This document shows, piece after piece, positions 1 to 64,000 of a stretch of 64,000 nt of DNA. A program made the position numbers and the translations under genes. Origin of the DNA: Methanococcoides orientis (GTDB lineage: Archaea > Halobacteriota > Methanosarcinia > Methanosarcinales > Methanosarcinaceae); the NCBI RefSeq assembly GCF_021184045.1, contig NZ_CP073710.1, positions 558,001 through 622,000 of the forward strand. Direction: 5' to 3'. The notes under the pieces were generated by a model, which worked only from the letters and a program-made list of their open reading frames with translations, searched no databases and was not told the origin of the DNA. Each line of letters begins with the position of its first letter. The first letter of the stretch is position 1.

Positions 1-1142
1 GCTTCTCCTATCCTGTACGCATTATCAAATGCAAGCATGAAGGCCTGAGGATCACGGTAACGATCCGAAACCATAAGTACATCCCTAAAGACTTTTCCAT
101 AACCAGCTTCAATAGCCGTATTCAACATTGAGCAATCATAGGATAGTGTTTCACCCCAGCACTGGACACTTGTACCACCAAATTCGCCGTGATATTCTAC
201 AGACTCATTAGACCAGAGATCACAGCACTGCATGACAAGATTGCCCATCAGATCCGAATGAGCGCAGGTGGAAGCCTTTCCTTCCTGTGAAATGGGGTAA
301 CCTGTAATTGCCTTTATGATCGTATTCTCGTAACCACAATCCTTTCCTGGTCCGACTGCTCCTGCCTCGTATGCAGCAAGAGACCTTGGCGCAGATATAG
401 CTCTTGCAACTATAGCCATCGTATGAGCAAGTTTCCTTTCAAGGAGACCTCCTGCAATGAACATAGCAGTGTTCGCTTGGGCACAATCGGTATCTCCTGC
501 AGCAATAACATTGTGTTTCTTTGCAATGCTGCTGATCTCGGACCAGATGAACTCAACATCAAGAGTTCCAAGAATTCCTATTGAGAACAAAATTCCAGGT
601 ATGTCGTTACGCAGGATCGCGGAGTCAAAAGCACCTTTTCCTCCAAGTGATTCGATCGAAAGCATATCCGCACCGCTGGACGCCACCTGTTCAAAAGATT
701 CCATAAGAACATCATAAGGATCTCCACGCAGGTCAAGACTTTCACGACCTCCGCGGATATCGGCAAGAGTATTGCGCAATGCACATTTGATACCATATTC
801 ATCGTAATATTCTTCCATGATGGTCTTCTGAGCATGTGCGACCTCTGCTCCCCATTCAGGATTAGTGGTCATCTGAAGAACATGTTCGGTCTCAAGCACT
901 ACAGAAGGAAAGCCCACCTGAACCATCCTTTGAAGGATATCAGTTGTGATCTTTTCATATTCTGCGACAAGTTTCTCTTTAGATTCTCCTGAGGATGGCC
1001 GGGGTGCATAATTCACTTCTGCAGAAGTATAACCGGCTCCGATCTCAAGATCAAAGCCAGTACTTATGGGATAAAGGGAATGTCCGAAGACCATGTCCTC
1101 AAAATCATCGTATGCCATTTTTGTATAACGTTTTATATCCAT
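1..1142 (-). CDS. mtaB: Methanol:corrinoid methyltransferase MtaB (3' end cut by window)
   Basis: Transfers the methyl group of methanol to the Co(I) corrinoid carried by MtaC, the first step of methanol-dependent methanogenesis in the cytoplasm. The reading frame is open from an ATG at 1142 to the window edge (380 codons). The N-terminus (MDIKRYTKMAYDDFEDM) and the later stretches LEIGAGYTSAEVNYAPRP and RDPQAFMLAFDNAYRIGE follow Methanosarcina MtaB from memory; full-length MtaB is about 460 residues, so roughly 80 C-terminal residues lie outside. A GGTGG ribosome binding site sits about 7 nt before the ATG. It follows mtaC by 13 nt, the usual mtaCB order, so both are surely co-transcribed. 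MtaB is a zinc enzyme and does not contain pyrrolysine; I saw no in-frame TAG. Very confident in the family; which of the paralogues usual in these genomes it is cannot be said. Confidence 0.95.
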   Translation of the reverse strand, partial: MDIKRYTKMAYDDFEDMVFGHSLYPISTGFDLEIGAGYTSAEVNYAPRPSSGESKEKLVAEYEKITTDILQRMVQVGFPSVVLETEHVLQMTTNPEWGAEVAHAQKTIMEEYYDEYGIKCALRNTLADIRGGRESLDLRGDPYDVLMESFEQVASSGADMLSIESLGGKGAFDSAILRNDIPGILFSIGILGTLDVEFIWSEISSIAKKHNVIAAGDTDCAQANTAMFIAGGLLERKLAHTMAIVARAISAPRSLAAYEAGAVGPGKDCGYENTIIKAITGYPISQEGKASTCAHSDLMGNLVMQCCDLWSNESVEYHGEFGGTSVQCWGETLSYDCSMLNTAIEAGYGKVFRDVLMVSDRYRDPQAFMLAFDNAYRIGE

Positions 1143-1155
1143 AAATTAACCACCA

Positions 1156-1923
1156 TCAATGTTTATGGAACTCCTTCCTGAGGCGTTCAACATCAAATCC
1201 TTTCAGTATAGCATCTGCGATCTTTGGAACGTCTGCTGCTTCCTCACAGTAGAGGCCAAGATCGTACTGCGAAATGAAATCCTGTGTAACTGCTCCCCCT
1301 CCACATACAACAGGAACATTAATATCACTATCAAGAAGGCGGGAATTTACATCCTTAAATGCAGACATAGTAGTTGTCATAAGGGCGGTTCCGGTAAGCA
1401 TGATCGGTTTTTCCCTTTTCACAGCAGCTATTACCTCTTCTACAGGAACATCTTTTCCAAGATCAATGACCTCATAGCCTTTTGCCCTGAGAAGCACTGT
1501 TACGATCTTCTTGCCAATGTCATGTATGTCACCTTCTACAACATAGGAAACGATCTTGCCTCTATACTCATGCTCCTGTCCCGATTGCTCTTTGCAGAAC
1601 TCAATTCCTTCGATCATTGCCTGAGCTGAGATAATAACATCAGGAAGATAGAGCATATTGTCATCGTAAAGTTCGGATACAATTTCCATTCCTACCATGA
1701 GTGCATCGTTTATCAGGGATAAAGGATTTTTGCCTTTAGCTATCGCATTCTGAAGACTTTCAACAACTTCATCTTCATCTCCTTCAAAAACAGCTCTTGC
1801 AACTTCACGTATGGCTTCATCTTTTGGGAATAGATTCTCTGCAACTTCTTCAGGAGTCATTTCCTGTTCTACTTTAACATTATATCGCACCAATGTACGT
1901 TGAGGATTTATGTCGATCACCAA
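1156..1923 (-). CDS. mtaC: Methanol corrinoid protein MtaC
   Basis: Carries the cobamide cofactor that receives the methyl group from MtaB and donates it to MtaA. The 255-residue protein has the two parts of the family: an N-terminal helical cap (residues about 20-110, with DALMVGMEIVSELYDDN) and a C-terminal Rossmann B12-binding domain with EGDIHDIGKKIV, whose His is the lower cobalt ligand, plus LTGTALMTTTMSAFK and the end EFHKH, all as in Methanosarcina MtaC (258 residues). Starts TTG (1923) and GTG (1920) both lie close behind GGAGGAG; I cannot separate them. An AT-rich leader with a TATA-like element near 2010-2020 lies upstream, so mtaCB probably has its own promoter although the genes upstream run the same way. 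Confidence 0.95.
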   Translation of the reverse strand: MVIDINPQRTLVRYNVKVEQEMTPEEVAENLFPKDEAIREVARAVFEGDEDEVVESLQNAIAKGKNPLSLINDALMVGMEIVSELYDDNMLYLPDVIISAQAMIEGIEFCKEQSGQEHEYRGKIVSYVVEGDIHDIGKKIVTVLLRAKGYEVIDLGKDVPVEEVIAAVKREKPIMLTGTALMTTTMSAFKDVNSRLLDSDINVPVVCGGGAVTQDFISQYDLGLYCEEAADVPKIADAILKGFDVERLRKEFHKH

Positions 1924-2071
1924 TTACTCCTCCATAAATATCACTGATCTATGGTCCAGCTTATAATAATTAACAGATATCAATTAATAAATAAGACTCT
2001 TTAAGGTAAGATATAAATTTAATTGAACTAATTTTAATATTTTATTTTAAAGCTATTTGATTCGCCAGATA
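1924..2071 (-). promoter_or_regulatory. AT-rich promoter and leader region of mtaCB
   Basis: These 148 bases between the PAS/GAF sensor gene and mtaC are very AT-rich. Read on the minus strand they contain a TATA-like AATTTATATCTTACC at about 2009-2023, which would start transcription near 1985-1990, and end in GGAGGAG just before mtaC. No coding frame continues from the sensor into this stretch. The promoter assignment is an inference from the sequence alone. Confidence 0.5.
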
Positions 2072-5000
2072 TCAGATTCTATTCACCTCACGACAGGCAG
2101 CTACTAATGCTTCCTGTTTGTTCCAGATACCTTTATTCAATCTTGTTTCAACGGAAATTGCCATCCCTGTGTTGGTTAGTAGAGGAAGTGTAAACACAGT
2201 CTCTTTACCTGAAACAGCCTCACTAAAGTAATTTGCTACATCCAGTACTTTATTGTGAGGATGCATTTTGATGAAATTCATGCCTGTAATTTCTTCTTTT
2301 GAATAACCAAGTTTGCCTGTCACGCTTTCGTTTGTATAAAGAACGCATCCTTCGTTATCAAGGACAAATATGAGATCATTAATGCTGTCCAGAAGTAATT
2401 TCAGATCGTTCTGGTTCTTCTGGAGGTCAACCTCGGTTTCAATACGACCTATTATAGAGCCTATCTGTGCAGCAATGGTCTCAATTGATGTATGAACATC
2501 ATAGGATATGTCGTATTCGTCATGAGACGCAAGGAAAAGAACTGCTACTATCTCTTCCCGGTACTTTACAGGAATAACTGCAGTAGCAAGAAGTCCTTCA
2601 TCCACCCGCTTATCATGACGTGTCAGTGGAAATATCTCTGAATAAAGTTTATAGAGCGGATAACCTGTTAGGAAGAACCTATTTTGTATGGAATCCGGGC
2701 CATAGTGGGAATACGTTTTCACAAATTCTTCTGAAAGTCCATTATTGGATACGAGGTTGAGATCACCATTGTTCTTGTCAACAATATAAAGGGCACCACA
2801 ATCAAGGCCCTTTATGTGTAAAGAGAACTCCAGAAGTTGGTCAAATGTTTCCTGAAGGTCTCTGGATGGGGTGAACAGGTTTCCCACCTCAGATTCAATA
2901 TTAAGGAACTGATCGATCCTTTTACGTTCAGTGATGTCTATTATTATACCCTGGATATGAGCAAGCTTTCCTTCTTCATCATATTGGGGAGTTGATCTTT
3001 CCTCTACCCAGCGCACATCTCCGGTTTTTGTTATTATACGATACTCGATACGATATTCCGATGTACCTTCATAATTCTTCCTGTCAAAATATGCGTGCAC
3101 CCTCTCAGAATCTGATGGGTGAATAATATCACTATAATTCAACTTCCCTGAAATAAATTCCTCCGGGGAGTAACCAAACTTTTCGATATTTTCAGAAACG
3201 AACTCCACAGGCCATTCTGATTGGGAACCCCAGAAGAAAACAACGGCCGGACTGCTTTTTATTACAGCCTGCAAAACCTTTTGAACTTCCAGAGTTTCGA
3301 GTAATTCCCGCTCTTTTTCTTTCGGTTTGGTTATATCATGAATGATTGTCATTATTGAAGGTTTACCATTGTGGTCAATGCGGGAAGTGGTAATCTCAAC
3401 TGGAATGGATCCTCTACTCTTCCCCATTAGAATAATTTCAGATCTACGACTTATGCTCTTTTTCTTTTCCAGTATCTTCGATAATAATTTCTCTACCATT
3501 CTTATGTATTCAGGTGAAATGTATCTGGTAAATTTTGTATCATGTACTTTGTCAGGGGACAATCCCACGATCTCACAGAACATTGGATTGGCAAATTTAA
3601 GCATGCCATCCTGAATAATAATGATGCCATCATTTCCTCTTTCAACAAGGGTTGAATACTTTTCCTCTGAAGCCTCTAATGCTTCATTCGCTTCCCTGTG
3701 AATGATCAGTTTCCACATAGATTGCAGAAGCAGTTTGAGGTTATGTGTGTCAAGATAATTGTATGCTGTATCCTTATTTTCGACACCCAGCACAAATTTG
3801 ATCGAACTGCCATCATAAAACGGGAGTTCTATGCGATGCACTGCTTTTCCTGATATATCAGATCTATTATTGTGGTCTGTCAGAATGTTAGAGAATAAAG
3901 GTTTGCCTGTTGAACCGTTTTCTTTAATGGTTCTTTTTAGATCAGAAGAACAATTAATACTTTCTTCATTGAAATCATACTGGCCTTCTTCATCTTTTAA
4001 AAGAGACAAACAAAGATCAGGTATCCCATTATCTCCGAATCGTATAATATATCCTTCACTGCTTTGTGTTAGGTCCAGGGCCGACCGAAGGGCAAATCTA
4101 ATGATACTGGATACATCATCATCCGCCATCTGGCTAAGTTCAAGAAGTATTTTGAGACGGTTTTCATTTTGCTGAAGGGACTCTTCTCCCATCTTGTGAA
4201 GTGTTACATCGTCAAAGATGGCCATTCCTCCTTGAGGGAAGCCATCTACGATCAATGAACTTAGATTCAAACGAAGTATCAGTGAATTGTTATCTTTTTT
4301 AAGTTGGGTCTCTGATTCAAAATTATTGGATTTTCCAGTAAGTACATCATTAAGACCCTGTCTTATTTTGTCATCTTTCAGGAAATCAAATAAACTCTGT
4401 CCTAGCACATTTTCATGAAGATGATTGAATAATTCATCGAATACTTCGTTGGAGTTGGTGATGGTGCCTTTCTGATCAAAACGAACAATTCCCATTGGAG
4501 ATTTCTCAAAGATGAGTCTGAAGTTTTTCTCAGTATCGATAAGGGCTTCCTTTGCTTTTCTTTTTTCACGAATATCATTAATCGTTATGATTAGGCCGGG
4601 TTCTCCTCCATAGTCGCCATGGGAGGCTGTAATTTCCACCGGTATGTTCTCTTCATCTTTTGAAAAGATGTTTACCTCATAACTTTTAGGATCCTTCTTT
4701 TTACTGGCCATCCATTTTTTTATCTTTATTGAGATCATTCGATGATATTCAGTAGGAATATGGGAAAAGAGATCTGAACCTATTATATCTTCTTTTTGCA
4801 GCCCCCTAAGTTCACAGAATTTCGTGTTAGCATACTTTATGATATCATCCCGAACAACAATTATGCCCTCAGTTCCTTTTTCAACGAGTGAAGCATATTT
4901 TTCTTCAGATGAGAGCAGTTCTTCTGCTTTTTTCAGTTCAGTGATATCTTCAAATGCTACAAACAACAGACATCCATCATCGGCGGACAAAGAAAGACGA

Positions 5001-5812
5001 TTTACATTCAACGAGATCGTTCGCATCCCAACGTTGCTAAAAGTATATGTGAATTCGAGATTCTTGACAGGTTTTCCTTCCGCACAGACATCTTTTAATT
5101 TACTAAAGAGCTCAGGGGAATCTTGCCTGAACTGAGCAAACTTTCTTGCATTTTTACCAATTACATCTTCAGGTCCAACTTTGAATAATTCATAGAAAGA
5201 ATCGTTCGCATAGATAACCTCAAAATCATTACCTATTATTAAAATAGATTCTTTTAGCGAATCGATAATTGATTCTAAATAAAAACTTGCATTATTTGAA
5301 TGAGCAATATTTGATAAGCTTGTCATTTCTATCATGAAACCATAGGCTGATCCAACCGCCCCATCAGCAGTAATTGTTAGAGTATTAAGTACTTTTACAT
5401 TCGCTACAGAACCATCTTTTGCCAATATTCTGTAGTTCTGGACAAAAGAGGAGGTCCCTTCAAGTTCTCGATAAATTTGCAGCTCGGAGAATACTCGATC
5501 CAGGTCATGAGGGTGAACAAGATCGGAATATGAGAATCTTTCATCCAGGCATTCTTCAACAGTATATCCAAAAAGAGAGACATTGTCAGAAACATCCAGG
5601 ATCTTCCAGTCATTTTCAAGGTCCCATGAAAAAAATACAGAAGCTTCGCTATCGAATTCAGGCGTACTGCCTATAATTGATCCAATTGACTCCTTTTTAG
5701 CAGGCTTAAAGCCTGTGTGTACTCTGGAATTGTATATAGTATACATCTCCCGTTTTGTACGTTTTTTAGCTATTAGTGGGAAGACAAACGTATTTATTTC
5801 TTTTGAATTCAC
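2072..5812 (-). CDS. Multi-PAS/GAF sensor protein without a recognisable output domain
   Basis: A 1246-residue soluble signalling protein. I read seven PAS domains (about 50-165, 175-290, 305-420, 425-540, 715-830, 840-965, 1130-1246) and two GAF domains (about 550-705 and 970-1125). No membrane segment is evident. It ends inside or right after the last PAS (VACREVNRI, then TGA) and has no HisKA, HATPase, GGDEF or helix-turn-helix region; only 148 nt separate it from mtaC, so no kinase lies just downstream. The start is GTG, overlapping the stop of an upstream open frame as GTGA; a later in-frame ATG gives M23. Set between the corrinoid activator and mtaC on the same strand, it may sense a signal tied to methanol use. 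Methanosarcina uses PAS/GAF proteins such as MsmS near methyltransferase regulators, but those carry kinase domains. Ligand and partner are unknown. Confidence 0.85.
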   Translation of the reverse strand: MNSKEINTFVFPLIAKKRTKREMYTIYNSRVHTGFKPAKKESIGSIIGSTPEFDSEASVFFSWDLENDWKILDVSDNVSLFGYTVEECLDERFSYSDLVHPHDLDRVFSELQIYRELEGTSSFVQNYRILAKDGSVANVKVLNTLTITADGAVGSAYGFMIEMTSLSNIAHSNNASFYLESIIDSLKESILIIGNDFEVIYANDSFYELFKVGPEDVIGKNARKFAQFRQDSPELFSKLKDVCAEGKPVKNLEFTYTFSNVGMRTISLNVNRLSLSADDGCLLFVAFEDITELKKAEELLSSEEKYASLVEKGTEGIIVVRDDIIKYANTKFCELRGLQKEDIIGSDLFSHIPTEYHRMISIKIKKWMASKKKDPKSYEVNIFSKDEENIPVEITASHGDYGGEPGLIITINDIREKRKAKEALIDTEKNFRLIFEKSPMGIVRFDQKGTITNSNEVFDELFNHLHENVLGQSLFDFLKDDKIRQGLNDVLTGKSNNFESETQLKKDNNSLILRLNLSSLIVDGFPQGGMAIFDDVTLHKMGEESLQQNENRLKILLELSQMADDDVSSIIRFALRSALDLTQSSEGYIIRFGDNGIPDLCLSLLKDEEGQYDFNEESINCSSDLKRTIKENGSTGKPLFSNILTDHNNRSDISGKAVHRIELPFYDGSSIKFVLGVENKDTAYNYLDTHNLKLLLQSMWKLIIHREANEALEASEEKYSTLVERGNDGIIIIQDGMLKFANPMFCEIVGLSPDKVHDTKFTRYISPEYIRMVEKLLSKILEKKKSISRRSEIILMGKSRGSIPVEITTSRIDHNGKPSIMTIIHDITKPKEKERELLETLEVQKVLQAVIKSSPAVVFFWGSQSEWPVEFVSENIEKFGYSPEEFISGKLNYSDIIHPSDSERVHAYFDRKNYEGTSEYRIEYRIITKTGDVRWVEERSTPQYDEEGKLAHIQGIIIDITERKRIDQFLNIESEVGNLFTPSRDLQETFDQLLEFSLHIKGLDCGALYIVDKNNGDLNLVSNNGLSEEFVKTYSHYGPDSIQNRFFLTGYPLYKLYSEIFPLTRHDKRVDEGLLATAVIPVKYREEIVAVLFLASHDEYDISYDVHTSIETIAAQIGSIIGRIETEVDLQKNQNDLKLLLDSINDLIFVLDNEGCVLYTNESVTGKLGYSKEEITGMNFIKMHPHNKVLDVANYFSEAVSGKETVFTLPLLTNTGMAISVETRLNKGIWNKQEALVAACREVNRI

Positions 5813-6051
5813 TGGATATCTAGTGTAACAATACTAATGGTCTCTCCAATATATATGACTTCCACATTTTTATTAGGATAATCTACTGAAACGAAAAGAT
5901 TATTATAAATCAACGAATAATTGAAATTGCTCACATCTAATGATCTATAGTAGCTTCCTTCGATCCAATCCTTTACTTTTAGATCAATATCCAGTACTGA
6001 GTACCTTTTTAGGTGTGAGCTTATATCTAAATTGTTTAGTTTTACCAGGTT
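5809..6051 (-). other. Start-less open frame of 80 codons between the activator and the PAS/GAF gene
   Basis: Directly after the TAA of the activator gene, in the same reading frame, 80 sense codons run without a stop to a TGA at 5811-5809. That TGA overlaps the GTG start of the PAS/GAF gene (GTGA). The translation looks protein-like (for example VKDWIEGSYYRSLDVS and VDYPNKNVEVIYIGET) and is rich in Asn, Asp, Ser and Tyr, but the only common start codons are GTG at 5934 and TTG at 5913, neither with a clear ribosome binding site. It could be a gene remnant, a short protein with an unusual start, or chance. I do not recognise a family. Confidence 0.3.
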
Positions 6052-7662
6052 TTATCCCATCACTTTGAGCTTATTCCAGTCAAGAACATCCTCCGGACAT
6101 GCATGAATACACTTCTGACAATGCGCACCATCGCAGAGGTCTGTACGTATGCTGACATTACGTTCCTCCTCTTTAAGGGCATTATTTGGACATATCTCCA
6201 TACATTTATGGCAATCAATGCAGCCTTCAACTTCCATTTTTAAATATGTTCCAACTTCTTCAAGAACACCTAAACCCTCATCCCCGAGATCAGGGATATC
6301 CTTCGTCACACGTTTTTCGACCTCAGGCGTTTTTTTAACAATATCAATTGTTGGAAGTCCCTTTTTCTTCAGGAACTTCTTGAGAGCCTTGAATGGCATT
6401 CCTTCGTTCCAGTAGGAAAGTTCCAGAATATATGTTTCTTTGAAAGCTTCATCGGTTGCGAACATGACATGAGTACCAACGATCTCCCTGGCTATTTTCT
6501 GGAGTTCCCATAACCTGTCTTCGGAGAGCAGTATCTCTTTTGCAACTATCAGGGATGTATTACCTATCTGACAGATATTTGAAACATTGTAGGGGATCAT
6601 GCCGATACGATGTGCTTTCAAAGCATCCATATATGTGCCTGCTGCACCGGACATATAAGCCACCTGCACATCTTCCATGGATATCCCGGCAGCATTGCAG
6701 AGTGTCACGTGTCCTGCACGTATGGCACCAATAGCTCTTCCTGCTTCTACAAGGTCTTTTTCTGTGAAATTTACATTGTCCTGAAGGTGGAGCATTTTAT
6801 CGCTTGTTTTTACATTTGGCAATTGGATGATCCCATTGTCCATAGCTTCATCAATAAGTGCTATTACTCCGGTTCCGGTGATGCCGGATGCCTTTATGGA
6901 TCCTCCTTCGACCACATCACCATTCTTGTAGTTCACAAGGGAACCTTGTACAGTGTTCATCTCTTCGTCAAGGACAAAGTTTCGCAGGTTTCCATTATTG
7001 AACTCAATATCAGATATCACGAACGGACGTGCAATGCTTCCGTCTTCGATCTCCTGTCCCTCAAGTGCAGGACCCGCAGCTGCTGAGCCGGTATAGATAA
7101 TATTTCCCACCTTAAGTGCCATCTCTGCATTGGTCCCATAATCTGTCGCGATCGTGATCTCGTCAGAATCCAGCATCCCGGATTTGACTATCAATGCAAG
7201 AGCATCGGCACCGACCTCGTGTTTGATCGCAGGAGGGATAACTACCTTGCAATCAAGGTTCTCAAGACCCTTGATATTGGCACTGTCAACAATTGAAGCA
7301 TCACGCTCTTGCTCCTGGATGTTCATCAATTGTTTTTTCCTTTCGCCTGCATATGCAAGATCATCGATAGGAATTCCCTGGAAAAATGATAGTTGTATGG
7401 GGTTTCCACAAATGGCAACCCTGTCCACTGCAGCATCTTCAGGGTCAAGTTCATCAACAATGTGCCTGAAAGCATTGATAACAAGTTCATGTGCTTTGTC
7501 CTGGCCATAGGTCATAGCAAAATCCAGATGATCCATAACATTTGCACCTGGGAGAGGATTTCTCATAGTAATGACAGTCCTCTTTATCTCACCACTATCC
7601 AGATCCACTTTCTGTGCCCTGAAACCACTTGTTCCAAGGTCTATTGCAATTCCCGTTCGCAT
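6052..7662 (-). CDS. ramA: RamA-type ATP-dependent corrinoid reductive activation protein
   Basis: Reduces adventitiously oxidised Co(II) corrinoid back to Co(I) so that methyltransferase corrinoid proteins regain activity, using ATP and a low-potential donor. The N-terminus has the ASKHA-type phosphate loop (GIAIDLGTSGFRAQKVD); the middle carries the typical RACo/RamA region (ATDYGTNAEMALK, GSAAAGPALEGQEI, AGAAGTYMDA); the C-terminus has two 4Fe-4S ferredoxin motifs (CIDCHKCMEICP and CDGAHCQKCIHACP). I place the start at ATG 7662, with GGAG 8 nt upstream, rather than the TTG at 7686; this gives 536 residues, near the 538 of M. barkeri RamA. Its place between mtaA and mtaC suggests that MtaC is the client here; RamA itself was characterised with methylamine corrinoid proteins, so substrate specificity is inferred. 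Confidence 0.88.
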   Translation of the reverse strand: MRTGIAIDLGTSGFRAQKVDLDSGEIKRTVITMRNPLPGANVMDHLDFAMTYGQDKAHELVINAFRHIVDELDPEDAAVDRVAICGNPIQLSFFQGIPIDDLAYAGERKKQLMNIQEQERDASIVDSANIKGLENLDCKVVIPPAIKHEVGADALALIVKSGMLDSDEITIATDYGTNAEMALKVGNIIYTGSAAAGPALEGQEIEDGSIARPFVISDIEFNNGNLRNFVLDEEMNTVQGSLVNYKNGDVVEGGSIKASGITGTGVIALIDEAMDNGIIQLPNVKTSDKMLHLQDNVNFTEKDLVEAGRAIGAIRAGHVTLCNAAGISMEDVQVAYMSGAAGTYMDALKAHRIGMIPYNVSNICQIGNTSLIVAKEILLSEDRLWELQKIAREIVGTHVMFATDEAFKETYILELSYWNEGMPFKALKKFLKKKGLPTIDIVKKTPEVEKRVTKDIPDLGDEGLGVLEEVGTYLKMEVEGCIDCHKCMEICPNNALKEEERNVSIRTDLCDGAHCQKCIHACPEDVLDWNKLKVMG

Positions 7663-7739
7663 GCTACTGACTCCCTGATCAATCAACCTTGATCGAATGA
7701 TGTGAAATTAAAGCTGAAATTTAAAAATAAGTTAAAAGC

Positions 7740-7752
7740 CCTGATGATCAGG
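7740..7752 (-). terminator. Small palindrome after mtaA
   Basis: The 13-bp palindrome CCTGATGATCAGG lies 22 nt after the mtaA stop; on the minus strand it can form a short hairpin followed by GCTTTTAAC. It may be a weak terminator or processing site that lowers expression of the activator relative to mtaA. The stem is short and the U-run poor, so confidence is low. Confidence 0.3.
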
Positions 7753-7774
7753 ACCTTTAGCTAATTCAATTTAT

Positions 7775-8794
7775 TCAAGCAAAGAAATCGTCTCTTGCTT
7801 CAACAAGTGCTTTGATGTTCTCGATAGGTGTCTTTGGTGCAATACCACAGCCAGGGGCTAATACAGCAACACCGTCTTCCAGAGCATTCTTTGAGTCTTC
7901 TTTGACCTTTGCAACATCACCTGCAAGCAATGTGAAAGGACTGGAGACGTTGCCTACGATCACTGCCCTGTCACCTGCTGTTGCGATTGCACCTTTAAGG
8001 TCTGCTACTTTCTCTTCAATGCTGAGACCTTCAAACTTGCAGTCTGCCATCATGTCAAGGATAGGTGTAACATTGCCACAGACGTGTAGGACCATCGGAC
8101 ACTTGACAGCTTCTGCAAATCTTGCAAGCCTTGGCTTGAGCATTGCATCAAATGTGGAAGGGTTCATAAGATCCGGGGATGCCACAGGATCCGGCACACA
8201 GATAACATCTGCACCTGCATCTGCCAGTGCATTTGCGTATTCGATGCATGCATCTGTTGCAAAATCAAGGATGGTCTCAAAGTCATCAGGTTTCTTGATC
8301 GACCATTTCATGAACTTTTTGACACTTGCAAGATCGGATGCAAGGGTTACAGGGCCTTCCATACCTGCAATTAGTGGAATATCATCTCCTACCTTTTCCC
8401 TTATGATCTTTGATGCTTCGAGGACAGCAGGTATCCTTCCATTTTTTAAGAGGTCTGCAGGCATCTCAAGGTTATCAACACCTTTTGGATATGGGTGATC
8501 AGTAACAGATGGTTGCCTGTCCTTTGTGCCCATGTTGACCTCACAGCCCATTGCTTCTGCAAGGACGGTAAGACAGTATGGGTACCTCACGCCTTCCAGA
8601 CCACAGACCTCATGGGATGCGATAGCAAGAGTTGCCATCTTTTCAGGATCTGAGTGGGCTTCCGGCCATGCAGCACCGGTCTGATCCATAAGATCTTCTA
8701 TACCTGTCTGCGTAACGGATAGTACAGGGATCTTGTCAACTGTTTCTTTTTTTAATGCTTTCAATAATCTTTCTTTTTGGGTTAGATTGGTCAT
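7775..8794 (-). CDS. mtaA: Methylcobamide:CoM methyltransferase MtaA
   Basis: Moves the methyl group from methyl-MtaC to coenzyme M, giving methyl-CoM for methyl-CoM reductase. The 339-residue protein matches the methanol-type enzyme over its length as I remember it (KIPVLSVTQTGI, AMGCEVNMGTKDRQPSVT, AGMEGPVTLASDL, GNVSSPFTLLAGDVAKVK). Zinc ligands of the uroporphyrinogen decarboxylase-fold family are visible: His and Cys in LHVCGNVTP and the later Cys in LAPGCGIAP. ATG start with GGAGTG about 8 nt upstream. It is first in the methanol cluster on this strand and has a long AT-rich upstream region. The methylamine paralogue MtbA is the alternative, but the sequence and the mtaCB neighbours favour MtaA. 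Confidence 0.92.
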   Translation of the reverse strand: MTNLTQKERLLKALKKETVDKIPVLSVTQTGIEDLMDQTGAAWPEAHSDPEKMATLAIASHEVCGLEGVRYPYCLTVLAEAMGCEVNMGTKDRQPSVTDHPYPKGVDNLEMPADLLKNGRIPAVLEASKIIREKVGDDIPLIAGMEGPVTLASDLASVKKFMKWSIKKPDDFETILDFATDACIEYANALADAGADVICVPDPVASPDLMNPSTFDAMLKPRLARFAEAVKCPMVLHVCGNVTPILDMMADCKFEGLSIEEKVADLKGAIATAGDRAVIVGNVSSPFTLLAGDVAKVKEDSKNALEDGVAVLAPGCGIAPKTPIENIKALVEARDDFFA

Positions 8795-9367
8795 TTATAT
8801 CACTCCATTACAGTTTGAGATCTGGTCAGGCCAGATGCAACAAATATTAATTTAAAGCTCACAAATTAGGCAGATTTACTCAAAATAAACTCTGGATTCG
8901 CAATATATAAACATTTGTTTTTATAAACTTTAATATATAATGCTTTCGACAAAAGGTAAAATGTGTATTAATTTTAATTAAAAAATATAATGTCTATTGT
9001 TATTGATTATTGTAAAAATGGTAATTTTATTAAAAAAAATGCTATTTTTTGAATAGAAACTCTTTTATATGATTGTCTAAAATGCAATTTACTAATTTAA
9101 TATAAAAGCAAATCGATTCAATAAATTATACTTTTTATTTCTTCAATAATTATTAGAGAAAAAGCAATTCAACAGACACTATGAATAATTGATTTAATAT
9201 TTGTAATTGAATGCATACAATGAACAATAAATAAATTTATATATCATGTGTTAAAAAACAAGGCATAATTAGCAGATAAAGTTGTAAATAACAAGGAAAA
9301 ATAAAAAAATCAAATCAGAAATTAAAAAACAGTACTTATTTTATTCTGAACAATTATTGTCCACAAG
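8795..9367. promoter_or_regulatory. 573-bp AT-rich divergent intergenic region
   Basis: Lies between the divergent starts of mtaA (minus) and the alkaline-phosphatase-fold gene (plus). It is extremely AT-rich with many TATA-like runs (for example CAATATATAAACA near 8911 and AAATTTATATATC near 9236) and no coding frame or stable hairpin that I could see. On the plus strand ACTTATTTTATT at 9334-9345 sits about 28 nt before the ATG at 9368, which would give a leaderless or nearly leaderless transcript. Methanol genes of Methanosarcina have long 5' leaders, and the mtaA promoter here may likewise be well upstream; that is inference. Confidence 0.5.
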
Positions 9368-10831
9368 ATGAAAAACGGGCATACATCTAATAATATTCAT
9401 AAAGTTGGATGGATTTTTCTAATTATTTGTTTCATAGTTTCCTTTATCGCACCCCAGGCTGGCGCACTCTCCCAGACAGAGATCAATCCGATTAGCACAC
9501 CAGATGGAGCAGTCATTCTAATTATCGATGGACTTGGTTCATCCTACATTTATCCTGAATTTACCCCTTATGCACTCGATGGTGCGATCATTGAAAAGCC
9601 GGTGGCCAGAAATATCTCCATGATATCAGACAAAGGCCTGCGAGTGGTTAATGTATTAACCCCCTCAACAGAAGGTGAGAGCGGACATTCAGTGATCGTA
9701 ACGGGAAATTCCGGAGCAACTCCTGCAATGGTTGCTTACACCGATGCAACGATCTATGACATTGCACATAAAAATGGATACCTTACTTTTGGAATACTCC
9801 AGAAAGGTGACATCCCGGAAATACTCGCAGAACAGGATGTGGCCGTACATGACATCACGACATCCATCAATGACCCGCAGATGGAAGTTATTGCAAATTT
9901 CCAGTATGATAGCCAGTATGAAGATCTGGAAACATCCATAACAGAGGCCCTGGAAATTAATGCAGAATCAGCACCAGCCTACATTGAACAATATCCTGAA
10001 GGTAGCATTGAACGTTACTATGCTTACAACCGCTGGGCCATGGACACTGCAGTTCAGGTTCTCGACCTGATGCATGAAACTTATCCTGAACAGAAGTTCA
10101 TCCTTACTATCAACGTCGGTGCAGTGGATACGGCAGGACTCTATCGCAGGGGTGAAGGTTATGCGGATACTATCGAAGACCTCGACATAATGATAGGTGA
10201 ACTGTACGAATTAACAGAAAAGAACGATTTGGCATTGATCATAACCTCTGACCACGGAATGACATTCCAGTCTGCAGACGGAAGAGGGGGGAGCAAATCG
10301 GATAAATATGCCAGTCAACCGGAAGTTCTCAGGATACCTTTTATTGTTATATCAAAAAACCTGAACAATGAGGTCCCTGAAGGCGAGTTCGGGCAGCAGG
10401 ATATCGCACCTACCATCCTTAGTGTGCTTGATCTGCCTGATGAGATGCGTTTTACGAATGGCAGGTCTCTCGCATCAAAGGGCTATGTCAATTTTAAGAT
10501 TATACTGCCTGAAAGAGGTGCTGTCACAATCTCCAGGGGCAATGAACTGGTCGCAAATACAACCGGAGATGATTCATATATTTTTTATGGACTTGAGCCG
10601 AACAAGCAGTATGATATCAGGGTGGAGACAGCAGAAGAACCAAACGAGATCCTGAAAAGAACCGTTTATTCAGATACCGACCAGGTTATCAGGTTCGATC
10701 CGGTTCCTGATGCTTCGAAAGCATCAGGGAATGTCGGACAAAAAGATATACGTCGTACGCTCGGTTCTGTTCTTATAATATTGATCAACCTGGCTGGACT
10801 GGGAATTATCTTCAGGCTAATTAAAAAATGA
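9368..10831 (+). CDS. Exported alkaline-phosphatase-superfamily protein, membrane anchored
   Basis: A 487-residue protein with an N-terminal signal segment (about residues 13-33, WIFLIICFIVSFIAPQAGA), an alkaline phosphatase/sulfatase/phosphoglycerate-mutase fold, and a C-terminal membrane helix (about 467-484) ending RLIKK. Metal-site motifs are in family order: the first Asp in VILIIDGLGSS, then GESGHSVIVTGNSGATP, an Asp in NVGAVDTAGLYRRGEG, DH in ITSDHGMTF, and QQDIAPTILSVLDLP as in 2,3-bisphosphoglycerate-independent mutases and phosphodiesterases. A small beta domain follows (about 375-445). Active outside the cell membrane, probably as a metal-dependent phosphate or sulfate ester hydrolase; the substrate cannot be told. 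No ribosome binding site precedes the ATG. Confidence 0.75.
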   Translation: MKNGHTSNNIHKVGWIFLIICFIVSFIAPQAGALSQTEINPISTPDGAVILIIDGLGSSYIYPEFTPYALDGAIIEKPVARNISMISDKGLRVVNVLTPSTEGESGHSVIVTGNSGATPAMVAYTDATIYDIAHKNGYLTFGILQKGDIPEILAEQDVAVHDITTSINDPQMEVIANFQYDSQYEDLETSITEALEINAESAPAYIEQYPEGSIERYYAYNRWAMDTAVQVLDLMHETYPEQKFILTINVGAVDTAGLYRRGEGYADTIEDLDIMIGELYELTEKNDLALIITSDHGMTFQSADGRGGSKSDKYASQPEVLRIPFIVISKNLNNEVPEGEFGQQDIAPTILSVLDLPDEMRFTNGRSLASKGYVNFKIILPERGAVTISRGNELVANTTGDDSYIFYGLEPNKQYDIRVETAEEPNEILKRTVYSDTDQVIRFDPVPDASKASGNVGQKDIRRTLGSVLIILINLAGLGIIFRLIKK

Positions 10832-10879
10832 CATGTTGGCAACACAAACTATTTTTATAAAGCAACCCCATTCTAACCG

Positions 10880-11734
10880 ATGATCGTTGGCGTACTTGGA
10901 CCTGCAGGGTCCTACTCAGATAAAGCTGCAAAAGGCTGGATGAAAAAACAGGGGATCGACGGGAAAGCATCCCTGTTATACTATGATGACATTACTGACA
11001 CTTTTTCCGCGGTCATCGAAGGAAGAACAGACATGGGTATCGTTCCCATTGAAAATTCTATTGAAGGTTCAGTTGGTATCACGCTTGATCTTTTGCTTGA
11101 AAGTGATGTTACTATTATAGGAGAGATTGTTGTACCGATCAAGCACTGCCTGCTATCCAAAGGCAAGATCTCTGATATCAGGATCATACTTTCACATCCA
11201 CAGGCACTTGCACAGTGCAGGCAGTTCATAAGGACACATTTCAAGGATGTGGAGATACGCACAACAGGAAGCACATCACATGCTGCCAAACTTGCTAATG
11301 AGTTCGAGGAAATGGCAGCCATTGCATCAGAAGAATCAGCAAAAGCATATGGTCTCAATATACTGATGCCAAATATTCAGGACCGGGAGCAGAATCATAC
11401 CCGTTTTATTGCTATCCGGAAAAATGATAAGGAAATGGATGAAAGCAATATCAATGAAGCTGATATTCATAAGACCTCCGTAATAGTCTATATCGGGAAT
11501 GACCGAGCTGGTTCGCTATATGAGATCCTTGGTGAATTTGCAAAGAGGGATATAAATCTTACAAGGATCGAGTCAAGACCATCCAAGCGTTCGCTCGGTG
11601 ACTACCTGTTCTATATCGATCTGGAAGGTAACACATCCGATGCAGTTATAAAAGATGCTCTATATCATATTGATTCCAAAGTGTCCATGCTGAAGGTTCT
11701 TGGGTCTTATAATGGCTACCTTCTGGATAACTAA
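10880..11734 (+). CDS. pheA: Prephenate dehydratase
   Basis: Converts prephenate to phenylpyruvate in phenylalanine synthesis. The 284-residue protein has the catalytic PDT domain (about 1-180: VGVLGPAGSYSDKAA, GIVPIENSIEGSVG, GSTSHAAKLA, and NHTRFIAI with the TRF motif) and a C-terminal ACT domain (about 197-275) with the phenylalanine-binding motif ESRP, so feedback inhibition by phenylalanine is expected. It lacks a chorismate mutase domain, as usual in archaea. A TATA element ATTTTTATAA (10851-10860) lies about 25 nt before the ATG and there is no ribosome binding site, so the mRNA is probably leaderless. Confidence 0.93.
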   Translation: MIVGVLGPAGSYSDKAAKGWMKKQGIDGKASLLYYDDITDTFSAVIEGRTDMGIVPIENSIEGSVGITLDLLLESDVTIIGEIVVPIKHCLLSKGKISDIRIILSHPQALAQCRQFIRTHFKDVEIRTTGSTSHAAKLANEFEEMAAIASEESAKAYGLNILMPNIQDREQNHTRFIAIRKNDKEMDESNINEADIHKTSVIVYIGNDRAGSLYEILGEFAKRDINLTRIESRPSKRSLGDYLFYIDLEGNTSDAVIKDALYHIDSKVSMLKVLGSYNGYLLDN

Positions 11735-11739
11735 ACACA

Positions 11740-11757
11740 TATTTTTATATAAAGGGA
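11740..11757 (+). promoter_or_regulatory. Likely promoter of the MoxR/VWA operon
   Basis: CATATTTTTATATAAAGGG contains a good archaeal TATA box (TTTTATATAA, about 11744-11753). Transcription would start near 11772-11778, leaving a leader of about 35 nt before the ATG at 11810. The call rests on the sequence and its place only. Confidence 0.55.
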
Positions 11758-11809
11758 AGAATAATGGTCGTAGTAATATTAGAAATTTATCATTAAAGGA
11801 TCTGTACTT

Positions 11810-12700
11810 ATGGATATTGATGCATTTATTAAAAAACAGGAGTCTGCTGCTAATAAATACAAGCGTATCTATAAGATACTTGATTTTTCTATTATCACAT
11901 TAATATTATTCACTCTGCTGAAGATACTGAAGTTCGACCAGGTACTTTTCGAATTCAGGACCTTTGAACTATATGCAGATTCAACATACGGTCCCTCAGA
12001 TGCCATTTCGGCCGGGATCTTGTTCCTTGCAGTAATATCCATATTCATTGCGGTCCTGCTTACCTTTGCCATACATTTCCGGGACAGGAAGATCCAGATA
12101 GTACCGCTTATCGAAGAAAAGTTCCCTCCATTGAACGAGAAGTTACGAACTGCGAACGATAACAAGAATATCCATAACATCATTGTTGACGAGCTCATGG
12201 GCAATGTCCTGGAGATCGCCTCAAAGGTCAACTCTTCCGAGCTTCTGGAAAAGAAGAGGTTCAAGGCAAGCATGGCACTTCTTGTTGCCTCCCTTGCGAT
12301 CTTCAGTTTTGTCATGGTAACCGATTATCAGTCGGACGTTGACCCCGGTGACCTTGCAGATATTATCCAGGACCTGCCAGGCATGCCTGGTAATGAGAAT
12401 GCGACATCCCCTGACGAGTCATTTACACTTGAAGGTGAAAGCGGGAACGGTGGCGAAGAAGATCTTATTGGTGAGCCGGCTGTGATCGTAGTTGAAGGAG
12501 AAGAGGTCGATCTCTCACTTCCACCTGGGGCAGGAACCGGTTTTACAGGAGGGGAGGAAAGTGAGGAACTACCACCTGATTTTGTGAGCTCGTCTGCTTA
12601 TGAGGTCGGACTGATCTCATCGCCTGCTTATTATGAGCAACTCCCCGAAGGCTACGAGAGTATCATTAAGGAATACTTCGAGGAGATGGCAAAGAACTGA
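11810..12700 (+). CDS. Membrane protein opening the MoxR/DUF58/VWA operon
   Basis: A 296-residue protein with three predicted membrane helices (about 25-45, 66-88, 153-172), a basic cytoplasmic loop between helices two and three, and an acidic, Gly/Pro-rich tail outside the membrane (about 175-296, including GESGNGGEEDLIGEPA). It is the first gene of a five-gene operon with moxR, a DUF58 gene and two VWA-domain membrane proteins. Haloarchaeal MoxR operons hold comparable uncharacterised membrane proteins, but I cannot assign a family with certainty. It may anchor or assemble the complex; that is inference from position. Start ATG follows AAAGGATC. Confidence 0.7.
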   Translation: MDIDAFIKKQESAANKYKRIYKILDFSIITLILFTLLKILKFDQVLFEFRTFELYADSTYGPSDAISAGILFLAVISIFIAVLLTFAIHFRDRKIQIVPLIEEKFPPLNEKLRTANDNKNIHNIIVDELMGNVLEIASKVNSSELLEKKRFKASMALLVASLAIFSFVMVTDYQSDVDPGDLADIIQDLPGMPGNENATSPDESFTLEGESGNGGEEDLIGEPAVIVVEGEEVDLSLPPGAGTGFTGGEESEELPPDFVSSSAYEVGLISSPAYYEQLPEGYESIIKEYFEEMAKN

Positions 12701-12785
12701 GATTATCACATTGATTATCATACGAACTATAAAATTACTATCACATTAACATATTCGATCTATCGCAATACAAGGAGAACATTAA

Positions 12786-13760
12786 ATGAATTCCAATGAC
12801 GCCGGATCCGGTGAACTTGAACGGGTCTACAAAGGTGCTGGAGATGCCTTTGCAGCACTTTTCAATGAGATATCAAAGGTCATAGTCGGACAGAAGGATA
12901 CAGTTGAACAGATCGTCATTGCGATCCTGTGTAACGGTCATGCACTTATGGAGAGTAATCCAGGACTTGGAAAGACACTGACAGTATCCACCATAGCCAG
13001 GACAATGGACCTTGATTTCAGCAGGATACAGTGTACTCCGGACCTTATGCCTGCAGATATTACAGGCACACACATCATAGAGGAAAAAGGCGGAAGCAAG
13101 GAATTCAAGTTCGAGCCAGGACCAGTCTTTGCAAATATCGTTCTTGCAGATGAGGTGAACCGTGCTTCTCCAAAGACACAGTCAGCATTGCTTGAAGCTA
13201 TGCAGGAAAAGCAGGTCACCGTTGGAAATGATACCTTCCTGCTTGACAAACCGTTCTTCTTACTTGCAACCCAGAACCCTATTGAGATGGAAGGTACTTT
13301 CCCGCTTCCTGAGGCACAGCTTGACAGGTTCCTTTTGAAGATCCTGCTGGACTATCCCTCCTTTGATGAAGAAAAAGAGATCGTAAGACGCTACACACAG
13401 TATGATGAACCACAGGTCAGGAAAGTACTTGACAAGAAAATGGTACTACAATTACAGCGCCTCACAAGGGATATGCCAATTGCTGACGACATAAAGGACA
13501 GGGCTATCAGAGTTGTAATGGCTACCCGCAAATGGACGGATTTCATCGAATATGGTGCATCACCACGAGCATCTATCGGTCTGATACTTGCAGCAAAAGC
13601 ACGTGCATTGGTAAATAGCAGGAACTTTGTCAGCAACGAGGATATCGATGTCATGGCATATCCGATCCTAAGACACAGGATCCTTCTGACCTTCGAGTCT
13701 GAAAGACGTGGTATAACTCCTGATCAGGTCATCAAGGAAATATTGACAAAGGTCAAATGA
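12786..13760 (+). CDS. moxR: MoxR-family AAA+ ATPase
   Basis: AAA+ chaperone-like ATPase of 324 residues. It shows Walker A ESNPGLGKT (about 56-64), Walker B VLADEVNRA, sensor region LLATQNPIEMEGTFPLPEAQLDRF, and the C-terminal helical lid. MoxR ATPases act with VWA-domain partners, probably remodelling them or inserting metal cofactors; such partners are the next three genes. AGGAG lies 8 nt before the ATG. The gene follows the first operon gene by 85 nt and precedes the DUF58 gene by 57 nt. The ATPase assignment is sure; its client is not known. Confidence 0.93.
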   Translation: MNSNDAGSGELERVYKGAGDAFAALFNEISKVIVGQKDTVEQIVIAILCNGHALMESNPGLGKTLTVSTIARTMDLDFSRIQCTPDLMPADITGTHIIEEKGGSKEFKFEPGPVFANIVLADEVNRASPKTQSALLEAMQEKQVTVGNDTFLLDKPFFLLATQNPIEMEGTFPLPEAQLDRFLLKILLDYPSFDEEKEIVRRYTQYDEPQVRKVLDKKMVLQLQRLTRDMPIADDIKDRAIRVVMATRKWTDFIEYGASPRASIGLILAAKARALVNSRNFVSNEDIDVMAYPILRHRILLTFESERRGITPDQVIKEILTKVK

Positions 13761-13817
13761 GTTGTTCATAAGTCCAACCAGTGTAAGCCAATGAATAACG
13801 AAAACTGATATTAAACC

Positions 13818-14699
13818 ATGAGTGACAGGAAACACAGGATCGATGTGGATTTCTTCCGTCAGCTGGACCGCTTTACTTTCATGGTAAGAAAGCGGGTGTC
13901 CAGTGCCTATGCAGGAAGCAGGCGTTCAACACATAGCGGTCGCGGTCTTGATACCATTGGGTATGTTGAGTATCATCCCGGTGATGACCTGAAATCCATT
14001 GACTGGAATGTGTATGCAAGATCTGAAAAGCTTTATGTGAGGGAGTTCGAAGAGGACAAATCAGTAACTACCCACATACTGCTGGATTCCAGTAATAGTA
14101 TGGACTATTCTACCGTCGATGTTACAAAATACGAGTATGGAGCCATGCTTGCCGCCGGTTTTGCATATCTTGTCACCAAGGATAACGACAAGTTCGGCAT
14201 ATCCACATATGCTGATAATATAGCGATCTCCCAGACACACAGAGGCAGACGTTACCTTCTCAGGGACATCGACCGTCTTGCAGAAGTGGAGCTTGAAGGT
14301 CAGACCGCATTGAACAGCTGTGTTGAACAGTATGAGCGTGTTATACGTTCACGGTCACTTATTGTCATTATTTCAGATTTCATGGAAGACCTGAGTTCCA
14401 TTGAATCAGCTATCTACCGATTATCGCATCACGACCTCATGCTTATACAGGTGCTTGACCCTTCTGAAAGCGATCTGTCCATGCACGGGCATGTAAAGCT
14501 CATGGACCTTGAAACAGATGATGAACTGAAGACATACCTGAGCAACAATTTCAAGGACAAATACCAGGAAGAACTACAGGCCCATATCGATGGGATCAGG
14601 AACATCTGCGACCATGTCGGTGCCGATTTCTTTACATTCACAACTGATACACCTGTATTTGATGCGTTCTTCCACACAATTAGCGGGAGGAGGATCTGA
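13818..14699 (+). CDS. DUF58 protein with a VWA-like domain
   Basis: A 293-residue soluble protein of the DUF58 family, the usual partner of MoxR. The family signature is clear (GRGLDTIGYVEYHPGDD, then KSIDWNVYARSEKLYVREF), followed by a VWA fold with an intact MIDAS motif DSSNS (in ILLDSSNSM). There is no membrane segment. Its stop codon overlaps the start of the next gene (TGATG), implying translational coupling. The function is assumed to be binding to MoxR and recognition of a client; no family member in methanogens has a known role that I can name. Confidence 0.88.
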   Translation: MSDRKHRIDVDFFRQLDRFTFMVRKRVSSAYAGSRRSTHSGRGLDTIGYVEYHPGDDLKSIDWNVYARSEKLYVREFEEDKSVTTHILLDSSNSMDYSTVDVTKYEYGAMLAAGFAYLVTKDNDKFGISTYADNIAISQTHRGRRYLLRDIDRLAEVELEGQTALNSCVEQYERVIRSRSLIVIISDFMEDLSSIESAIYRLSHHDLMLIQVLDPSESDLSMHGHVKLMDLETDDELKTYLSNNFKDKYQEELQAHIDGIRNICDHVGADFFTFTTDTPVFDAFFHTISGRRI

Positions 14700-16570
14700 T
14701 GCCTTTTGAGAACACACTGGGACTTGCAGCCCTTGCAAGTGTGATCCCACTTATTATATTGTACCTGTTACGACCAAAGCCACTTCAGCTGAAGATCCCG
14801 TCCCTGATGTTCCTGATGCGGGCAGAACAGAAGAAAAAACGGTTCGCATCCCTTAGAAGACTTATCAGGGACCCTATATTCCTTGCACAATTACTGGTGC
14901 TAATACTGATCTCTATTGCAGTGGCAGCCCCATTCTATACATCCGAGGAAAGCCTGAGTGGAGAGCACACTATCTTTGTCATCGATGCTTCTGCAAGCAT
15001 GAACACTGACGGAAGGTTCGACAGTGCCACTGAGATCGCCAAGACATATGTCAGCAAGAAGAACAGCATCATCCTTGCACAGAACATCCCGGTCACAGTT
15101 CTTGAAGCCGAGGGGTCTTCAGCTACAAAGGACACGCTTGACGGATTATCGGGGAAAGGTACGGTGGCAGACCTGTCAACTTCCATAACGAATGCCATGC
15201 GAATGCTTTCTAACGAAGGCGGAAGGATAATCGTCATATCAGATTTCACCAACTGGGAGGGAGAGGATCCCGTCTCTGCAAAGAGACTTGCTGAATCCTA
15301 CGGTATGAAGGTAAGTTTCGTCAGGGTCGGAGCTCCTGCTGATAACGTTGGCATAATTCAGGGCTGGCTCGAGGCTGAAGAGAACGGTTACACTTACAAC
15401 TGTGTTGTCAAGAACTACAACGAGATAACACAGAATGTCAACCTGGATATCGATACATCCGGAAGCGAGACTAAGAAGAGCGTTACACTTACTGTCAGTC
15501 CTTTTTCAACCAGTGAGTTCAAGCTGACGAACCTTGGACCTGGCGTTACAAAAATCAGGATAACAAAAGATGACAGTCTCATAACTGATAATACAGCTTA
15601 CATCTCAATTCCTTCGGACGTTCACAACGAACTGCTCCTTGTGACCGATGTTAAGAATTCGCCAGCTGCAGTTTCACTTTCATTGTTGCCGAACATAAGG
15701 GCAACCCAGTCGAACAATGTTCCATCAGACCTTAGTGATTACAAGGTTATCGTGATAGACACACAACAAAGAGCATTGACTGCCGAAGAGGTCACACTCC
15801 TTGATTCTTTCATAAACGACGGCGGAGAAGCGCTGTTCATCGCATCCCCGACACTTGATCCGGCAGCTGCGAACTTTGACCTGCTCAAGGTGCTTCCGGT
15901 AAAACCAATTGCCACAATGCAAAGCAACAACGGTGAAACCCTGAAGGTTGTGCAGGAGACAAGACTTACAGAAGATGTGAGATTCGAGGATATTGCAGTT
16001 TACACATACCTTAATGCTACCCTCAGGTCAGATGCAGTTTCCCTTGTAAATACTGATTCAGGCATCCCTATGCTGGCTTACTGGAGCGTCGGTGACGGAA
16101 CAGTGATGTACCTGGGCTTAAGCGATGAGCTTGGTGAAAATGCATGGAACAATTTCCACAACCTGCCTGAGTACCCAGTCCTCTGGGCAAAGATTATCGC
16201 ATGGCTTGGCGGAGCAGGAGATATCGGTGACTACAACATCCAGACAGGTGCTATTTCCGCACTTCCAAATGAACAGGATGTATCTACACCTACCGGAACC
16301 GTGACCACCAGCAGGTTGCTCTATGATGAGGCCGGGATCTACGAGGTTGCAGGAAAGAAAATTGCTGTCAATCTTTACGATGATATGGAATCAGACACCA
16401 CCATCGATTCATCAGGTGTTCTGGACCGTGCCACATCCCAGGAAGGTTCCCAGATAGTTAGGGAAAATACCTACACAACCAAGAATTACATTGACATTTA
16501 TCTCATAATCATTGCCATGCTATTGGTGATCGTTGAGATTCTTATTATCAGAAGCCGGGGTGAGCTATGA
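14699..16570 (+). CDS. BatA-type membrane protein with VWA domain
   Basis: A 623-residue membrane protein. The N-terminal aerotolerance/BatA motif (about 1-85) has two helices (about 7-23 and 62-81) around RPKPLQLKIPSLMFLMR. A VWA domain follows (about 90-245) with MIDAS DASAS in FVIDASASM. Then comes a beta-rich region and a GATase-like segment (LLVTDVKNS, FINDGGEALFIASP), and a last helix (about 598-617). Most of the chain lies outside the membrane. It overlaps its neighbours on both sides (TGATG and ATGA), so its amount is coupled to DUF58 and the next protein. Related Bat operons of Bacteroidetes are linked to stress tolerance; the role in a methanogen is unknown. Confidence 0.83.
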   Translation: MPFENTLGLAALASVIPLIILYLLRPKPLQLKIPSLMFLMRAEQKKKRFASLRRLIRDPIFLAQLLVLILISIAVAAPFYTSEESLSGEHTIFVIDASASMNTDGRFDSATEIAKTYVSKKNSIILAQNIPVTVLEAEGSSATKDTLDGLSGKGTVADLSTSITNAMRMLSNEGGRIIVISDFTNWEGEDPVSAKRLAESYGMKVSFVRVGAPADNVGIIQGWLEAEENGYTYNCVVKNYNEITQNVNLDIDTSGSETKKSVTLTVSPFSTSEFKLTNLGPGVTKIRITKDDSLITDNTAYISIPSDVHNELLLVTDVKNSPAAVSLSLLPNIRATQSNNVPSDLSDYKVIVIDTQQRALTAEEVTLLDSFINDGGEALFIASPTLDPAAANFDLLKVLPVKPIATMQSNNGETLKVVQETRLTEDVRFEDIAVYTYLNATLRSDAVSLVNTDSGIPMLAYWSVGDGTVMYLGLSDELGENAWNNFHNLPEYPVLWAKIIAWLGGAGDIGDYNIQTGAISALPNEQDVSTPTGTVTTSRLLYDEAGIYEVAGKKIAVNLYDDMESDTTIDSSGVLDRATSQEGSQIVRENTYTTKNYIDIYLIIIAMLLVIVEILIIRSRGEL

Positions 16571-19011
16571 TGGTTACTTTTGAAGATCCAATGGTACTGC
16601 TACTTGTCCTGCCGATAATTGCCGGCGGACTGTATCTCATCAAAAAAGGTGCAAGAAGGACATTGATCCTTTCACGCATCATAGTTCTCTCGCTGCTTGT
16701 AGTGGCACTTGCATCCCCGTTCTCGATCGTCAGCGAGGTTTCAAGTGATAACACTCCCCAGATGATCATAATTTCGGATGAGACCGGAAGTATGGAATTG
16801 TTCGAAGAAGGCGTAGGTGACAAGGTCTATGAATCCCTGACCGCAAACACCCCGACAACCCTTGTCAGGCTCTCCGGGGATAGCACTTCCCTTGGGGATG
16901 CGGTCGAGCAATATTCAAGCGGGGATAACCAGATCGTACTGGTAACTGATGGTAACAGCAACTTTGGAAAGGACCTTGAAGAGGCACTCCAGTTTGCTGA
17001 GGAAGTTGGAACCACCGTTTATTCAGTGGAACCTGAACTCGAAGAGAACGACATAAGTGTGCAGATACTGGGCGATAAGACCGTTGTCATCGGAAATGAG
17101 AACCAATTTGATGTACTTGTCTCACAGGCAGGCGCAGAGGAGATTCGATACAGTTTCGAGGTCTACGCCGGGGACACGCTTGTCAGGAGCGGAACCTTTA
17201 CACAGAGTACACGCACAAGGACAATACGTGTACCTTACACTTTCAAGAAGCTTGGTGCACAGGAGTTAAGCGTTACACTTACACCTTTAACATCAGACAA
17301 GGATCGCATCAATAACGAGTTCTACAAAGCTATCTATGTTGTGCCCAAGCCGAAGATCAAACTGATGACCAGCGATACGTCCGCACCTCTTGGCAATGTA
17401 CTGTATAACCTGTATGATGTGTCCAACACGAACGAGCTTACAAACATTGATGATAAGAAGACAATAGTCCTTGATAACCGCAATATAAGGACACTTTCAG
17501 AAAGTGATGTTGAGATCCTCAAGGAGTTCGTAACAGACGGTAATGGTCTTGTGGTTGTTGGGGGAGAGACATCCTTTGACCAAGGCAATTATTTGAACTC
17601 ATCATTTGAGGATCTGCTTCCGGTACTCTCAAGACCAACAGACTGGAAGGGTGGCAGGAGCATTGTTCTTGTACTTGATGTGTCCCAGAGTACATTTCAC
17701 CATGAGACGCTTTCCGATATACTCGGAAATGCTATTTTTATTCTTGAGGACGAGAACCTTAGGGATGCATACGCAGGAGTCATCGCTTTTGGAAGCGAAG
17801 GTATTGATGTTTCAGGAGGACTGGTCTATCTTGGAACTCAGGCAAATGTCCTGAAGCTTGAAGAGGACATATCAGCACTGACGCCTGGATCTACCAGTGA
17901 GACATCCCTTGACCAGGGACTTCTCATTGCACAGGACTGGCTTGAGAACGAAGTCGGAGAACTTGATATCATCATCATCTCCGATGGAGGTATAGAGCAG
18001 TCTTATGAAGACAGTCTTGTGGTCGCAGATGAGATCCACAATGGAGATATCCAATTCTTTTATGTTCACGTAAAGTCAAGTGCACCTTCCCAGAGGGATC
18101 AGTTCGGCAACATCTATTCAGAAGACCTTATGGAAAGCGTGGACGGAATATATTTCCCGGTCGAGAGGGGCGAACGTGCAGACCTTGAGTTCGAGGACCT
18201 TGACATCCCTGAAGAGACCGAGGACGATGAACCGGTCATGACATCATTCCCGCTTATCGAATACAACCCGAACCACTTCATCACCCGCAACTTGGAAGTT
18301 GACGGTAACATCACAGGTTACAATGACGTTACACCAAAAGGAGGTGCAGACAGGATCGTTGTGACAGCCACAGGCAAGCCGGTCATCACCACATGGAGAT
18401 ACGGGCTTGGAAGGGTAGCAGCCATTACTACTGATAACGGTAAAGGCGGGCAGGCAACCTGGAGCTCACAGATGTACTCCGGCAACAATTCAAGGCTGAT
18501 CTCCTCAACCATGAACTGGGCGATAGGCAATCCACAGGTAGAGGAAGGAACCGTTGTCGAAGGAGATGACACATGGTTTGGAAGCCCTGCAACTCTCTAC
18601 ATCACACGTTACGATGAAGGTATCCCGAAACTCAAGTACAAGGGCGAGACCCTTGAACTTGCTGTAACAGGTCAAAATACCTATGAGACCACGATAGAGC
18701 CAAAGAACATCGGAATGCATGATGTTTCAGGCTATCCGATAGCTGTGAACTATGCTGTTGAATATCGTGATGTTGGGCTGAACGAGGATCTTCCTGTGCT
18801 CATCAAGGCAAACGGTGGCAAGACCTACAGTGAGAACGAAGCACTTGCACTGCTGCTTACAGATGCCAAGGCGAACTCACTTAAAAGTGTTCAGCAACCT
18901 GTCAGCCAGAAACTGTACTTCCTTATTGCAGCATTACTGCTCTTCCTTACAGAGATCGCAGTAAGAAGAATAAGGGAGATCAGGGCCGCGAACAGGGAAA
19001 GGGCAGAGTGA
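16567..19011 (+). CDS. Large membrane protein with two VWA-type domains and a GATase1-like domain
   Basis: An 814-residue protein ending the MoxR operon. Two N-terminal helices (about 9-22 and 35-53) are followed by a VWA domain with the variant MIDAS DETGS (residues 76-80 or so), a beta-sandwich, a class I glutamine-amidotransferase-like segment (FVTDGNGLVVVGGETSFD), and a second VWA domain with MIDAS DVSQS (in LVLDVSQST) within about 335-540. A helix near 783-800 and a basic tail RRIREIRAANRER end it. This layout matches the large VWA/GATase-like membrane proteins found with MoxR-DUF58. Start ATGATG overlaps the upstream stop. A strong terminator overlaps its own stop. Confidence 0.83.
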   Translation: MMVTFEDPMVLLLVLPIIAGGLYLIKKGARRTLILSRIIVLSLLVVALASPFSIVSEVSSDNTPQMIIISDETGSMELFEEGVGDKVYESLTANTPTTLVRLSGDSTSLGDAVEQYSSGDNQIVLVTDGNSNFGKDLEEALQFAEEVGTTVYSVEPELEENDISVQILGDKTVVIGNENQFDVLVSQAGAEEIRYSFEVYAGDTLVRSGTFTQSTRTRTIRVPYTFKKLGAQELSVTLTPLTSDKDRINNEFYKAIYVVPKPKIKLMTSDTSAPLGNVLYNLYDVSNTNELTNIDDKKTIVLDNRNIRTLSESDVEILKEFVTDGNGLVVVGGETSFDQGNYLNSSFEDLLPVLSRPTDWKGGRSIVLVLDVSQSTFHHETLSDILGNAIFILEDENLRDAYAGVIAFGSEGIDVSGGLVYLGTQANVLKLEEDISALTPGSTSETSLDQGLLIAQDWLENEVGELDIIIISDGGIEQSYEDSLVVADEIHNGDIQFFYVHVKSSAPSQRDQFGNIYSEDLMESVDGIYFPVERGERADLEFEDLDIPEETEDDEPVMTSFPLIEYNPNHFITRNLEVDGNITGYNDVTPKGGADRIVVTATGKPVITTWRYGLGRVAAITTDNGKGGQATWSSQMYSGNNSRLISSTMNWAIGNPQVEEGTVVEGDDTWFGSPATLYITRYDEGIPKLKYKGETLELAVTGQNTYETTIEPKNIGMHDVSGYPIAVNYAVEYRDVGLNEDLPVLIKANGGKTYSENEALALLLTDAKANSLKSVQQPVSQKLYFLIAALLLFLTEIAVRRIREIRAANRERAE

Positions 19012-19031
19012 AAATCTGCCTTCTTTTTTTT
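19002..19031 (+). terminator. Intrinsic-type terminator of the MoxR operon
   Basis: GGCAGA (19002-19007), a 7-nt loop and TCTGCC (19015-19020) form a perfect 6-bp stem that spans the stop codon of the last operon gene. It is followed at once by TTCTTTTTTTT (19021-19031). Confidence 0.7.
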
Positions 19032-19131
19032 AAAAACGCATGCAGAAGACTACTAATTTGTTCGTAGTTAAAGTAATGAATATATAACATTCGTTCGTTG
19101 TATTGCTTGATGACAAACGTCAGGTGATATT

Positions 19132-19887
19132 ATGAGAACAAAAAACGCTTACATCCCGCTAATTATACTGATCATACTTTCGACGATAACTGCCGGTGCT
19201 ATGATAATGAACGATACTGATAGCAGCGATAAGATAATGGTCGACGACGAAGGACTTGAAGCAGATGCTCCAACTGTTGATGGAGATATTTCCGAAAGCG
19301 ATCCGCTACAGCCTATAAAGACAATTGCTACTGTCATTGGCATCGACTCATGGGACGGAACAAAAGTCCTGCTTCTTGACCAGGACGAGAGCGACATCGG
19401 GGAAGGCTACCCATGCGACCTGTATCTGATGGTCGGAGAGGAAACAACCATCTCAGATAGTGATGGAAACGAGCTTTCAATTGATGATCTTACTGAAGGA
19501 ACAAGGGTCGAAGCACATTACGGACCAATGACAACAAGAAGCCTCCCACCACAAAGCAACGCTGTGAGTATTGTCGTACTTGATGAGAATGTACCGACCG
19601 GTCCACAGCCTGTCAAGACCACCGGAATAATCCTCGGAACTGAAGTATGGAGTGAGAACACAGTTCTACTTCTTGACCAGGATGACAGCGACATCGGAGA
19701 AGGTTATCCATGCGATATCTTTCTGGTAACAGCTCAGGAAACGGTTATCACAGACAGCAATGGGAATGAACTTACCATTGAAGATCTTACAGAAGGAACT
19801 AGGATTGAAGCTTACTACGGACCAATGGTAACAGCAAGTCTGCCGCCACAAAGTGGAACTTTGAAGATCGTGGTCTTAACAGAGTGA
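19132..19887 (+). CDS. Secreted protein with two tandem copies of one domain
   Basis: A 251-residue protein with an N-terminal signal or anchor helix (about 8-27) and two copies of an approximately 78-residue domain (about 62-150 and 162-250). Both copies share LLLDQDxSDIGEGYPCD, the pattern TDSNGNELTIEDLTEGT or its like, EAxYGPM, and SLPPQS. Each has one Cys in the same place (YPCD). The pattern looks like the small OB-type DUF3221 domain of Bacillus proteins (end motif G-V-Y-P-S-PPQ-A), but I offer that only as a hint. AGGTGA lies 5 nt before the ATG and a TATA element near 19078. It stands alone between the MoxR operon terminator and ppsA. Confidence 0.72.
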   Translation: MRTKNAYIPLIILIILSTITAGAMIMNDTDSSDKIMVDDEGLEADAPTVDGDISESDPLQPIKTIATVIGIDSWDGTKVLLLDQDESDIGEGYPCDLYLMVGEETTISDSDGNELSIDDLTEGTRVEAHYGPMTTRSLPPQSNAVSIVVLDENVPTGPQPVKTTGIILGTEVWSENTVLLLDQDDSDIGEGYPCDIFLVTAQETVITDSNGNELTIEDLTEGTRIEAYYGPMVTASLPPQSGTLKIVVLTE

Positions 19888-20079
19888 AATAAGAATAGCA
19901 ATTTCATGGTTACAAAAAGGTGATCAGCTTTTTGACCATGTCTCCTCTTTTCTGATAATTCTGATCAACCCTTGTCATTTCTACCAACTATTTTCTATTC
20001 TCCAAAAAGTCTAATACCCTTAAAAATTAATTATATTAACAGTTAAAAGAATAATTCATTCTAATAACGGGGGTTAATA

Positions 20080-22485
20080 ATGGGAGATCGTAAATACATT
20101 CGATGGTTCGAAGAGATACGTATAGAGGACATACCTTCGGTCGGAGGAAAGAACGCCTCTCTCGGTGAGATGTATCGTGAACTCACAGAGAAAGATATAA
20201 AGATACCAAACGGTTTTGCAGTTACAGCAGATGCTTACTGGCACGTCCTGGAATCTGCAGGTGTGCTGCAAGAACTTAAGGATAGTCTGGAGGGACTGGA
20301 TACAGCAGATGTAACTGACCTTGCTGAAAGAGGGAAAAAAGCAAGGAGTATAGTACTCGATGCAGGAATTCCGGATGACCTTTGGGAAGAGATCAAAGAA
20401 GCCTACGACAAACTGAGTGAAGAGTACGGAGTTGAGACCGACGTAGCAGTCCGCAGTTCTGCAACAGCAGAGGACCTTCCTGATGCTTCATTTGCAGGAC
20501 AGCAGGAAACCTACCTTAACGTGCACGGCTACCACTCTCTGAAAGATGCATGTAACCGTTGCTTTGCCTCTCTTTTCACGGACAGGGCGATCTCCTATCG
20601 TGTACATCATAAATTCGACCACTTCAAGGTCGGCTTGTCAATAGGTGTCATGAAGATGGTACGCTCAGACCTTGCATCCAGCGGTGTGATATTTACCATC
20701 GATACCGAATCCGGATTTGAAGATGTTGTCTTCATTACCGGAGCCTACGGCCTCGGTGAAAACGTCGTGCAGGGACTTGTCAACCCGGATGAGTTCTACG
20801 TTTTCAAACCGACCCTGAAAGAAGGTTACAGGCCTATCATCAAAAAGAAGCCGGGTAGCAAAGAGATAAAGATGATCTACGGGCGCGGGGATTCACGCAT
20901 ACTTACCCGTAATGTGGAAGTTCCTCTTGCAGACCGGAGGAAATTCTGCATTAACGATGAGGAGATTCTCCAGCTTGCAAAATATGCAGCCACCATCGAG
21001 GACCACTATTCCAAAAAGAAAGGTAAGGCTGTACCCATGGATATCGAGTGGGCAAAGGATGGTAACACCGATGAGTTGTTCATTGTACAGGCAAGACCTG
21101 AGACGGTCCAGTCGAGGAAGAGAAAAGATGTCCTTGAGACATACTTCCTTGATGAGCATTCGAACGTTCTTGTAAGCGGCAGAAGTGTGGGTGACAAGAT
21201 AGCTGCCGGTAAGGTCCATGTTATCGACGATGTTTCCAAGCTATCATCCTTCCAACACGGAGAGATACTGGTAGCCGATACCACAACCCCTGACTGGGAA
21301 CCTATCATGAAGCGTGCCGCTGCCATCATTACAAACAAGGGCGGAAGGACCTGCCATGCAGCTATCGTCAGCCGTGAGCTGGGAGTTCCTGCGGTCGTGG
21401 GTGCAGAGGATGCTACTGAAAAATTGAAGAACGGAATGGATGTCACTATGAGTTGTGCTGAAGGTGATATCGGTAGGGTCTACGAAGGAATACTGCCTTT
21501 CCACATCGAAACGGTTGACCTCAAGGGCTTAGGAAAAACAAAGACCGAGATGATGATGAACCTTGGTAATCCGGAAGAGGCATTTGGACTTTCCATGATA
21601 CCGAACGATGGTATCGGACTTGCAAGACTTGAGTTCATCATTACAAGTTACATCAAGGTCCACCCTATGGCACTGATCCATCCTGAAAAGATGGAAGATG
21701 AGGGTGTGCTTGAGGAAATTGAGAAACTAACCTCTGGATACAAGACCAAGGAAGATTATTTCGTGGAAAAGCTTTCCCAGGGAGTGGCGACCATTGTAGC
21801 CTCATTCTATCCGAAACCTGTGGTGGTGCGTATGAGCGACTTCAAGTCGAACGAGTATGCCAGCCTTATCGGTGGAGAATATTTCGAGTTCGAAGAGAGC
21901 AATCCGATGATAGGTTTCAGGGGTGCATCACGCTATTATGATGAGCGCTACAGGGAAGGATTCGCACTTGAGTGCAGGGCTATGAAGAAGGTCAGGGACG
22001 AGATGGGACTGACAAATCTTATCCTTATGATACCTTTCTGCAGGCGTATCGAGGAAGCGGAAAAAGTGATCGCTGAAATGAAAAAGAACGGTCTGGAAAG
22101 AGGACAGAACGGCCTGCAGGTCTATGTGATGTGCGAGATCCCGAGCAATGTGTTGTTGATAGATGAGTTCAGCAAATACTTTGATGGCTTTTCCATTGGT
22201 TCCAATGACCTCACTCAGCTGACCCTTGGAGTTGACAGGGATTCTGAGATACTGGCATCGTCCTTTGATGAAAGGGATGAGGCTGTGAAGAAGATCGTTT
22301 CCATGGCAGTGCAGGGTGCAAAAAGGAATGGTAAGCACAGCGGGATATGTGGTCAGGCGCCAAGTGATTTTCCCGAATTTGCTGAGTTCCTTGTGAGGGA
22401 AGGTATTGATTCTATTTCGCTGAATCCGGATTCTGTGATGAAGATCTCATTGAAGGTACTGGAAACCGAGAAAGAGATGGAATGA
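20080..22485 (+). CDS. ppsA: Phosphoenolpyruvate synthase
   Basis: Makes phosphoenolpyruvate, AMP and phosphate from pyruvate, ATP and water, the entry to gluconeogenesis from acetyl-CoA-derived pyruvate. The 801-residue protein has the N-terminal ATP-grasp domain (SVGGKNASLGEM; AVRSSATAEDLPDASFAGQQ), the swivelling phosphohistidine domain with GGRTCHAAIVSRELGVPAVVG (His about 426), and the C-terminal PEP/pyruvate barrel ending with GICGQAPSD, whose Cys is catalytic. The start follows GGGGG and has a TATA-like stretch near 20030. It stands alone; its product could feed the glycogen cluster further along. Confidence 0.95.
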   Translation: MGDRKYIRWFEEIRIEDIPSVGGKNASLGEMYRELTEKDIKIPNGFAVTADAYWHVLESAGVLQELKDSLEGLDTADVTDLAERGKKARSIVLDAGIPDDLWEEIKEAYDKLSEEYGVETDVAVRSSATAEDLPDASFAGQQETYLNVHGYHSLKDACNRCFASLFTDRAISYRVHHKFDHFKVGLSIGVMKMVRSDLASSGVIFTIDTESGFEDVVFITGAYGLGENVVQGLVNPDEFYVFKPTLKEGYRPIIKKKPGSKEIKMIYGRGDSRILTRNVEVPLADRRKFCINDEEILQLAKYAATIEDHYSKKKGKAVPMDIEWAKDGNTDELFIVQARPETVQSRKRKDVLETYFLDEHSNVLVSGRSVGDKIAAGKVHVIDDVSKLSSFQHGEILVADTTTPDWEPIMKRAAAIITNKGGRTCHAAIVSRELGVPAVVGAEDATEKLKNGMDVTMSCAEGDIGRVYEGILPFHIETVDLKGLGKTKTEMMMNLGNPEEAFGLSMIPNDGIGLARLEFIITSYIKVHPMALIHPEKMEDEGVLEEIEKLTSGYKTKEDYFVEKLSQGVATIVASFYPKPVVVRMSDFKSNEYASLIGGEYFEFEESNPMIGFRGASRYYDERYREGFALECRAMKKVRDEMGLTNLILMIPFCRRIEEAEKVIAEMKKNGLERGQNGLQVYVMCEIPSNVLLIDEFSKYFDGFSIGSNDLTQLTLGVDRDSEILASSFDERDEAVKKIVSMAVQGAKRNGKHSGICGQAPSDFPEFAEFLVREGIDSISLNPDSVMKISLKVLETEKEME

Positions 22486-22850
22486 AAGGCGGGCTAATGC
22501 TCTGCCCATATTTTCTTTTCAGAACTGAAAACCTCGTTTCAACGGTATTACTAGAGGATACGCTTCTTCATAAAATTCAGACTTCATTTTCCTTCAGCAT
22601 CTCTCCTTGATTCGCTTTCTATCACGTTTTTTAATGGGATTATTGCTGTAGATCTAAGTTATTCCCTGGTTAGTTCATGGTGATTTTCGAGATAATACCA
22701 CTTGTGTTTTGTTGCAAACTTGCACAGGAGACTTCTAATGATTAAATTATTAGAATGTTGACTGAATTTTAAAAAGTGATTATCTTAGGATAAATATATT
22801 TTTATATTTTATAGGAATTATATTGGCTCGTTCTATTATTGGTGACTAGT
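22486..22850 (+). promoter_or_regulatory. Intergenic region ppsA to the NosD-like gene
   Basis: These 365 bases hold no coding frame that I can support. Just after the ppsA stop GGGC (22491-22494) and GCCC (22504-22507) can pair, followed by ATATTTTCTTTTC, a weak terminator. Toward the end TAAATATATTTTTAT (about 22790-22805) is a likely TATA element for the next gene, with GGTGA 6 nt before its ATG at 22851. Confidence 0.45.
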
Positions 22851-25652
22851 ATGAAAAAAAGTATAAGATCATATATTCTGAAATCCTCTATTGTACTTTT
22901 AGTGTTGATCCTATTTCTTGGAACTGCATCAGCTGCAACAATTACGGTTGGAGAAAGTGGCAAAGATCACACTACAATAACTGATGCAGTTGCAGCTGCA
23001 AATCTTGGTGACATTATCCTCGTAAGTGATGGAATTTACAATGAAGTCGTAAATGTCAACAACCCTGTAACAATTATCTCGGAGAATGGTTCTGCAAGCA
23101 CAGTGATTCAAGCATCAGGTAACTCTGTATTTACAATAAATGCCGACAATGTCACTATTAGCGGATTTAATATTGCAGGTGCAACCAATTGGGGCGAAGC
23201 TGGCATTGAGGTATCATCAATTTCTTATTGTAATATTTCAGACAACCTTTTGACTGGCAATTATTATGCTATTTATCTTGATTCAGCAAATAACAACACT
23301 TTGACCAATAATACTGTCAGTTCCAATGATTACGGTATTTATATTACTTATTCAAGTAATTATAATACTTTGATTAACAATACTGCCAATAATAACTCTG
23401 GCACAGGTATTTTTCTTTCTTCTTCAAGTAATTATAGTACTTTTACCAACAATACTGCCAATAACAACTCTGGCGCAGGTATTTTTCTTAATTCTGCAAG
23501 TAACAATAATTTGACAAACAATACTGCCAACAACAACTTTGGTTATGGCATTTATCTTTCCTCATCAAGTAATAATATTTTGACCAACAACACGTTCAAT
23601 AACAACTCTGATATCGGTATTATTCTTGCTTATGCAAGTAATAATACACTAAATAATAATATAATGTCATCAAATACCTATAATTTTAAAGTTTATGGTG
23701 TAACTTTAGGAGATTTCCTGAATGATATAGATCAGACGAATTTTGTTGATGATAAACCGATCTATTACTGGGTCACTCGTTCAGATGAGGAAATACCTTC
23801 AGATGCAGGACTTGTATGTGTGGTAAACTCCACAAACATCACTGTCAGAGATCTTGAATTGACCAATGGGTTTGATGGTGTTCTGTTTGCATATACCAGT
23901 AATTCAATAATACAAAACGTCACAGTATCAGAAAATAATCGTGGTGTACATATTCAATCTTCAAGCTTTAATGTTCTTGATGATATCACTGTCATTAATA
24001 ACAAAGTCGGTCTTAGTCTTAATTCTGCAAATAATAACATTTTGACCAACAATACTGCCAGTAATAACTCTTATGACGCTTTTTCTCTTTCTTCTTCAAA
24101 TAATAATATTTTGACCAACAATACTGCCAGTAACAACTCTCGTTACGGCATTTACCTTTCCTCTTCAAGTACTAATACTTTGACCAATAATACTTTCAGT
24201 AACAACTCTGATACCGGTATTTATCTGAATTCTAAAAATAACTATAATACTTTAACCAACAATACTGCCAGTAACAACTCTCGTTACGGCATTTTTCTTT
24301 CCTCTTCAAGTAATAATACTTTGACCAACAATACTTTCAGTAACAACTCTGATACCGGTATTTATCTTGGTGGTGCAAATAATAACATTTTGACCAACAA
24401 TACTTTCAGTAACAACTCTGATACCGGTATTTATCTTTATTTTTCAAATAACTATAATACATTTGCTAACAATACCGTCAGTTCCAACGATTACGGAATT
24501 AATCTCTTTTTTAAAAATAACTATAATAATTTTGCCAACAATACCGCAATAGGCAACAATGTTTGCGATTTACTGTCAAATTGTGAAAACACTTTACTGT
24601 CAAATTATGAAAACACAGTAGAAAATCTTATGGTAACACATAATTCATCAGCTATATCACTGTTAACTGATACAAGTGAGATTTCAGTAGTTGGGGATGA
24701 AACTCATTCCATAGTTCCAGCTGATAAAACTAATGTCAATGGATATGTTGATATTGTCCATTCGTCCGGAGTGTGTTTAAACGTTACATTCTCTTATGAT
24801 GATTCGGGAATGAGCAGCATCCGGGAAGCTTCCGTCGAATTGTTCCGTTTGAATGGTACCGAATGGGTGGAAGTTCCAAATGCTTCATTAAACACAAGCG
24901 AGAACTATGTTTCTATAAATCTCTCTGAATTCGGAACATTCGGTCTCTTTTCTGATCCGGAAATTCCCAGCCCTTCAGATCCGTCTGATTCATCTGAAAA
25001 ACGTGACAGTTCTGTGGCCAGAAGAATTATTTCAGAAGGAACAACCCAACAGTTGCTTTTAGATGAGGATGGAGAAATAATGGGCGATACCGTTGTAAAA
25101 TCATCAGATTCAAAAGCAACAGCTACCCTTTTTAAGGGAACTGTAGCTCTTTCTTCTTCCGGAGATCCTCTGAATAAAGTTATGATCACCATGCCGTTAT
25201 CCCTGCCGGCAGATGTTCCTAAAGATGTGACCTACTCCGGTCTTTACTACGACTTCGAACCCTCAGGATCCACTTTCAACAAGGACGTTATGATCACCAT
25301 GGATTTCGATCCGAAAGAATTTGAAAGTACAATTCCGACGATCTACACCTACACATCCGAAGACGGATGGGTTGCACTGGACACGGCGGTTGATAGGGAA
25401 AATGGCAGGGCGACAGCGATGGTGTGTGAGTTTTCAGTCTATGCACTGTTTGGAACCGACGTTGAAGATGTGAATGAGGTCATTGTGGCTACGCCAGCAG
25501 CAACTGATGGACCAGCCATTGTTACGGAGGAAGAAATACCGGTCAAGACTGACACTAATTCCGGCTACCTCTATTTTATTGCTGGTCTTGGAATCGTTCT
25601 GGTGCTTGGAATATTTATTCTAAGAAATCAGAAGGACGATGGAGGGCTTTAA
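22851..25652 (+). CDS. Large NosD-like parallel beta-helix surface protein
   Basis: About 933 residues: signal peptide (to about residue 30 of the chain, ending GTASA), a right-handed beta-helix domain built from many short PbH1 repeats, a beta-rich C-terminal region (about 600-890) and a C-terminal membrane helix (YLYFIAGLGIVLVLGIFIL) with a charged tail. The repeats follow the pattern NILTNNTxSNNSxxGIYLSSSS and are split into two blocks by a non-repeat stretch (about 275-345, with DQTNFVDDKPIYYW) seen in other NosD-type domains of methanogens. It is probably an S-layer-associated or cell-surface protein, with many N-glycosylation sequons (NNT, NNS). The ATG at 22851 has GGTGA at the right distance, so I prefer it to the GTG at 22839. 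Carbohydrate binding is possible but unproven. Confidence 0.8.
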   Translation: MKKSIRSYILKSSIVLLVLILFLGTASAATITVGESGKDHTTITDAVAAANLGDIILVSDGIYNEVVNVNNPVTIISENGSASTVIQASGNSVFTINADNVTISGFNIAGATNWGEAGIEVSSISYCNISDNLLTGNYYAIYLDSANNNTLTNNTVSSNDYGIYITYSSNYNTLINNTANNNSGTGIFLSSSSNYSTFTNNTANNNSGAGIFLNSASNNNLTNNTANNNFGYGIYLSSSSNNILTNNTFNNNSDIGIILAYASNNTLNNNIMSSNTYNFKVYGVTLGDFLNDIDQTNFVDDKPIYYWVTRSDEEIPSDAGLVCVVNSTNITVRDLELTNGFDGVLFAYTSNSIIQNVTVSENNRGVHIQSSSFNVLDDITVINNKVGLSLNSANNNILTNNTASNNSYDAFSLSSSNNNILTNNTASNNSRYGIYLSSSSTNTLTNNTFSNNSDTGIYLNSKNNYNTLTNNTASNNSRYGIFLSSSSNNTLTNNTFSNNSDTGIYLGGANNNILTNNTFSNNSDTGIYLYFSNNYNTFANNTVSSNDYGINLFFKNNYNNFANNTAIGNNVCDLLSNCENTLLSNYENTVENLMVTHNSSAISLLTDTSEISVVGDETHSIVPADKTNVNGYVDIVHSSGVCLNVTFSYDDSGMSSIREASVELFRLNGTEWVEVPNASLNTSENYVSINLSEFGTFGLFSDPEIPSPSDPSDSSEKRDSSVARRIISEGTTQQLLLDEDGEIMGDTVVKSSDSKATATLFKGTVALSSSGDPLNKVMITMPLSLPADVPKDVTYSGLYYDFEPSGSTFNKDVMITMDFDPKEFESTIPTIYTYTSEDGWVALDTAVDRENGRATAMVCEFSVYALFGTDVEDVNEVIVATPAATDGPAIVTEEEIPVKTDTNSGYLYFIAGLGIVLVLGIFILRNQKDDGGL
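23270..24560 (+). repeat. Intragenic tandem repeat array, units of about 66-72 nt
   Basis: Within the NosD-like gene the DNA repeats at nucleotide level. Units contain TTGACCAACAATACT and GTAACAACTCT or close variants, with GGTATTTATCTT following. The block 24030-24450 is the most uniform, some neighbouring units differing by only a few bases; the block 23270-23660 is more diverged. The array is interrupted by a unique stretch near 23690-23990. The uniformity suggests recent unit duplication or gene conversion. It is a coding repeat, not a CRISPR. Confidence 0.75.
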
Positions 25653-25672
25653 GCCCTTCATGTTTATTTTTT
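25643..25672 (+). terminator. Intrinsic-type terminator of the NosD-like gene
   Basis: AGGGCT (25643-25648), loop TTA and AGCCCT (25652-25657) form a 6-bp stem around the TAA stop, followed by TTCATGTTTATTTTTT. It lies between this gene and the converging metX. Confidence 0.6.
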
Positions 25673-25735
25673 AACTAGCAAATAAAAATATAAATTAAAT
25701 TTGAGTTCTCATTAGAAATAAAAAAGATCAATCGA

Positions 25736-27202
25736 TCAGCCGATCAACCGGTTGATATCCTCGCTATCGATAATTCCCACGAGCCTTTTCTTCTCATCGA
25801 CCACAGGCAAAGCGGAAATGCTATGCCTTTCCATGCGTTTTGCACCGGCAACTATGGGCTCCTCAGGCATTGCCACAAGTACCTCTTTTGTCATGATATC
25901 GTCCAGATTACAGCTTTTAAGTGCAACAGCCTTTGAGATATCCCAGGACGTAACGATACCTGCGAGACAGCCTTTCTCATTGACCACCGGCAGATGTGTA
26001 AGTCCTTCCTCGAACATGACCTTTGCAGCCGTTTCTATGCTCACACCTTCTTTGATGGTGGCAACCTCTTCGGTCATGACATCGCCAACGGATGTGTGTG
26101 TCAGGAAATTGTGGACCACATAATTGATGTGACCGCTCTCGAGAAGGAAAGCATCGTGGCCATAGCTGGAGTCGATCTCCCTGTAGCTTACATCATGGTC
26201 ATTGAACAGGAGGGCCTCCACTACCTTCTTTGACTGGTATGGAGGATATAGCCAGTCCGACGTAATTGAGATAAGGAGCATCTTTGCTTTGATGTCCTTC
26301 AGACCTTCTGCAAGCGAACCGTTCTTTGAAAGATCAAAATAATCCACTGCTTTTGTCACGTAGAGATAGGAATTAGCATCAAATCTTTCAGTAAATGTTT
26401 CTCCCTGGTATTTCAGGTAGCTCTCGACCTGAAAATCATGTGACATGTCGAATTTATAATTCTCCCCTTGCTGAAGCTTCCTGCCGAATTTATCGTGCAT
26501 CGAGTCATCGCTAAGGTATGTGATATGAGCTATCATCCTGGCTGTGGCTAATCCATGCACAGGGGCCTTTCCGGAATAATAGTTACCTTCATCCCAGTCA
26601 GGATCGGAAACGATGGCATTCCTGCCAACTTCATTGAATGCTATTTGCTGAGGTGATGAAACTGCGGTGGATGCGATGACGACCGCTTTCCTTACAAGAT
26701 CCGGGTAAGCAACTGTCCACTGGAGGGTCTGCATACCACCCATGGAACCGCCTACTACAGCAAGGAGGACCTTGATCCCGAGATCTTCGACCAGCTTTTT
26801 CTGTACGTTCACCATATCTCCGATAGTTATCACCGGAAAAGTGATGCCATACGGTTTGCCCGTATCAGGATTCAGTGATGCAGGACCTGTAGTGCCCATG
26901 CAGCCACCCAGTACATTTGAACAGATCACGAAATACCTGTCAGTATCGAGTGCCTTCCCCGGACCGATGACATCTTCCCACCAGCCGGGCTTGCGGTCAT
27001 CGGGACTATGTCTGCCTGCAGCATGTGCATCACCTGTAAGGGCATGGCAGACAAGAATTGCATTACTCTTGTCCTTGTTCAGGTTACCATAGGTCTCGTA
27101 GGCGACCCTGATATCCTTCAGGGTCTGCCTGCCTTCTAAAAGGAATTCACCTTTAATTGTATGATAATTTGTTCCAACAATACCTACGGACCTTTCACTC
27201 AC
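25736..27202 (-). CDS. metX: Homoserine O-acetyltransferase with C-terminal CBS pair
   Basis: Acetylates homoserine with acetyl-CoA, activating it for sulfhydrylation to homocysteine. The 488-residue protein has an alpha/beta-hydrolase domain (about 1-365) with nucleophile Ser in GGSMGGMQ (about 157), Asp in ITSDWLYPP and His in [12 protein letters not shown], and two CBS motifs (about 372-488) joined to it, a fusion known in methanogens. The CBS pair probably senses an adenosyl ligand such as AMP or S-adenosylmethionine; which one is not shown. Its start overlaps the end of metY (27199-27202), so the two are coupled. Confidence 0.92.
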
Positions 27203-28497
27203 TTCTGTGACCTCTCTAAAGCCTGATCTATGTCAGCAATAATATCTTCTGCATTCTCAAGACCTACAGACATCCTTATGAAATCATCGGTTACACCGGT
27301 CTGCTCACGCTCTTCCTTTGTGAGCTGCTGGTGTGTTGTGGATGCCGGGTGGACGACGAGCGTCTTTGCATCACCTATGTTAGCAAGGTGGGAGAGCAGT
27401 TCCACGTTCTCGATGAACTTCCTGCCAGCTTCCAGTCCGCCCTTGACGCCGAATCCAAGAATAGCACCATAGCTTCCGTTCAGGTATTTGCCTGCAAGTT
27501 CATGGGATGGATGATCCTCAAGGCCAGGGTAGTTCACCCATTCGACCAGTGGATGGGATGCAAGGTGCTTTGCTACCTTTAGTGCATTCTCACCGTGTCT
27601 CTGTACCCTCAAAGGAAGTGTTTCCACACCCTGTATGAACTGGAATGCATTGAACGGGCTCATTGCCGGTCCAAGGTCACGCAGATGTTGTGTACGTACC
27701 CTGAGTATGAAAGCAAGATTTCCCATTCCCGGAATATCTCCGAAGGATTCCCAGAACTTAAGGCCATGATAGCTTGGGTCGGGTTCTGTGAACTCAGGGA
27801 ACTTTCCGTTGTCCCATTTGAAGTTTCCGGAATCCACGATTATACCGCCTATGGAAGTACCGTGACCTCCGAGGAACTTGGTTGCGGATAACACTACAAT
27901 GTCTGCACCATACTCTATTGGCTTTGCAATTCCTACGCCCACTGTGTTGTCCACAATTAGAGGAACGCCTGCATCGTGAGCGATCTTCGCGATCTTTTCG
28001 AGGTCTGGAACATCAAGTTTTGGATTTCCAATTATCTCTACATAGATGGCACGTGTCTTGTCGGTGATCGCCTTCTCGAACTCTTCCGGTTTCGTGGAGT
28101 CCACAAAGTTCACTTTCCTGCCGAATTTCGGGAGGGTGTGGTTGAAGAGCTGGTATGTACCACCATAGAGATTGTTGGCAGAGACGATCTCGTCACCAAG
28201 TCTTGTGACAGCTAGAACTGTTAAGGAAATGGCAGCCATTCCTGAAGCTACACCAAGTGCACCTGTACCGCCTTCGATGGCAGCCACTCTTTCTTCCAGA
28301 ACACCGGTTGTCGGGTTCATCAGACGAGTGTAGATGTTGCCGAATTCCTTCAGTGCGAAAAGGTTCGCTGCGTGGTCTGCATCTTTGAAGAGATAGGCAG
28401 CGGTCTGATAGATAGGAACAGCACGTGACCCTGTGGGGTCAGGCTGATGTCCTGCGTGTAATGATATTGTGTCCAATCCGTAATTCTTTTCAGTCAT
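27199..28497 (-). CDS. metY: O-acetylhomoserine sulfhydrylase
   Basis: PLP enzyme that makes homocysteine from O-acetylhomoserine and sulfide. The 432-residue protein is a Cys/Met-metabolism PLP family member: start [15 protein letters not shown], then [23 protein letters not shown] Lys in [15 protein letters not shown], and [12 protein letters not shown] near the end. These are the marks of MetY rather than cystathionine synthase or lyase. Ten nt separate it from pscS upstream, and it overlaps metX downstream, so all three form one operon using sulfide and acetyl-CoA. Confidence 0.92.
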
Positions 28498-28506
28498 AAT
28501 AGTACC

Positions 28507-29886
28507 TCAGTTAATGTTAAGTTCGTATTTTTCAGCGATCTCAAGGAATGCATCCGAGAGATAGTGTATCTGGTCCCATGAGAGTCCGTATGTGCTCAGC
28601 TTCCAGCTTCTTGTAGCACCGGGGAATTCACCTGCTATACCGCGTTTCTTCAGTTCGTCACTGAAGAAGTAGCCCCTGCGTTTGTGTGTCTTTGCTACCT
28701 TATCGAAGCTGTTGGTGGTATCCACCTTGGAAAGAGCATGCTTTCTCGGGAACTCGCTCAGCACTTCATTTCCTTCTATCCTCAGGAATTCGTTGAGGAA
28801 ATAGTTGGATTTCTTGACTTCCTCATCCCAGTGCTTTGTCCTTTCTTTCACGTATGGGAACGATGCCATCATTGATAGCAATGGAGCTCCCATCAGTGTG
28901 CACCCAAGGAACTCGACCTCCTTGATACCAAACTTCCTTCCGGTGACATCCCCAACCATCTGTGTGGTCCTGAATATCTTGTCAGACCATTCTTCCGTGG
29001 TTGCCAGTACTCCTGAAGGAGCAACTGATGCCATGCTCTTGTGTCCGGAACCGACTACGAAGTCCGCACCGATCTTCTTTCCATCAACAGGCATGATACC
29101 TACTGTATATGCCCCGTTGTACAGGAATGGGATCCCATATTCCTGTGCCACTTTACCGATACCATAGATATCGTGCTCATTACAGAACAGATAGTCGAAA
29201 TGGTCGATCATGATAAGAGAAGGTAATTTACCAGTTTCTTTCCTGACCTCATCGATCTTGTGTGCCACAGACTCGGCTGTGAGTATTTTCTCCTCGTTCA
29301 CAGGAGCTTCTTTTACAACTCCACCGGCACCTTCCACAGCGAGGAATTCCGTATAATGTGCAAATGCAGATACGACCACCGTGTCACCCTTTTCAACAAG
29401 AGTCGATGCAACGGCCTGGAAACCTCTTCTGGCACCCGGGACCACTCGTGCCTGATCCATTCCAACGAACTCCGCGAGATCTGTGTGGAATTCTGCGATC
29501 GAAGGCTTTTCGATCTTATCGAGCCTGAAGGGCTTTCGGCAGTTGTCACAGGTTGAGTAACCATCCCCATAAGCTATGACAGCTTTGCGGGCTTCAGGGG
29601 TAAGTCTTCCACCGGCCTGAATGGGCTGTATGTTTATGAACTCCTCTTCCCTTGTTCGGCACATAAGGTCGCCCACAATACTGACAGGTTGTGTTTGGCC
29701 GTCTTTTGCGCCTATCTCCTCGATAAGGCCGCCAAGACCCGACACGATCTCAGAAAAGCGTGCAGACTGCTCATCGCTCATACCCGTAGGTAAAGCCTGC
29801 CTTACTATTTGCCTGAGATCCTCCAGTGCGAACTGGGTTTCAAATATTTTGTTGGCGAGATATTTTTTATTGATTTGTTCATCCAT
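28507..29886 (-). CDS. pscS: Sep-tRNA:Cys-tRNA synthase (SepCysS)
   Basis: Converts O-phosphoseryl-tRNA(Cys), made by SepRS, to cysteinyl-tRNA(Cys), the tRNA-dependent cysteine route of methanogens. From ATG 29886 the protein has 459 residues; AGGTGGT precedes this ATG, so I reject an extended start at 29946. Key features: conserved cysteines in LMCRTREEE and YSTCDNCRKPFR, PVVGAR-like loop VVPGARRGFQA, PLP-binding SGHKSMASVAPSG and the C-terminal GEFPGATRSWKLSTYG. The N-terminal 90 residues are longer than in Methanocaldococcus, as in Methanosarcinaceae. It leads the metY-metX operon. A TATA element CTTTTATATAG near 30033-30043 would give a leader of over 100 nt. Confidence 0.93.
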   Translation of the reverse strand: MDEQINKKYLANKIFETQFALEDLRQIVRQALPTGMSDEQSARFSEIVSGLGGLIEEIGAKDGQTQPVSIVGDLMCRTREEEFINIQPIQAGGRLTPEARKAVIAYGDGYSTCDNCRKPFRLDKIEKPSIAEFHTDLAEFVGMDQARVVPGARRGFQAVASTLVEKGDTVVVSAFAHYTEFLAVEGAGGVVKEAPVNEEKILTAESVAHKIDEVRKETGKLPSLIMIDHFDYLFCNEHDIYGIGKVAQEYGIPFLYNGAYTVGIMPVDGKKIGADFVVGSGHKSMASVAPSGVLATTEEWSDKIFRTTQMVGDVTGRKFGIKEVEFLGCTLMGAPLLSMMASFPYVKERTKHWDEEVKKSNYFLNEFLRIEGNEVLSEFPRKHALSKVDTTNSFDKVAKTHKRRGYFFSDELKKRGIAGEFPGATRSWKLSTYGLSWDQIHYLSDAFLEIAEKYELNIN

Positions 29887-30228
29887 TCTGTTACCACCTG
29901 CTCGTTGAGGGATATGCAAAACTGTAAAAACAATTTTGAACCCCAATCGATCGGTCTGCTATACCTGAACCACTCTCTTGCTGGTTCCTTTAATTTGTTA
30001 ACAGCGTTAACTGCGTATAGATTTACAAAACTGCTATATAAAAGTAGCTGACTGCAGCACTTATAAGTTGCAGAAGTAAACCCACGCCATACTATGGTGT
30101 GATTTAATTATATATAAAGTAAAGGATTGTGGCAATGTATCTATATGCACATTTATATGCCAAATATAGCGGCAAAGTACACACATTTTGGATACACTTT
30201 TATATGACGGAATTTAATATATATTATA
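29887..30228. promoter_or_regulatory. Divergent regulatory region upstream of pscS and of the ncRNA
   Basis: Minus strand: TATA element at about 30033-30043, then a pscS leader of roughly 120 nt that contains a small hairpin (GAACCA and TGGTTC, about 29968-29990). Plus strand: TTTATATG at 30199-30206 lies about 26 nt before the candidate ncRNA. Between them are a palindrome ACTTATAAGT (about 30060-30072) and an imperfect one ACGCCAT-ATGGTGT (about 30087-30102), possible operator sites. No coding frame was found. Confidence 0.45.
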
Positions 30229-30364
30229 CAAGGTCAAGAGTTTGCCGTTTCTCTTGACCTTAGAACTAATCTGAAAGGTCTGGGGACTTTTCAGATTTTC
30301 GATGTGGGGGAACATCTCAACTTGCACATCACGGCCATTCAGCCGTCTGGTCGTGATATGCAAA
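30229..30364 (+). ncRNA. Candidate structured non-coding RNA with four consecutive hairpins
   Basis: Four hairpins follow each other: (1) AGGTCAAGAG 30231-30240 with CTCTTGACCT 30251-30260, perfect 10 bp; (2) AATCTGAAAGGTC 30268-30280 with 30285-30297, 13 bp including one G-U; (3) GATGT 30301-30305 with ACATC 30312-30316, loop GGGGGA; (4) TGCACATCACGGCC 30323-30336 with 30349-30362, 14 positions with one G-U and one C-A mismatch. Two non-Watson-Crick pairs are G-U when read on the plus strand and one when read on the minus, mildly favouring plus. A TATA box TTTATATG lies at 30199-30206, about 26 nt upstream. No open frame fits. Loops are G-rich, fitting a trans-acting RNA; a relation to known Methanosarcina sRNAs such as sRNA154 is only a thought. 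It could instead be part of the leader of the next gene. Confidence 0.6.
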
Positions 30365-30533
30365 TGCATTATTATTGATAAAATTACAGCCTTTTCTTAA
30401 AATTAAATTTTTTCAGCTTATTCGGATCTGTTCTGAATTCTCTGCATTAAACCCACAATTGAATTTTTTTAAGTAAACCTTAATAGCAAGAAAAGCCCAG
30501 TACTATATATACAATATTCAGGCGGGGGTTACT
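30365..30533 (+). promoter_or_regulatory. Upstream region of the bactofilin-like gene
   Basis: AT-rich stretch of 169 nt with T-runs near 30392-30410 that could end the ncRNA. AGTACTATATATACAATATT near 30500-30515 holds a TATA element, and GGCGGGGGTT directly precedes the ATG at 30534, so the next gene probably has its own promoter with a very short leader. Confidence 0.4.
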
Positions 30534-31649
30534 ATGAAAATTGATCGAACTTTATGGCTATTACCTATACTTTTTCTACTCTTATTCGCAGGCAATGCAA
30601 GTGCAGCTTCGATGTTCGATGCCGGAGATACGGTTATCATCGACGATCTAGTTGAAGATGATGTTTACCTTGCAGGCGATACACTAATAGTAAGTGGTAC
30701 TGTGCTGGGGGATGTCGTGGCTACAGGTGGCACAGTCCAGATCGATGGGAACATTTCCGGCGACCTCATTGTTGCTGCAGGTGATGTTACTATTACCGGC
30801 AGTATCGGTGATGACATAAGGGTCGCATGCGGTAATTTTGAGCTAAGTGGAAATGTCGGTGACGATCTTCTGGTAACTGCCGGAACAGTGTCCACAAATG
30901 TAGAAGCAACTGTTGGCGGTGACACGACCATAAGATGTGGCGATGCGGACCTTGAAGGGAATTTCGGAGGCCTGCTGGATGTTTCAGCAGGCAATCTGGT
31001 ATTCTCCGGTAATGTCGAAGGAGATGCGATACTGGATGCAAACGACTTGATCATCGAACCTGATTCCAGCATAAAAGGTGATCTGGAATACAGTAGCTCC
31101 AATGAGATCTCCATCCCGGCCGGTATTGTCGGAGAGGAGATCAAGTCTGAAAGAATAGCACAAAGCGGAGATGATTTTGATGGTGAAGGTGTGCTAAAAG
31201 TAATATCCTTCATCGGTAAGATCGCGTATTATCTCTTCCTGTTCGCTCTCGGAGTAATACTCATCCTTGTCTTCCCGGAAAAGACCGAAGAGATCGTAAA
31301 GGACATACAGGAAGAAACTTTCAAGAACATCGCAGTGGGACTTCTTTTGCTGGTAGGTGTTATCATCGGATCAGCCATCCTGATGATAACTATAATCGGC
31401 ATCCCGATTGCGCTCTTAATGCTATTGCTGCTGCTGATCGTACTGATGTTCGCAAAGGTATACACTGCAATGTGGCTTGGAGAGATAACGTTCAGAAAAG
31501 CAGGTTTCGAATATAATCAGTGGACTGTACTTGCAGCCGGACTTTTCCTGCTTCTGGTTCTGACTGAACTGCCATTTGTAGGTGGACTCATCAGCCTTCT
31601 GGCAACGCTGGTAGCAATGGGAAGTATGTACTTTGCATTGAAGTATTGA
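30534..31649 (+). CDS. Bactofilin-like exported repeat domain fused to membrane helices
   Basis: A 371-residue protein. Residues 1-25 form a signal peptide (ending GNASAAS). Residues about 28-205 are a beta-solenoid of short repeats with the pattern V-x-GDV-x-x-GG-x-V-x-I-x-G, like polymer-forming cytoskeletal (bactofilin) domains but here exported. The rest has about five hydrophobic segments (about 222-245, 268-292, 294-312, 333-350, 352-370) with IGIPIALLMLLLLLIVLMF. The family occurs in archaea and bacteria as a surface solenoid with a membrane anchor; no defined function is known to me. A T-rich stretch follows the stop. Confidence 0.75.
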   Translation: MKIDRTLWLLPILFLLLFAGNASAASMFDAGDTVIIDDLVEDDVYLAGDTLIVSGTVLGDVVATGGTVQIDGNISGDLIVAAGDVTITGSIGDDIRVACGNFELSGNVGDDLLVTAGTVSTNVEATVGGDTTIRCGDADLEGNFGGLLDVSAGNLVFSGNVEGDAILDANDLIIEPDSSIKGDLEYSSSNEISIPAGIVGEEIKSERIAQSGDDFDGEGVLKVISFIGKIAYYLFLFALGVILILVFPEKTEEIVKDIQEETFKNIAVGLLLLVGVIIGSAILMITIIGIPIALLMLLLLLIVLMFAKVYTAMWLGEITFRKAGFEYNQWTVLAAGLFLLLVLTELPFVGGLISLLATLVAMGSMYFALKY

Positions 31650-31729
31650 TGCAGGGGACGTACTTTTTCTTTTTTGTTTTTGCTTTTTTAGTTTTTTCAA
31701 AAATAGCAGATACACTTCAAAAAGCAAAT

Positions 31730-32830
31730 TCACTCAAAGACCAGCACATCATCCGGCGAGATCTCCACGATCACCCGTGAAAGACCGATATCTCCTGACA
31801 AGCGTGTCGGAACCTCGCACAGCAAAATAAAATCGCTACTATCAAGTTCAACAGCCATCATTTTACTGCTGCCTTTATCCGTAATATCAATGACATTGCC
31901 GGCAAAAACATTGCCATCGCCTAAAAATAGCCCCTCATCATAGGCCTTTATATGCACATTCTCAGGCCTTATCCCCAGGGACACTTTTCCAGATGGATTA
32001 ACACTGGAACTTGTTATGAACTCCAGACCTCTCCCTTCGACCACAGTCCCTGCAGTAGAACTTCCAATCACTTTTCCGTTATCAAAAATATTGCTGACTC
32101 CCACAAGCTCGGCCACGTTCCTGTCAACAGGGGAATAGAATACCTCCCTCGGGCTACCTGTCTGATGAACCTTGCCATCATGGAGAACTATTACCCTATC
32201 TGCAAGCGAAAATGCTTCATCGGGACTGTGGGTGATGAACAGGATCGGGATCTTAAGCTCATTCTGAATTGCTTTGATCCTTTCCCTCAGGCGCATCCTG
32301 ACGACCATATCAAGAGCGGAGAACGGTTCATCCAGTAGCAGTATCCCTGGTTTTGGAGCAAGAGCACGTGCAAGGGCAACTCTCTGTTTCTGGCCGCCTG
32401 AAAGCTGTGAAGGATACCTGTTCTCCAGCCCCTCGATGTGCAAAAGGCGAAGCATTTCGAACATACGTTCTTCTTTCTTCTCCTTATCCCATCCCTTGAG
32501 GCCATAGGTGATATTCTTCCTTACATTCATATGCGGGAAAAGGGCATAGTTCTGGAAAACGTAACCCGGCCTCCTGTATTGTGGCTGAAGGTTGATGCCT
32601 GAAATACTATCGAAATATGTCTGATCATTGACAACAATGCTGCCATTATCAGGTTTTTCCAGCCCCGCGATGCATCGAAGCGTCGTGGTCTTACCGGAAC
32701 CGGAGCGACCAAAAAGGACCACCAGTTCATCCCTCGTCTCAAAAGTAGCATCCAGTGAGAAAACATCCTCACTTCCGCTCTTTTTGTTGCGGGACCTGTA
32801 TTCCTTTGATACGCTCACCTTTATACCCAT
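31730..32830 (-). CDS. modC: Molybdate ABC transporter ATP-binding protein
   Basis: Powers molybdate (or tungstate) import. The 366-residue protein has Walker A LFGRSGSGKTTTLRC, signature LSGGQKQRVALARAL, Walker B GILLLDEPFSALD, the switch His in FITHSPDEAF, and a C-terminal TOBE-type domain (about 235-366, SLGIRPENVHIKAYDEG) typical of ModC. It lies 9 nt after modB. Molybdenum or tungsten is needed for formylmethanofuran dehydrogenase and for nitrogenase if present. The oxyanion preferred cannot be told from sequence. Confidence 0.92.
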   Translation of the reverse strand: MGIKVSVSKEYRSRNKKSGSEDVFSLDATFETRDELVVLFGRSGSGKTTTLRCIAGLEKPDNGSIVVNDQTYFDSISGINLQPQYRRPGYVFQNYALFPHMNVRKNITYGLKGWDKEKKEERMFEMLRLLHIEGLENRYPSQLSGGQKQRVALARALAPKPGILLLDEPFSALDMVVRMRLRERIKAIQNELKIPILFITHSPDEAFSLADRVIVLHDGKVHQTGSPREVFYSPVDRNVAELVGVSNIFDNGKVIGSSTAGTVVEGRGLEFITSSSVNPSGKVSLGIRPENVHIKAYDEGLFLGDGNVFAGNVIDITDKGSSKMMAVELDSSDFILLCEVPTRLSGDIGLSRVIVEISPDDVLVFE

Positions 32831-32839
32831 TTGACCACC

Positions 32840-33511
32840 TCACACACTCCATCGGTCCACAAACCTTGCAGTCAGTGCCATGGACAACAAAGAAACAACA
32901 ACAAGGGTTATGACAAGAATATTTGCCAGTGCATCATTGCCTGACTGGAATGCAGTATAAATAGACAGCGACATCGTGTTAGTCTTCCCGGGAATATTGC
33001 CAGCAACCATAAGGGTGGCACCGAACTCTCCGACAGCCCTTGCAAAGCTCAGCACGATGCCTGCAAGTATGCCTTTTTTGGCAAGGGGTAGGGTCACAAA
33101 GAGCATGGTCTCAAGCTCACTATGTCCAAGCGTGTAAGCCGCATACTCCAGTTCACGATCCACTGAACCTATTGCAGAGGCCGTTGTCTTGACCATCAAC
33201 GGTAGTGACACAACAAAAGCTGCTATCACCGCAGCATGCCATGTGAAAAGCAGCGACCATCCTGTCAGTTCAAATATCGTCTGACCTATTATTCCGTTCT
33301 TACCCAGCAGGACCACCAGAAGATAACCGGTAACCGTAGGTGGTAGCACCAGTGGGAGAGTCACAAAGATATCTGCGAGCCATTTCCCCCTGAACTCCCG
33401 CCTTGCAAGTGCATATGAGATCAAAATCCCAAGCACAGCTACAAAAGCAGTTGACAGGACTGCCACTTTGAGAGTTATCAACAGGGGGATCCAGGCATCT
33501 TCAAGCATCAA
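32840..33511 (-). CDS. modB: Molybdate ABC transporter permease
   Basis: A 223-residue inner-membrane permease with about five helices. It shows the ModB pattern FVTLPLVLPPTVTGYLL and the EAA-type coupling loop (AYTLGHSELETMLFVTLPLAK, then GILAGIVLSFARAVGEFGAT). It pairs with ModC, 9 nt downstream, and ModA, 10 nt upstream, forming a compact modABC operon. Confidence 0.92.
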   Translation of the reverse strand: MMLEDAWIPLLITLKVAVLSTAFVAVLGILISYALARREFRGKWLADIFVTLPLVLPPTVTGYLLVVLLGKNGIIGQTIFELTGWSLLFTWHAAVIAAFVVSLPLMVKTTASAIGSVDRELEYAAYTLGHSELETMLFVTLPLAKKGILAGIVLSFARAVGEFGATLMVAGNIPGKTNTMSLSIYTAFQSGNDALANILVITLVVVSLLSMALTARFVDRWSV

Positions 33512-33521
33512 TTATCATCCA

Positions 33522-34325
33522 TTAGTTCGCATCTGTTACTGTAAAACCATACTTTTCGAATATAGCTTTTCCTTCATCTGAAATCACAAAGTCGATGAAT
33601 TCCTGTGAAACTTCTTTTTCGGTCGAAGAAGAAACGATTGCAATAGGATAGCTGATGTTTGTAGTGACCGGAATTTGCGCCACGATCTCGATCTCATTCA
33701 TATTTGATGTCATCGCATCTGTCATATAGACAAAACCTGCATCTACCTCTCCGTTCTCAACATAGACCAGAACTTGTTTCACAGTTTCTGCATAGATGAG
33801 CTTTTCACTTACATCATCCCAAAGGGATGCTTCCTCAAGTGATCCTTTTGCATATCTTCCAACAGGTGCAACTTCAGGGTCTCCAATTGCTATCTTTGTT
33901 ACCGAATCGTCTGTCAGGTTCTCAAGATACATTATGCGGTTCTCTTTATCTTCACCGGTTGCCGGAGAAATCATCACAAGTGAGTTCTCAGCAAAGTCAT
34001 GTCTTGTAGAAGTATCTATCAATTGTGCTTCTTCAAGGATGTTCATGTGCTTCTGGGAAGCCGAAGCAAAGACATCGATAGGAGCACCAGCCTCGATCTG
34101 CATACGAAGGGAACCGGAACCTGCAAAATTCATATTTACATCAACATCCGGATTTTGTGCTTCAAATTCCTGTTCGATCGCCGTAAAGCTCTCGGTCAGG
34201 CTCGCAGCAGCTGAAACTGTGATCTCTGTATTCTCCTCTGCCTGGGATGACGGCATTACTAACATAGCTGCAGCTGCAATGAGTATCAATGCTGCAATAA
34301 CAATAATCAGATGATTCTTTTCCAT
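33522..34325 (-). CDS. modA: Molybdate-binding protein ModA
   Basis: Extracytoplasmic binding protein delivering molybdate to ModBC. From ATG 34325 (GAGG 6 nt upstream; an earlier in-frame ATG at 34346 lacks one) it has 267 residues. An N-terminal signal or anchor helix (HLIIVIAALILIAAAAMLV) is followed by ITVSAAASLTESF, where Ser residues bind the oxyanion, NFAGSGSLRMQI, and GDPEVAPVGRYAK. There is no lipobox Cys, so the helix probably stays as an anchor. The sequence is closer to classical ModA than to WtpA. Confidence 0.92.
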   Translation of the reverse strand: MEKNHLIIVIAALILIAAAAMLVMPSSQAEENTEITVSAAASLTESFTAIEQEFEAQNPDVDVNMNFAGSGSLRMQIEAGAPIDVFASASQKHMNILEEAQLIDTSTRHDFAENSLVMISPATGEDKENRIMYLENLTDDSVTKIAIGDPEVAPVGRYAKGSLEEASLWDDVSEKLIYAETVKQVLVYVENGEVDAGFVYMTDAMTSNMNEIEIVAQIPVTTNISYPIAIVSSSTEKEVSQEFIDFVISDEGKAIFEKYGFTVTDAN

Positions 34326-34352
34326 AAGATCCCTCATATCGAGCATATTATG

Positions 34353-34378
34353 CCGTTATGTTTTCATAAACATATCGG
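34353..34378. promoter_or_regulatory. Inverted repeat, candidate ModE-type operator of modABC
   Basis: CCGTTATGTTT, spacer TCAT and AAACATATCGG form a 26-bp inverted repeat with one mismatch between arms. It lies about 17-50 nt beyond the TATA element of modA (plus-strand GATATAAAC near 34396-34404), so it would cover the transcription start. Arms starting CGTTAT recall bacterial ModE sites (CGTTATAT-type arms). Repression by a ModE-like regulator in molybdate-replete cells is inferred; no modE gene is in the window. Confidence 0.5.
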
Positions 34379-34531
34379 TGTGGAATTGGATCTGTGATAT
34401 AAACAATTATTGCCGAGTTTGATCCTCAATCTCAAAAAACAGTAGATAAATCCATGTCTGGAAATAGCGGCTTAATGAAACATGGTAGACTCTACGGAAT
34501 TTTCACTGAGCTAAATTCCATAAATTTAATC

Positions 34532-36451
34532 TTATTCCTTACTTCCACTGACTTCCAGAGTACTTCTGAGCTTTGGGATCTTTATGTGGACTGTGGTCCC
34601 CTCTTTCGACTCACTTTCGATCCAGATCTCACCGGAATGTGCATCAACGATCTCTTTGCAGATGTAAAGACCCAGTCCTGTTCCTCCATATTTTCTTCTG
34701 ATCGATGAATCGATCTGGTAGAACTTCCTGAATAGGTTTGGAATTAGTTCTTTGGGAATACCTATTCCGGTATCGTGGACGGTAAGGTGGAGATATTTTT
34801 CTTCCTCATATGCACCCAGGGTTATCATACCACCCGGAGGAGTGAACTTGATCGCATTATCGACGATGTTGTTCAGCATATCCACCAGGCGGTCCTTATC
34901 AGCTACTATCAAAGGAAGACCAGAAGGGATCTTCTTTTCAATATGCAGATCGTTAGCCTCGACGAGCATGATAGTATCCATAACGGTGTTGTTCATTATT
35001 TCTGCTATCTGACATTCCTTAAAGTCGTATTCAATGATCTCTGCCTGTGCCTGGCTTACGTAAAGGAGAGAATCCACCAGACGCCTGAGCCTTTCTGAAT
35101 TACGCATTACTGTTCTAAGTGAGGTCTTCTGTTGGTCGTTAAGATTACCAAGGGTTCCATCATAGACATTCTGGGTATAACCTTTGATGCTGGTAAGAGG
35201 GGTCCTTAGCTCATGGCTTACATTTGAAAGGAAGGAATCCTTCATCTGGTCCAGTGATTTTAGTTCCTTATTTGCTTTTTCAAGTTCATCCGAATATGTC
35301 TGAAGCGAATCAAGAATATCATTCAATCCCGAAGGTATCTTCCTGAAGTCCACCTCTACATCCGTCTCAGCTCTCCTTTTCAGATCGCCTTTCAGGGCAG
35401 AATTCGAGATATATGCAAAATTGGAAACAATATCATTGATCGGACGTGTAATTGACATCGCGACCAGATAAGCTGCACCTGCCATGAAGATCAGTGCAAG
35501 TGATGATATGAGGATAAGTTCATTCCGCAGGGCTGTTACATCCGCAAGCATATCATCTTCCGGGATCACCAGAATAAAGGAATAATTTCCAGTACGTACC
35601 GGCTCATAGAAGATTATCGAATGGTCGCCTGTTGTCGGGTCGATGGTCTCAATATGGCCTCCCTTTCCGACAAGGATATCGTCGCCCATGCGTGATATCT
35701 CAGGATCGTTAAAATCATCAAGTGTCTTTGATCCGATCCACTCCTTATGCACAGGATGGGACAGCAGTATGCCGGTGTTACTTGTGGTAAAAGCATAGCC
35801 TTCTTCAAAAGCAGTGACATTTGAAACGATCTCGTCTATATAGTTGAGTGATACATCTACCCCTCCTATACCGACGAACTCGCCATTCCTCATTATTGGT
35901 GCTACATAGCTCGCAATAAGTTCACCCTGATACACGTATGGTTCTGTAAGTACTTCCTCTTCATTCTGTTTTGGCAACTGGTAGTAATCAAGGGTATCAT
36001 AGTCCAGAAGAGGTTCCACGAACATGGTGCCGCCGATCTTGTTCCAGTAAGGTACAAGGCGCCCTGTAGAATCATATCCTTCGGTACCTGCAAATTCAGC
36101 ATCCCTGCCGTCGAAAGCATTGGGCTCGAAGCCTGCATATGTACCTATCAGATTGGGATTATCCACGAGGATCTCCCTTAGAAAATCATTGACTTCCTCT
36201 CTGTCAGAGGAATTGTAAACGGTCAGTGTGCTTGCGATCGTCCTGGCAATGGCCATGTTCGACTGCATATCCGAGTTGAATTGGTTTGCATAATTGCTTG
36301 CTTTCTCTATGGACTTCTTGTATGCAATTTCCTCATGCTGAGTTGTGCTGGTATTGATAATGATAGCTGTTGTAACACCCATTACTATAAGGACACTGAA
36401 TCCGATGTACAGGATCAGTTTTACTTTTAGAGGCACATCATCCATTTTCAT
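34532..36451 (-). CDS. Membrane sensor histidine kinase with extracellular Cache domain
   Basis: A 639-residue kinase. TM helix 1 (about 12-33), a double Cache sensor (about 35-300; YQLPKQNEEEVLTEPYVYQG and GVGGVDVSLNYI-type motif IGGVDVSLNYID), TM helix 2 (about 308-328), HAMP (about 330-385), HisKA with phospho-acceptor His in VSHELRTPLTSIKGY, and HATPase with N box NIVDNAIKFTPP, DTGIGIP and GGTGLGLYICK. dCache domains often bind small carboxylates, amines or amino acids. I prefer ATG 36451 (GGTG 6 nt before) to GTG 36460. No response regulator is next to it; the divergent neighbour is a CBS-HTH regulator. Confidence 0.9.
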   Translation of the reverse strand: MKMDDVPLKVKLILYIGFSVLIVMGVTTAIIINTSTTQHEEIAYKKSIEKASNYANQFNSDMQSNMAIARTIASTLTVYNSSDREEVNDFLREILVDNPNLIGTYAGFEPNAFDGRDAEFAGTEGYDSTGRLVPYWNKIGGTMFVEPLLDYDTLDYYQLPKQNEEEVLTEPYVYQGELIASYVAPIMRNGEFVGIGGVDVSLNYIDEIVSNVTAFEEGYAFTTSNTGILLSHPVHKEWIGSKTLDDFNDPEISRMGDDILVGKGGHIETIDPTTGDHSIIFYEPVRTGNYSFILVIPEDDMLADVTALRNELILISSLALIFMAGAAYLVAMSITRPINDIVSNFAYISNSALKGDLKRRAETDVEVDFRKIPSGLNDILDSLQTYSDELEKANKELKSLDQMKDSFLSNVSHELRTPLTSIKGYTQNVYDGTLGNLNDQQKTSLRTVMRNSERLRRLVDSLLYVSQAQAEIIEYDFKECQIAEIMNNTVMDTIMLVEANDLHIEKKIPSGLPLIVADKDRLVDMLNNIVDNAIKFTPPGGMITLGAYEEEKYLHLTVHDTGIGIPKELIPNLFRKFYQIDSSIRRKYGGTGLGLYICKEIVDAHSGEIWIESESKEGTTVHIKIPKLRSTLEVSGSKE

Positions 36452-36460
36452 GCCGGACAC

Positions 36461-36699
36461 CTTACTGAACGCAAACAGATATTATACCGATGCAATATTT
36501 TTCTCGAAAGCAAGAAGCACAAAGGAAAGATAGCATTTCCATTAAAGGAAGACTACACTAACCTCAATACCTAATCTAAAATCCCTAATATTATATTTGA
36601 ATGACAAACATATAAATGTCTGCTTTTTGAAACAATTGAGCAGGCTTTTGAATTAAATAATCAAACTCTTTAAATATAATCATTACTATCAGTAATATT
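36461..36699. promoter_or_regulatory. Divergent promoter region, histidine kinase and XRE-CBS gene
   Basis: 239 AT-rich bases without a coding frame. On the plus strand TTTAAATATAA (about 36669-36679) lies about 25 nt before the ATG at 36700, with no ribosome binding site, pointing to a leaderless mRNA for the regulator. The kinase promoter on the minus strand is not evident. Confidence 0.45.
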
Positions 36700-37257
36700 A
36701 TGCAACTTCCGACTCCTGAGAGACTAAGGCAGAAAAGGATCGAACTGAACCTTACACAGAGTGGTCTTGCAAAGCGTGCAGGCGTTAGTCAGCCTTTGAT
36801 AGCCCGTATAGAATCCGGCGATGTTGACCCTCGGCTTTCCACACTCAGGAAAATATTTACCGCTTTTGAGGAAGTTGAAAAGGAAAAGATACTTGCAAAG
36901 GACATAATGCACACTCTTGTGATATTTGTTTCTTCTGAGGATTCAGTTGAATCTGCTGTTAACCTTATGGAAAAGCATGGTTTTTCGCAGGTCCCGGTGA
37001 TCGATAATGGAGTACCCGTGGGAAGTATTTCTGAGGATACTATTATTAAATACATGGCTGACAGGAAGGCTTCTACCATATCCCAGATGAGGATCAAGGA
37101 TATGATGGGCGATGCGTTCCCCACCGTCTCGCCAACCACTGAACTTGATGTTATATCACACATGCTTGAGCGAAATCCTGCTGTTCTGGTGCTTGAGAAG
37201 GGAGTTACCACTGGTTTTGTGACAAAGCACGATGTGATCAAGCTGTTGCATGGCTAA
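36700..37257 (+). CDS. XRE-type HTH regulator with CBS pair
   Basis: A 185-residue transcriptional regulator. The N-terminal helix-turn-helix (about 6-55) has QKRIELNLTQSGLAKRAGVS and QPLIARIESGDVDPRLSTL, as in Cro/XRE proteins; two CBS motifs follow (about 68-122 and 130-183), likely binding an adenosyl nucleotide. HTH-CBS proteins of this form are common in methanogens and are thought to couple transcription to energy state; the target is not known. A clean terminator follows. Confidence 0.88.
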   Translation: MQLPTPERLRQKRIELNLTQSGLAKRAGVSQPLIARIESGDVDPRLSTLRKIFTAFEEVEKEKILAKDIMHTLVIFVSSEDSVESAVNLMEKHGFSQVPVIDNGVPVGSISEDTIIKYMADRKASTISQMRIKDMMGDAFPTVSPTTELDVISHMLERNPAVLVLEKGVTTGFVTKHDVIKLLHG

Positions 37258-37271
37258 AAATTAAGAAAAGC

Positions 37272-37307
37272 ATGCATGTGCCGGATGCATAGTATTATTG
37301 TTTTTTT
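37272..37307 (+). terminator. Intrinsic-type terminator after the XRE-CBS gene
   Basis: ATGCAT (37272-37277), a 7-nt loop GTGCCGG and ATGCAT (37285-37290) form a 6-bp stem, followed by AGTATTATTG and seven T (37301-37307). Confidence 0.5.
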
Positions 37308-37587
37308 GCTGCTTACAACATGCAATTATCGGGCTATATTATCGAGATGGAGGAACATTTCTCATTTTAGATAATGAAATGCTAGCTACATGTTAGATTG
37401 ACATCGATTCAATCAAACTATAATAGCATAATAAACAATTAAACCAACTCTGGAATATAAACCTTCTTTAAAAATACAGTTAATCGAATTCATGAATAAT
37501 ATTTAATTCGATGATTAGGGCAGAATCACTTATAATGCTATACTGCATACTATAATACTAAGGAAATTGCTACAAGGGGTAATATAT
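37308..37587 (+). promoter_or_regulatory. Intergenic region before the second NosD-like gene
   Basis: 280 AT-rich bases with no coding frame. Possible TATA elements are CTTATAATGC near 37530 and ACTATAATAC near 37549. AAGGGGT (37575-37581) serves as the ribosome binding site for a TTG start at 37588. Confidence 0.35.
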
Positions 37588-38520
37588 TTGAAAATAAGAG
37601 TTTGTTTTATAATAGCTTTTATTTTTCTGATAATGGCTGCAGGTATTACAGTAGCAGATACTATCACTGTGGATGATGGTGGTGGGGCTGAGTATACCAC
37701 TATAGAGGAAGCTGTAAACAATGCAAATCCTCATGATACTATCATCATTCATCCTGGAACGTACACCGAAAATGTGGATGTGAACAAATCGTTAACCATA
37801 ATATCACAATCTGGGAATCCAGATGATACTATTGTTCTAACTGCAGATTCGAATGATCCTGTTTTTTATGTGACAGCAGATAATGTGACAATTAAAGGGT
37901 TTACTTTAAAAGGTTCTAATTATATTCGCGAATACGGAATATATCTTAATGGAGCCAATAATAGTAGTATTAGCGACAATAAGTTACTTGATTATTGGTT
38001 TGGTATCAAAGTTTGGTCATCCAATAACAACATTCTGAGGAACAACAGCATAATAAATTCTAATAATAACCATATTGGAATAAACATGGGCTCTTCCGAC
38101 AGCAATACCCTAATCAATAACACTGTATTAAATTATCACTATGCAGTTACGATGAGCTTATCCAACAACAACACACTAAGCAATAATAATTTATCATACA
38201 GCAACAGCGATGGAATCGCTACAAATAATTGTCAATATAACCTGTTACTGAATAACATTGTAAACTCTAATGCTGATTCTGGCATTCATTTTCGTAATTC
38301 AAGCAATAACAGGATAATTGGCAACATCATATGTAACACCACTAAATATGGGGGCATATCTTTTTTAGACGGAAGCCACAATAACATCGTCTACAAAAAT
38401 CACTTCAACAACAACAAAAATGATGTAATGACTTTTCCCAAGTATAAATTTATTTACGATATTTTTCTAGGAATCTTCCAGAAATATTGGGATTCTTTTT
38501 TAAAAATTATTCCTGACTAA
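37588..38520 (+). CDS. NosD-like parallel beta-helix exported protein
   Basis: About 310 residues from TTG 37588 (AAGGGGT 6 nt upstream; an earlier TTG at 37567 has none). Signal peptide (KIRVCFIIAFIFLIMAAG to VADT), then the NosD opening motif TITVDDGGGAEYTTIEEAV and PHDTIIIHPGTYTENVDVN, then PbH1 beta-helix repeats (NNSSISDNKLL, SNNNILRNNS, NNTLSNNNLS). It ends with a hydrophobic, aromatic tail (FIYDIFLGIFQKYWDSFL), not a usual anchor. Shorter and less regular at DNA level than the protein at 22851. Surface role likely; ligand unknown. The neighbouring genes give no functional hint. Confidence 0.75.
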   Translation: MKIRVCFIIAFIFLIMAAGITVADTITVDDGGGAEYTTIEEAVNNANPHDTIIIHPGTYTENVDVNKSLTIISQSGNPDDTIVLTADSNDPVFYVTADNVTIKGFTLKGSNYIREYGIYLNGANNSSISDNKLLDYWFGIKVWSSNNNILRNNSIINSNNNHIGINMGSSDSNTLINNTVLNYHYAVTMSLSNNNTLSNNNLSYSNSDGIATNNCQYNLLLNNIVNSNADSGIHFRNSSNNRIIGNIICNTTKYGGISFLDGSHNNIVYKNHFNNNKNDVMTFPKYKFIYDIFLGIFQKYWDSFLKIIPD

Positions 38521-38590
38521 TTTTATTTAAGGGCAAGGACTTATCTTCATCATAGCAGATTGGATTATAGAATCTCAATCTCGTAACCAT

Positions 38591-38630
38591 TAAAAAAGAA
38601 AAAAAGAGGTTCTGATGTTGAATCAGAATC
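38591..38630 (-). terminator. Intrinsic-type terminator of the three-TAG gene
   Basis: On the minus strand a stem of seven perfect pairs (TTCTGAT 38610-38616 with ATCAGAA 38622-38628 on the plus strand), extended to nine with one wobble, overlaps the TGA stop and is followed by a run of T with few interruptions (plus-strand A-run 38592-38605). An intact terminator argues for a transcribed gene. Confidence 0.65.
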
Positions 38631-39105
38631 AGTCTGAATGAAGAAGTCTTACTGTGTCCCTGATCCGGAAGGAATCGCCATCATACATACCTGTCAAAGG
38701 TAGGTAACCATGGTAACCCTGTCTATCCCCTTCAATATACTAACCATCTTCAACCATACCTCGTAGTGTATCTCTATCCGGACTAAAGTGAAGCACCAAA
38801 TCCATATAGGTATCACCATTGACATCTTCATATCCAGCCATGAACTCTCCATCTTTGGGTCCATGATTGAACTTATCTGGTGCAACCCCAGCAAACATCA
38901 CACTATTTAGATCTATCAGGTTTACATCAGAGGTGGGTGAACCCAATATTGCAACTGGGATCTAACCATTGGCTTTTACATTAATGGAATTTGGCTATGA
39001 ATCATATTTGATGTCTAAACTTACTCCAGGCGCAATCGCGGTGCCCGCGGCCACTAGCGTTAGTAGTAATGCTATGGCTAAAATACCTATTTTCTTTGCT
39101 TTCAT
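38629..39105 (-). CDS. Secreted protein gene with three in-frame TAG codons (pyrrolysine candidate or recent pseudogene)
   Basis: Read from ATG 39105 the frame encodes a signal peptide (KKIGILAIALLLTLVAAGTA) and a domain found in exported proteins: NSINVKANG, IPVAILGSPTSDVNLIDLNS, VMFAGVAPDKFNHGP, the calcium-loop-like YEDVNGDTYMDLVLHF, and LPLTGMYDGDSFRIRDTVR. It ends at TGA 38631-38629. Three internal stops, all TAG, lie at 38997-38995 (after YDS, before PNSIN), 38964-38962 (after KANG, before IPVAIL) and 38742-38740 (after VEDG, before YIEGD). There is no frameshift, and homology-like motifs run on both sides of each. A start RBS-like GTAGGT, an upstream TATA element (about 39180-39192) and a terminator are present. 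UAG read as pyrrolysine would give a 158-residue precursor; a decayed gene is the alternative. Confidence 0.6.
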
Positions 39106-39238
39106 ACCTACTACCCCCATATATTATTTTATTAGATGGTCTTGTTCGGATCAGCTAATATCAATTAAAAGTTATATGTTTAGTAATATATATTCTCTCT
39201 GCAAAAATGAAAAAAGATGCGAATTATAATAATGATGA

Positions 39239-39430
39239 GGTTTTAGGAATAGAACACAGAAATACATAGAAGCCGACAGTGCCGAACCAAGCATGAAAGA
39301 TATGAACAGTAGTAAAGACCAAGCAGAGACCATTGGATGCCATATCAACATTCAAGGAGATTATGAAATTCTGCCTCATGTAATAGCAGCTCGAAAGCTA
39401 ACATCTTTATTTCATAAACAGAATGCATAA
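39239..39430 (+). pseudogene. Unrecognised short open frame, possible remnant
   Basis: An open frame of 63 codons ends at TAA 39428-39430; the first ATG is at 39293 (46 codons with the stop). The translation (MKDMNSSKDQAETIGCHINI, then QGDYEILPHVIAARKLTSLF) reads like a protein fragment but has no ribosome binding site and no family I know. It lies in the gap between the three-TAG gene and the aminotransferase and may be what remains of a lost gene, or chance. Confidence 0.2.
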
Positions 39431-39556
39431 CTAACTATCAATGTGGACAAGCAAAGCATTCAAGAGATTTCAATTCCATGAAACCAGTTATATACTAGGT
39501 TTACATTAGATACGACATTCACTTACTTTTATTAATAAAAATACCAGGAGAATTAT

Positions 39557-41169
<1,613 letters not shown>

Positions 41170-41241
41170 GATAGTTTCTTTATTCTTTTTTATCCTCAAG
41201 CTCATTTTTTCGAGTTACTGTTTTTCCATCCGGTGTCAACT

Positions 41242-43218
41242 TTAAACATTTACATCTTCAACATAAGCCCGCAGTATTTCGGCAACGCTCCATGCCTGTG
41301 AGATGCATCCTCCGGGTCTGTGCGGGGAATCGCCATCAAATACCTCTGAGATAGTTCCTATTCCGACCTCATCAAGATGAGCTTCAAAATTAACTAGCAA
41401 TTGCCTGCAATATTCCCGGCCTAATGGAGACCTGTTGTTGACCTTTACATGTGCAGTAATAAATGGTCCGAGTAACCACGGCCAGACAGTGCCGTTATGA
41501 TATGCGTGGTCCCGACAATCTCTGTCACCCCGGTATCTTCCATTGTAGCGGCTGTCCTTAGGCGATAAGGACCTCAGTCCATAGGGTGTTAATAGATCCT
41601 CCTTCACCTTTTCAACGATCATCATTTTCTTTTCATGATTAAGCATCGTGTAGGGAAGTGACACCGCAAATATCTGGTTCGGTCTGACAGCTGCATCTTT
41701 AGTGATCGACATATCCTCATTTACAGAAACGCAGTCATAAAGGCACAGATCCGTTTGATTCCAGAAAGTGTCAGTGAAGTTGCTCTCTGCCAGTTGGGCA
41801 ATTTTTTGATACTGTTTTGTGTTTTCACCTAATATTTTCCCCAGCCTGATGGCAGTACATAGAGCATTATACCACAAAGCGTTTATTTCGCATGCTTTTC
41901 CAGCCCTTGGTGTGATCTCCATGTCCCCGATCTTAACGTCCATCCAGGTAAGCTGACCATCATGTTCAATGAGTCCGTCCTCATCCATCCGAATTCCGTA
42001 TAAGGTTCCTTCACTGTAATTCCGGATTATTGAAACGACTGTTTTCCACATTTCTCCGACAAAAGCTACATCCTTTGTATAGGAATAGTATCTTCCAAGT
42101 GAATGGATGAACCACAGTGAAGCATCAACCGTATTATAATCAGGAGGGGAAATACCGTCATCTGAAAAACGGTTTGGTATAAGTCCTCCTGAACAGTTCT
42201 CAGAAAAGGTCTTCAGGATCTCTTTTGCATCATTGAACCTTCCTGTTACAAGAGTGAGTCCCGGAAGCGCTATCATCGCATCTCTTCCCCAATCTGCAAA
42301 CCAGTGATAACCTGCAATGATCGATCTTGAGCTGGTAGAACTGCGTTTGACAATGAAAGAGTCTGCAGCATTAACGAGCTTCTGTGTGAAGTCACCCTTT
42401 AGATTGTCATGAACCTGCAAACTTTTCTGCCTTAGAAGTTCCTTTTGATATCTGGAATTCACAAATTCTTGATCAATGTCCTTACTTTTCAGGATGCTGT
42501 CCGAGGCTACAACGTACAACTCACTCGAAGGTCCCTGAATTTGTTTTTCAAAATAACCGGGGTTATAGAGATCTTCCTGGTAAGCTTCTCCTCTTTCACG
42601 TTCAATGTCATACTCGACACTATAGTTCCAGTAGGGTTTGTGTCTGTAGTGCATATTTGATTGTAGCTGTAGATCACAATCAGCAGTTCCGATCTGAATT
42701 TCTTTAGGGTAAAATATTTTACCAAAATTGATGTGTCCTGCCTTCCCAAGATGGTGATAATTCCTGTTTGTCACAAGAGGGAATATCCGGAAAACTATGT
42801 CCTCATCATCAGGATTGAACAGTTTATATTTTACAACTGTTGTGTTCTGTCCATAGATCATGAAAATTGTCTTTATGATCCTGATGTTCCTGATGCTGTA
42901 CTCAAAGGTCGGTAACGGGGAAGCAGAAAAACGATCGAGATATTCGAAACCCGATGGATACAGTGTATTGGGGTACCTGTGATTTGCAAGACGATAGATC
43001 TCATCACCAATCATTATCTCTTCATCAAGGGAGGAAAGCAAGACCCTTCGGTCAACCGGAGGATTTGCAGAAGCTATCAGAAGACCATGGTATTTCCTTG
43101 AATTTTCACCAATAACAGTGGATGATGCATATCCTCCGATACCGTTTGTGATAAGCCATTCCCGGGAAATAGCAGAAGCATGATCAAATTCAGCATTGTA
43201 TGTTGCAGATGGGGACAT
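41242..43218 (-). CDS. Glycogen debranching enzyme (amylo-alpha-1,6-glucosidase type)
   Basis: Hydrolyses alpha-1,6 branch points of glycogen. The 658-residue protein has the GDE N-terminal domain (about 15-230: REWLITNGIGGYASSTVIGE, RKYHGLLIAS) and the C-terminal (alpha/alpha)6 barrel (about 290-655: GYHWFADWGRDAMIALPG, PDYNTVDASLWFI, RDCRDHAYHNGTVWPWLLGP, and ISEVFDGDSPHRPGGCISQAW). Family GH133 carries this layout. Last gene of the glycogen cluster; GAGGTG precedes the ATG. No signal peptide, so it acts in the cytoplasm. Confidence 0.88.
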   Translation of the reverse strand: MSPSATYNAEFDHASAISREWLITNGIGGYASSTVIGENSRKYHGLLIASANPPVDRRVLLSSLDEEIMIGDEIYRLANHRYPNTLYPSGFEYLDRFSASPLPTFEYSIRNIRIIKTIFMIYGQNTTVVKYKLFNPDDEDIVFRIFPLVTNRNYHHLGKAGHINFGKIFYPKEIQIGTADCDLQLQSNMHYRHKPYWNYSVEYDIERERGEAYQEDLYNPGYFEKQIQGPSSELYVVASDSILKSKDIDQEFVNSRYQKELLRQKSLQVHDNLKGDFTQKLVNAADSFIVKRSSTSSRSIIAGYHWFADWGRDAMIALPGLTLVTGRFNDAKEILKTFSENCSGGLIPNRFSDDGISPPDYNTVDASLWFIHSLGRYYSYTKDVAFVGEMWKTVVSIIRNYSEGTLYGIRMDEDGLIEHDGQLTWMDVKIGDMEITPRAGKACEINALWYNALCTAIRLGKILGENTKQYQKIAQLAESNFTDTFWNQTDLCLYDCVSVNEDMSITKDAAVRPNQIFAVSLPYTMLNHEKKMMIVEKVKEDLLTPYGLRSLSPKDSRYNGRYRGDRDCRDHAYHNGTVWPWLLGPFITAHVKVNNRSPLGREYCRQLLVNFEAHLDEVGIGTISEVFDGDSPHRPGGCISQAWSVAEILRAYVEDVNV

Positions 43219-43258
43219 TCGAATTACACCTCGATATATTCACTTCGAACTTAATCTG

Positions 43259-45211
43259 TCATTCTGATCTCAGCTGGTCCAGAAGCAATGCATTTTCAAT
43301 AAACAGTGCACAACTCCAGGCCAAAGGCCTGGCCCATGCAGCTTTCCCTGTATTTTTGTCTACCTGCTCGGATAGCAGACCGTTACTCGTTGCACTCCTC
43401 ATTGTCCATTTTATATATTCAAGCGCCTTATTCACCAGCAGGTCATATTCATCATCCTTGTTCTCCAGGGACATGGCAAGAATGAGTAAGGCACGCGAAA
43501 GCCATAATGTTGTCACTACCCACGGATTACCACCGATATAATCATCATTTTCATAACGTTTTATCCCAAAATAACCATTAACCGGAACTTGGAGGGCTTT
43601 TTCAATATGCTCTATCATTGATACAATCATAGCTTTTTCATCAGGATCATTCGGTGAAAGAACACCAAAAGGAGTGAAAGTCCCGATCATGCTCGAATCT
43701 ATTGTTCTGTGGATATTGTTGTCAATAATACCTTTGGAAAAATATCCTTCCTTAAGCCACAGCTTATCAATGGTCTCTTTCCTGACAAGGTCAGCCCTGT
43801 CAGACCATTTTTTAGCGAGCATGTGCTCATCAGTCTCTTCAGCCAGATGAGCAGCACCTTTCAGACCTGCATAGATAGCAGCATTTGTATAACTGAATAT
43901 TCCAATCTCAGATTCCCACAGGCATCTGCATGGATCATGAAGCCCCTTTTCTGTCCTTTTTATCAGATATTCTGCACCCTTCCGGACAGTTTCCCGGATG
44001 TTTTCCAGGAATTCAGCTCTTTTAGTTCCTTCAAGTTCCCTATAATAGCGATCGATTGCATAAAGCGTTGAACCGGTCTCATCGATCTGGGTGGTATCGT
44101 CAAAATTACTCCATGAGGGGGCTTCCTTTGCATCAAGCCAGTATCTCTGGAACCATGACCCATCAGGAAGTTGTGCTTTTTTACACCAGCCAAAGAACTT
44201 TTCGGCATATTCGGGATAACCGGCATTCATAAAGGCAAGAACAGATTCTGCCGCATCCCTGTTCCAGCAAAATCCATATCCCCCACACATCTCAAAAGCA
44301 GGATCGAACTCAGGAGCAGCTAAAATTGCCCCTCCTTCGGGATCGGTAAGTAATTTCAGAGAGAGTAATGAATGATCGTATAAGGCCTTTAATTTGTTTT
44401 TGAATAGTGGATCATCATCAAGTGCTGATAATTCCAGTGATCTCTTTTTTGATAGCCAGCGAATGGAGTCATTTTCAGATCCGTGCATTATACCATCAGA
44501 AGACTGCTTCCGAACATCAGCCATAAGTTCATATATCGGCTGCCTTTCCGAAGCGATGCCAACAAAAATGGTGATCGTGACCGTCTCACCAGGCTGGAGA
44601 TCAAGGTCCCAGCCTATGGAACTGTCCATATCACCTATATCTTCCATGTTTTGCTGGAGCTGGCCATCTTCCATATCATTTCTGGCACTTGCGACCCAGC
44701 CTTTATCCTGTATCTTACCGACCTGCCAATCTTCAAATCCCGGATTACTTGCCAAGCCAATGTAGAAGTTTTGCATGTATTGAACAAGCAGGGCGTTGTT
44801 CACATCACAAAAAGCAGAGTTCATTCTATGGGTTCCCCCTGCCTGGAAATTAGAATAATAATAAAATTTGCCTTCAAAATGTTCTTTTGAAGTGATCTCA
44901 TACTTCCTTACAAGAACCGGATTGGATCGATGCACAATATCATGAATTGATACTTCGATACCGGAAAAATGAGAAAGGTGTGTCCTTATAACGTTTGTGT
45001 CATCTGATGATGCCTGTTTTCCATTCCATTCAGGAGAATCCAGCCATAGTAATTTTCCACCTTTGTAAATGCAAGCTTTGGACTCTCCAACGTGTTGCGG
45101 TCCATCTCTGCGGGGATAAAAAAATCCCCGTAGATCGCCCTTTTCACCCAGTGACACAAGCAACTTATCATTGCCAAGTATGGCATTTGGATGCCGGATC
45201 AGATATTTCAC
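43259..45211 (-). CDS. GH15 glucoamylase-type glycoside hydrolase
   Basis: Releases glucose from the non-reducing ends of maltodextrin or related glucosides. The 650-residue cytoplasmic protein has the archaeal GH15 beta-sandwich N-terminal domain (about 1-260) and the (alpha/alpha)6 barrel (about 270-645): GGYGFCWNRDAAESVLAFMN, QIDETGSTLYAIDRYY, CLWESEIGIFSYTNAAIYAG with the catalytic Glu, and a late GLLSEQVDKNTGKAAWARPL, the second catalytic Glu region. Start is GTG with GTGGGG just before it. It lies 88 nt behind the GH57 gene and 40 nt ahead of the debranching enzyme gene. Confidence 0.87.
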   Translation of the reverse strand: MKYLIRHPNAILGNDKLLVSLGEKGDLRGFFYPRRDGPQHVGESKACIYKGGKLLWLDSPEWNGKQASSDDTNVIRTHLSHFSGIEVSIHDIVHRSNPVLVRKYEITSKEHFEGKFYYYSNFQAGGTHRMNSAFCDVNNALLVQYMQNFYIGLASNPGFEDWQVGKIQDKGWVASARNDMEDGQLQQNMEDIGDMDSSIGWDLDLQPGETVTITIFVGIASERQPIYELMADVRKQSSDGIMHGSENDSIRWLSKKRSLELSALDDDPLFKNKLKALYDHSLLSLKLLTDPEGGAILAAPEFDPAFEMCGGYGFCWNRDAAESVLAFMNAGYPEYAEKFFGWCKKAQLPDGSWFQRYWLDAKEAPSWSNFDDTTQIDETGSTLYAIDRYYRELEGTKRAEFLENIRETVRKGAEYLIKRTEKGLHDPCRCLWESEIGIFSYTNAAIYAGLKGAAHLAEETDEHMLAKKWSDRADLVRKETIDKLWLKEGYFSKGIIDNNIHRTIDSSMIGTFTPFGVLSPNDPDEKAMIVSMIEHIEKALQVPVNGYFGIKRYENDDYIGGNPWVVTTLWLSRALLILAMSLENKDDEYDLLVNKALEYIKWTMRSATSNGLLSEQVDKNTGKAAWARPLAWSCALFIENALLLDQLRSE

Positions 45212-45299
45212 CCCACACTAAGGACTGTTGTCAGGTTATTTATTAGTTCGTCTATCAACCCAATTGTTCGTCAATTGATATGTCCATTCGCCCATTTGA

Positions 45300-46499
45300 T
45301 CATGCATCCATTTCTGCCAGTTTCCTGAAAACACAGGATTTGAAATCCAGTAATACTGCAATGAAATTTATTGCTGCATCATAAGGTGATGTATGGATAC
45401 TGAAATACGAATGTACATCTCCATCACCTAACCATTTTGTACTCATGTAGTAATAGTGATCGGATGTCAGAAGATGTTTCCATATATTGATAAGCTCGGG
45501 GTCTTTCGTTCTTTTCACGTAAGGTCCAAGGCGCTTTGCCTCTTCGAAGCATCTGCGTTGCATATCGTTACCAAGCCATGCACTTGTATCTCTCTCCATA
45601 TCTGCCCATGAGATCGTGTTAAAGTCCCCGACATCGATCTCATCTACAGGATCATATTTCTCAATGACCTCTGAAGGAGTATTGAACTCAATACCTTTGT
45701 TAAGAACCTCATTCGGTAAAGCCCGGAGGAAATCAAAGATGCCTGAATCAGCCCATTGATGTTCACCAAAGGTCTCGTAATCCATGAAGATATTAAGGCA
45801 ATCTCCTTGTTCCTTAGATGCCCAGCATGCCCATTTGTCAGCAGTCAATGGATACTCTTCCCACCATTTTGCGGAGAAACGATATCCGATATCATCACTC
45901 ATCTTGTAGTTCCTCATAAGAACGGCGATGTCGCAGTCCTTTGCCTTGTAGACATGATTGGGGGAACGTGATTCAAGTAGCTGGTCAACACCTTCTGTAA
46001 GGATGGCTTTGTAACCCAGAGATGAGACGGTCTCCGCAACACTATTGTTGTACAGAAGTTCCGTATTTCTGAAGACCTGTGGTTTTACACCCAGCAGGTC
46101 TGAAGTGAGGTCATGGTGGGCCTTTACTTCTTCCCTGAATTCATCCTTGCTATCAAAAAGGCCTGCAAGTGAATGATAATTTGTCTCATCAAGGAATTCC
46201 ACACACTTTGAATCAGCCAGCCGGTTGAAAACATCAAGAACATCAGGATTCCATTTTTCACACTGGCTCAGAAGAGTTCCGGTTATTGAGACACTGAACT
46301 TGAAGTCGCCTTCATGCTGGTCAACAAGTTCTGCCAGGAGAGTTGTAGCTGGAAGGTAACATTTGCTGGCAACCTTCTCAAAGATGTTCCTGTTTATTGC
46401 AACATCAAAATATCTTTCAAATCCTTTAGAGTCATCCGGCCAGAACCACTTTAAACGATATGGCTGGTGGAGCTGGAAGTACATGCACACAGATCTCAT
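45300..46499 (-). CDS. GH57 alpha-amylase-type glycoside hydrolase
   Basis: A 399-residue GH57 protein. Conserved regions: YFQLHQPYRLKWFWP (region 1), FRNTELLYNN (region 2), ILTEGVDQLLE with the candidate nucleophile Glu (region 3), and IFMDYETFGEHQW with the candidate acid/base Asp (region 4). It acts on glycogen or maltodextrin in the cytoplasm, as alpha-amylase or glucanotransferase; these cannot be separated by sequence reading. Its ATG overlaps the stop of the upstream GH57 gene (ATGA) and is preceded by GGAGGTG. Confidence 0.87.
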   Translation of the reverse strand: MRSVCMYFQLHQPYRLKWFWPDDSKGFERYFDVAINRNIFEKVASKCYLPATTLLAELVDQHEGDFKFSVSITGTLLSQCEKWNPDVLDVFNRLADSKCVEFLDETNYHSLAGLFDSKDEFREEVKAHHDLTSDLLGVKPQVFRNTELLYNNSVAETVSSLGYKAILTEGVDQLLESRSPNHVYKAKDCDIAVLMRNYKMSDDIGYRFSAKWWEEYPLTADKWACWASKEQGDCLNIFMDYETFGEHQWADSGIFDFLRALPNEVLNKGIEFNTPSEVIEKYDPVDEIDVGDFNTISWADMERDTSAWLGNDMQRRCFEEAKRLGPYVKRTKDPELINIWKHLLTSDHYYYMSTKWLGDGDVHSYFSIHTSPYDAAINFIAVLLDFKSCVFRKLAEMDA

Positions 46500-47626
46500 A
46501 CCTTCACCTCCAGTATTGCACGCTTAAAGTCCGAGATCGCGGAGAATATATTGACAGCCTTTTCATAGCCATGATTATTGTTTTCAGACCCCATCTCCAG
46601 TAAGATCTCACTTTGCTGGAAATATCGATAGATACAATTTAATTTATCATATTCCGGAGCACCCTTTATGGACTCCATGATCTTTCCTATCTCGATCAGT
46701 TCATGCAGGTACAGATGCTGGGGATGATTTCCCATCAGATTATGCATTCCATAACGGGAGGTTGACCTGTTCATGATAGAAGGAAGTTCTTTTGGCTTGA
46801 ATTTCTTCAAAGCTTCTTCAGGTGTTACCATGGAAATTCCATATTTCTCGAAACTTGCCGGAAGATCGATCAGGAACTGGAGTATATCGCTCCTGCTTTG
46901 CTGATGGGCAAGGATAGAACTATATTTGAAATGCAATGTCGTGACATCGCCTTCCATATTTGCTATCCATGAAGCAAATTTATCGGCTATCAAAGGATAA
47001 CCTATCCATTTCTGGTCTGAGAAGCGCGATTCGATGTCTTCGCTAAGGGAGATATGGCGCAATAGCGTTGGTATTTGACCGCTATAAATGTGTTTTGGAT
47101 CACTTCCATATAAGAGATTCTCCGACCCTTCTGAAATAAGACACTTGAACTTCATTTCCTTAAGGATGGTACTGAGTTCTTTTGTAAGTATCAGTTCTGA
47201 ATTTATGAATGTCCGGGGATTAGTATTGAAGATATCTTTGATCTTGTTCCGATGCATTGAAACCTGTTCTTTAAATTCTTTATTATCAGGGAAAAGGGAT
47301 GACACTGAATGATAATAGGGTGAAGCTGAAAAACTGGCACCCCTGTCCTTTAACTCCTGAAATGATCCTATTAAAGCAGGATTCCATTTACATTGATCTA
47401 AAAATATTCCGGATATATCAAACGTATACTTTGCACCATTATCGATGGAATCCAGCAAAGCTTCATTCATACTAATTATTTGTGGGAGATTTCTTTCTAA
47501 GGTAGAGTATATATGTGGCTGATCAAAATATGTTTCAAACTCCGGAGAGTGATATCCCTCAGATGGCCAGTACCATTTTAATACACACGGAAGATGTACT
47601 TCCGAACAGATGCAAACTGACTGCAT
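46496..47626 (-). CDS. Degenerate GH57 paralogue, probable non-catalytic partner
   Basis: A 376-residue protein aligned by eye over its whole length with the next gene product. Shared frames: VCICSEVHLPCVLKWYWP against VCMYFQLHQPYRLKWFWP, and CLISEGSENLLYGSDPKHIY against ILTEGVDQLLESRSPNHVY. The region-1 HQP has become HLP, and region 4 DYETFGEH has become KYSSILAH, so the acid/base Asp and the metal or sugar contacts are lost; the region-3 Glu remains. No frameshift or stop interrupts it and it is translationally coupled to the intact copy, so it is more likely a retained regulatory or binding subunit than a dying gene. Confidence 0.75.
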   Translation of the reverse strand: MQSVCICSEVHLPCVLKWYWPSEGYHSPEFETYFDQPHIYSTLERNLPQIISMNEALLDSIDNGAKYTFDISGIFLDQCKWNPALIGSFQELKDRGASFSASPYYHSVSSLFPDNKEFKEQVSMHRNKIKDIFNTNPRTFINSELILTKELSTILKEMKFKCLISEGSENLLYGSDPKHIYSGQIPTLLRHISLSEDIESRFSDQKWIGYPLIADKFASWIANMEGDVTTLHFKYSSILAHQQSRSDILQFLIDLPASFEKYGISMVTPEEALKKFKPKELPSIMNRSTSRYGMHNLMGNHPQHLYLHELIEIGKIMESIKGAPEYDKLNCIYRYFQQSEILLEMGSENNNHGYEKAVNIFSAISDFKRAILEVKV

Positions 47627-47688
47627 TCACAAGCCTCGTATTTTATTATATTTTCAATACATTAGTTATTTACTAATGCTATTGGAAT

Positions 47689-48858
47689 TCAATTTTTGAG
47701 AGCATCAAGGTACGCTTCACTTGTTTGTTCTGCGATCTTGTGCCAGTTGTATTTAGTGTCGATCAGTTTTTTACCAGCTTGTCTCATGCTGCCATTGGAG
47801 AGGTCATCAAGCACGTGTTTTAAACCCCATGCAATAGAATCCGGGGTTTTGTAGACAAGGATACCATCGACAAAATTATTAATTATCTGAACAGCATCTG
47901 TTGCAACGATGGTCCTTTCAGCATCCCAACCTTCAAGAACAACTATGCCAAAAGGCTCGTTCCTGCTTGGAATACAGAGAATATCACATGCATTGTACCA
48001 GTCCCTGGCTGTTTCATCATCCGCATACCCCAGGAAATGACAACGATCTGAAACATTTTGGGCATTTACGAGATGTTCACAGTGAGGGCGCATTTCACCT
48101 TCACCAATGAAGATAAACTGAGTATCCCATCGGTGATCCAATACTTCAGGGATCGCTTCAGCAAGGATATCCGGACCTTTTTGGTAGCTCATACGTCCTA
48201 TGAACAGAACAACCGGTGCAAGAGGATGGATGCCAAATCTTTCTTTTACTTCACCGGGATCAACGTCCTTTTTCATCTTTCCATGGAAGATTCCGTTTGG
48301 AATGATGGAGATCTTCTCATCAGGTATCTGGTATAAGAACTTGATCTCATCTGTAAGTTGTTGTGAAGTGGATATGACCTTTATGGATTCATAGCCAGCT
48401 TTCCATTCCCTGTGTGATATTTCCTTTGCTTCCCACCAATCCCCATGGACATTACCGTTCCTTCCCCATTCGGTACTGTGATATGTGAACATAAAAGGGA
48501 TTCCAAATTCATATTTGATCCTTGAGACAACATTGAAAGGATGCCAGTCATGGGCATGCAATATATCAAATTTGCCATATTCCTTCGTAACATCAAGGAA
48601 TCTCGAGTACATTGAATCGCACATACTGTCCATTTGCTGGACAATGCCTCCGTCAAGAGAATGATATACACGATGGTAGTGAACCCCATTTATTTTCTCA
48701 TATGGTTCAAGTTCATGATTTCTTGTAAATATATGAACCGAATGTCCCTTCTCAGCAAGAGCTTCTGCAAGTTCGGAAACATGCGGTGCTATACCGCCTA
48801 CTTTGACCGAGTGTAAACTTTCCCAGGAAAACATCCCGATGTTTAAATTTTTCCCCAT
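47689..48858 (-). CDS. GT4-type glycosyltransferase, glycogen synthase-like
   Basis: A 389-residue two-domain GT-B enzyme. The N-terminal domain has the ADP/UDP-glucose synthase-like loop SLHSVKVGGIAPHVSELAE and DILHAHDWH; the C-terminal nucleotide-sugar domain has VVLFIGRMSYQKGPDILAEA, CDILCIPSRNEPFGIVVLEG (the E-x7-E motif). In this cluster it probably extends alpha-1,4-glucan or makes a related glucoside; donor nucleotide not determined. It lies between galT and the two GH57 genes on one strand. Confidence 0.85.
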   Translation of the reverse strand: MGKNLNIGMFSWESLHSVKVGGIAPHVSELAEALAEKGHSVHIFTRNHELEPYEKINGVHYHRVYHSLDGGIVQQMDSMCDSMYSRFLDVTKEYGKFDILHAHDWHPFNVVSRIKYEFGIPFMFTYHSTEWGRNGNVHGDWWEAKEISHREWKAGYESIKVISTSQQLTDEIKFLYQIPDEKISIIPNGIFHGKMKKDVDPGEVKERFGIHPLAPVVLFIGRMSYQKGPDILAEAIPEVLDHRWDTQFIFIGEGEMRPHCEHLVNAQNVSDRCHFLGYADDETARDWYNACDILCIPSRNEPFGIVVLEGWDAERTIVATDAVQIINNFVDGILVYKTPDSIAWGLKHVLDDLSNGSMRQAGKKLIDTKYNWHKIAEQTSEAYLDALKN

Positions 48859-48920
48859 TTTCCAACCCTAAATATTTTATATATGTCTATGTATATTTAA
48901 TATTATCATATAGAGTATCT

Positions 48921-49895
48921 TCAAAAGTTACCCTGAAGATAATTAACAGCCGTTTCCGGCGGCATTGTATTGATGAATACCTCGGTATTTTTCTCAAATC
49001 CCGCTTTCTTAGTTGTAACCGGCTCGATCTTTAAGTTAAAATGATATTCAGTTTCATCCCTTAGTTGATAGAACATGTAGTTGTAAGGTATCTCTCCAAT
49101 ATTGTCCCATAGGCCGGATAGAGCATAATGAATTGCTTTTCCAAGAGAGTTCAACTGATCCTGGTCGAAACCTGATATGTGATTTATATGTACCTTAGGC
49201 AGAACCCACATCTCATACGGAACTTTTGAGCAATAAGGTGCAATAATCAGAAAATGATCATTTTCATACAAGAGTCTCTCACTTTTACTTTCTTTCTCTA
49301 TAATATCACAATAAGGACATCCTGAATATGAATCAATAGCCTTCATTTCTTCCATTAACGCCGGAGGCTTGATTGGCATTGCTATTAGCTGGGAATGTGT
49401 ATGCTCCAGAGATGCACCTGCCTTTTCTCCCCAGTTCTTGAAAAGTGAAACATATTCTATCTTATCCATGGATTCATAGTGAACTACACGGTCCTGATAG
49501 ACTTTCATAAGTAGTGCCATCTCTTCGTCAGACAGATCCGGTATCACATTCTCATGCAAAGGCGTTTCAACTATAACTTCATGAAAACCATAGCCTGGGA
49601 CCACATCGAGATCGGAATGAACTTCACTGGCATCCGGAGCAAGTGCAGGATAAAGATTTGGTACGCAACGCATATCCCATCCTGTTATCCTTGAACCTTC
49701 GGAATCCTTCAGGATGCTACCATTTTTATAAACAGCAGTTGCAAGTGGTGTTTTATCTTCTTCACCGGCGCAAAAAACACATCTGTTGGACGCTCCCTCT
49801 TTCTTTTCTGCTTTGAAGACCGAAGGTCTCTTACTCCTTCCTGGTGCAATTATGCAATATTCATCCAGAAAATAATGTTTACGTATCTCTGACAT
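48921..49895 (-). CDS. galT: Galactose-1-phosphate uridylyltransferase family protein
   Basis: HIT-superfamily nucleotidyltransferase exchanging sugar-1-phosphates on UDP-sugars. From ATG 49895 it has 324 residues. Two cysteine pairs (CVFCAGEE and CPYCDIIE) fit zinc sites, and EHTHSQLIAMP holds the HxHxQ catalytic His. A TTG at 49904 is the alternative start. In this context it may convert glucose-1-phosphate released from glycogen to the nucleotide sugar used by the synthases; as with other archaeal GalT proteins, galactose need not be the real substrate. Confidence 0.87.
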   Translation of the reverse strand: MSEIRKHYFLDEYCIIAPGRSKRPSVFKAEKKEGASNRCVFCAGEEDKTPLATAVYKNGSILKDSEGSRITGWDMRCVPNLYPALAPDASEVHSDLDVVPGYGFHEVIVETPLHENVIPDLSDEEMALLMKVYQDRVVHYESMDKIEYVSLFKNWGEKAGASLEHTHSQLIAMPIKPPALMEEMKAIDSYSGCPYCDIIEKESKSERLLYENDHFLIIAPYCSKVPYEMWVLPKVHINHISGFDQDQLNSLGKAIHYALSGLWDNIGEIPYNYMFYQLRDETEYHFNLKIEPVTTKKAGFEKNTEVFINTMPPETAVNYLQGNF

Positions 49896-50069
49896 TTTCC
49901 CCAATATCTCCCATTTAATACTTCAGGTTGATCTTTCCTGGTATCTTTCAAGAATATTTATTATATCCTTCAAACCTGGTTTTCATATGCTTTCAAGCTT
50001 ACTTCTCATGATATCTTTAATCACTTTTTAATTCACTTTATGGTAATTTGAACGAGGGCATGATGCCCA

Positions 50070-51893
50070 TTAGAGGCCTTTCTGCTCATGTTTTGCTTTT
50101 ATGCCTGTAAGCATCTCGTAGTATTGGTTAGTAGGTTCCTGCCAGTTCATATCCTTGGCAAGGAGATTTGCTTCCTGGCAGAGGAAGTTGTATTTTGTCT
50201 TATCGTCAGTGTAAGTGTCGATGAAGTAGTCCATGGTAAGTGCATAATCTGCTATGGTCTCAAGATAGGACTGATCGATATTGTCAACTACCAACACTCC
50301 CCCCATTCCCATTACAAGACGCTTGACAGTTTTTAGTGCATCACTGAACCCACAAACCTTGCTTACAATGCTCGGTGTTGCTTCTTTTCCTGCCTCAAGA
50401 CCGGTTAACAGGAATGGCTCATATTTGGAAGGGAATATGCCGGCAATGCAACCAGCCATGAACTCATCCACCGTCATGTTGAAACCACCATCGTTGCTTG
50501 ACAACCATTGAGGATAAAGAACAGCAGAAACATACCTGCTAGCACTTGGAAGTCTGGAACATTCAAGTCCCCTCTCTTCGATCATTCTTTGGATCCGCAG
50601 CTCTTCACCGATCAGCACCTCTTCATCGAGCATTATCGGGAAGTTTTCCGGCAGATTAGTTTTCGGACCATGAGCAGTTATGATGAAACAAACAACCCTG
50701 TAGTTCTCATCAAGCCTGCCTGCTTCGACCTCTATTCTGACCATCCTGTCAAGAATAAGAAGTGAATCCAGCAGGTCAGGATAGCCTTTATTTTCAATTT
50801 CGATCCTTGAGATCGAGAAGATAGGAATGATCCTTTCAGGTGAAAGTTCTACGCTGTTATAGGTATTGTAGATCTTCTCGGAAGTCAACTCCTGGATCTT
50901 AGTACGGAGCTTTAGTTTTTTATCCCATAGCTCATCAATGTCCTCGATCTCAATATCGATGCCATTCCTCACAATGATGGAATCAATATCATAGAACAAT
51001 TTGATCTCTTTTTTAGTAGAATCCCCTACAGCAGTTACAACATCTGCATATGAGGATAACGACTCAAGGGTTGCCATATTCTTTGGAACCCCATCGCCCC
51101 ATGAACGGTCATTATCACGTATTTTCTGGATGGAAAGATGTCCTGCAACTCTGCCGGGAATAGTTGCATGATAAGTTGCAACTGAATTGATAGGAACGCC
51201 GATCTTCTTGAGCCTGGCAATTGCATAAAAGACACCGAACTCATGACAGTGCAATGAAACATGCCATGAAGGCATCAAAGAACTGGCAAATTCGGATATT
51301 AGTTCATCTTCATAGGTCTTGGCCTTTTCTTCCCTGAGGGCTACAAGAGTATGAACAAATTCTGATATTGCGTACGAAAGATTAAGGTAATGTGTATATT
51401 CGGTCCTGTTACCCATTTCCTCATATGAAAGGGAATCAAGACCTGTGAGCTCATATGCTTCGGCTTTTATCTTATTTTCCAGACAGACATGTTTTCCTTT
51501 ATATTCAACACCAGTCCTGCAAAAATCATTGGTCTTGAACATAAGGTAGAGGATCTCTATTCCTGAGATATTTTTGGATGCAATAATAAGTTCGATGCCT
51601 TTTTCCCGGAGCTTTTCAATGATAAGTGAAAGGCTTTCATCTGGCACGAAATCTTCGAACTCACTCATGTCTGTGATACGGTTGAGACCCTTGTTCCAAT
51701 CCGAACCACTGTAGCCATAATAAGGACACGCAACGAAGATCCTTGGAGTTGTTTCCTCTTCTATTGTTCCGTCTTCAAGCATTTGAGCAAGAGTTTTTAC
51801 TTCTGCATCAATAACATTCCATATACCGCCCATTTTGTTGGACTTCGGACCAGCTTCTTCACCAGCGATAATAATACATTTACGTTCGAACAC
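50070..51893 (-). CDS. GT3-like glycogen synthase
   Basis: A 607-residue glycosyltransferase resembling eukaryotic-type (GT3) glycogen synthase: the opening KMGGIWNVIDAEVKTL recalls the KVGGIYTV loop, and there follow VACPYYGYSGSDW, YHATIPGRVAGHLSIQ, and the C-terminal VDEFMAGCIAGIFPSKYEPF where two Glu of the family motif lie (YEPFLLTGLEAG). It should elongate alpha-1,4-glucan from UDP- or ADP-glucose. GTG start with GGGGGT 5 nt upstream. First gene of the seven-gene minus-strand cluster; a divergent promoter region separates it from the P-type ATPase gene. Confidence 0.8.
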   Translation of the reverse strand: MFERKCIIIAGEEAGPKSNKMGGIWNVIDAEVKTLAQMLEDGTIEEETTPRIFVACPYYGYSGSDWNKGLNRITDMSEFEDFVPDESLSLIIEKLREKGIELIIASKNISGIEILYLMFKTNDFCRTGVEYKGKHVCLENKIKAEAYELTGLDSLSYEEMGNRTEYTHYLNLSYAISEFVHTLVALREEKAKTYEDELISEFASSLMPSWHVSLHCHEFGVFYAIARLKKIGVPINSVATYHATIPGRVAGHLSIQKIRDNDRSWGDGVPKNMATLESLSSYADVVTAVGDSTKKEIKLFYDIDSIIVRNGIDIEIEDIDELWDKKLKLRTKIQELTSEKIYNTYNSVELSPERIIPIFSISRIEIENKGYPDLLDSLLILDRMVRIEVEAGRLDENYRVVCFIITAHGPKTNLPENFPIMLDEEVLIGEELRIQRMIEERGLECSRLPSASRYVSAVLYPQWLSSNDGGFNMTVDEFMAGCIAGIFPSKYEPFLLTGLEAGKEATPSIVSKVCGFSDALKTVKRLVMGMGGVLVVDNIDQSYLETIADYALTMDYFIDTYTDDKTKYNFLCQEANLLAKDMNWQEPTNQYYEMLTGIKAKHEQKGL

Positions 51894-52118
51894 GCAGTAC
51901 CCCCGTACTTATCAATGTCTACTCATATTGGCAGGAGTAGTATATTAGTTTTTGTAAATTTATCAATTACATTATATGTTTCTGAAGAAAATTGACCTGA
52001 AGTATGATCTAAAATCAATCTGAAAAATAATCTGAAATATTCTCGATCTTCATTTGAACAGATGGAATAATCTATATCCTATTATTACAATTGTATGTAT
52101 AAATATGTTAAATGTTGA
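51894..52118. promoter_or_regulatory. Divergent promoter region, glycogen cluster and P-type ATPase
   Basis: About 225 AT-rich bases. For the plus strand, TGTATAAATATG near 52096-52107 is a TATA element that would start the ATPase mRNA around 52127-52133. On the minus strand TTTATATT-like runs near 51955-51980 may serve the glycogen cluster. No stable coding frame is seen. Confidence 0.4.
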
Positions 52119-52235
52119 GAATATGGGGGTAACATTATACTCAACAATAAAGTTCCTGATTGCGGGGCAAAAGGCGATGAGCATAGTATATCTTTTGAAG
52201 AATTTCTCAAAAGGTTCGATGCTGCTGCTGAAGGA

Positions 52236-54905
52236 TTGACATCAGCTGAAGCCTTGGAAAGGCTGGATATCTGTGGAAAGAACATTCTTGAGAACATAGG
52301 GAGCGAATCAGCTCTAAAAAAGTACCTAAAGCAATTCCGCAATTTCTTCTCGATCCTTCTGATCACAGGGGCTTTTCTTTCATATACAGCAGAACGACTG
52401 GATCCCGGGAAAGGCAACCTCTACATATCGATCGCACTTTTTGGAGTTGTCATTCTTAATGCAACTTTTACTTTTATACAGGAATACCAGGCTGAACAGA
52501 TAATGGCAAGTTTCCGCCAGCTTATACCTCCTGCTGCCAGGGTTTTGAGAGATGGGACAATTAAGGAAATATTGGCATCAGAATTGGTTGTAGGTGATGT
52601 CATATTCATTGAGGAAGGTGACAAGGTACCTGCTGATGGCCGGCTCATTGAAGAGAATACCTTAAAGGTTGACAATTCTTCACTGACCGGAGAGGCTGAG
52701 CCGCAGTTACGCTCGCTTGAATGTACTCATCCAAACATGCTTGAATGCAGGAATATGGTATTCTCAGGCACGCTTGTATTAACGGGGAATGGAAAAGCTG
52801 TTGTTTATGGAACCGGCCAGAACACACAGATGGGAAAGCTTGCAACCCTTACAAAACAGACAACATCAGTTGAAACTCCTCTTCGCAAAGAGCTTAACAC
52901 TTTTATCAAGATCATTTCCGTAATTGCAATATTTCTGGGTATATCCTTCTTTGCGATCGGCTTTGTGATACAGGACCTGTTCCTATTGAACCTTATTTTT
53001 GCAATAGGCATCATCGTTGCCAATGTTCCGGAAGGATTGCTTCCAACTGTAACCCTTGCCTTAAGCCTGGCTTCAAAAAGGATGGCAAAAAGGAATGCGC
53101 TTATCAAACAGCTTGAATCAGTGGAAACACTTGGATCGACCACGGTCATCTGTACTGATAAGACCGGGACACTAACACAGAACAAGATGGCAATAAACTC
53201 GGTAACTCTGGGTTTTGAACATATCGATGTGGCAAACGGGGGAGTGCCGCCGGATATACTCCTGAAAGTAGCGGTCCTTTGTAATAATTCAAGGCTCACT
53301 GAGGGACCTATAGGATATAAAGGGGATCCCACTGAAGGTGCCTTGTTGATGTATGCATCAAAATTCACGGATATTGATGCTATGCGGGAAAAGAATACTC
53401 GTTTGAAGGAATATTCGTTCGACTCCCTGAAAGAAAGGATGCAGGTCATTTACCATTCTAATACTAATACTGATATTGTTACTGATGATAATGCTGGTAC
53501 TGATACTGTTACTGGTACTAATGAAAAGGAGTCCTACCTGAAAGGTGCAAGTGAAGTCGTTGTCAAAATGTGTGACCGCATCCTGATGAACGGGGATGAG
53601 GTACCGATTACCGAAGATGACAGGGACGATCTCCTTGACATGCATCTGAAGATAGCTGAAAGAGGAGAGCGTGTACTTGCTCTTGCATATCGAAGGGCAG
53701 AAGAGGAGATCGAATATGATACCGGCTTTACTTTCATCGGTTTTACCGGAGCTGTCGATCCCCCCAGACCGGAGGTTAAAGATGCCATCAATAAATGCCA
53801 CCGGGCTGGAATCAAGGTAGTAATGATAACCGGTGACCATCCGATAACTGCCGTTTCGATCGCAAAGACCGTGGGTTTCAGTAACAATGTGCATGAGCCG
53901 GTGGTTATCACAGGAGCCGAGCTTGATGAACTATCACTTGATGAACTTTCCGAAAAACTAAAGGCACCGGATATTATATTCGCACGAACATCCCCGGTCC
54001 AGAAATTGAAGATTGTACAGGCGTTCCAGGCAATGGGTGAGATCGTTACCATGACCGGGGATGGTGTCAATGATGCTCCTGCAATTAAGAATTCTGACAT
54101 GGGAGTCGCTATGGGAAGCGGTACGGATGTTGCAAGGGAATCTGCCGACATGATACTTCTTGATGATAATTTTGCCACCATCGTCAATGCGGTGGAAGAA
54201 GGACGGACGGTCTTTGATAATATCAAGAAGTTCATCGCCTACATCCTTACAAGCAACATCCCGGAAATTTTGCCGTTCATTGCATTTGTCCTGCTTGCGA
54301 TCCCTCTTCCAATGAACGTACAGCTTATTCTTGCCATAGACCTTGGAACGGATATACTGCCGGCGCTGGCACTGGCTATTGAGAAAGGCGAAGGGGACAT
54401 AATGAAACGTCCTCCTCGCTCTAAATTTGAAAAGCTTCTGACACCACAGGTGCTTCTGACATCCTATGGAATGAAAGGACCCATAGAAGCCCTTGCAGGT
54501 TTCACATGCTACTTTGCAGTACTTCTGGACGGAGGATGGACATGGGGACAGGCATTGCTGAGCAATGACCTCCTTTACAGGCAGGCAATAATGGCGTTTT
54601 TTGCTGCTGTCATAATATGCCAGGTCGCAAATCTGCTAGTATCCCGTACAAGGGTGGAATCAGCATTGTCCAGGAACCTGTTCACTAACAAAATGATAGT
54701 TCTGGCAATAGTGAGCGAATTACTGATACTTTCCATGATAATGTTCTATCCGTTCGCGAACACGATATTCGGAACAGCACCTGTTCCGGTGGAATACCTT
54801 TTGCTTGCACTACCGTTTGCAATATTACTGTTCGTGCAGGATGAGATCAGGAAATATTACATCAGAAAAGGATCATTGCTTGCAAAAGCTTTCCTGAAGT
54901 GGTGA
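52236..54905 (+). CDS. P-type (P2) cation-transporting ATPase
   Basis: ATP-driven cation pump of the Ca2+ or Na+/K+ group. TTG 52236 gives 889 residues, but the frame is open from 52119 and the extra residues (FEEFLKRFDAAAEGLTSAEA) match the cation-ATPase N-terminal domain, so translation must begin upstream, perhaps at the ATT 52134 behind GGGGGT; no ATG, GTG or TTG exists there. Motifs: TGEAEPQ-type loop LTGEAEPQ, PEGL in membrane helix 4 (VPEGLLPTVTLALSL), phospho-Asp in CTDKTGTLTQNK (residue about 308), KGAS, and GDGVNDAPAIKNSDMG. Ten membrane helices are expected. The nucleotide domain has a low-complexity Thr/Asp/Asn insert (about 408-428). The ion carried cannot be decided. Confidence 0.88.
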   Translation: MTSAEALERLDICGKNILENIGSESALKKYLKQFRNFFSILLITGAFLSYTAERLDPGKGNLYISIALFGVVILNATFTFIQEYQAEQIMASFRQLIPPAARVLRDGTIKEILASELVVGDVIFIEEGDKVPADGRLIEENTLKVDNSSLTGEAEPQLRSLECTHPNMLECRNMVFSGTLVLTGNGKAVVYGTGQNTQMGKLATLTKQTTSVETPLRKELNTFIKIISVIAIFLGISFFAIGFVIQDLFLLNLIFAIGIIVANVPEGLLPTVTLALSLASKRMAKRNALIKQLESVETLGSTTVICTDKTGTLTQNKMAINSVTLGFEHIDVANGGVPPDILLKVAVLCNNSRLTEGPIGYKGDPTEGALLMYASKFTDIDAMREKNTRLKEYSFDSLKERMQVIYHSNTNTDIVTDDNAGTDTVTGTNEKESYLKGASEVVVKMCDRILMNGDEVPITEDDRDDLLDMHLKIAERGERVLALAYRRAEEEIEYDTGFTFIGFTGAVDPPRPEVKDAINKCHRAGIKVVMITGDHPITAVSIAKTVGFSNNVHEPVVITGAELDELSLDELSEKLKAPDIIFARTSPVQKLKIVQAFQAMGEIVTMTGDGVNDAPAIKNSDMGVAMGSGTDVARESADMILLDDNFATIVNAVEEGRTVFDNIKKFIAYILTSNIPEILPFIAFVLLAIPLPMNVQLILAIDLGTDILPALALAIEKGEGDIMKRPPRSKFEKLLTPQVLLTSYGMKGPIEALAGFTCYFAVLLDGGWTWGQALLSNDLLYRQAIMAFFAAVIICQVANLLVSRTRVESALSRNLFTNKMIVLAIVSELLILSMIMFYPFANTIFGTAPVPVEYLLLALPFAILLFVQDEIRKYYIRKGSLLAKAFLKW

Positions 54906-54928
54906 TCATAATGAATTATAATACATAT

Positions 54929-54980
54929 CAAGATCGAATGACAAGATTAAGTGTCAAGATTGAATGCCAAGATTGGAATT
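54929..54980 (+). repeat. Four-copy 13-nt tandem repeat
   Basis: CAAGATCGAATGA, CAAGATTAAGTGT, CAAGATTGAATGC and CAAGATTGGAATT follow without gaps; the core CAAGAT is constant. It lies between the ATPase stop and the converging betaine-binding protein gene. A decayed minisatellite or a cluster of protein-binding sites are both possible. Confidence 0.6.
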
Positions 54981-55069
54981 AATGATAGATCACAATGTAT
55001 TTTCATTTTGAAAAAACGGAATCCATCTCTGTTAAAAGGTAGATAAAAAATCTCTTAGATTTTCCAAGA

Positions 55070-55109
55070 AAAAAAATCAAAAAAAGAGTTTGTGAGGTGT
55101 TAACCTCAC
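55070..55109 (-). terminator. Intrinsic-type terminator of the second betaine-binding protein gene
   Basis: GTGAGGT (55092-55098), loop GTTA and ACCTCAC (55103-55109) make a perfect 7-bp stem covering the stop codon; on the minus strand a T-rich tail follows (plus-strand A-runs 55070-55086). Confidence 0.7.
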
Positions 55110-55993
55110 TGGTTCCCAAGAACCTCATCGATCTTTTCAGGGTTCTCTGCTAACCAATCTGCAGCAGTCTGTTCGGCTGATTTGCCGTTATCGATCTCGA
55201 TCATCATGGATTCGATATCATAAAGGTCCATATTGTATCTCTTCATGATCTCATATATTTCAGGCCTGTCTTCCTGGAAGTCTTTCCTTGCAACGATCGC
55301 CAGATTATCGTTCTCACCATAGACACCTTCAGTGTCTTCGAGGAACTTCAAACCATCCATCCTTGCAAAGGACCAGTGTGGTCTCCAGAGGGTTACAACG
55401 ATCCATTCTTCGTTATCAATAGCAGATTGGAGTTCAGTGACCATGCCAACAGTACTGCTGGAGTAAAGTTCAAAGTTGTCCATTTCATAATCTACAAAGC
55501 ATTTTTCCGTACTCTGCATGATACCGGATCCAGGTTCAATTCCATTTATAATTCCATCGAACTTGTCTGCATTTGCATTAAGTTCCTCGATGGTATCTAT
55601 TGTGACATATTCAGGAACGACAAGTCCACATTTTGCACCCGTGGATACATTTGTTACATAATCCAGATCTTCCCCGTATTTATCCCAGTATGGTTTCTGT
55701 GTAATAGGTAACCATACGCCTACAATTGCATCAATGTCACCCTGTGCAGCTGCCTGATAAAGACCACCTACATCAGCATTTATAACTTCTACCTCATATC
55801 CGCCTGCTTCAAGTATCTGCTTGAAGACCTGGGAATTTGCACGTGAATCATCCCACTGTATTATTCCCAGTGTTACTGGTTCGGACACGGTTTCTTCTAC
55901 TGGACTTTCTTTACTTTCGGATACACATCCGGCTCCTATAATGGCCAGTGCAAGCATGAAACATGCTAACACATATATTGATCTATTTTTCAA
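55106..55993 (-). CDS. Glycine betaine-type substrate-binding lipoprotein (second copy)
   Basis: A 295-residue OpuAC/ProX-type binding protein: lipobox ending GAGCVSE (Cys about 23), then VTLGIIQWDDSRANSQVF, GIEPGSGIMQSTEK, and Trp-rich motifs TLWRPHWSFARMDG that form the aromatic box for quaternary amines. TTG start with AGGAGG 7 nt upstream. It is about half identical by eye to the protein at 56170 and lies behind that gene's terminator, so it may be expressed separately. It likely widens or tunes the substrate range of the single permease and ATPase upstream. Confidence 0.87.
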   Translation of the reverse strand: MKNRSIYVLACFMLALAIIGAGCVSESKESPVEETVSEPVTLGIIQWDDSRANSQVFKQILEAGGYEVEVINADVGGLYQAAAQGDIDAIVGVWLPITQKPYWDKYGEDLDYVTNVSTGAKCGLVVPEYVTIDTIEELNANADKFDGIINGIEPGSGIMQSTEKCFVDYEMDNFELYSSSTVGMVTELQSAIDNEEWIVVTLWRPHWSFARMDGLKFLEDTEGVYGENDNLAIVARKDFQEDRPEIYEIMKRYNMDLYDIESMMIEIDNGKSAEQTAADWLAENPEKIDEVLGNQ

Positions 55994-56160
55994 CTTTTTT
56001 CCTCCTGGTATTTATATACAGGGATTTATGCAAATATTGAAGATAGGGATGGACACCCTGTTTGATCCAACCCAAACATAAATTTGAAGAATGATAGAGA
56101 ACACAGATCCTTTTCAGGTCTGGTAGCTAAAATGGGTATAGTAGCTAAAATAAAAAGTGG

Positions 56161-56178
56161 GGTGAGTAATTACTCACC
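56161..56178 (-). terminator. 18-bp perfect palindrome terminator between the two binding-protein genes
   Basis: GGTGAGTAATTACTCACC is an exact palindrome overlapping the stop codon of the first binding-protein gene. On the minus strand it is followed by CCACTTTTTATTTTAGC, a T-rich tail. It should end or attenuate transcription before the second binding-protein gene. Confidence 0.65.
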
Positions 56179-57045
56179 AAGCCACTCGTTTACCTTTTCG
56201 GGATTGTTCTCGATCCACTTTGCAGCTGCTTCTTCTGGAGACATGTCACTTTCCATGTCAAGCATTACTGACTGTATATCTTCATGTGACCAGTGGAACC
56301 TTGTAAGCACGCCATAAACTTCCGGCATGTCCTCTTCAAGACCCATACGTGCAAGGGTGTCCACATTATCTGCCTGACCAAATACACCTTCCGGATCATC
56401 GAGGTATTTGAGATCCCAGCGGCCAAATGCCCAGTGTGGTGACCAGAGTGTAACAATTATAGGTTCTTCATCAGCAATAGCCCTGCTAAGCTCAGCGGTC
56501 ATTCCAGCTGTGCTGCTTGAGATAAGTGTGTAATCAAGTTCGTATACCTCAATTGCATTTTCGGTATTCTGCATGATCCCTGCTCCAGGATCGATGCCTA
56601 TTATCTCAGAATCAAATGCTTCCTTGTTTGCATTGAGCTCATCGATGGAATCAACTTCAACATATGTAGGAACTGCAAGCCCAAGCTGACATCCTTCAAG
56701 GTTGTGTCTTACGTTGACAACCTGGTCACCATACTGGTTCCAGTAGTTCTCCTGGGTAATAGGTAACCATGCGGATGTTGTAAAATCAAAGTCTCCCTGT
56801 GAAAGACCCTGGTAAAGTGCACCTGCATCTACTGCTATGATCTCTACGTCATAGCCCTTCATCTCAAGTACTTGTTCTATCACATTGGTACTTGCGATCT
56901 CTCCGTCCCAGAGGACATATCCGACTGTAACCTCTTCGGAAACAGTTTCATCTTCGTTTGCATCACCCTGCTCTGTACAACCAGCTGCAACAAGGGTCAA
57001 AATCAATACTAGAATCAACATAAATGATTTCATTTTACTTTTCAA
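56170..57045 (-). CDS. Glycine betaine-type substrate-binding lipoprotein (first copy)
   Basis: A 291-residue OpuAC-type binding protein with lipobox LVAAGCTEQ (Cys about 22), then VTVGYVLWDGEIASTNV, GIDPGAGIMQNTENAIE and TLWSPHWAFGRWDLKYL, whose aromatic residues should cage the trimethylammonium group. Start is TTG 57045 (an in-frame ATG is four codons on). It follows the permease gene by 83 nt and ends in a palindromic terminator. It imports osmoprotectant with the ABC components upstream. Confidence 0.88.
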   Translation of the reverse strand: MKSKMKSFMLILVLILTLVAAGCTEQGDANEDETVSEEVTVGYVLWDGEIASTNVIEQVLEMKGYDVEIIAVDAGALYQGLSQGDFDFTTSAWLPITQENYWNQYGDQVVNVRHNLEGCQLGLAVPTYVEVDSIDELNANKEAFDSEIIGIDPGAGIMQNTENAIEVYELDYTLISSSTAGMTAELSRAIADEEPIIVTLWSPHWAFGRWDLKYLDDPEGVFGQADNVDTLARMGLEEDMPEVYGVLTRFHWSHEDIQSVMLDMESDMSPEEAAAKWIENNPEKVNEWLGE

Positions 57046-57128
57046 AATATCACAAACTTTAAAATATTCTCCAATTTATTTTTATATAGTTATCATACGG
57101 CATTGCCGCTATGAAAGAAAGATGCATC

Positions 57129-57959
57129 TTACTTAGGCGTAAGATGCTGTGTGAACCTGTCAAGTATGACCGCAATAATCACAATTCCAAGTCCTGCTTC
57201 GAATCCCTGTCCGATATCGACCCTCTGTATACCAATAAGGACCTGATATCCCAGACCTCTCGCACCAATCATGGCAGCGATCACTACCATTGAAAGTGAA
57301 AGCATGATACATTGGTTGACACCTGCCATTATACTTGGCAGTGCAGTTGGAAGTTCCACCTTGACCAGTTTCTGCAGTGGGGTCGAACCAAATGCATCGG
57401 CGACCTCTGTCAGTTCCTTTGGGACCTGTCTGATGCCCAGGTTTGTAAGCCTGATGGCCGGAGGCATTGCGAAAACAATAGTTGCAACAAGTCCGGGGAC
57501 ATTTCCAAGTCCGAAGAATATGACAGCAGGAATTAGATACACAAATGAAGGCATTGTCTGCATCAGGTCAAGTATTGGCTTGATCACATGGAATGCCATC
57601 TCATTCTTTGCTGAGATAATTCCCAATGGTATTGCAACAAGTAATGCAAGGAAAGCCGATGCAAGTACAAGTGCAATCGTTTCCATCGACAATTCCCACA
57701 GTCCCATATTATCGATCAGGAGTAGACCAACAGCACTTCCAATTGCAAGTTTTCGATCTTTCTTACCAATGAAATATGCAGCAATTGCAATGATCAGTGT
57801 GAATAATATAGGAGGGAACAAAAGCAGTATATCATTAAGACCGGATATCATGTAATCGGTTGCATCACTGAAAAGGTCCAGCAATACTCCAAAATTACCT
57901 TCGATCCAGTTGACCAGAACTTCTATGGCCTCGCCTATCGGTATTTTAGTTATAGCCAT
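57129..57959 (-). CDS. Glycine betaine ABC transporter permease
   Basis: A 276-residue membrane protein of the OpuAB/ProW group with about six helices. The EAA coupling loop reads GIRQVPKELTEVADAFGS, followed by PLQKLVKVELPTALPSIMAG and AMIGARGLGYQVL, all typical. It starts 3 nt after the ATP-binding gene ends, so the two are tightly coupled. Confidence 0.92.
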   Translation of the reverse strand: MAITKIPIGEAIEVLVNWIEGNFGVLLDLFSDATDYMISGLNDILLLFPPILFTLIIAIAAYFIGKKDRKLAIGSAVGLLLIDNMGLWELSMETIALVLASAFLALLVAIPLGIISAKNEMAFHVIKPILDLMQTMPSFVYLIPAVIFFGLGNVPGLVATIVFAMPPAIRLTNLGIRQVPKELTEVADAFGSTPLQKLVKVELPTALPSIMAGVNQCIMLSLSMVVIAAMIGARGLGYQVLIGIQRVDIGQGFEAGLGIVIIAVILDRFTQHLTPK

Positions 57960-57962
57960 CGA

Positions 57963-59189
57963 TCAGACCTCCTCGATCGCAAGTGCACCAAGTACACTTC
58001 CTCTTACAATTATTCCACTAAGTTTTCCATCATCCTTTGCGACTGCAAGGGGGGAACTGTTCTCTATTATCGGGATAAGTTCGTTTAAAGGCGTATCTGG
58101 ATGAATTATTGTGACATCATCAGACATGACATCTCTAAGACCCTTTCCTTCTTTTGAGCCTTTTAATGCATCATCCGCCTTAATGATACCTTCAACATGC
58201 TTTTCCCTGTTCACAACAAAAATAGAGGATATGCCATGTTCCCTCATCAATTGCAAAGCAACTTTCGGACCGGCGTTAATTGATACCACTGGTTCGGCAC
58301 GTTTCATTACCGCTTCTGCAGTAAATATCTTGGTCCGGTCAACACCTGCCACGAACCTTGAGACATAATCATCAGCAGGTTCTGTAAGGATCTCTTCAGC
58401 AGTGCCTATCTGGGCGATCTTTCCGTCATGCATGATCATGATACGGTCACCCAGCTTCAGCGCTTCATCAAGGTCATGAGATACGAAAACGATAGTTTTC
58501 TGCATCTTGTCTTCCAGTGCAAGCAATTCATCCTGCATCTCGCTTCTTATAAGGGGGTCAAGAGCGCTGAAAGCTTCATCCATCAGGAGGATATCGGGGT
58601 CAGTTGCAAGTGCTCGTGCAAGTCCAACCCTTTGCTGCATCCCTCCGCTAAGTTGTGATGTTCTGCTGTCTTCATAACCTTTGAGACCAACTGTCTCGAT
58701 AGCTTCATTTGCTTTAGGATATCTTTTATCCTTTGATACGCCCTGTATCTCAAGACCGTATGCAACATTATCAAGAACAGTTCTGTGGGGAATAAGTGCG
58801 AAATTCTGGAAAACCATTCCCATTTTTTTCCTGCGCATCTCTCGCAGTTCCTCCGAACTTGCTGTGGCAACATCATCGCCATCGAGGAGAATATGTCCGT
58901 CAGTAGGATCTATAAGGCGGTTTATACATCGCAAAAGAGTGGATTTTCCTGAGCCTGAAAGGCCCATTATTACAAAGATCTCGCCTTCGTAGATATCAAA
59001 ATTAACGTTGTAAAGTCCAACGTTCTGACCGGTTTTTTCAAAAATTTCGCGCTTAGTGAATCCCTTTTCGATAAGAGAAAGAGCTTTTCGGGGTTTTTTC
59101 CCAAAAATTTTAGTTAGGTTTCGTACTTCAATTTTCTTTTTTGGCTTTTGGATATTAAAATCTCCAGTTAACATTGAATGCATTCTCAA
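57963..59189 (-). CDS. Glycine betaine ABC transporter ATP-binding protein with CBS pair
   Basis: A 408-residue ATPase of the OpuAA/ProV group: Walker A GLSGSGKSTLLRC, signature LSGGMQQRVGLARAL, Walker B ILLMDEAFSALDPL, switch FVSHDLDEAL. Two CBS domains at the C-terminus (about 285-408) are known in OpuA to sense ionic strength or cyclic-di-AMP, so osmotic gating of transport is expected. Start could be TTG 59189, ATG 59183 or ATG 59174. A TATA element AAATATATAACA (about 59247-59258, minus strand) lies upstream. First gene of the transporter operon. Confidence 0.92.
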   Translation of the reverse strand: MRMHSMLTGDFNIQKPKKKIEVRNLTKIFGKKPRKALSLIEKGFTKREIFEKTGQNVGLYNVNFDIYEGEIFVIMGLSGSGKSTLLRCINRLIDPTDGHILLDGDDVATASSEELREMRRKKMGMVFQNFALIPHRTVLDNVAYGLEIQGVSKDKRYPKANEAIETVGLKGYEDSRTSQLSGGMQQRVGLARALATDPDILLMDEAFSALDPLIRSEMQDELLALEDKMQKTIVFVSHDLDEALKLGDRIMIMHDGKIAQIGTAEEILTEPADDYVSRFVAGVDRTKIFTAEAVMKRAEPVVSINAGPKVALQLMREHGISSIFVVNREKHVEGIIKADDALKGSKEGKGLRDVMSDDVTIIHPDTPLNELIPIIENSSPLAVAKDDGKLSGIIVRGSVLGALAIEEV

Positions 59190-59480
59190 TGTTGAATAAA
59201 ACTTATTGAGGTCTTAATTTCATTGGCTCTAATCAGTGAAAGGATGTGTTATATATTTTGTGGGTTGCAAAATTTATCGATCAGAGTGTCTGCAGATCAT
59301 TTACAAATCAAATAACATGGCGTCTATGGTACCTTTTTGCAGAATTTATTCCCATGTGTTGAAAAAATAATTGGCAAGTGATCATTAATGATAAGTCTAT
59401 TTTGATAACTATTTAATTAATGCCGAATCAGTCAATTGTTGGTTGATAGATCAATTAAAAAATTAATAATGGTTTTATGA
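59190..59480 (-). promoter_or_regulatory. Promoter region of the betaine transporter operon
   Basis: 291 bases between the exchanger gene and the transporter ATPase gene. A TATA element lies near 59247-59258 on the minus strand. The rest is AT-rich with no coding frame or clear hairpin. Confidence 0.4.
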
Positions 59481-60548
59481 TCAAAATGCCACACCGTACC
59501 TGAATAATGATATCAGGAAGATCACATAAAGCACTATCAGTGCTATTCCCTCTATTCTCCTGATCTCCCAGTGAGTGTTAATGAACCATAACAGAACCAC
59601 GCTGATCATTATCATGAACGGGATCGTGAACATGATACTGAGTCCTGTTATTTCGAGAGGAAATACAAACGCAGAGATTCCCAGTACCAGGAATATGTTG
59701 GTGATGTTGGAGCCGATCACATTTCCGATCGCAATATTTCCATAACCTTTGCGTGCAGCAGATATTGTCACCATCAGTTCAGGAAGGGAAGTACCTACTG
59801 CAACAAGTGTGACACCAACAAAGGTATCAGGCAACTGAAATAGTTGTGCAAAGAATATTGCTTCGTTGACAAAGTACTTGGCACCGAATATCACTGCTAT
59901 TCCGCTAACAGCAAGAATAAGAAGGTCTTTTGAAATGCTTCCGCGTTCCCTTTCAGTCTCTTTTTTGTCATCAGAGTTAAAGCCATTGATCCCTTCTCTG
60001 ATACGATTGTTCATCGACTCAACATATTTGAATTTGACAAAATAACCAATAAACTCCACGAAATAGGACTTACCTTTATATTTTGACTTGTCCTCGAACA
60101 AAAAGAAAACATAAGCTACATAAAAAAGGATAAGTATGACTGCTTCACTCCTTGATAGTTGCAGATCAAATGCAAAAAGCAGGAAAAGGGTGGTAGCAAA
60201 AAGCATAATGTATCCGTCTCTTTTTAGCATATCTGAATTTGTCTTCACCACCGAAATGATCGCAGCACAGCCTACTATGAGGGCTATGTTCGCAATATTC
60301 GAACCTACGACATTTCCTACAACAATTCCGCTTGATCGTGAAAGTGAAGCCGCTATCGAGGAAGCAAGTTCAGGTATGGAAGTTCCAATAGCAACAAGAG
60401 TTAGCCCGATAATAAACTCTGAAACCCCAAGTTTTTTTGCAATGGCAGATGCTGAACTGACAAAAAGGTCCGAGCCTTTGACCAATAGTGTCAGGCCGAC
60501 AAGCAGTATAGCAACATTTGATAGCATCAGCTTGTTATTTGAAAGCAT
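59481..60548 (-). CDS. CaCA-family sodium/calcium exchanger
   Basis: A 355-residue cation antiporter of the YrbG type. The two inverted alpha repeats are clear: GTSIPELASSIAASL with GNVVGSNIANI (about 50-95) and GTSLPELMVTISAAR with GNVIGSNITNIF (about 250-295). About ten membrane helices, with a charged cytoplasmic loop in the middle (about 155-205). It exchanges Ca2+ (or a related cation) for Na+ or H+. ATG 60548 is assumed; M8 at 60527 is equally possible because no ribosome binding site stands out. Divergent from ribH. Confidence 0.87.
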   Translation of the reverse strand: MLSNNKLMLSNVAILLVGLTLLVKGSDLFVSSASAIAKKLGVSEFIIGLTLVAIGTSIPELASSIAASLSRSSGIVVGNVVGSNIANIALIVGCAAIISVVKTNSDMLKRDGYIMLFATTLFLLFAFDLQLSRSEAVILILFYVAYVFFLFEDKSKYKGKSYFVEFIGYFVKFKYVESMNNRIREGINGFNSDDKKETERERGSISKDLLILAVSGIAVIFGAKYFVNEAIFFAQLFQLPDTFVGVTLVAVGTSLPELMVTISAARKGYGNIAIGNVIGSNITNIFLVLGISAFVFPLEITGLSIMFTIPFMIMISVVLLWFINTHWEIRRIEGIALIVLYVIFLISLFRYGVAF

Positions 60549-60584
60549 TTCTATTAATCTTTGTGTATCATGCCTTCATTTTTG

Positions 60585-60600
60585 TGCATGACGTCGTGCA
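60585..60600. promoter_or_regulatory. 16-bp near-palindrome between the exchanger gene and ribH
   Basis: TGCATGACGTCGTGCA is a palindrome apart from one T/G pair and sits 37 bp before the exchanger start and about 60 bp before the ribH TATA element (TATATTTATATG, about 60652-60663). It could be an operator for either gene. Confidence 0.35.
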
Positions 60601-60728
60601 AAATTGGGACACTACTGGGATACGAAATTGGATGAAATAATAGCCCATACGTATATTTATATGCAAGATTGATGTTTAATGAATAATAGAAGTTCGACAT
60701 TATATACATTATAAAGGAGTTATATGCT

Positions 60729-61148
60729 TTGAGTGATAGTGAACCTATTAGATTGGGATTTGTTGTAGCTGAGTTTAACAGGGACCTGACATACCAGATG
60801 GAGCTTTTGGGAACAGAGCATGCAAAGTTCCTTGGCGCTGAGGTCATAGACACCATTCTGGTACCTGGCGTATATGATATGCCTCTTGCTATCAAGAAAC
60901 TTTGCAAGAGAGACGACATCGATGCTGTGATCACAATTGGTATTGTGATCGAAGGTGCTACAAAGCACGACGAGATCGTTGTCCAGCACGCTGCAAGGAA
61001 GATCACCGATCTTTCACTTGAATTTGACAAACCAGTGACACTTGGTATTGCAGGACCTGGCATGACACGCATGGAAGCACATCAGCGTGTTGATTATGCA
61101 AAACGTGCTGTTGAAGCTGCAGTAAAGCTTGTCAGACGTCTTAAATAA
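60729..61148 (+). CDS. ribH: 6,7-dimethyl-8-ribityllumazine synthase
   Basis: Condenses ribitylaminouracil with dihydroxybutanone phosphate to the lumazine that RibC turns into riboflavin. The 139-residue protein has [53 protein letters not shown] (catalytic His) and [15 protein letters not shown]. The start is TTG 60729, with GGAG 9 nt upstream; no ATG in this frame fits. A tiny frame ATG-CTT-TGA at 60723-60731 overlaps the start and might tune initiation. Co-transcribed with the aminotransferase gene 52 nt on is possible. Confidence 0.93.
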
Positions 61149-61200
61149 CCTGTACAATTCCAATTTGACTTTAAAAACGATATAATGAGGGGTAATTCCT

Positions 61201-62343
61201 ATGCCATCATCAAGACTTGAGCGTGTAGAAGAATCGGCAACGATAAAGATCGCAAACGCTGCCAACAAGCTGAAAAGTGAAGGTATCGATATCATCAGTT
61301 TCAGTCTCGGAGAACCTGATTTTGACACTCCTGAACACATCTGCAAGGCAGCTGCTGACGCAATGTACCGTGGTGAAACACATTATGCACCATCAAACGG
61401 TATTCCGGAACTCAGGGAAGCAATTGCAAACAAGCTGGTAAATGAGAACAAGCTTGATTTGACCTCAAATGATGTACTTGTCACTCCTGGTGCAAAGCAG
61501 GCGATCTTTGAGATCATTATGTCAGTACTTGATGACAATGATGAAGCTATCCTTCCTGATCCTTCATGGGTATCTTACAGCCCCTGCATCAAATTCGCAG
61601 GTGCAAACCCTGTCTGGGCACCTACTGATCCGGACAACGGATTCATGCCTTATGGAATTGAGGAACTCATAACTGACAAGACAAAGCTCATCATCGTAAA
61701 TTCCCCTTGCAATCCAACAGGAGGAGTATATGATAAAGAGATGCTCAAGACAGTTGCAGACCTTGCTATCGACCACGACCTGCTTGTGATCTCCGACGAG
61801 ATCTACGAGAAGATCATCTATGATAAAAAGCACATCAGCATGGGTTCACTGGATGGGATGCACGACCGCACAATAACAGTTAACGGCTTCTCAAAAGCAT
61901 ATGCAATGACCGGCTGGAGACTTGGTTATGTGGCAGCTATACCGGAACTTATGAGCGGTTTCAAGAAGATCCATTCCCACTCCGTAAGCAGCGCTACGAC
62001 CTTCGCACAGTTTGGTGGCGTGGCAGCACTGGAAGGACCACAGGAACCTGTCAATAACATGATCACGGAGTTCAAAGCAAGACGTGATATCCTTATCGAT
62101 GGCCTGAACAAGATCGGCTTTAAGTGCAAGAAGCCAGATGGTGCTTTCTACGCATTTGCCGATGTAAGCGCGTTCGGTAACGGTGATGAAATAGCAGACA
62201 AACTGTTGCAGGAAGCACACGTAGCAGTAACTCCGGGTTCAGGATTCGGTGCAAGCAGCAAGGATTTCATAAGGATCTCCTATGCTACATCACAGGAAAG
62301 GATAAGGGAAGCACTTCAGAGAATAGAGGACACACTCCTCTAA
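61201..62343 (+). CDS. Class I aspartate-type aminotransferase
   Basis: A 380-residue PLP enzyme of the class I group: SLGEPDFDTPEHICKAAADA, HYAPSNGIPELREAIA, VNSPCNPTGG, VISDEIYEKIIYD, PLP Lys in NGFSKAYAMTGWRLGY, and the substrate-binding Arg in FIRISYATS. Most likely an aspartate aminotransferase, but the subgroup also uses aromatic amino acids or other acceptors, and specificity cannot be read off. GAGGGGT lies shortly before the ATG. Confidence 0.9.
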   Translation: MPSSRLERVEESATIKIANAANKLKSEGIDIISFSLGEPDFDTPEHICKAAADAMYRGETHYAPSNGIPELREAIANKLVNENKLDLTSNDVLVTPGAKQAIFEIIMSVLDDNDEAILPDPSWVSYSPCIKFAGANPVWAPTDPDNGFMPYGIEELITDKTKLIIVNSPCNPTGGVYDKEMLKTVADLAIDHDLLVISDEIYEKIIYDKKHISMGSLDGMHDRTITVNGFSKAYAMTGWRLGYVAAIPELMSGFKKIHSHSVSSATTFAQFGGVAALEGPQEPVNNMITEFKARRDILIDGLNKIGFKCKKPDGAFYAFADVSAFGNGDEIADKLLQEAHVAVTPGSGFGASSKDFIRISYATSQERIREALQRIEDTLL

Positions 62344-62433
62344 ACCTTTTATTTTTAGGTTGCTTCTATTTTTTATTTTAACAATTTTGAATTAGATCAG
62401 GCAGATTTGTTAGTTAACCAGTTACTTAGGTAG

Positions 62434-62868
62434 TTAGTCCTGACTTTCACAATATCGCTCGAGTATCTTATTGACTATTCTTCCACTGCTGTATAGTGGA
62501 CACTTCAGTGATTCGTCGATGCGTGTGACTTTTGCCTTAAATCCTTTTTCTTCCAGGCTTTTCTGAAGTTCCTCAATATCAAAGGTCTGGTCATGACCAA
62601 GAACTATGATGTCGGGATCTATCTCATATAACGGGTCGAAGATGTCCTTTTCACTTCCAAGCATTGCTTTATCTACGACCTTTAATGAACTTATCATTTC
62701 AAGTCTCTGAATTTCAGGAACAATAGGCTTTGCCTTGTGTCTTATCATGGAATCCCTTGCGACCAGGACATAAAGCTCATCACCAAGAGCACGGGCACTA
62801 CTTAAGAAGAAAACATGTCCGGGATGTAAAATATCAAAAGTTCCTGTGGCAAGTACTCGTTTCAACAA
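62434..62868 (-). CDS. ribL: Archaeal FAD synthetase
   Basis: A 144-residue cytidylyltransferase-like enzyme that adenylates FMN to FAD. It has the start RVLATGTFDILHPGHVFFL with the HxGH motif (HPGH) and later SSGRIVNKI in place of the ISST motif. Family RibL was characterised in Methanocaldococcus and carries conserved C-terminal cysteines; here CPLYSSG and CESQD supply them. Third riboflavin-path gene of the window, not linked to ribC but close to ribH. Confidence 0.88.
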   Translation of the reverse strand: MLKRVLATGTFDILHPGHVFFLSSARALGDELYVLVARDSMIRHKAKPIVPEIQRLEMISSLKVVDKAMLGSEKDIFDPLYEIDPDIIVLGHDQTFDIEELQKSLEEKGFKAKVTRIDESLKCPLYSSGRIVNKILERYCESQD

Positions 62869-62984
62869 AGATCACCCTGAAGATATGGATTAATGGATAG
62901 AGATAGATGGATTATGCAGTTCAGGTAATACACAACAACATTAATAATATTACGCCGGGGATGAACAACAGACAATTCTATTGA

Positions 62985-63782
62985 TCAGTGTTCCATTTTC
63001 AAAACTTCATTGCGGAACTTCCTGTAGCAACCTTCAATGAGGCCAAGTTCTCCCTCGATATTCACGATGTCAAAGTCAAATATCTCCGCAAACTCCTTCA
63101 CGATGTCATCGAACTTCTTTTCATAACGCAGTCCGGTATCCAATTTTGCTACTTTCTTGTAGCCGACCGCATCAAAAACGAATTTAGAAGTTTCAGTATC
63201 ATTTGGGTCCTTTCCAAAACCACCGGCAACAAGCATATCTCCCCAGTTCGCTGCCCACATTGGTGTCAGGAAAAAGGTGCCTATTCCTTTGAAGCTCTTG
63301 AGGTGGTGCAGATATGCCTCCCTGCCTCCAAGCACTGCGCCTATGCAATCATCGATGATCTCCCCGTTCTCTTCCTTGAGGATACATATCTTGCACTCAA
63401 TATCCTCGAGATCCTTTTCAATATCCCCCAGAACATTACCGCAAAGTCCATAGAACAAAAGTATACCTTCCGAGTAAGGTGCCATTTCTTCGACTTTCGC
63501 ATAGACCTCGGATTTGAGGTTGGTGGGTATAGCATGTAATGCAAATTCAAGTATATTTATGATACAGCAATAGGAATCAGTACATTGTTCTGAGCACAGG
63601 GATGCCAGCTTACTTTCAGGTACAAGTTTGTAAGAAACCCCAATATCATCCAGCTTCTCTACAATGCCGGCACAGTCCTTGTTCTCGACTATGATCAGGT
63701 TATCTATCAAAGGATCATGTTCAACAAGATGAACGATCTCATCTTCGAACATCCTGCATCCTATCAGGCTTATTACAGGCAT
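62985..63782 (-). CDS. DUF1638 family protein
   Basis: A 265-residue soluble protein with the DUF1638 pattern: VISLIGCRMFEDEIVHLVE at the start, FYGLCGNVLG, CIGAVLGGREAYL and FFLTPMWAANWGDM. Cysteines recur (GCRMF, KDCAG, SEQCTDSYCC, GLCGN, ECKIC), which suggests metal or cofactor binding. The family is often found near methyltransferase and corrinoid genes of methylotrophic methanogens and acetogens, but its function is unknown to me. GAGGAG stands about 8 nt before the ATG. Confidence 0.8.
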   Translation of the reverse strand: MPVISLIGCRMFEDEIVHLVEHDPLIDNLIIVENKDCAGIVEKLDDIGVSYKLVPESKLASLCSEQCTDSYCCIINILEFALHAIPTNLKSEVYAKVEEMAPYSEGILLFYGLCGNVLGDIEKDLEDIECKICILKEENGEIIDDCIGAVLGGREAYLHHLKSFKGIGTFFLTPMWAANWGDMLVAGGFGKDPNDTETSKFVFDAVGYKKVAKLDTGLRYEKKFDDIVKEFAEIFDFDIVNIEGELGLIEGCYRKFRNEVLKMEH

Positions 63783-63887
63783 AGATCTACTCCTCTTTTA
63801 ACAGGTAAGTAATGTTGCAGGCCGGAACTATATAAGGATGCCTATCGTCATTTTTATCGCTTTTCTATGGGAATTAGGTGACAATTT
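63783..63887. promoter_or_regulatory. Divergent promoter between the DUF1638 gene and the small edge gene
   Basis: ACTATATAAGG near 63827-63837 is a TATA box usable in either direction. On the plus strand it would start transcription near 63858, some 30 nt before the TTG at 63888. Confidence 0.4.
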
Positions 63888-63998
63888 TTGGAAACAAATT
63901 CGACGAATGAAGAAGATGGTAAAGCTGTCAAGCCTCTAATGCCATTTTCAGAGAAGGGCCTTATCAGGCACCTTCTAGATCATGTTTTGGAATTGTGA
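63888..63998 (+). CDS. Candidate 36-residue protein at the window edge
   Basis: TTG at 63888 is placed 6 nt behind AGGTGA and about 55 nt behind a TATA box. The frame codes METNSTNEEDGKAVKPLM, then PFSEKGLIRHLLDHVLEL, and stops at TGA 63996-63998. The acidic N-terminus and amphipathic C-terminal helix look like a real small protein. I know of no family. It might also be the start of a longer gene whose frame is broken by an error. Confidence 0.4.
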   Translation: METNSTNEEDGKAVKPLMPFSEKGLIRHLLDHVLEL

Positions 63999-64000
63999 AA

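Follow-up and report, generated by a model that had tools for sequence, protein, structure and literature searches.

Three in-frame TAG codons in a secreted-protein gene of Methanococcoides: a probable exported, diversifying Ig-like protein with several pyrrolysines

A gene on the minus strand of the window, the 64,000-nucleotide stretch of Methanococcoides DNA analysed here, contains three in-frame TAG codons and, judged from its sequence and from that of its orthologues, is very probably a working gene in which UAG is read as pyrrolysine (Pyl); its product would be an Ig-like protein that is exported, diversifies and contains two or three Pyl residues. The host possesses the genes for Pyl decoding and scarcely uses TAG as a stop, TAG codons of the gene are conserved between species, and the sequence beyond the first of them (TAG1) evolves in a frame-specific manner. 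Pyl would be incorporated from this mRNA and the product would be exported, and an extracellular use of Pyl chemistry is conceivable. Outside three cytosolic methyltransferases, natural pyrrolysine is hardly known.

Results

The reading frame and its flanking elements

The gene occupies positions 38629..39105 of the window (minus strand) and is recognized as that of a putatively exported protein of 158 residues by its frame, its orthologues and its frame-specific evolution. Read from 39105 to 38629, the frame comprises 158 codons followed by a TGA stop codon (38629..38631), its only interruptions being the TAG triplets at codons 37, 48 and 122, exactly as in the original prediction of a frame that runs from a signal peptide to TGA through three TAG codons. 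With O at TAG, the translation is MKAKKIGILAIALLLTLVAAGTAIA...SOPNSIN...GOIPVAILG...DGOYIEG...LLHSD. The N-terminal segment MKAKKIGILAIALLLTLVAAGTAIA (39031..39105, minus strand), judged by eye, is a putative Sec-type signal peptide, whose MK..K start and hydrophobic stretch the relatives retain. After two TAG codons, the acidic, calcium-loop-like core motif EDVNGD....DLVLHF (codons 93-107; 38785..38829, minus strand) is intact.

Upstream of the gene, a TATA-like promoter element, AATATATATT (39185..39194, minus strand), has a counterpart, TTTATATATT, in M. vulcani. Downstream, a terminator-like hairpin, TTCTGAT-TCAAC-ATCAGAA with a 7-bp stem, is followed by a T-run (38592..38628, minus strand), and both recur in three other species, being common to M. 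vulcani, M. seepicolus and a TAG-free homologue in another Methanococcoides genome (G010). Thus, the TATA element and the terminator that had been described as kept are indeed present, although the hairpin by itself is no stronger than those of shuffled sequences (z -0.9). The local RNA structure around TAG1 was ordinary (z 0.36), and therefore no claim of an insertion element is made.

Synteny with M. vulcani breaks at window positions 37273-38536, just downstream of the gene, where the window side of the break is occupied by a gene for a secreted NosD-like beta-helix protein (37567-38520).

Decoding of UAG in the host

The host genome is a single contig of 2,494,162 bp and, among named species, is closest to Methanococcoides vulcani and M. 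seepicolus, with neighbouring DNA 85-89% identical to that of M. vulcani. The proposal that UAG can be read as pyrrolysine in this host was borne out by a search for pylTSBCD, which returned a complete set: pylS, pylB, pylC, pylD and a tRNA-Pyl with anticodon CUA form one cluster, pylB, pylC and pylD being named from gene order and sequence. The pylS gene was found in all 11 genomes of the genus, and two mtmB genes of the host, with one TAG each, served as positive controls. Beyond tRNA-Pyl, no CUA anticodon was found among the tRNA loci examined with ARAGORN (52 matches in the genome, all read one by one apart from a few tRNAs such as additional copies of repeated genes).

The stop codons of 366 genes, delimited by a codon-score gene finder in the window, twenty 20-kb stretches and the pyl locus, were TAA in 185 cases, TGA in 180 and TAG in a single one, pylB. 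When ORFs of at least 100 aa were called with table 11 in 464 kb without the pyl locus, 3/347 ended in TAG and all three had coding-like continuations, in a spaced sample of about a fifth of the 2.49 Mb and by a crude method that may misjudge short continuations. In this genome, TAG thus appears to be little different from an ordinary sense codon. Of the stop triplets counted in all frames, 18% are TAG, so that the chance that three out of three random nonsense mutations would be TAG is about 0.006, instead of the roughly 1 in 27 given originally.

The only apparent TAG terminator found lies inside the pyl operon itself, where pylB (L018:8129-9262, minus strand) appears to end in TAG; the 42-codon extension beyond it is non-coding-like and overlaps the start of pylC. 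This arrangement could make the expression of pylB or pylC sensitive to the Pyl level.

The three TAG-ending ORFs with coding-like continuations encode an FrhB-like protein, an S8 protease and a hypothetical protein. The S8 (subtilisin-like) protease is large and secreted (L040:9451-13365, minus strand) and has one in-frame TAG, which is replaced by Gln in a 93%-identical orthologue from another Methanococcoides and is absent from a paralogue in the same genome, so that this protease is a second candidate for an exported Pyl protein. A small-protein gene (L043:12971-13501, plus strand) has one in-frame TAG, and a protein 100% identical to its product, even at the TAG, is encoded in Methanococcoides G010, an identity that suggests recent exchange. 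In the gene of the FrhB-like iron-sulfur protein (L032:17686-18858, plus strand), TAG stands 45 codons before TGA and represents either Pyl near the C-terminus or else a true TAG stop.

Orthologues and the three TAG sites

Orthologues were found in M. seepicolus LLY and M. vulcani SLH 33, with proteins 56-59% identical, against 82-99% for the products of neighbouring genes, and all of their internal stops are TAG. All three Methanococcoides species have TAG at site 1 (codon 37; 38995..38997, minus strand; context S-O-PNSINV), inside a block of identical DNA, TCATAGCCAAATTCCATTAATGTAAA. Among the residues that the TAG-free homologues have at this position are Phe, Asp, Tyr, Ser, Cys, Glu and Trp, but never Lys. 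Site 2 (codon 48; 38962..38964, minus strand) is TAG in the window species only and Glu (GAG/GAA) in both M. vulcani and M. seepicolus. Accordingly, the suggestion that Trp, Lys or Gln codons had given rise to the TAG codons did not hold, as codon 48 encodes Glu in the relatives and Lys never occurs among them at codon 37.

Site 3 (codon 122; 38740..38742, minus strand) lies in a length-variable loop that carries one TAG in each of the three species and is mostly missing from the TAG-free homologues. Only a placement of gaps chosen for the purpose brings these TAGs into one column, and the default MAFFT alignment leaves them 1-3 columns apart; once the TAGs are aligned, theirs is the sole invariant column within eight positions on either side. 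The criterion of PMC1914089 asks for in-frame stops that are TAG only and that coincide in orthologues from at least two species; such coincidence is found strictly at site 1, through gap placement at site 3, and not at site 2. Outside the three species, no TAG was found in the gene among 112 genomes of the family.

Sequencing error as the source of the TAG codons was ruled out by independent assemblies, since those of two other species carry TAG at the same place. The M. seepicolus copy sits at a different locus, and the DNA that the other copies have in common with it extends for only ~560-690 bp, as if the gene had moved as a small cassette together with its terminator; the shared TAGs have thus survived a move or transfer. 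Judging from the alignment, the best explanation is that site 2 is a newer change from Glu to Pyl, and that site 1 and the site-3 loop have kept TAG across the divergence of the three species.

Frame-specific evolution beyond the first TAG

Beyond TAG1, every indel among the three species is a multiple of three, TAA and TGA are absent, and the core residues of the family are retained. The original description of domain motifs that continue across the TAG codons without frameshift was thus confirmed, and the close relatives were free of the scattered TAA, TGA and frameshifts that decay of the gene would leave. The neutral chance of finding no TAA or TGA in the three species is about 0.04 (the product of three values), which is not tiny.

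The stronger signal came from the substitutions, which avoid third codon positions in this stretch. In the three species pairs, pS beyond TAG1 was 0.117, 0.169 and 0.142 and pN was 0.268, 0.303 and 0.327, so that pN exceeded pS in each pair, a difference that neutral simulations reached with P between 0 and 0.005 (about 0.001), the three pairs not being independent. Untranslated DNA would not give such a pattern, so the stretch beyond TAG1 appears to be translated and its protein diversified; likewise, since selection sees the sequence beyond TAG1, the full product would matter to the cell. Over the whole length of the gene, omega between the window species and M. vulcani was ~1.4, compared with 0.02-0.18 for seven neighbouring genes, and synonymous divergence was modest (dS ~0.2). 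Recombination among divergent alleles may contribute in part to the omega above one. The codon score was weak in the last segment, beyond TAG3 (0.8 over 36 codons).

A diversity-generating retroelement, suggested by the variable patches of the gene, was set aside, as the changes affect all bases.

Domain and predicted fold

An alignment of 46 sequences revealed a domain of secreted proteins from bacteria and archaea, with the core motifs DIKPGSxPNSIN, GxIPVAIL, EDVDGDGDxDLVLHF and a terminal DSVR-like motif; its core residues D31, K33, N39, N42, D98 and D102 are present in the window protein. Sequence searches of Pfam, NCBIfam and PDB returned no family or model covering the domain. An AlphaFold2 model, in which Pyl was represented as Lys, is a beta sandwich with a mean pLDDT of 85.6, and in it site 1 falls in the loop preceding strand 39-42, site 2 directly precedes strand 49-54, and site 3 lies within strand 119-123. 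Fold comparison (best VIA Z 5.8, with rmsd 4.4 and 104 aligned residues; best Foldseek E 0.008) indicated a generic Ig-like arrangement only. The window protein is therefore predicted to be a single Ig-like beta-sandwich domain.

No close relative was found in viral contigs with the protein as query, an alignment query retrieving six distant members of the domain family, and the phages and plasmids searched were likewise without a close relative; a viral origin is thus unsupported.

Discussion

According to the proposed mechanism, pyrrolysyl-tRNA(CUA) supplied by the pylTSBCD genes of the host would decode UAG in this mRNA and the ribosome would terminate at UGA. The signal peptide would direct export and then be cleaved, and the mature product would be one Ig-like domain in which residues 37, 48 and 122 are pyrrolysine. 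A special recoding signal would be unneeded, because UAG is hardly a stop and almost a sense codon in this Methanococcoides; for the same reason, Pyl decoding would be the default in this genome. Diversifying selection probably drives the evolution of the protein, much as it would that of a recognition protein that is secreted or displayed at the cell surface.

Other fates of the UAG codons have to be weighed against this one. It is very improbable that the gene is a young pseudogene, i.e. a dead secreted-protein gene hit by three nonsense mutations and with its frame otherwise undamaged so far: its amino-acid divergence, high next to that of its neighbours, could suggest relaxed constraint, and the weak codon score after TAG3 would fit as well, but an excess of pN over pS is not expected of a dead gene, the codon-37 TAG is common to three species, one of which has the gene at another locus, indels come in threes without TAA or TGA, and promoter-like and terminator-like elements are retained. 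Predominant termination at UAG in a working gene, with a 36-residue pre-peptide as the main product and read-through as a minor or regulated event dependent on the supply of Pyl (methylamine growth), is improbable too. Competition between release factor and Pyl-tRNA is possible, and the TAG end of pylB, with its non-coding-like extension, indicates that UAG termination may still occur; yet such a pre-peptide would leave only ~11 residues after signal cleavage, efficient termination at three successive UAGs would result in a very low yield of the full-length protein, selection acts beyond TAG1, and the genome avoids TAG as a stop. Decoding of UAG as an ordinary amino acid, through another suppressor or a near-cognate tRNA, is scarcely credible: Glu at codon 48 of the relatives and Gln at the TAG of the S8 protease orthologue would agree with it, but no further CUA anticodon appeared among the tRNAs examined, and tRNA-Pyl and PylS are both present.

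Decoding as pyrrolysine leaves two views of what the residue does. The chances are about even that Pyl is passive here, TAG being tolerated at permissive sites and kept by descent while the residue itself has no function, a view that is compatible with Pyl decoding. It is favoured by the near-sense status of TAG in the genome, by site 2 and the S8 protease TAG, which look like sporadic replacements of Glu and Gln, and by a dS of ~0.2, at which simple inheritance may account for the two shared TAGs. A function is favoured, on the other hand, by the persistence of both old TAGs in a region in which over half of the alignment columns vary, and no column of the site-3 loop other than that of the TAG is fixed. 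Tentatively, and with rather less probability, Pyl may be a selected functional residue, placing two or three electrophilic imines on a rapidly diversifying, secreted Ig-like domain for extracellular recognition or reversible covalent capture.

With MtmB, MtbB and MttB of the Methanosarcinaceae, the gene read as encoding pyrrolysine shares in-frame UAG, tRNA-Pyl and a host with pylTSBCD, two mtmB genes being present in the same genome. Those methyltransferases are cytosolic and have one catalytic Pyl, whereas the window protein is small, putatively exported, has two or three sites and is unrelated to them. Kivenson et al. have reportedly described an archaeal 'Pyl code', in which some archaea read all TAG codons as Pyl. 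The near absence of TAG stops and the spread of TAG across unrelated genes are features of that code as well; in contrast, the present case concerns one specific, putatively exported family with conserved sites, in a genome where pylB still seems to end in TAG. The core motifs (DIKPGSxPNSIN ... GVIPVAIL ... EDVDGDGDxDLVLHF ... DSVR) and the predicted Ig-like sandwich are common to the window protein and the wider domain family, from which the Pyl branch differs by the extra loop with site 3 and by TAG at the variable site 1.

Among the non-methyltransferase candidates for Pyl, transposases and Thg1 have been put forward (PMC8211752), as has a TetR-type regulator with TAG in two Methanosarcina, described as the sole non-methyltransferase family with cross-species conservation of TAG (PMC1914089), and 16 Pyl candidate proteins were listed for Ca. 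M. alvus, in which TAG makes up 1.6% of gene stops (PMC4153887). As here, in-frame TAG occurs in additional genes of archaea that decode Pyl and make low use of TAG stops; in the parts of the three reports considered here, no candidate is presented as an exported protein having more than one Pyl site. Export, the number of Pyl sites and diversifying evolution thus set the window gene apart from known Pyl proteins. Because TAG hardly ever serves as a stop in this genome, the phenomenon is less exceptional than originally supposed.

Genes of this kind, with TAG inside the frame, are cut short when annotated under the standard code. A conserved, putatively exported family with several Pyl sites, in a genome that has all but abandoned UAG as a stop, lets one ask directly whether pyrrolysine drifts into tolerant sites or is recruited for extracellular chemistry, and functional extracellular Pyl, if true, would be a use of this residue beyond intracellular enzymes.
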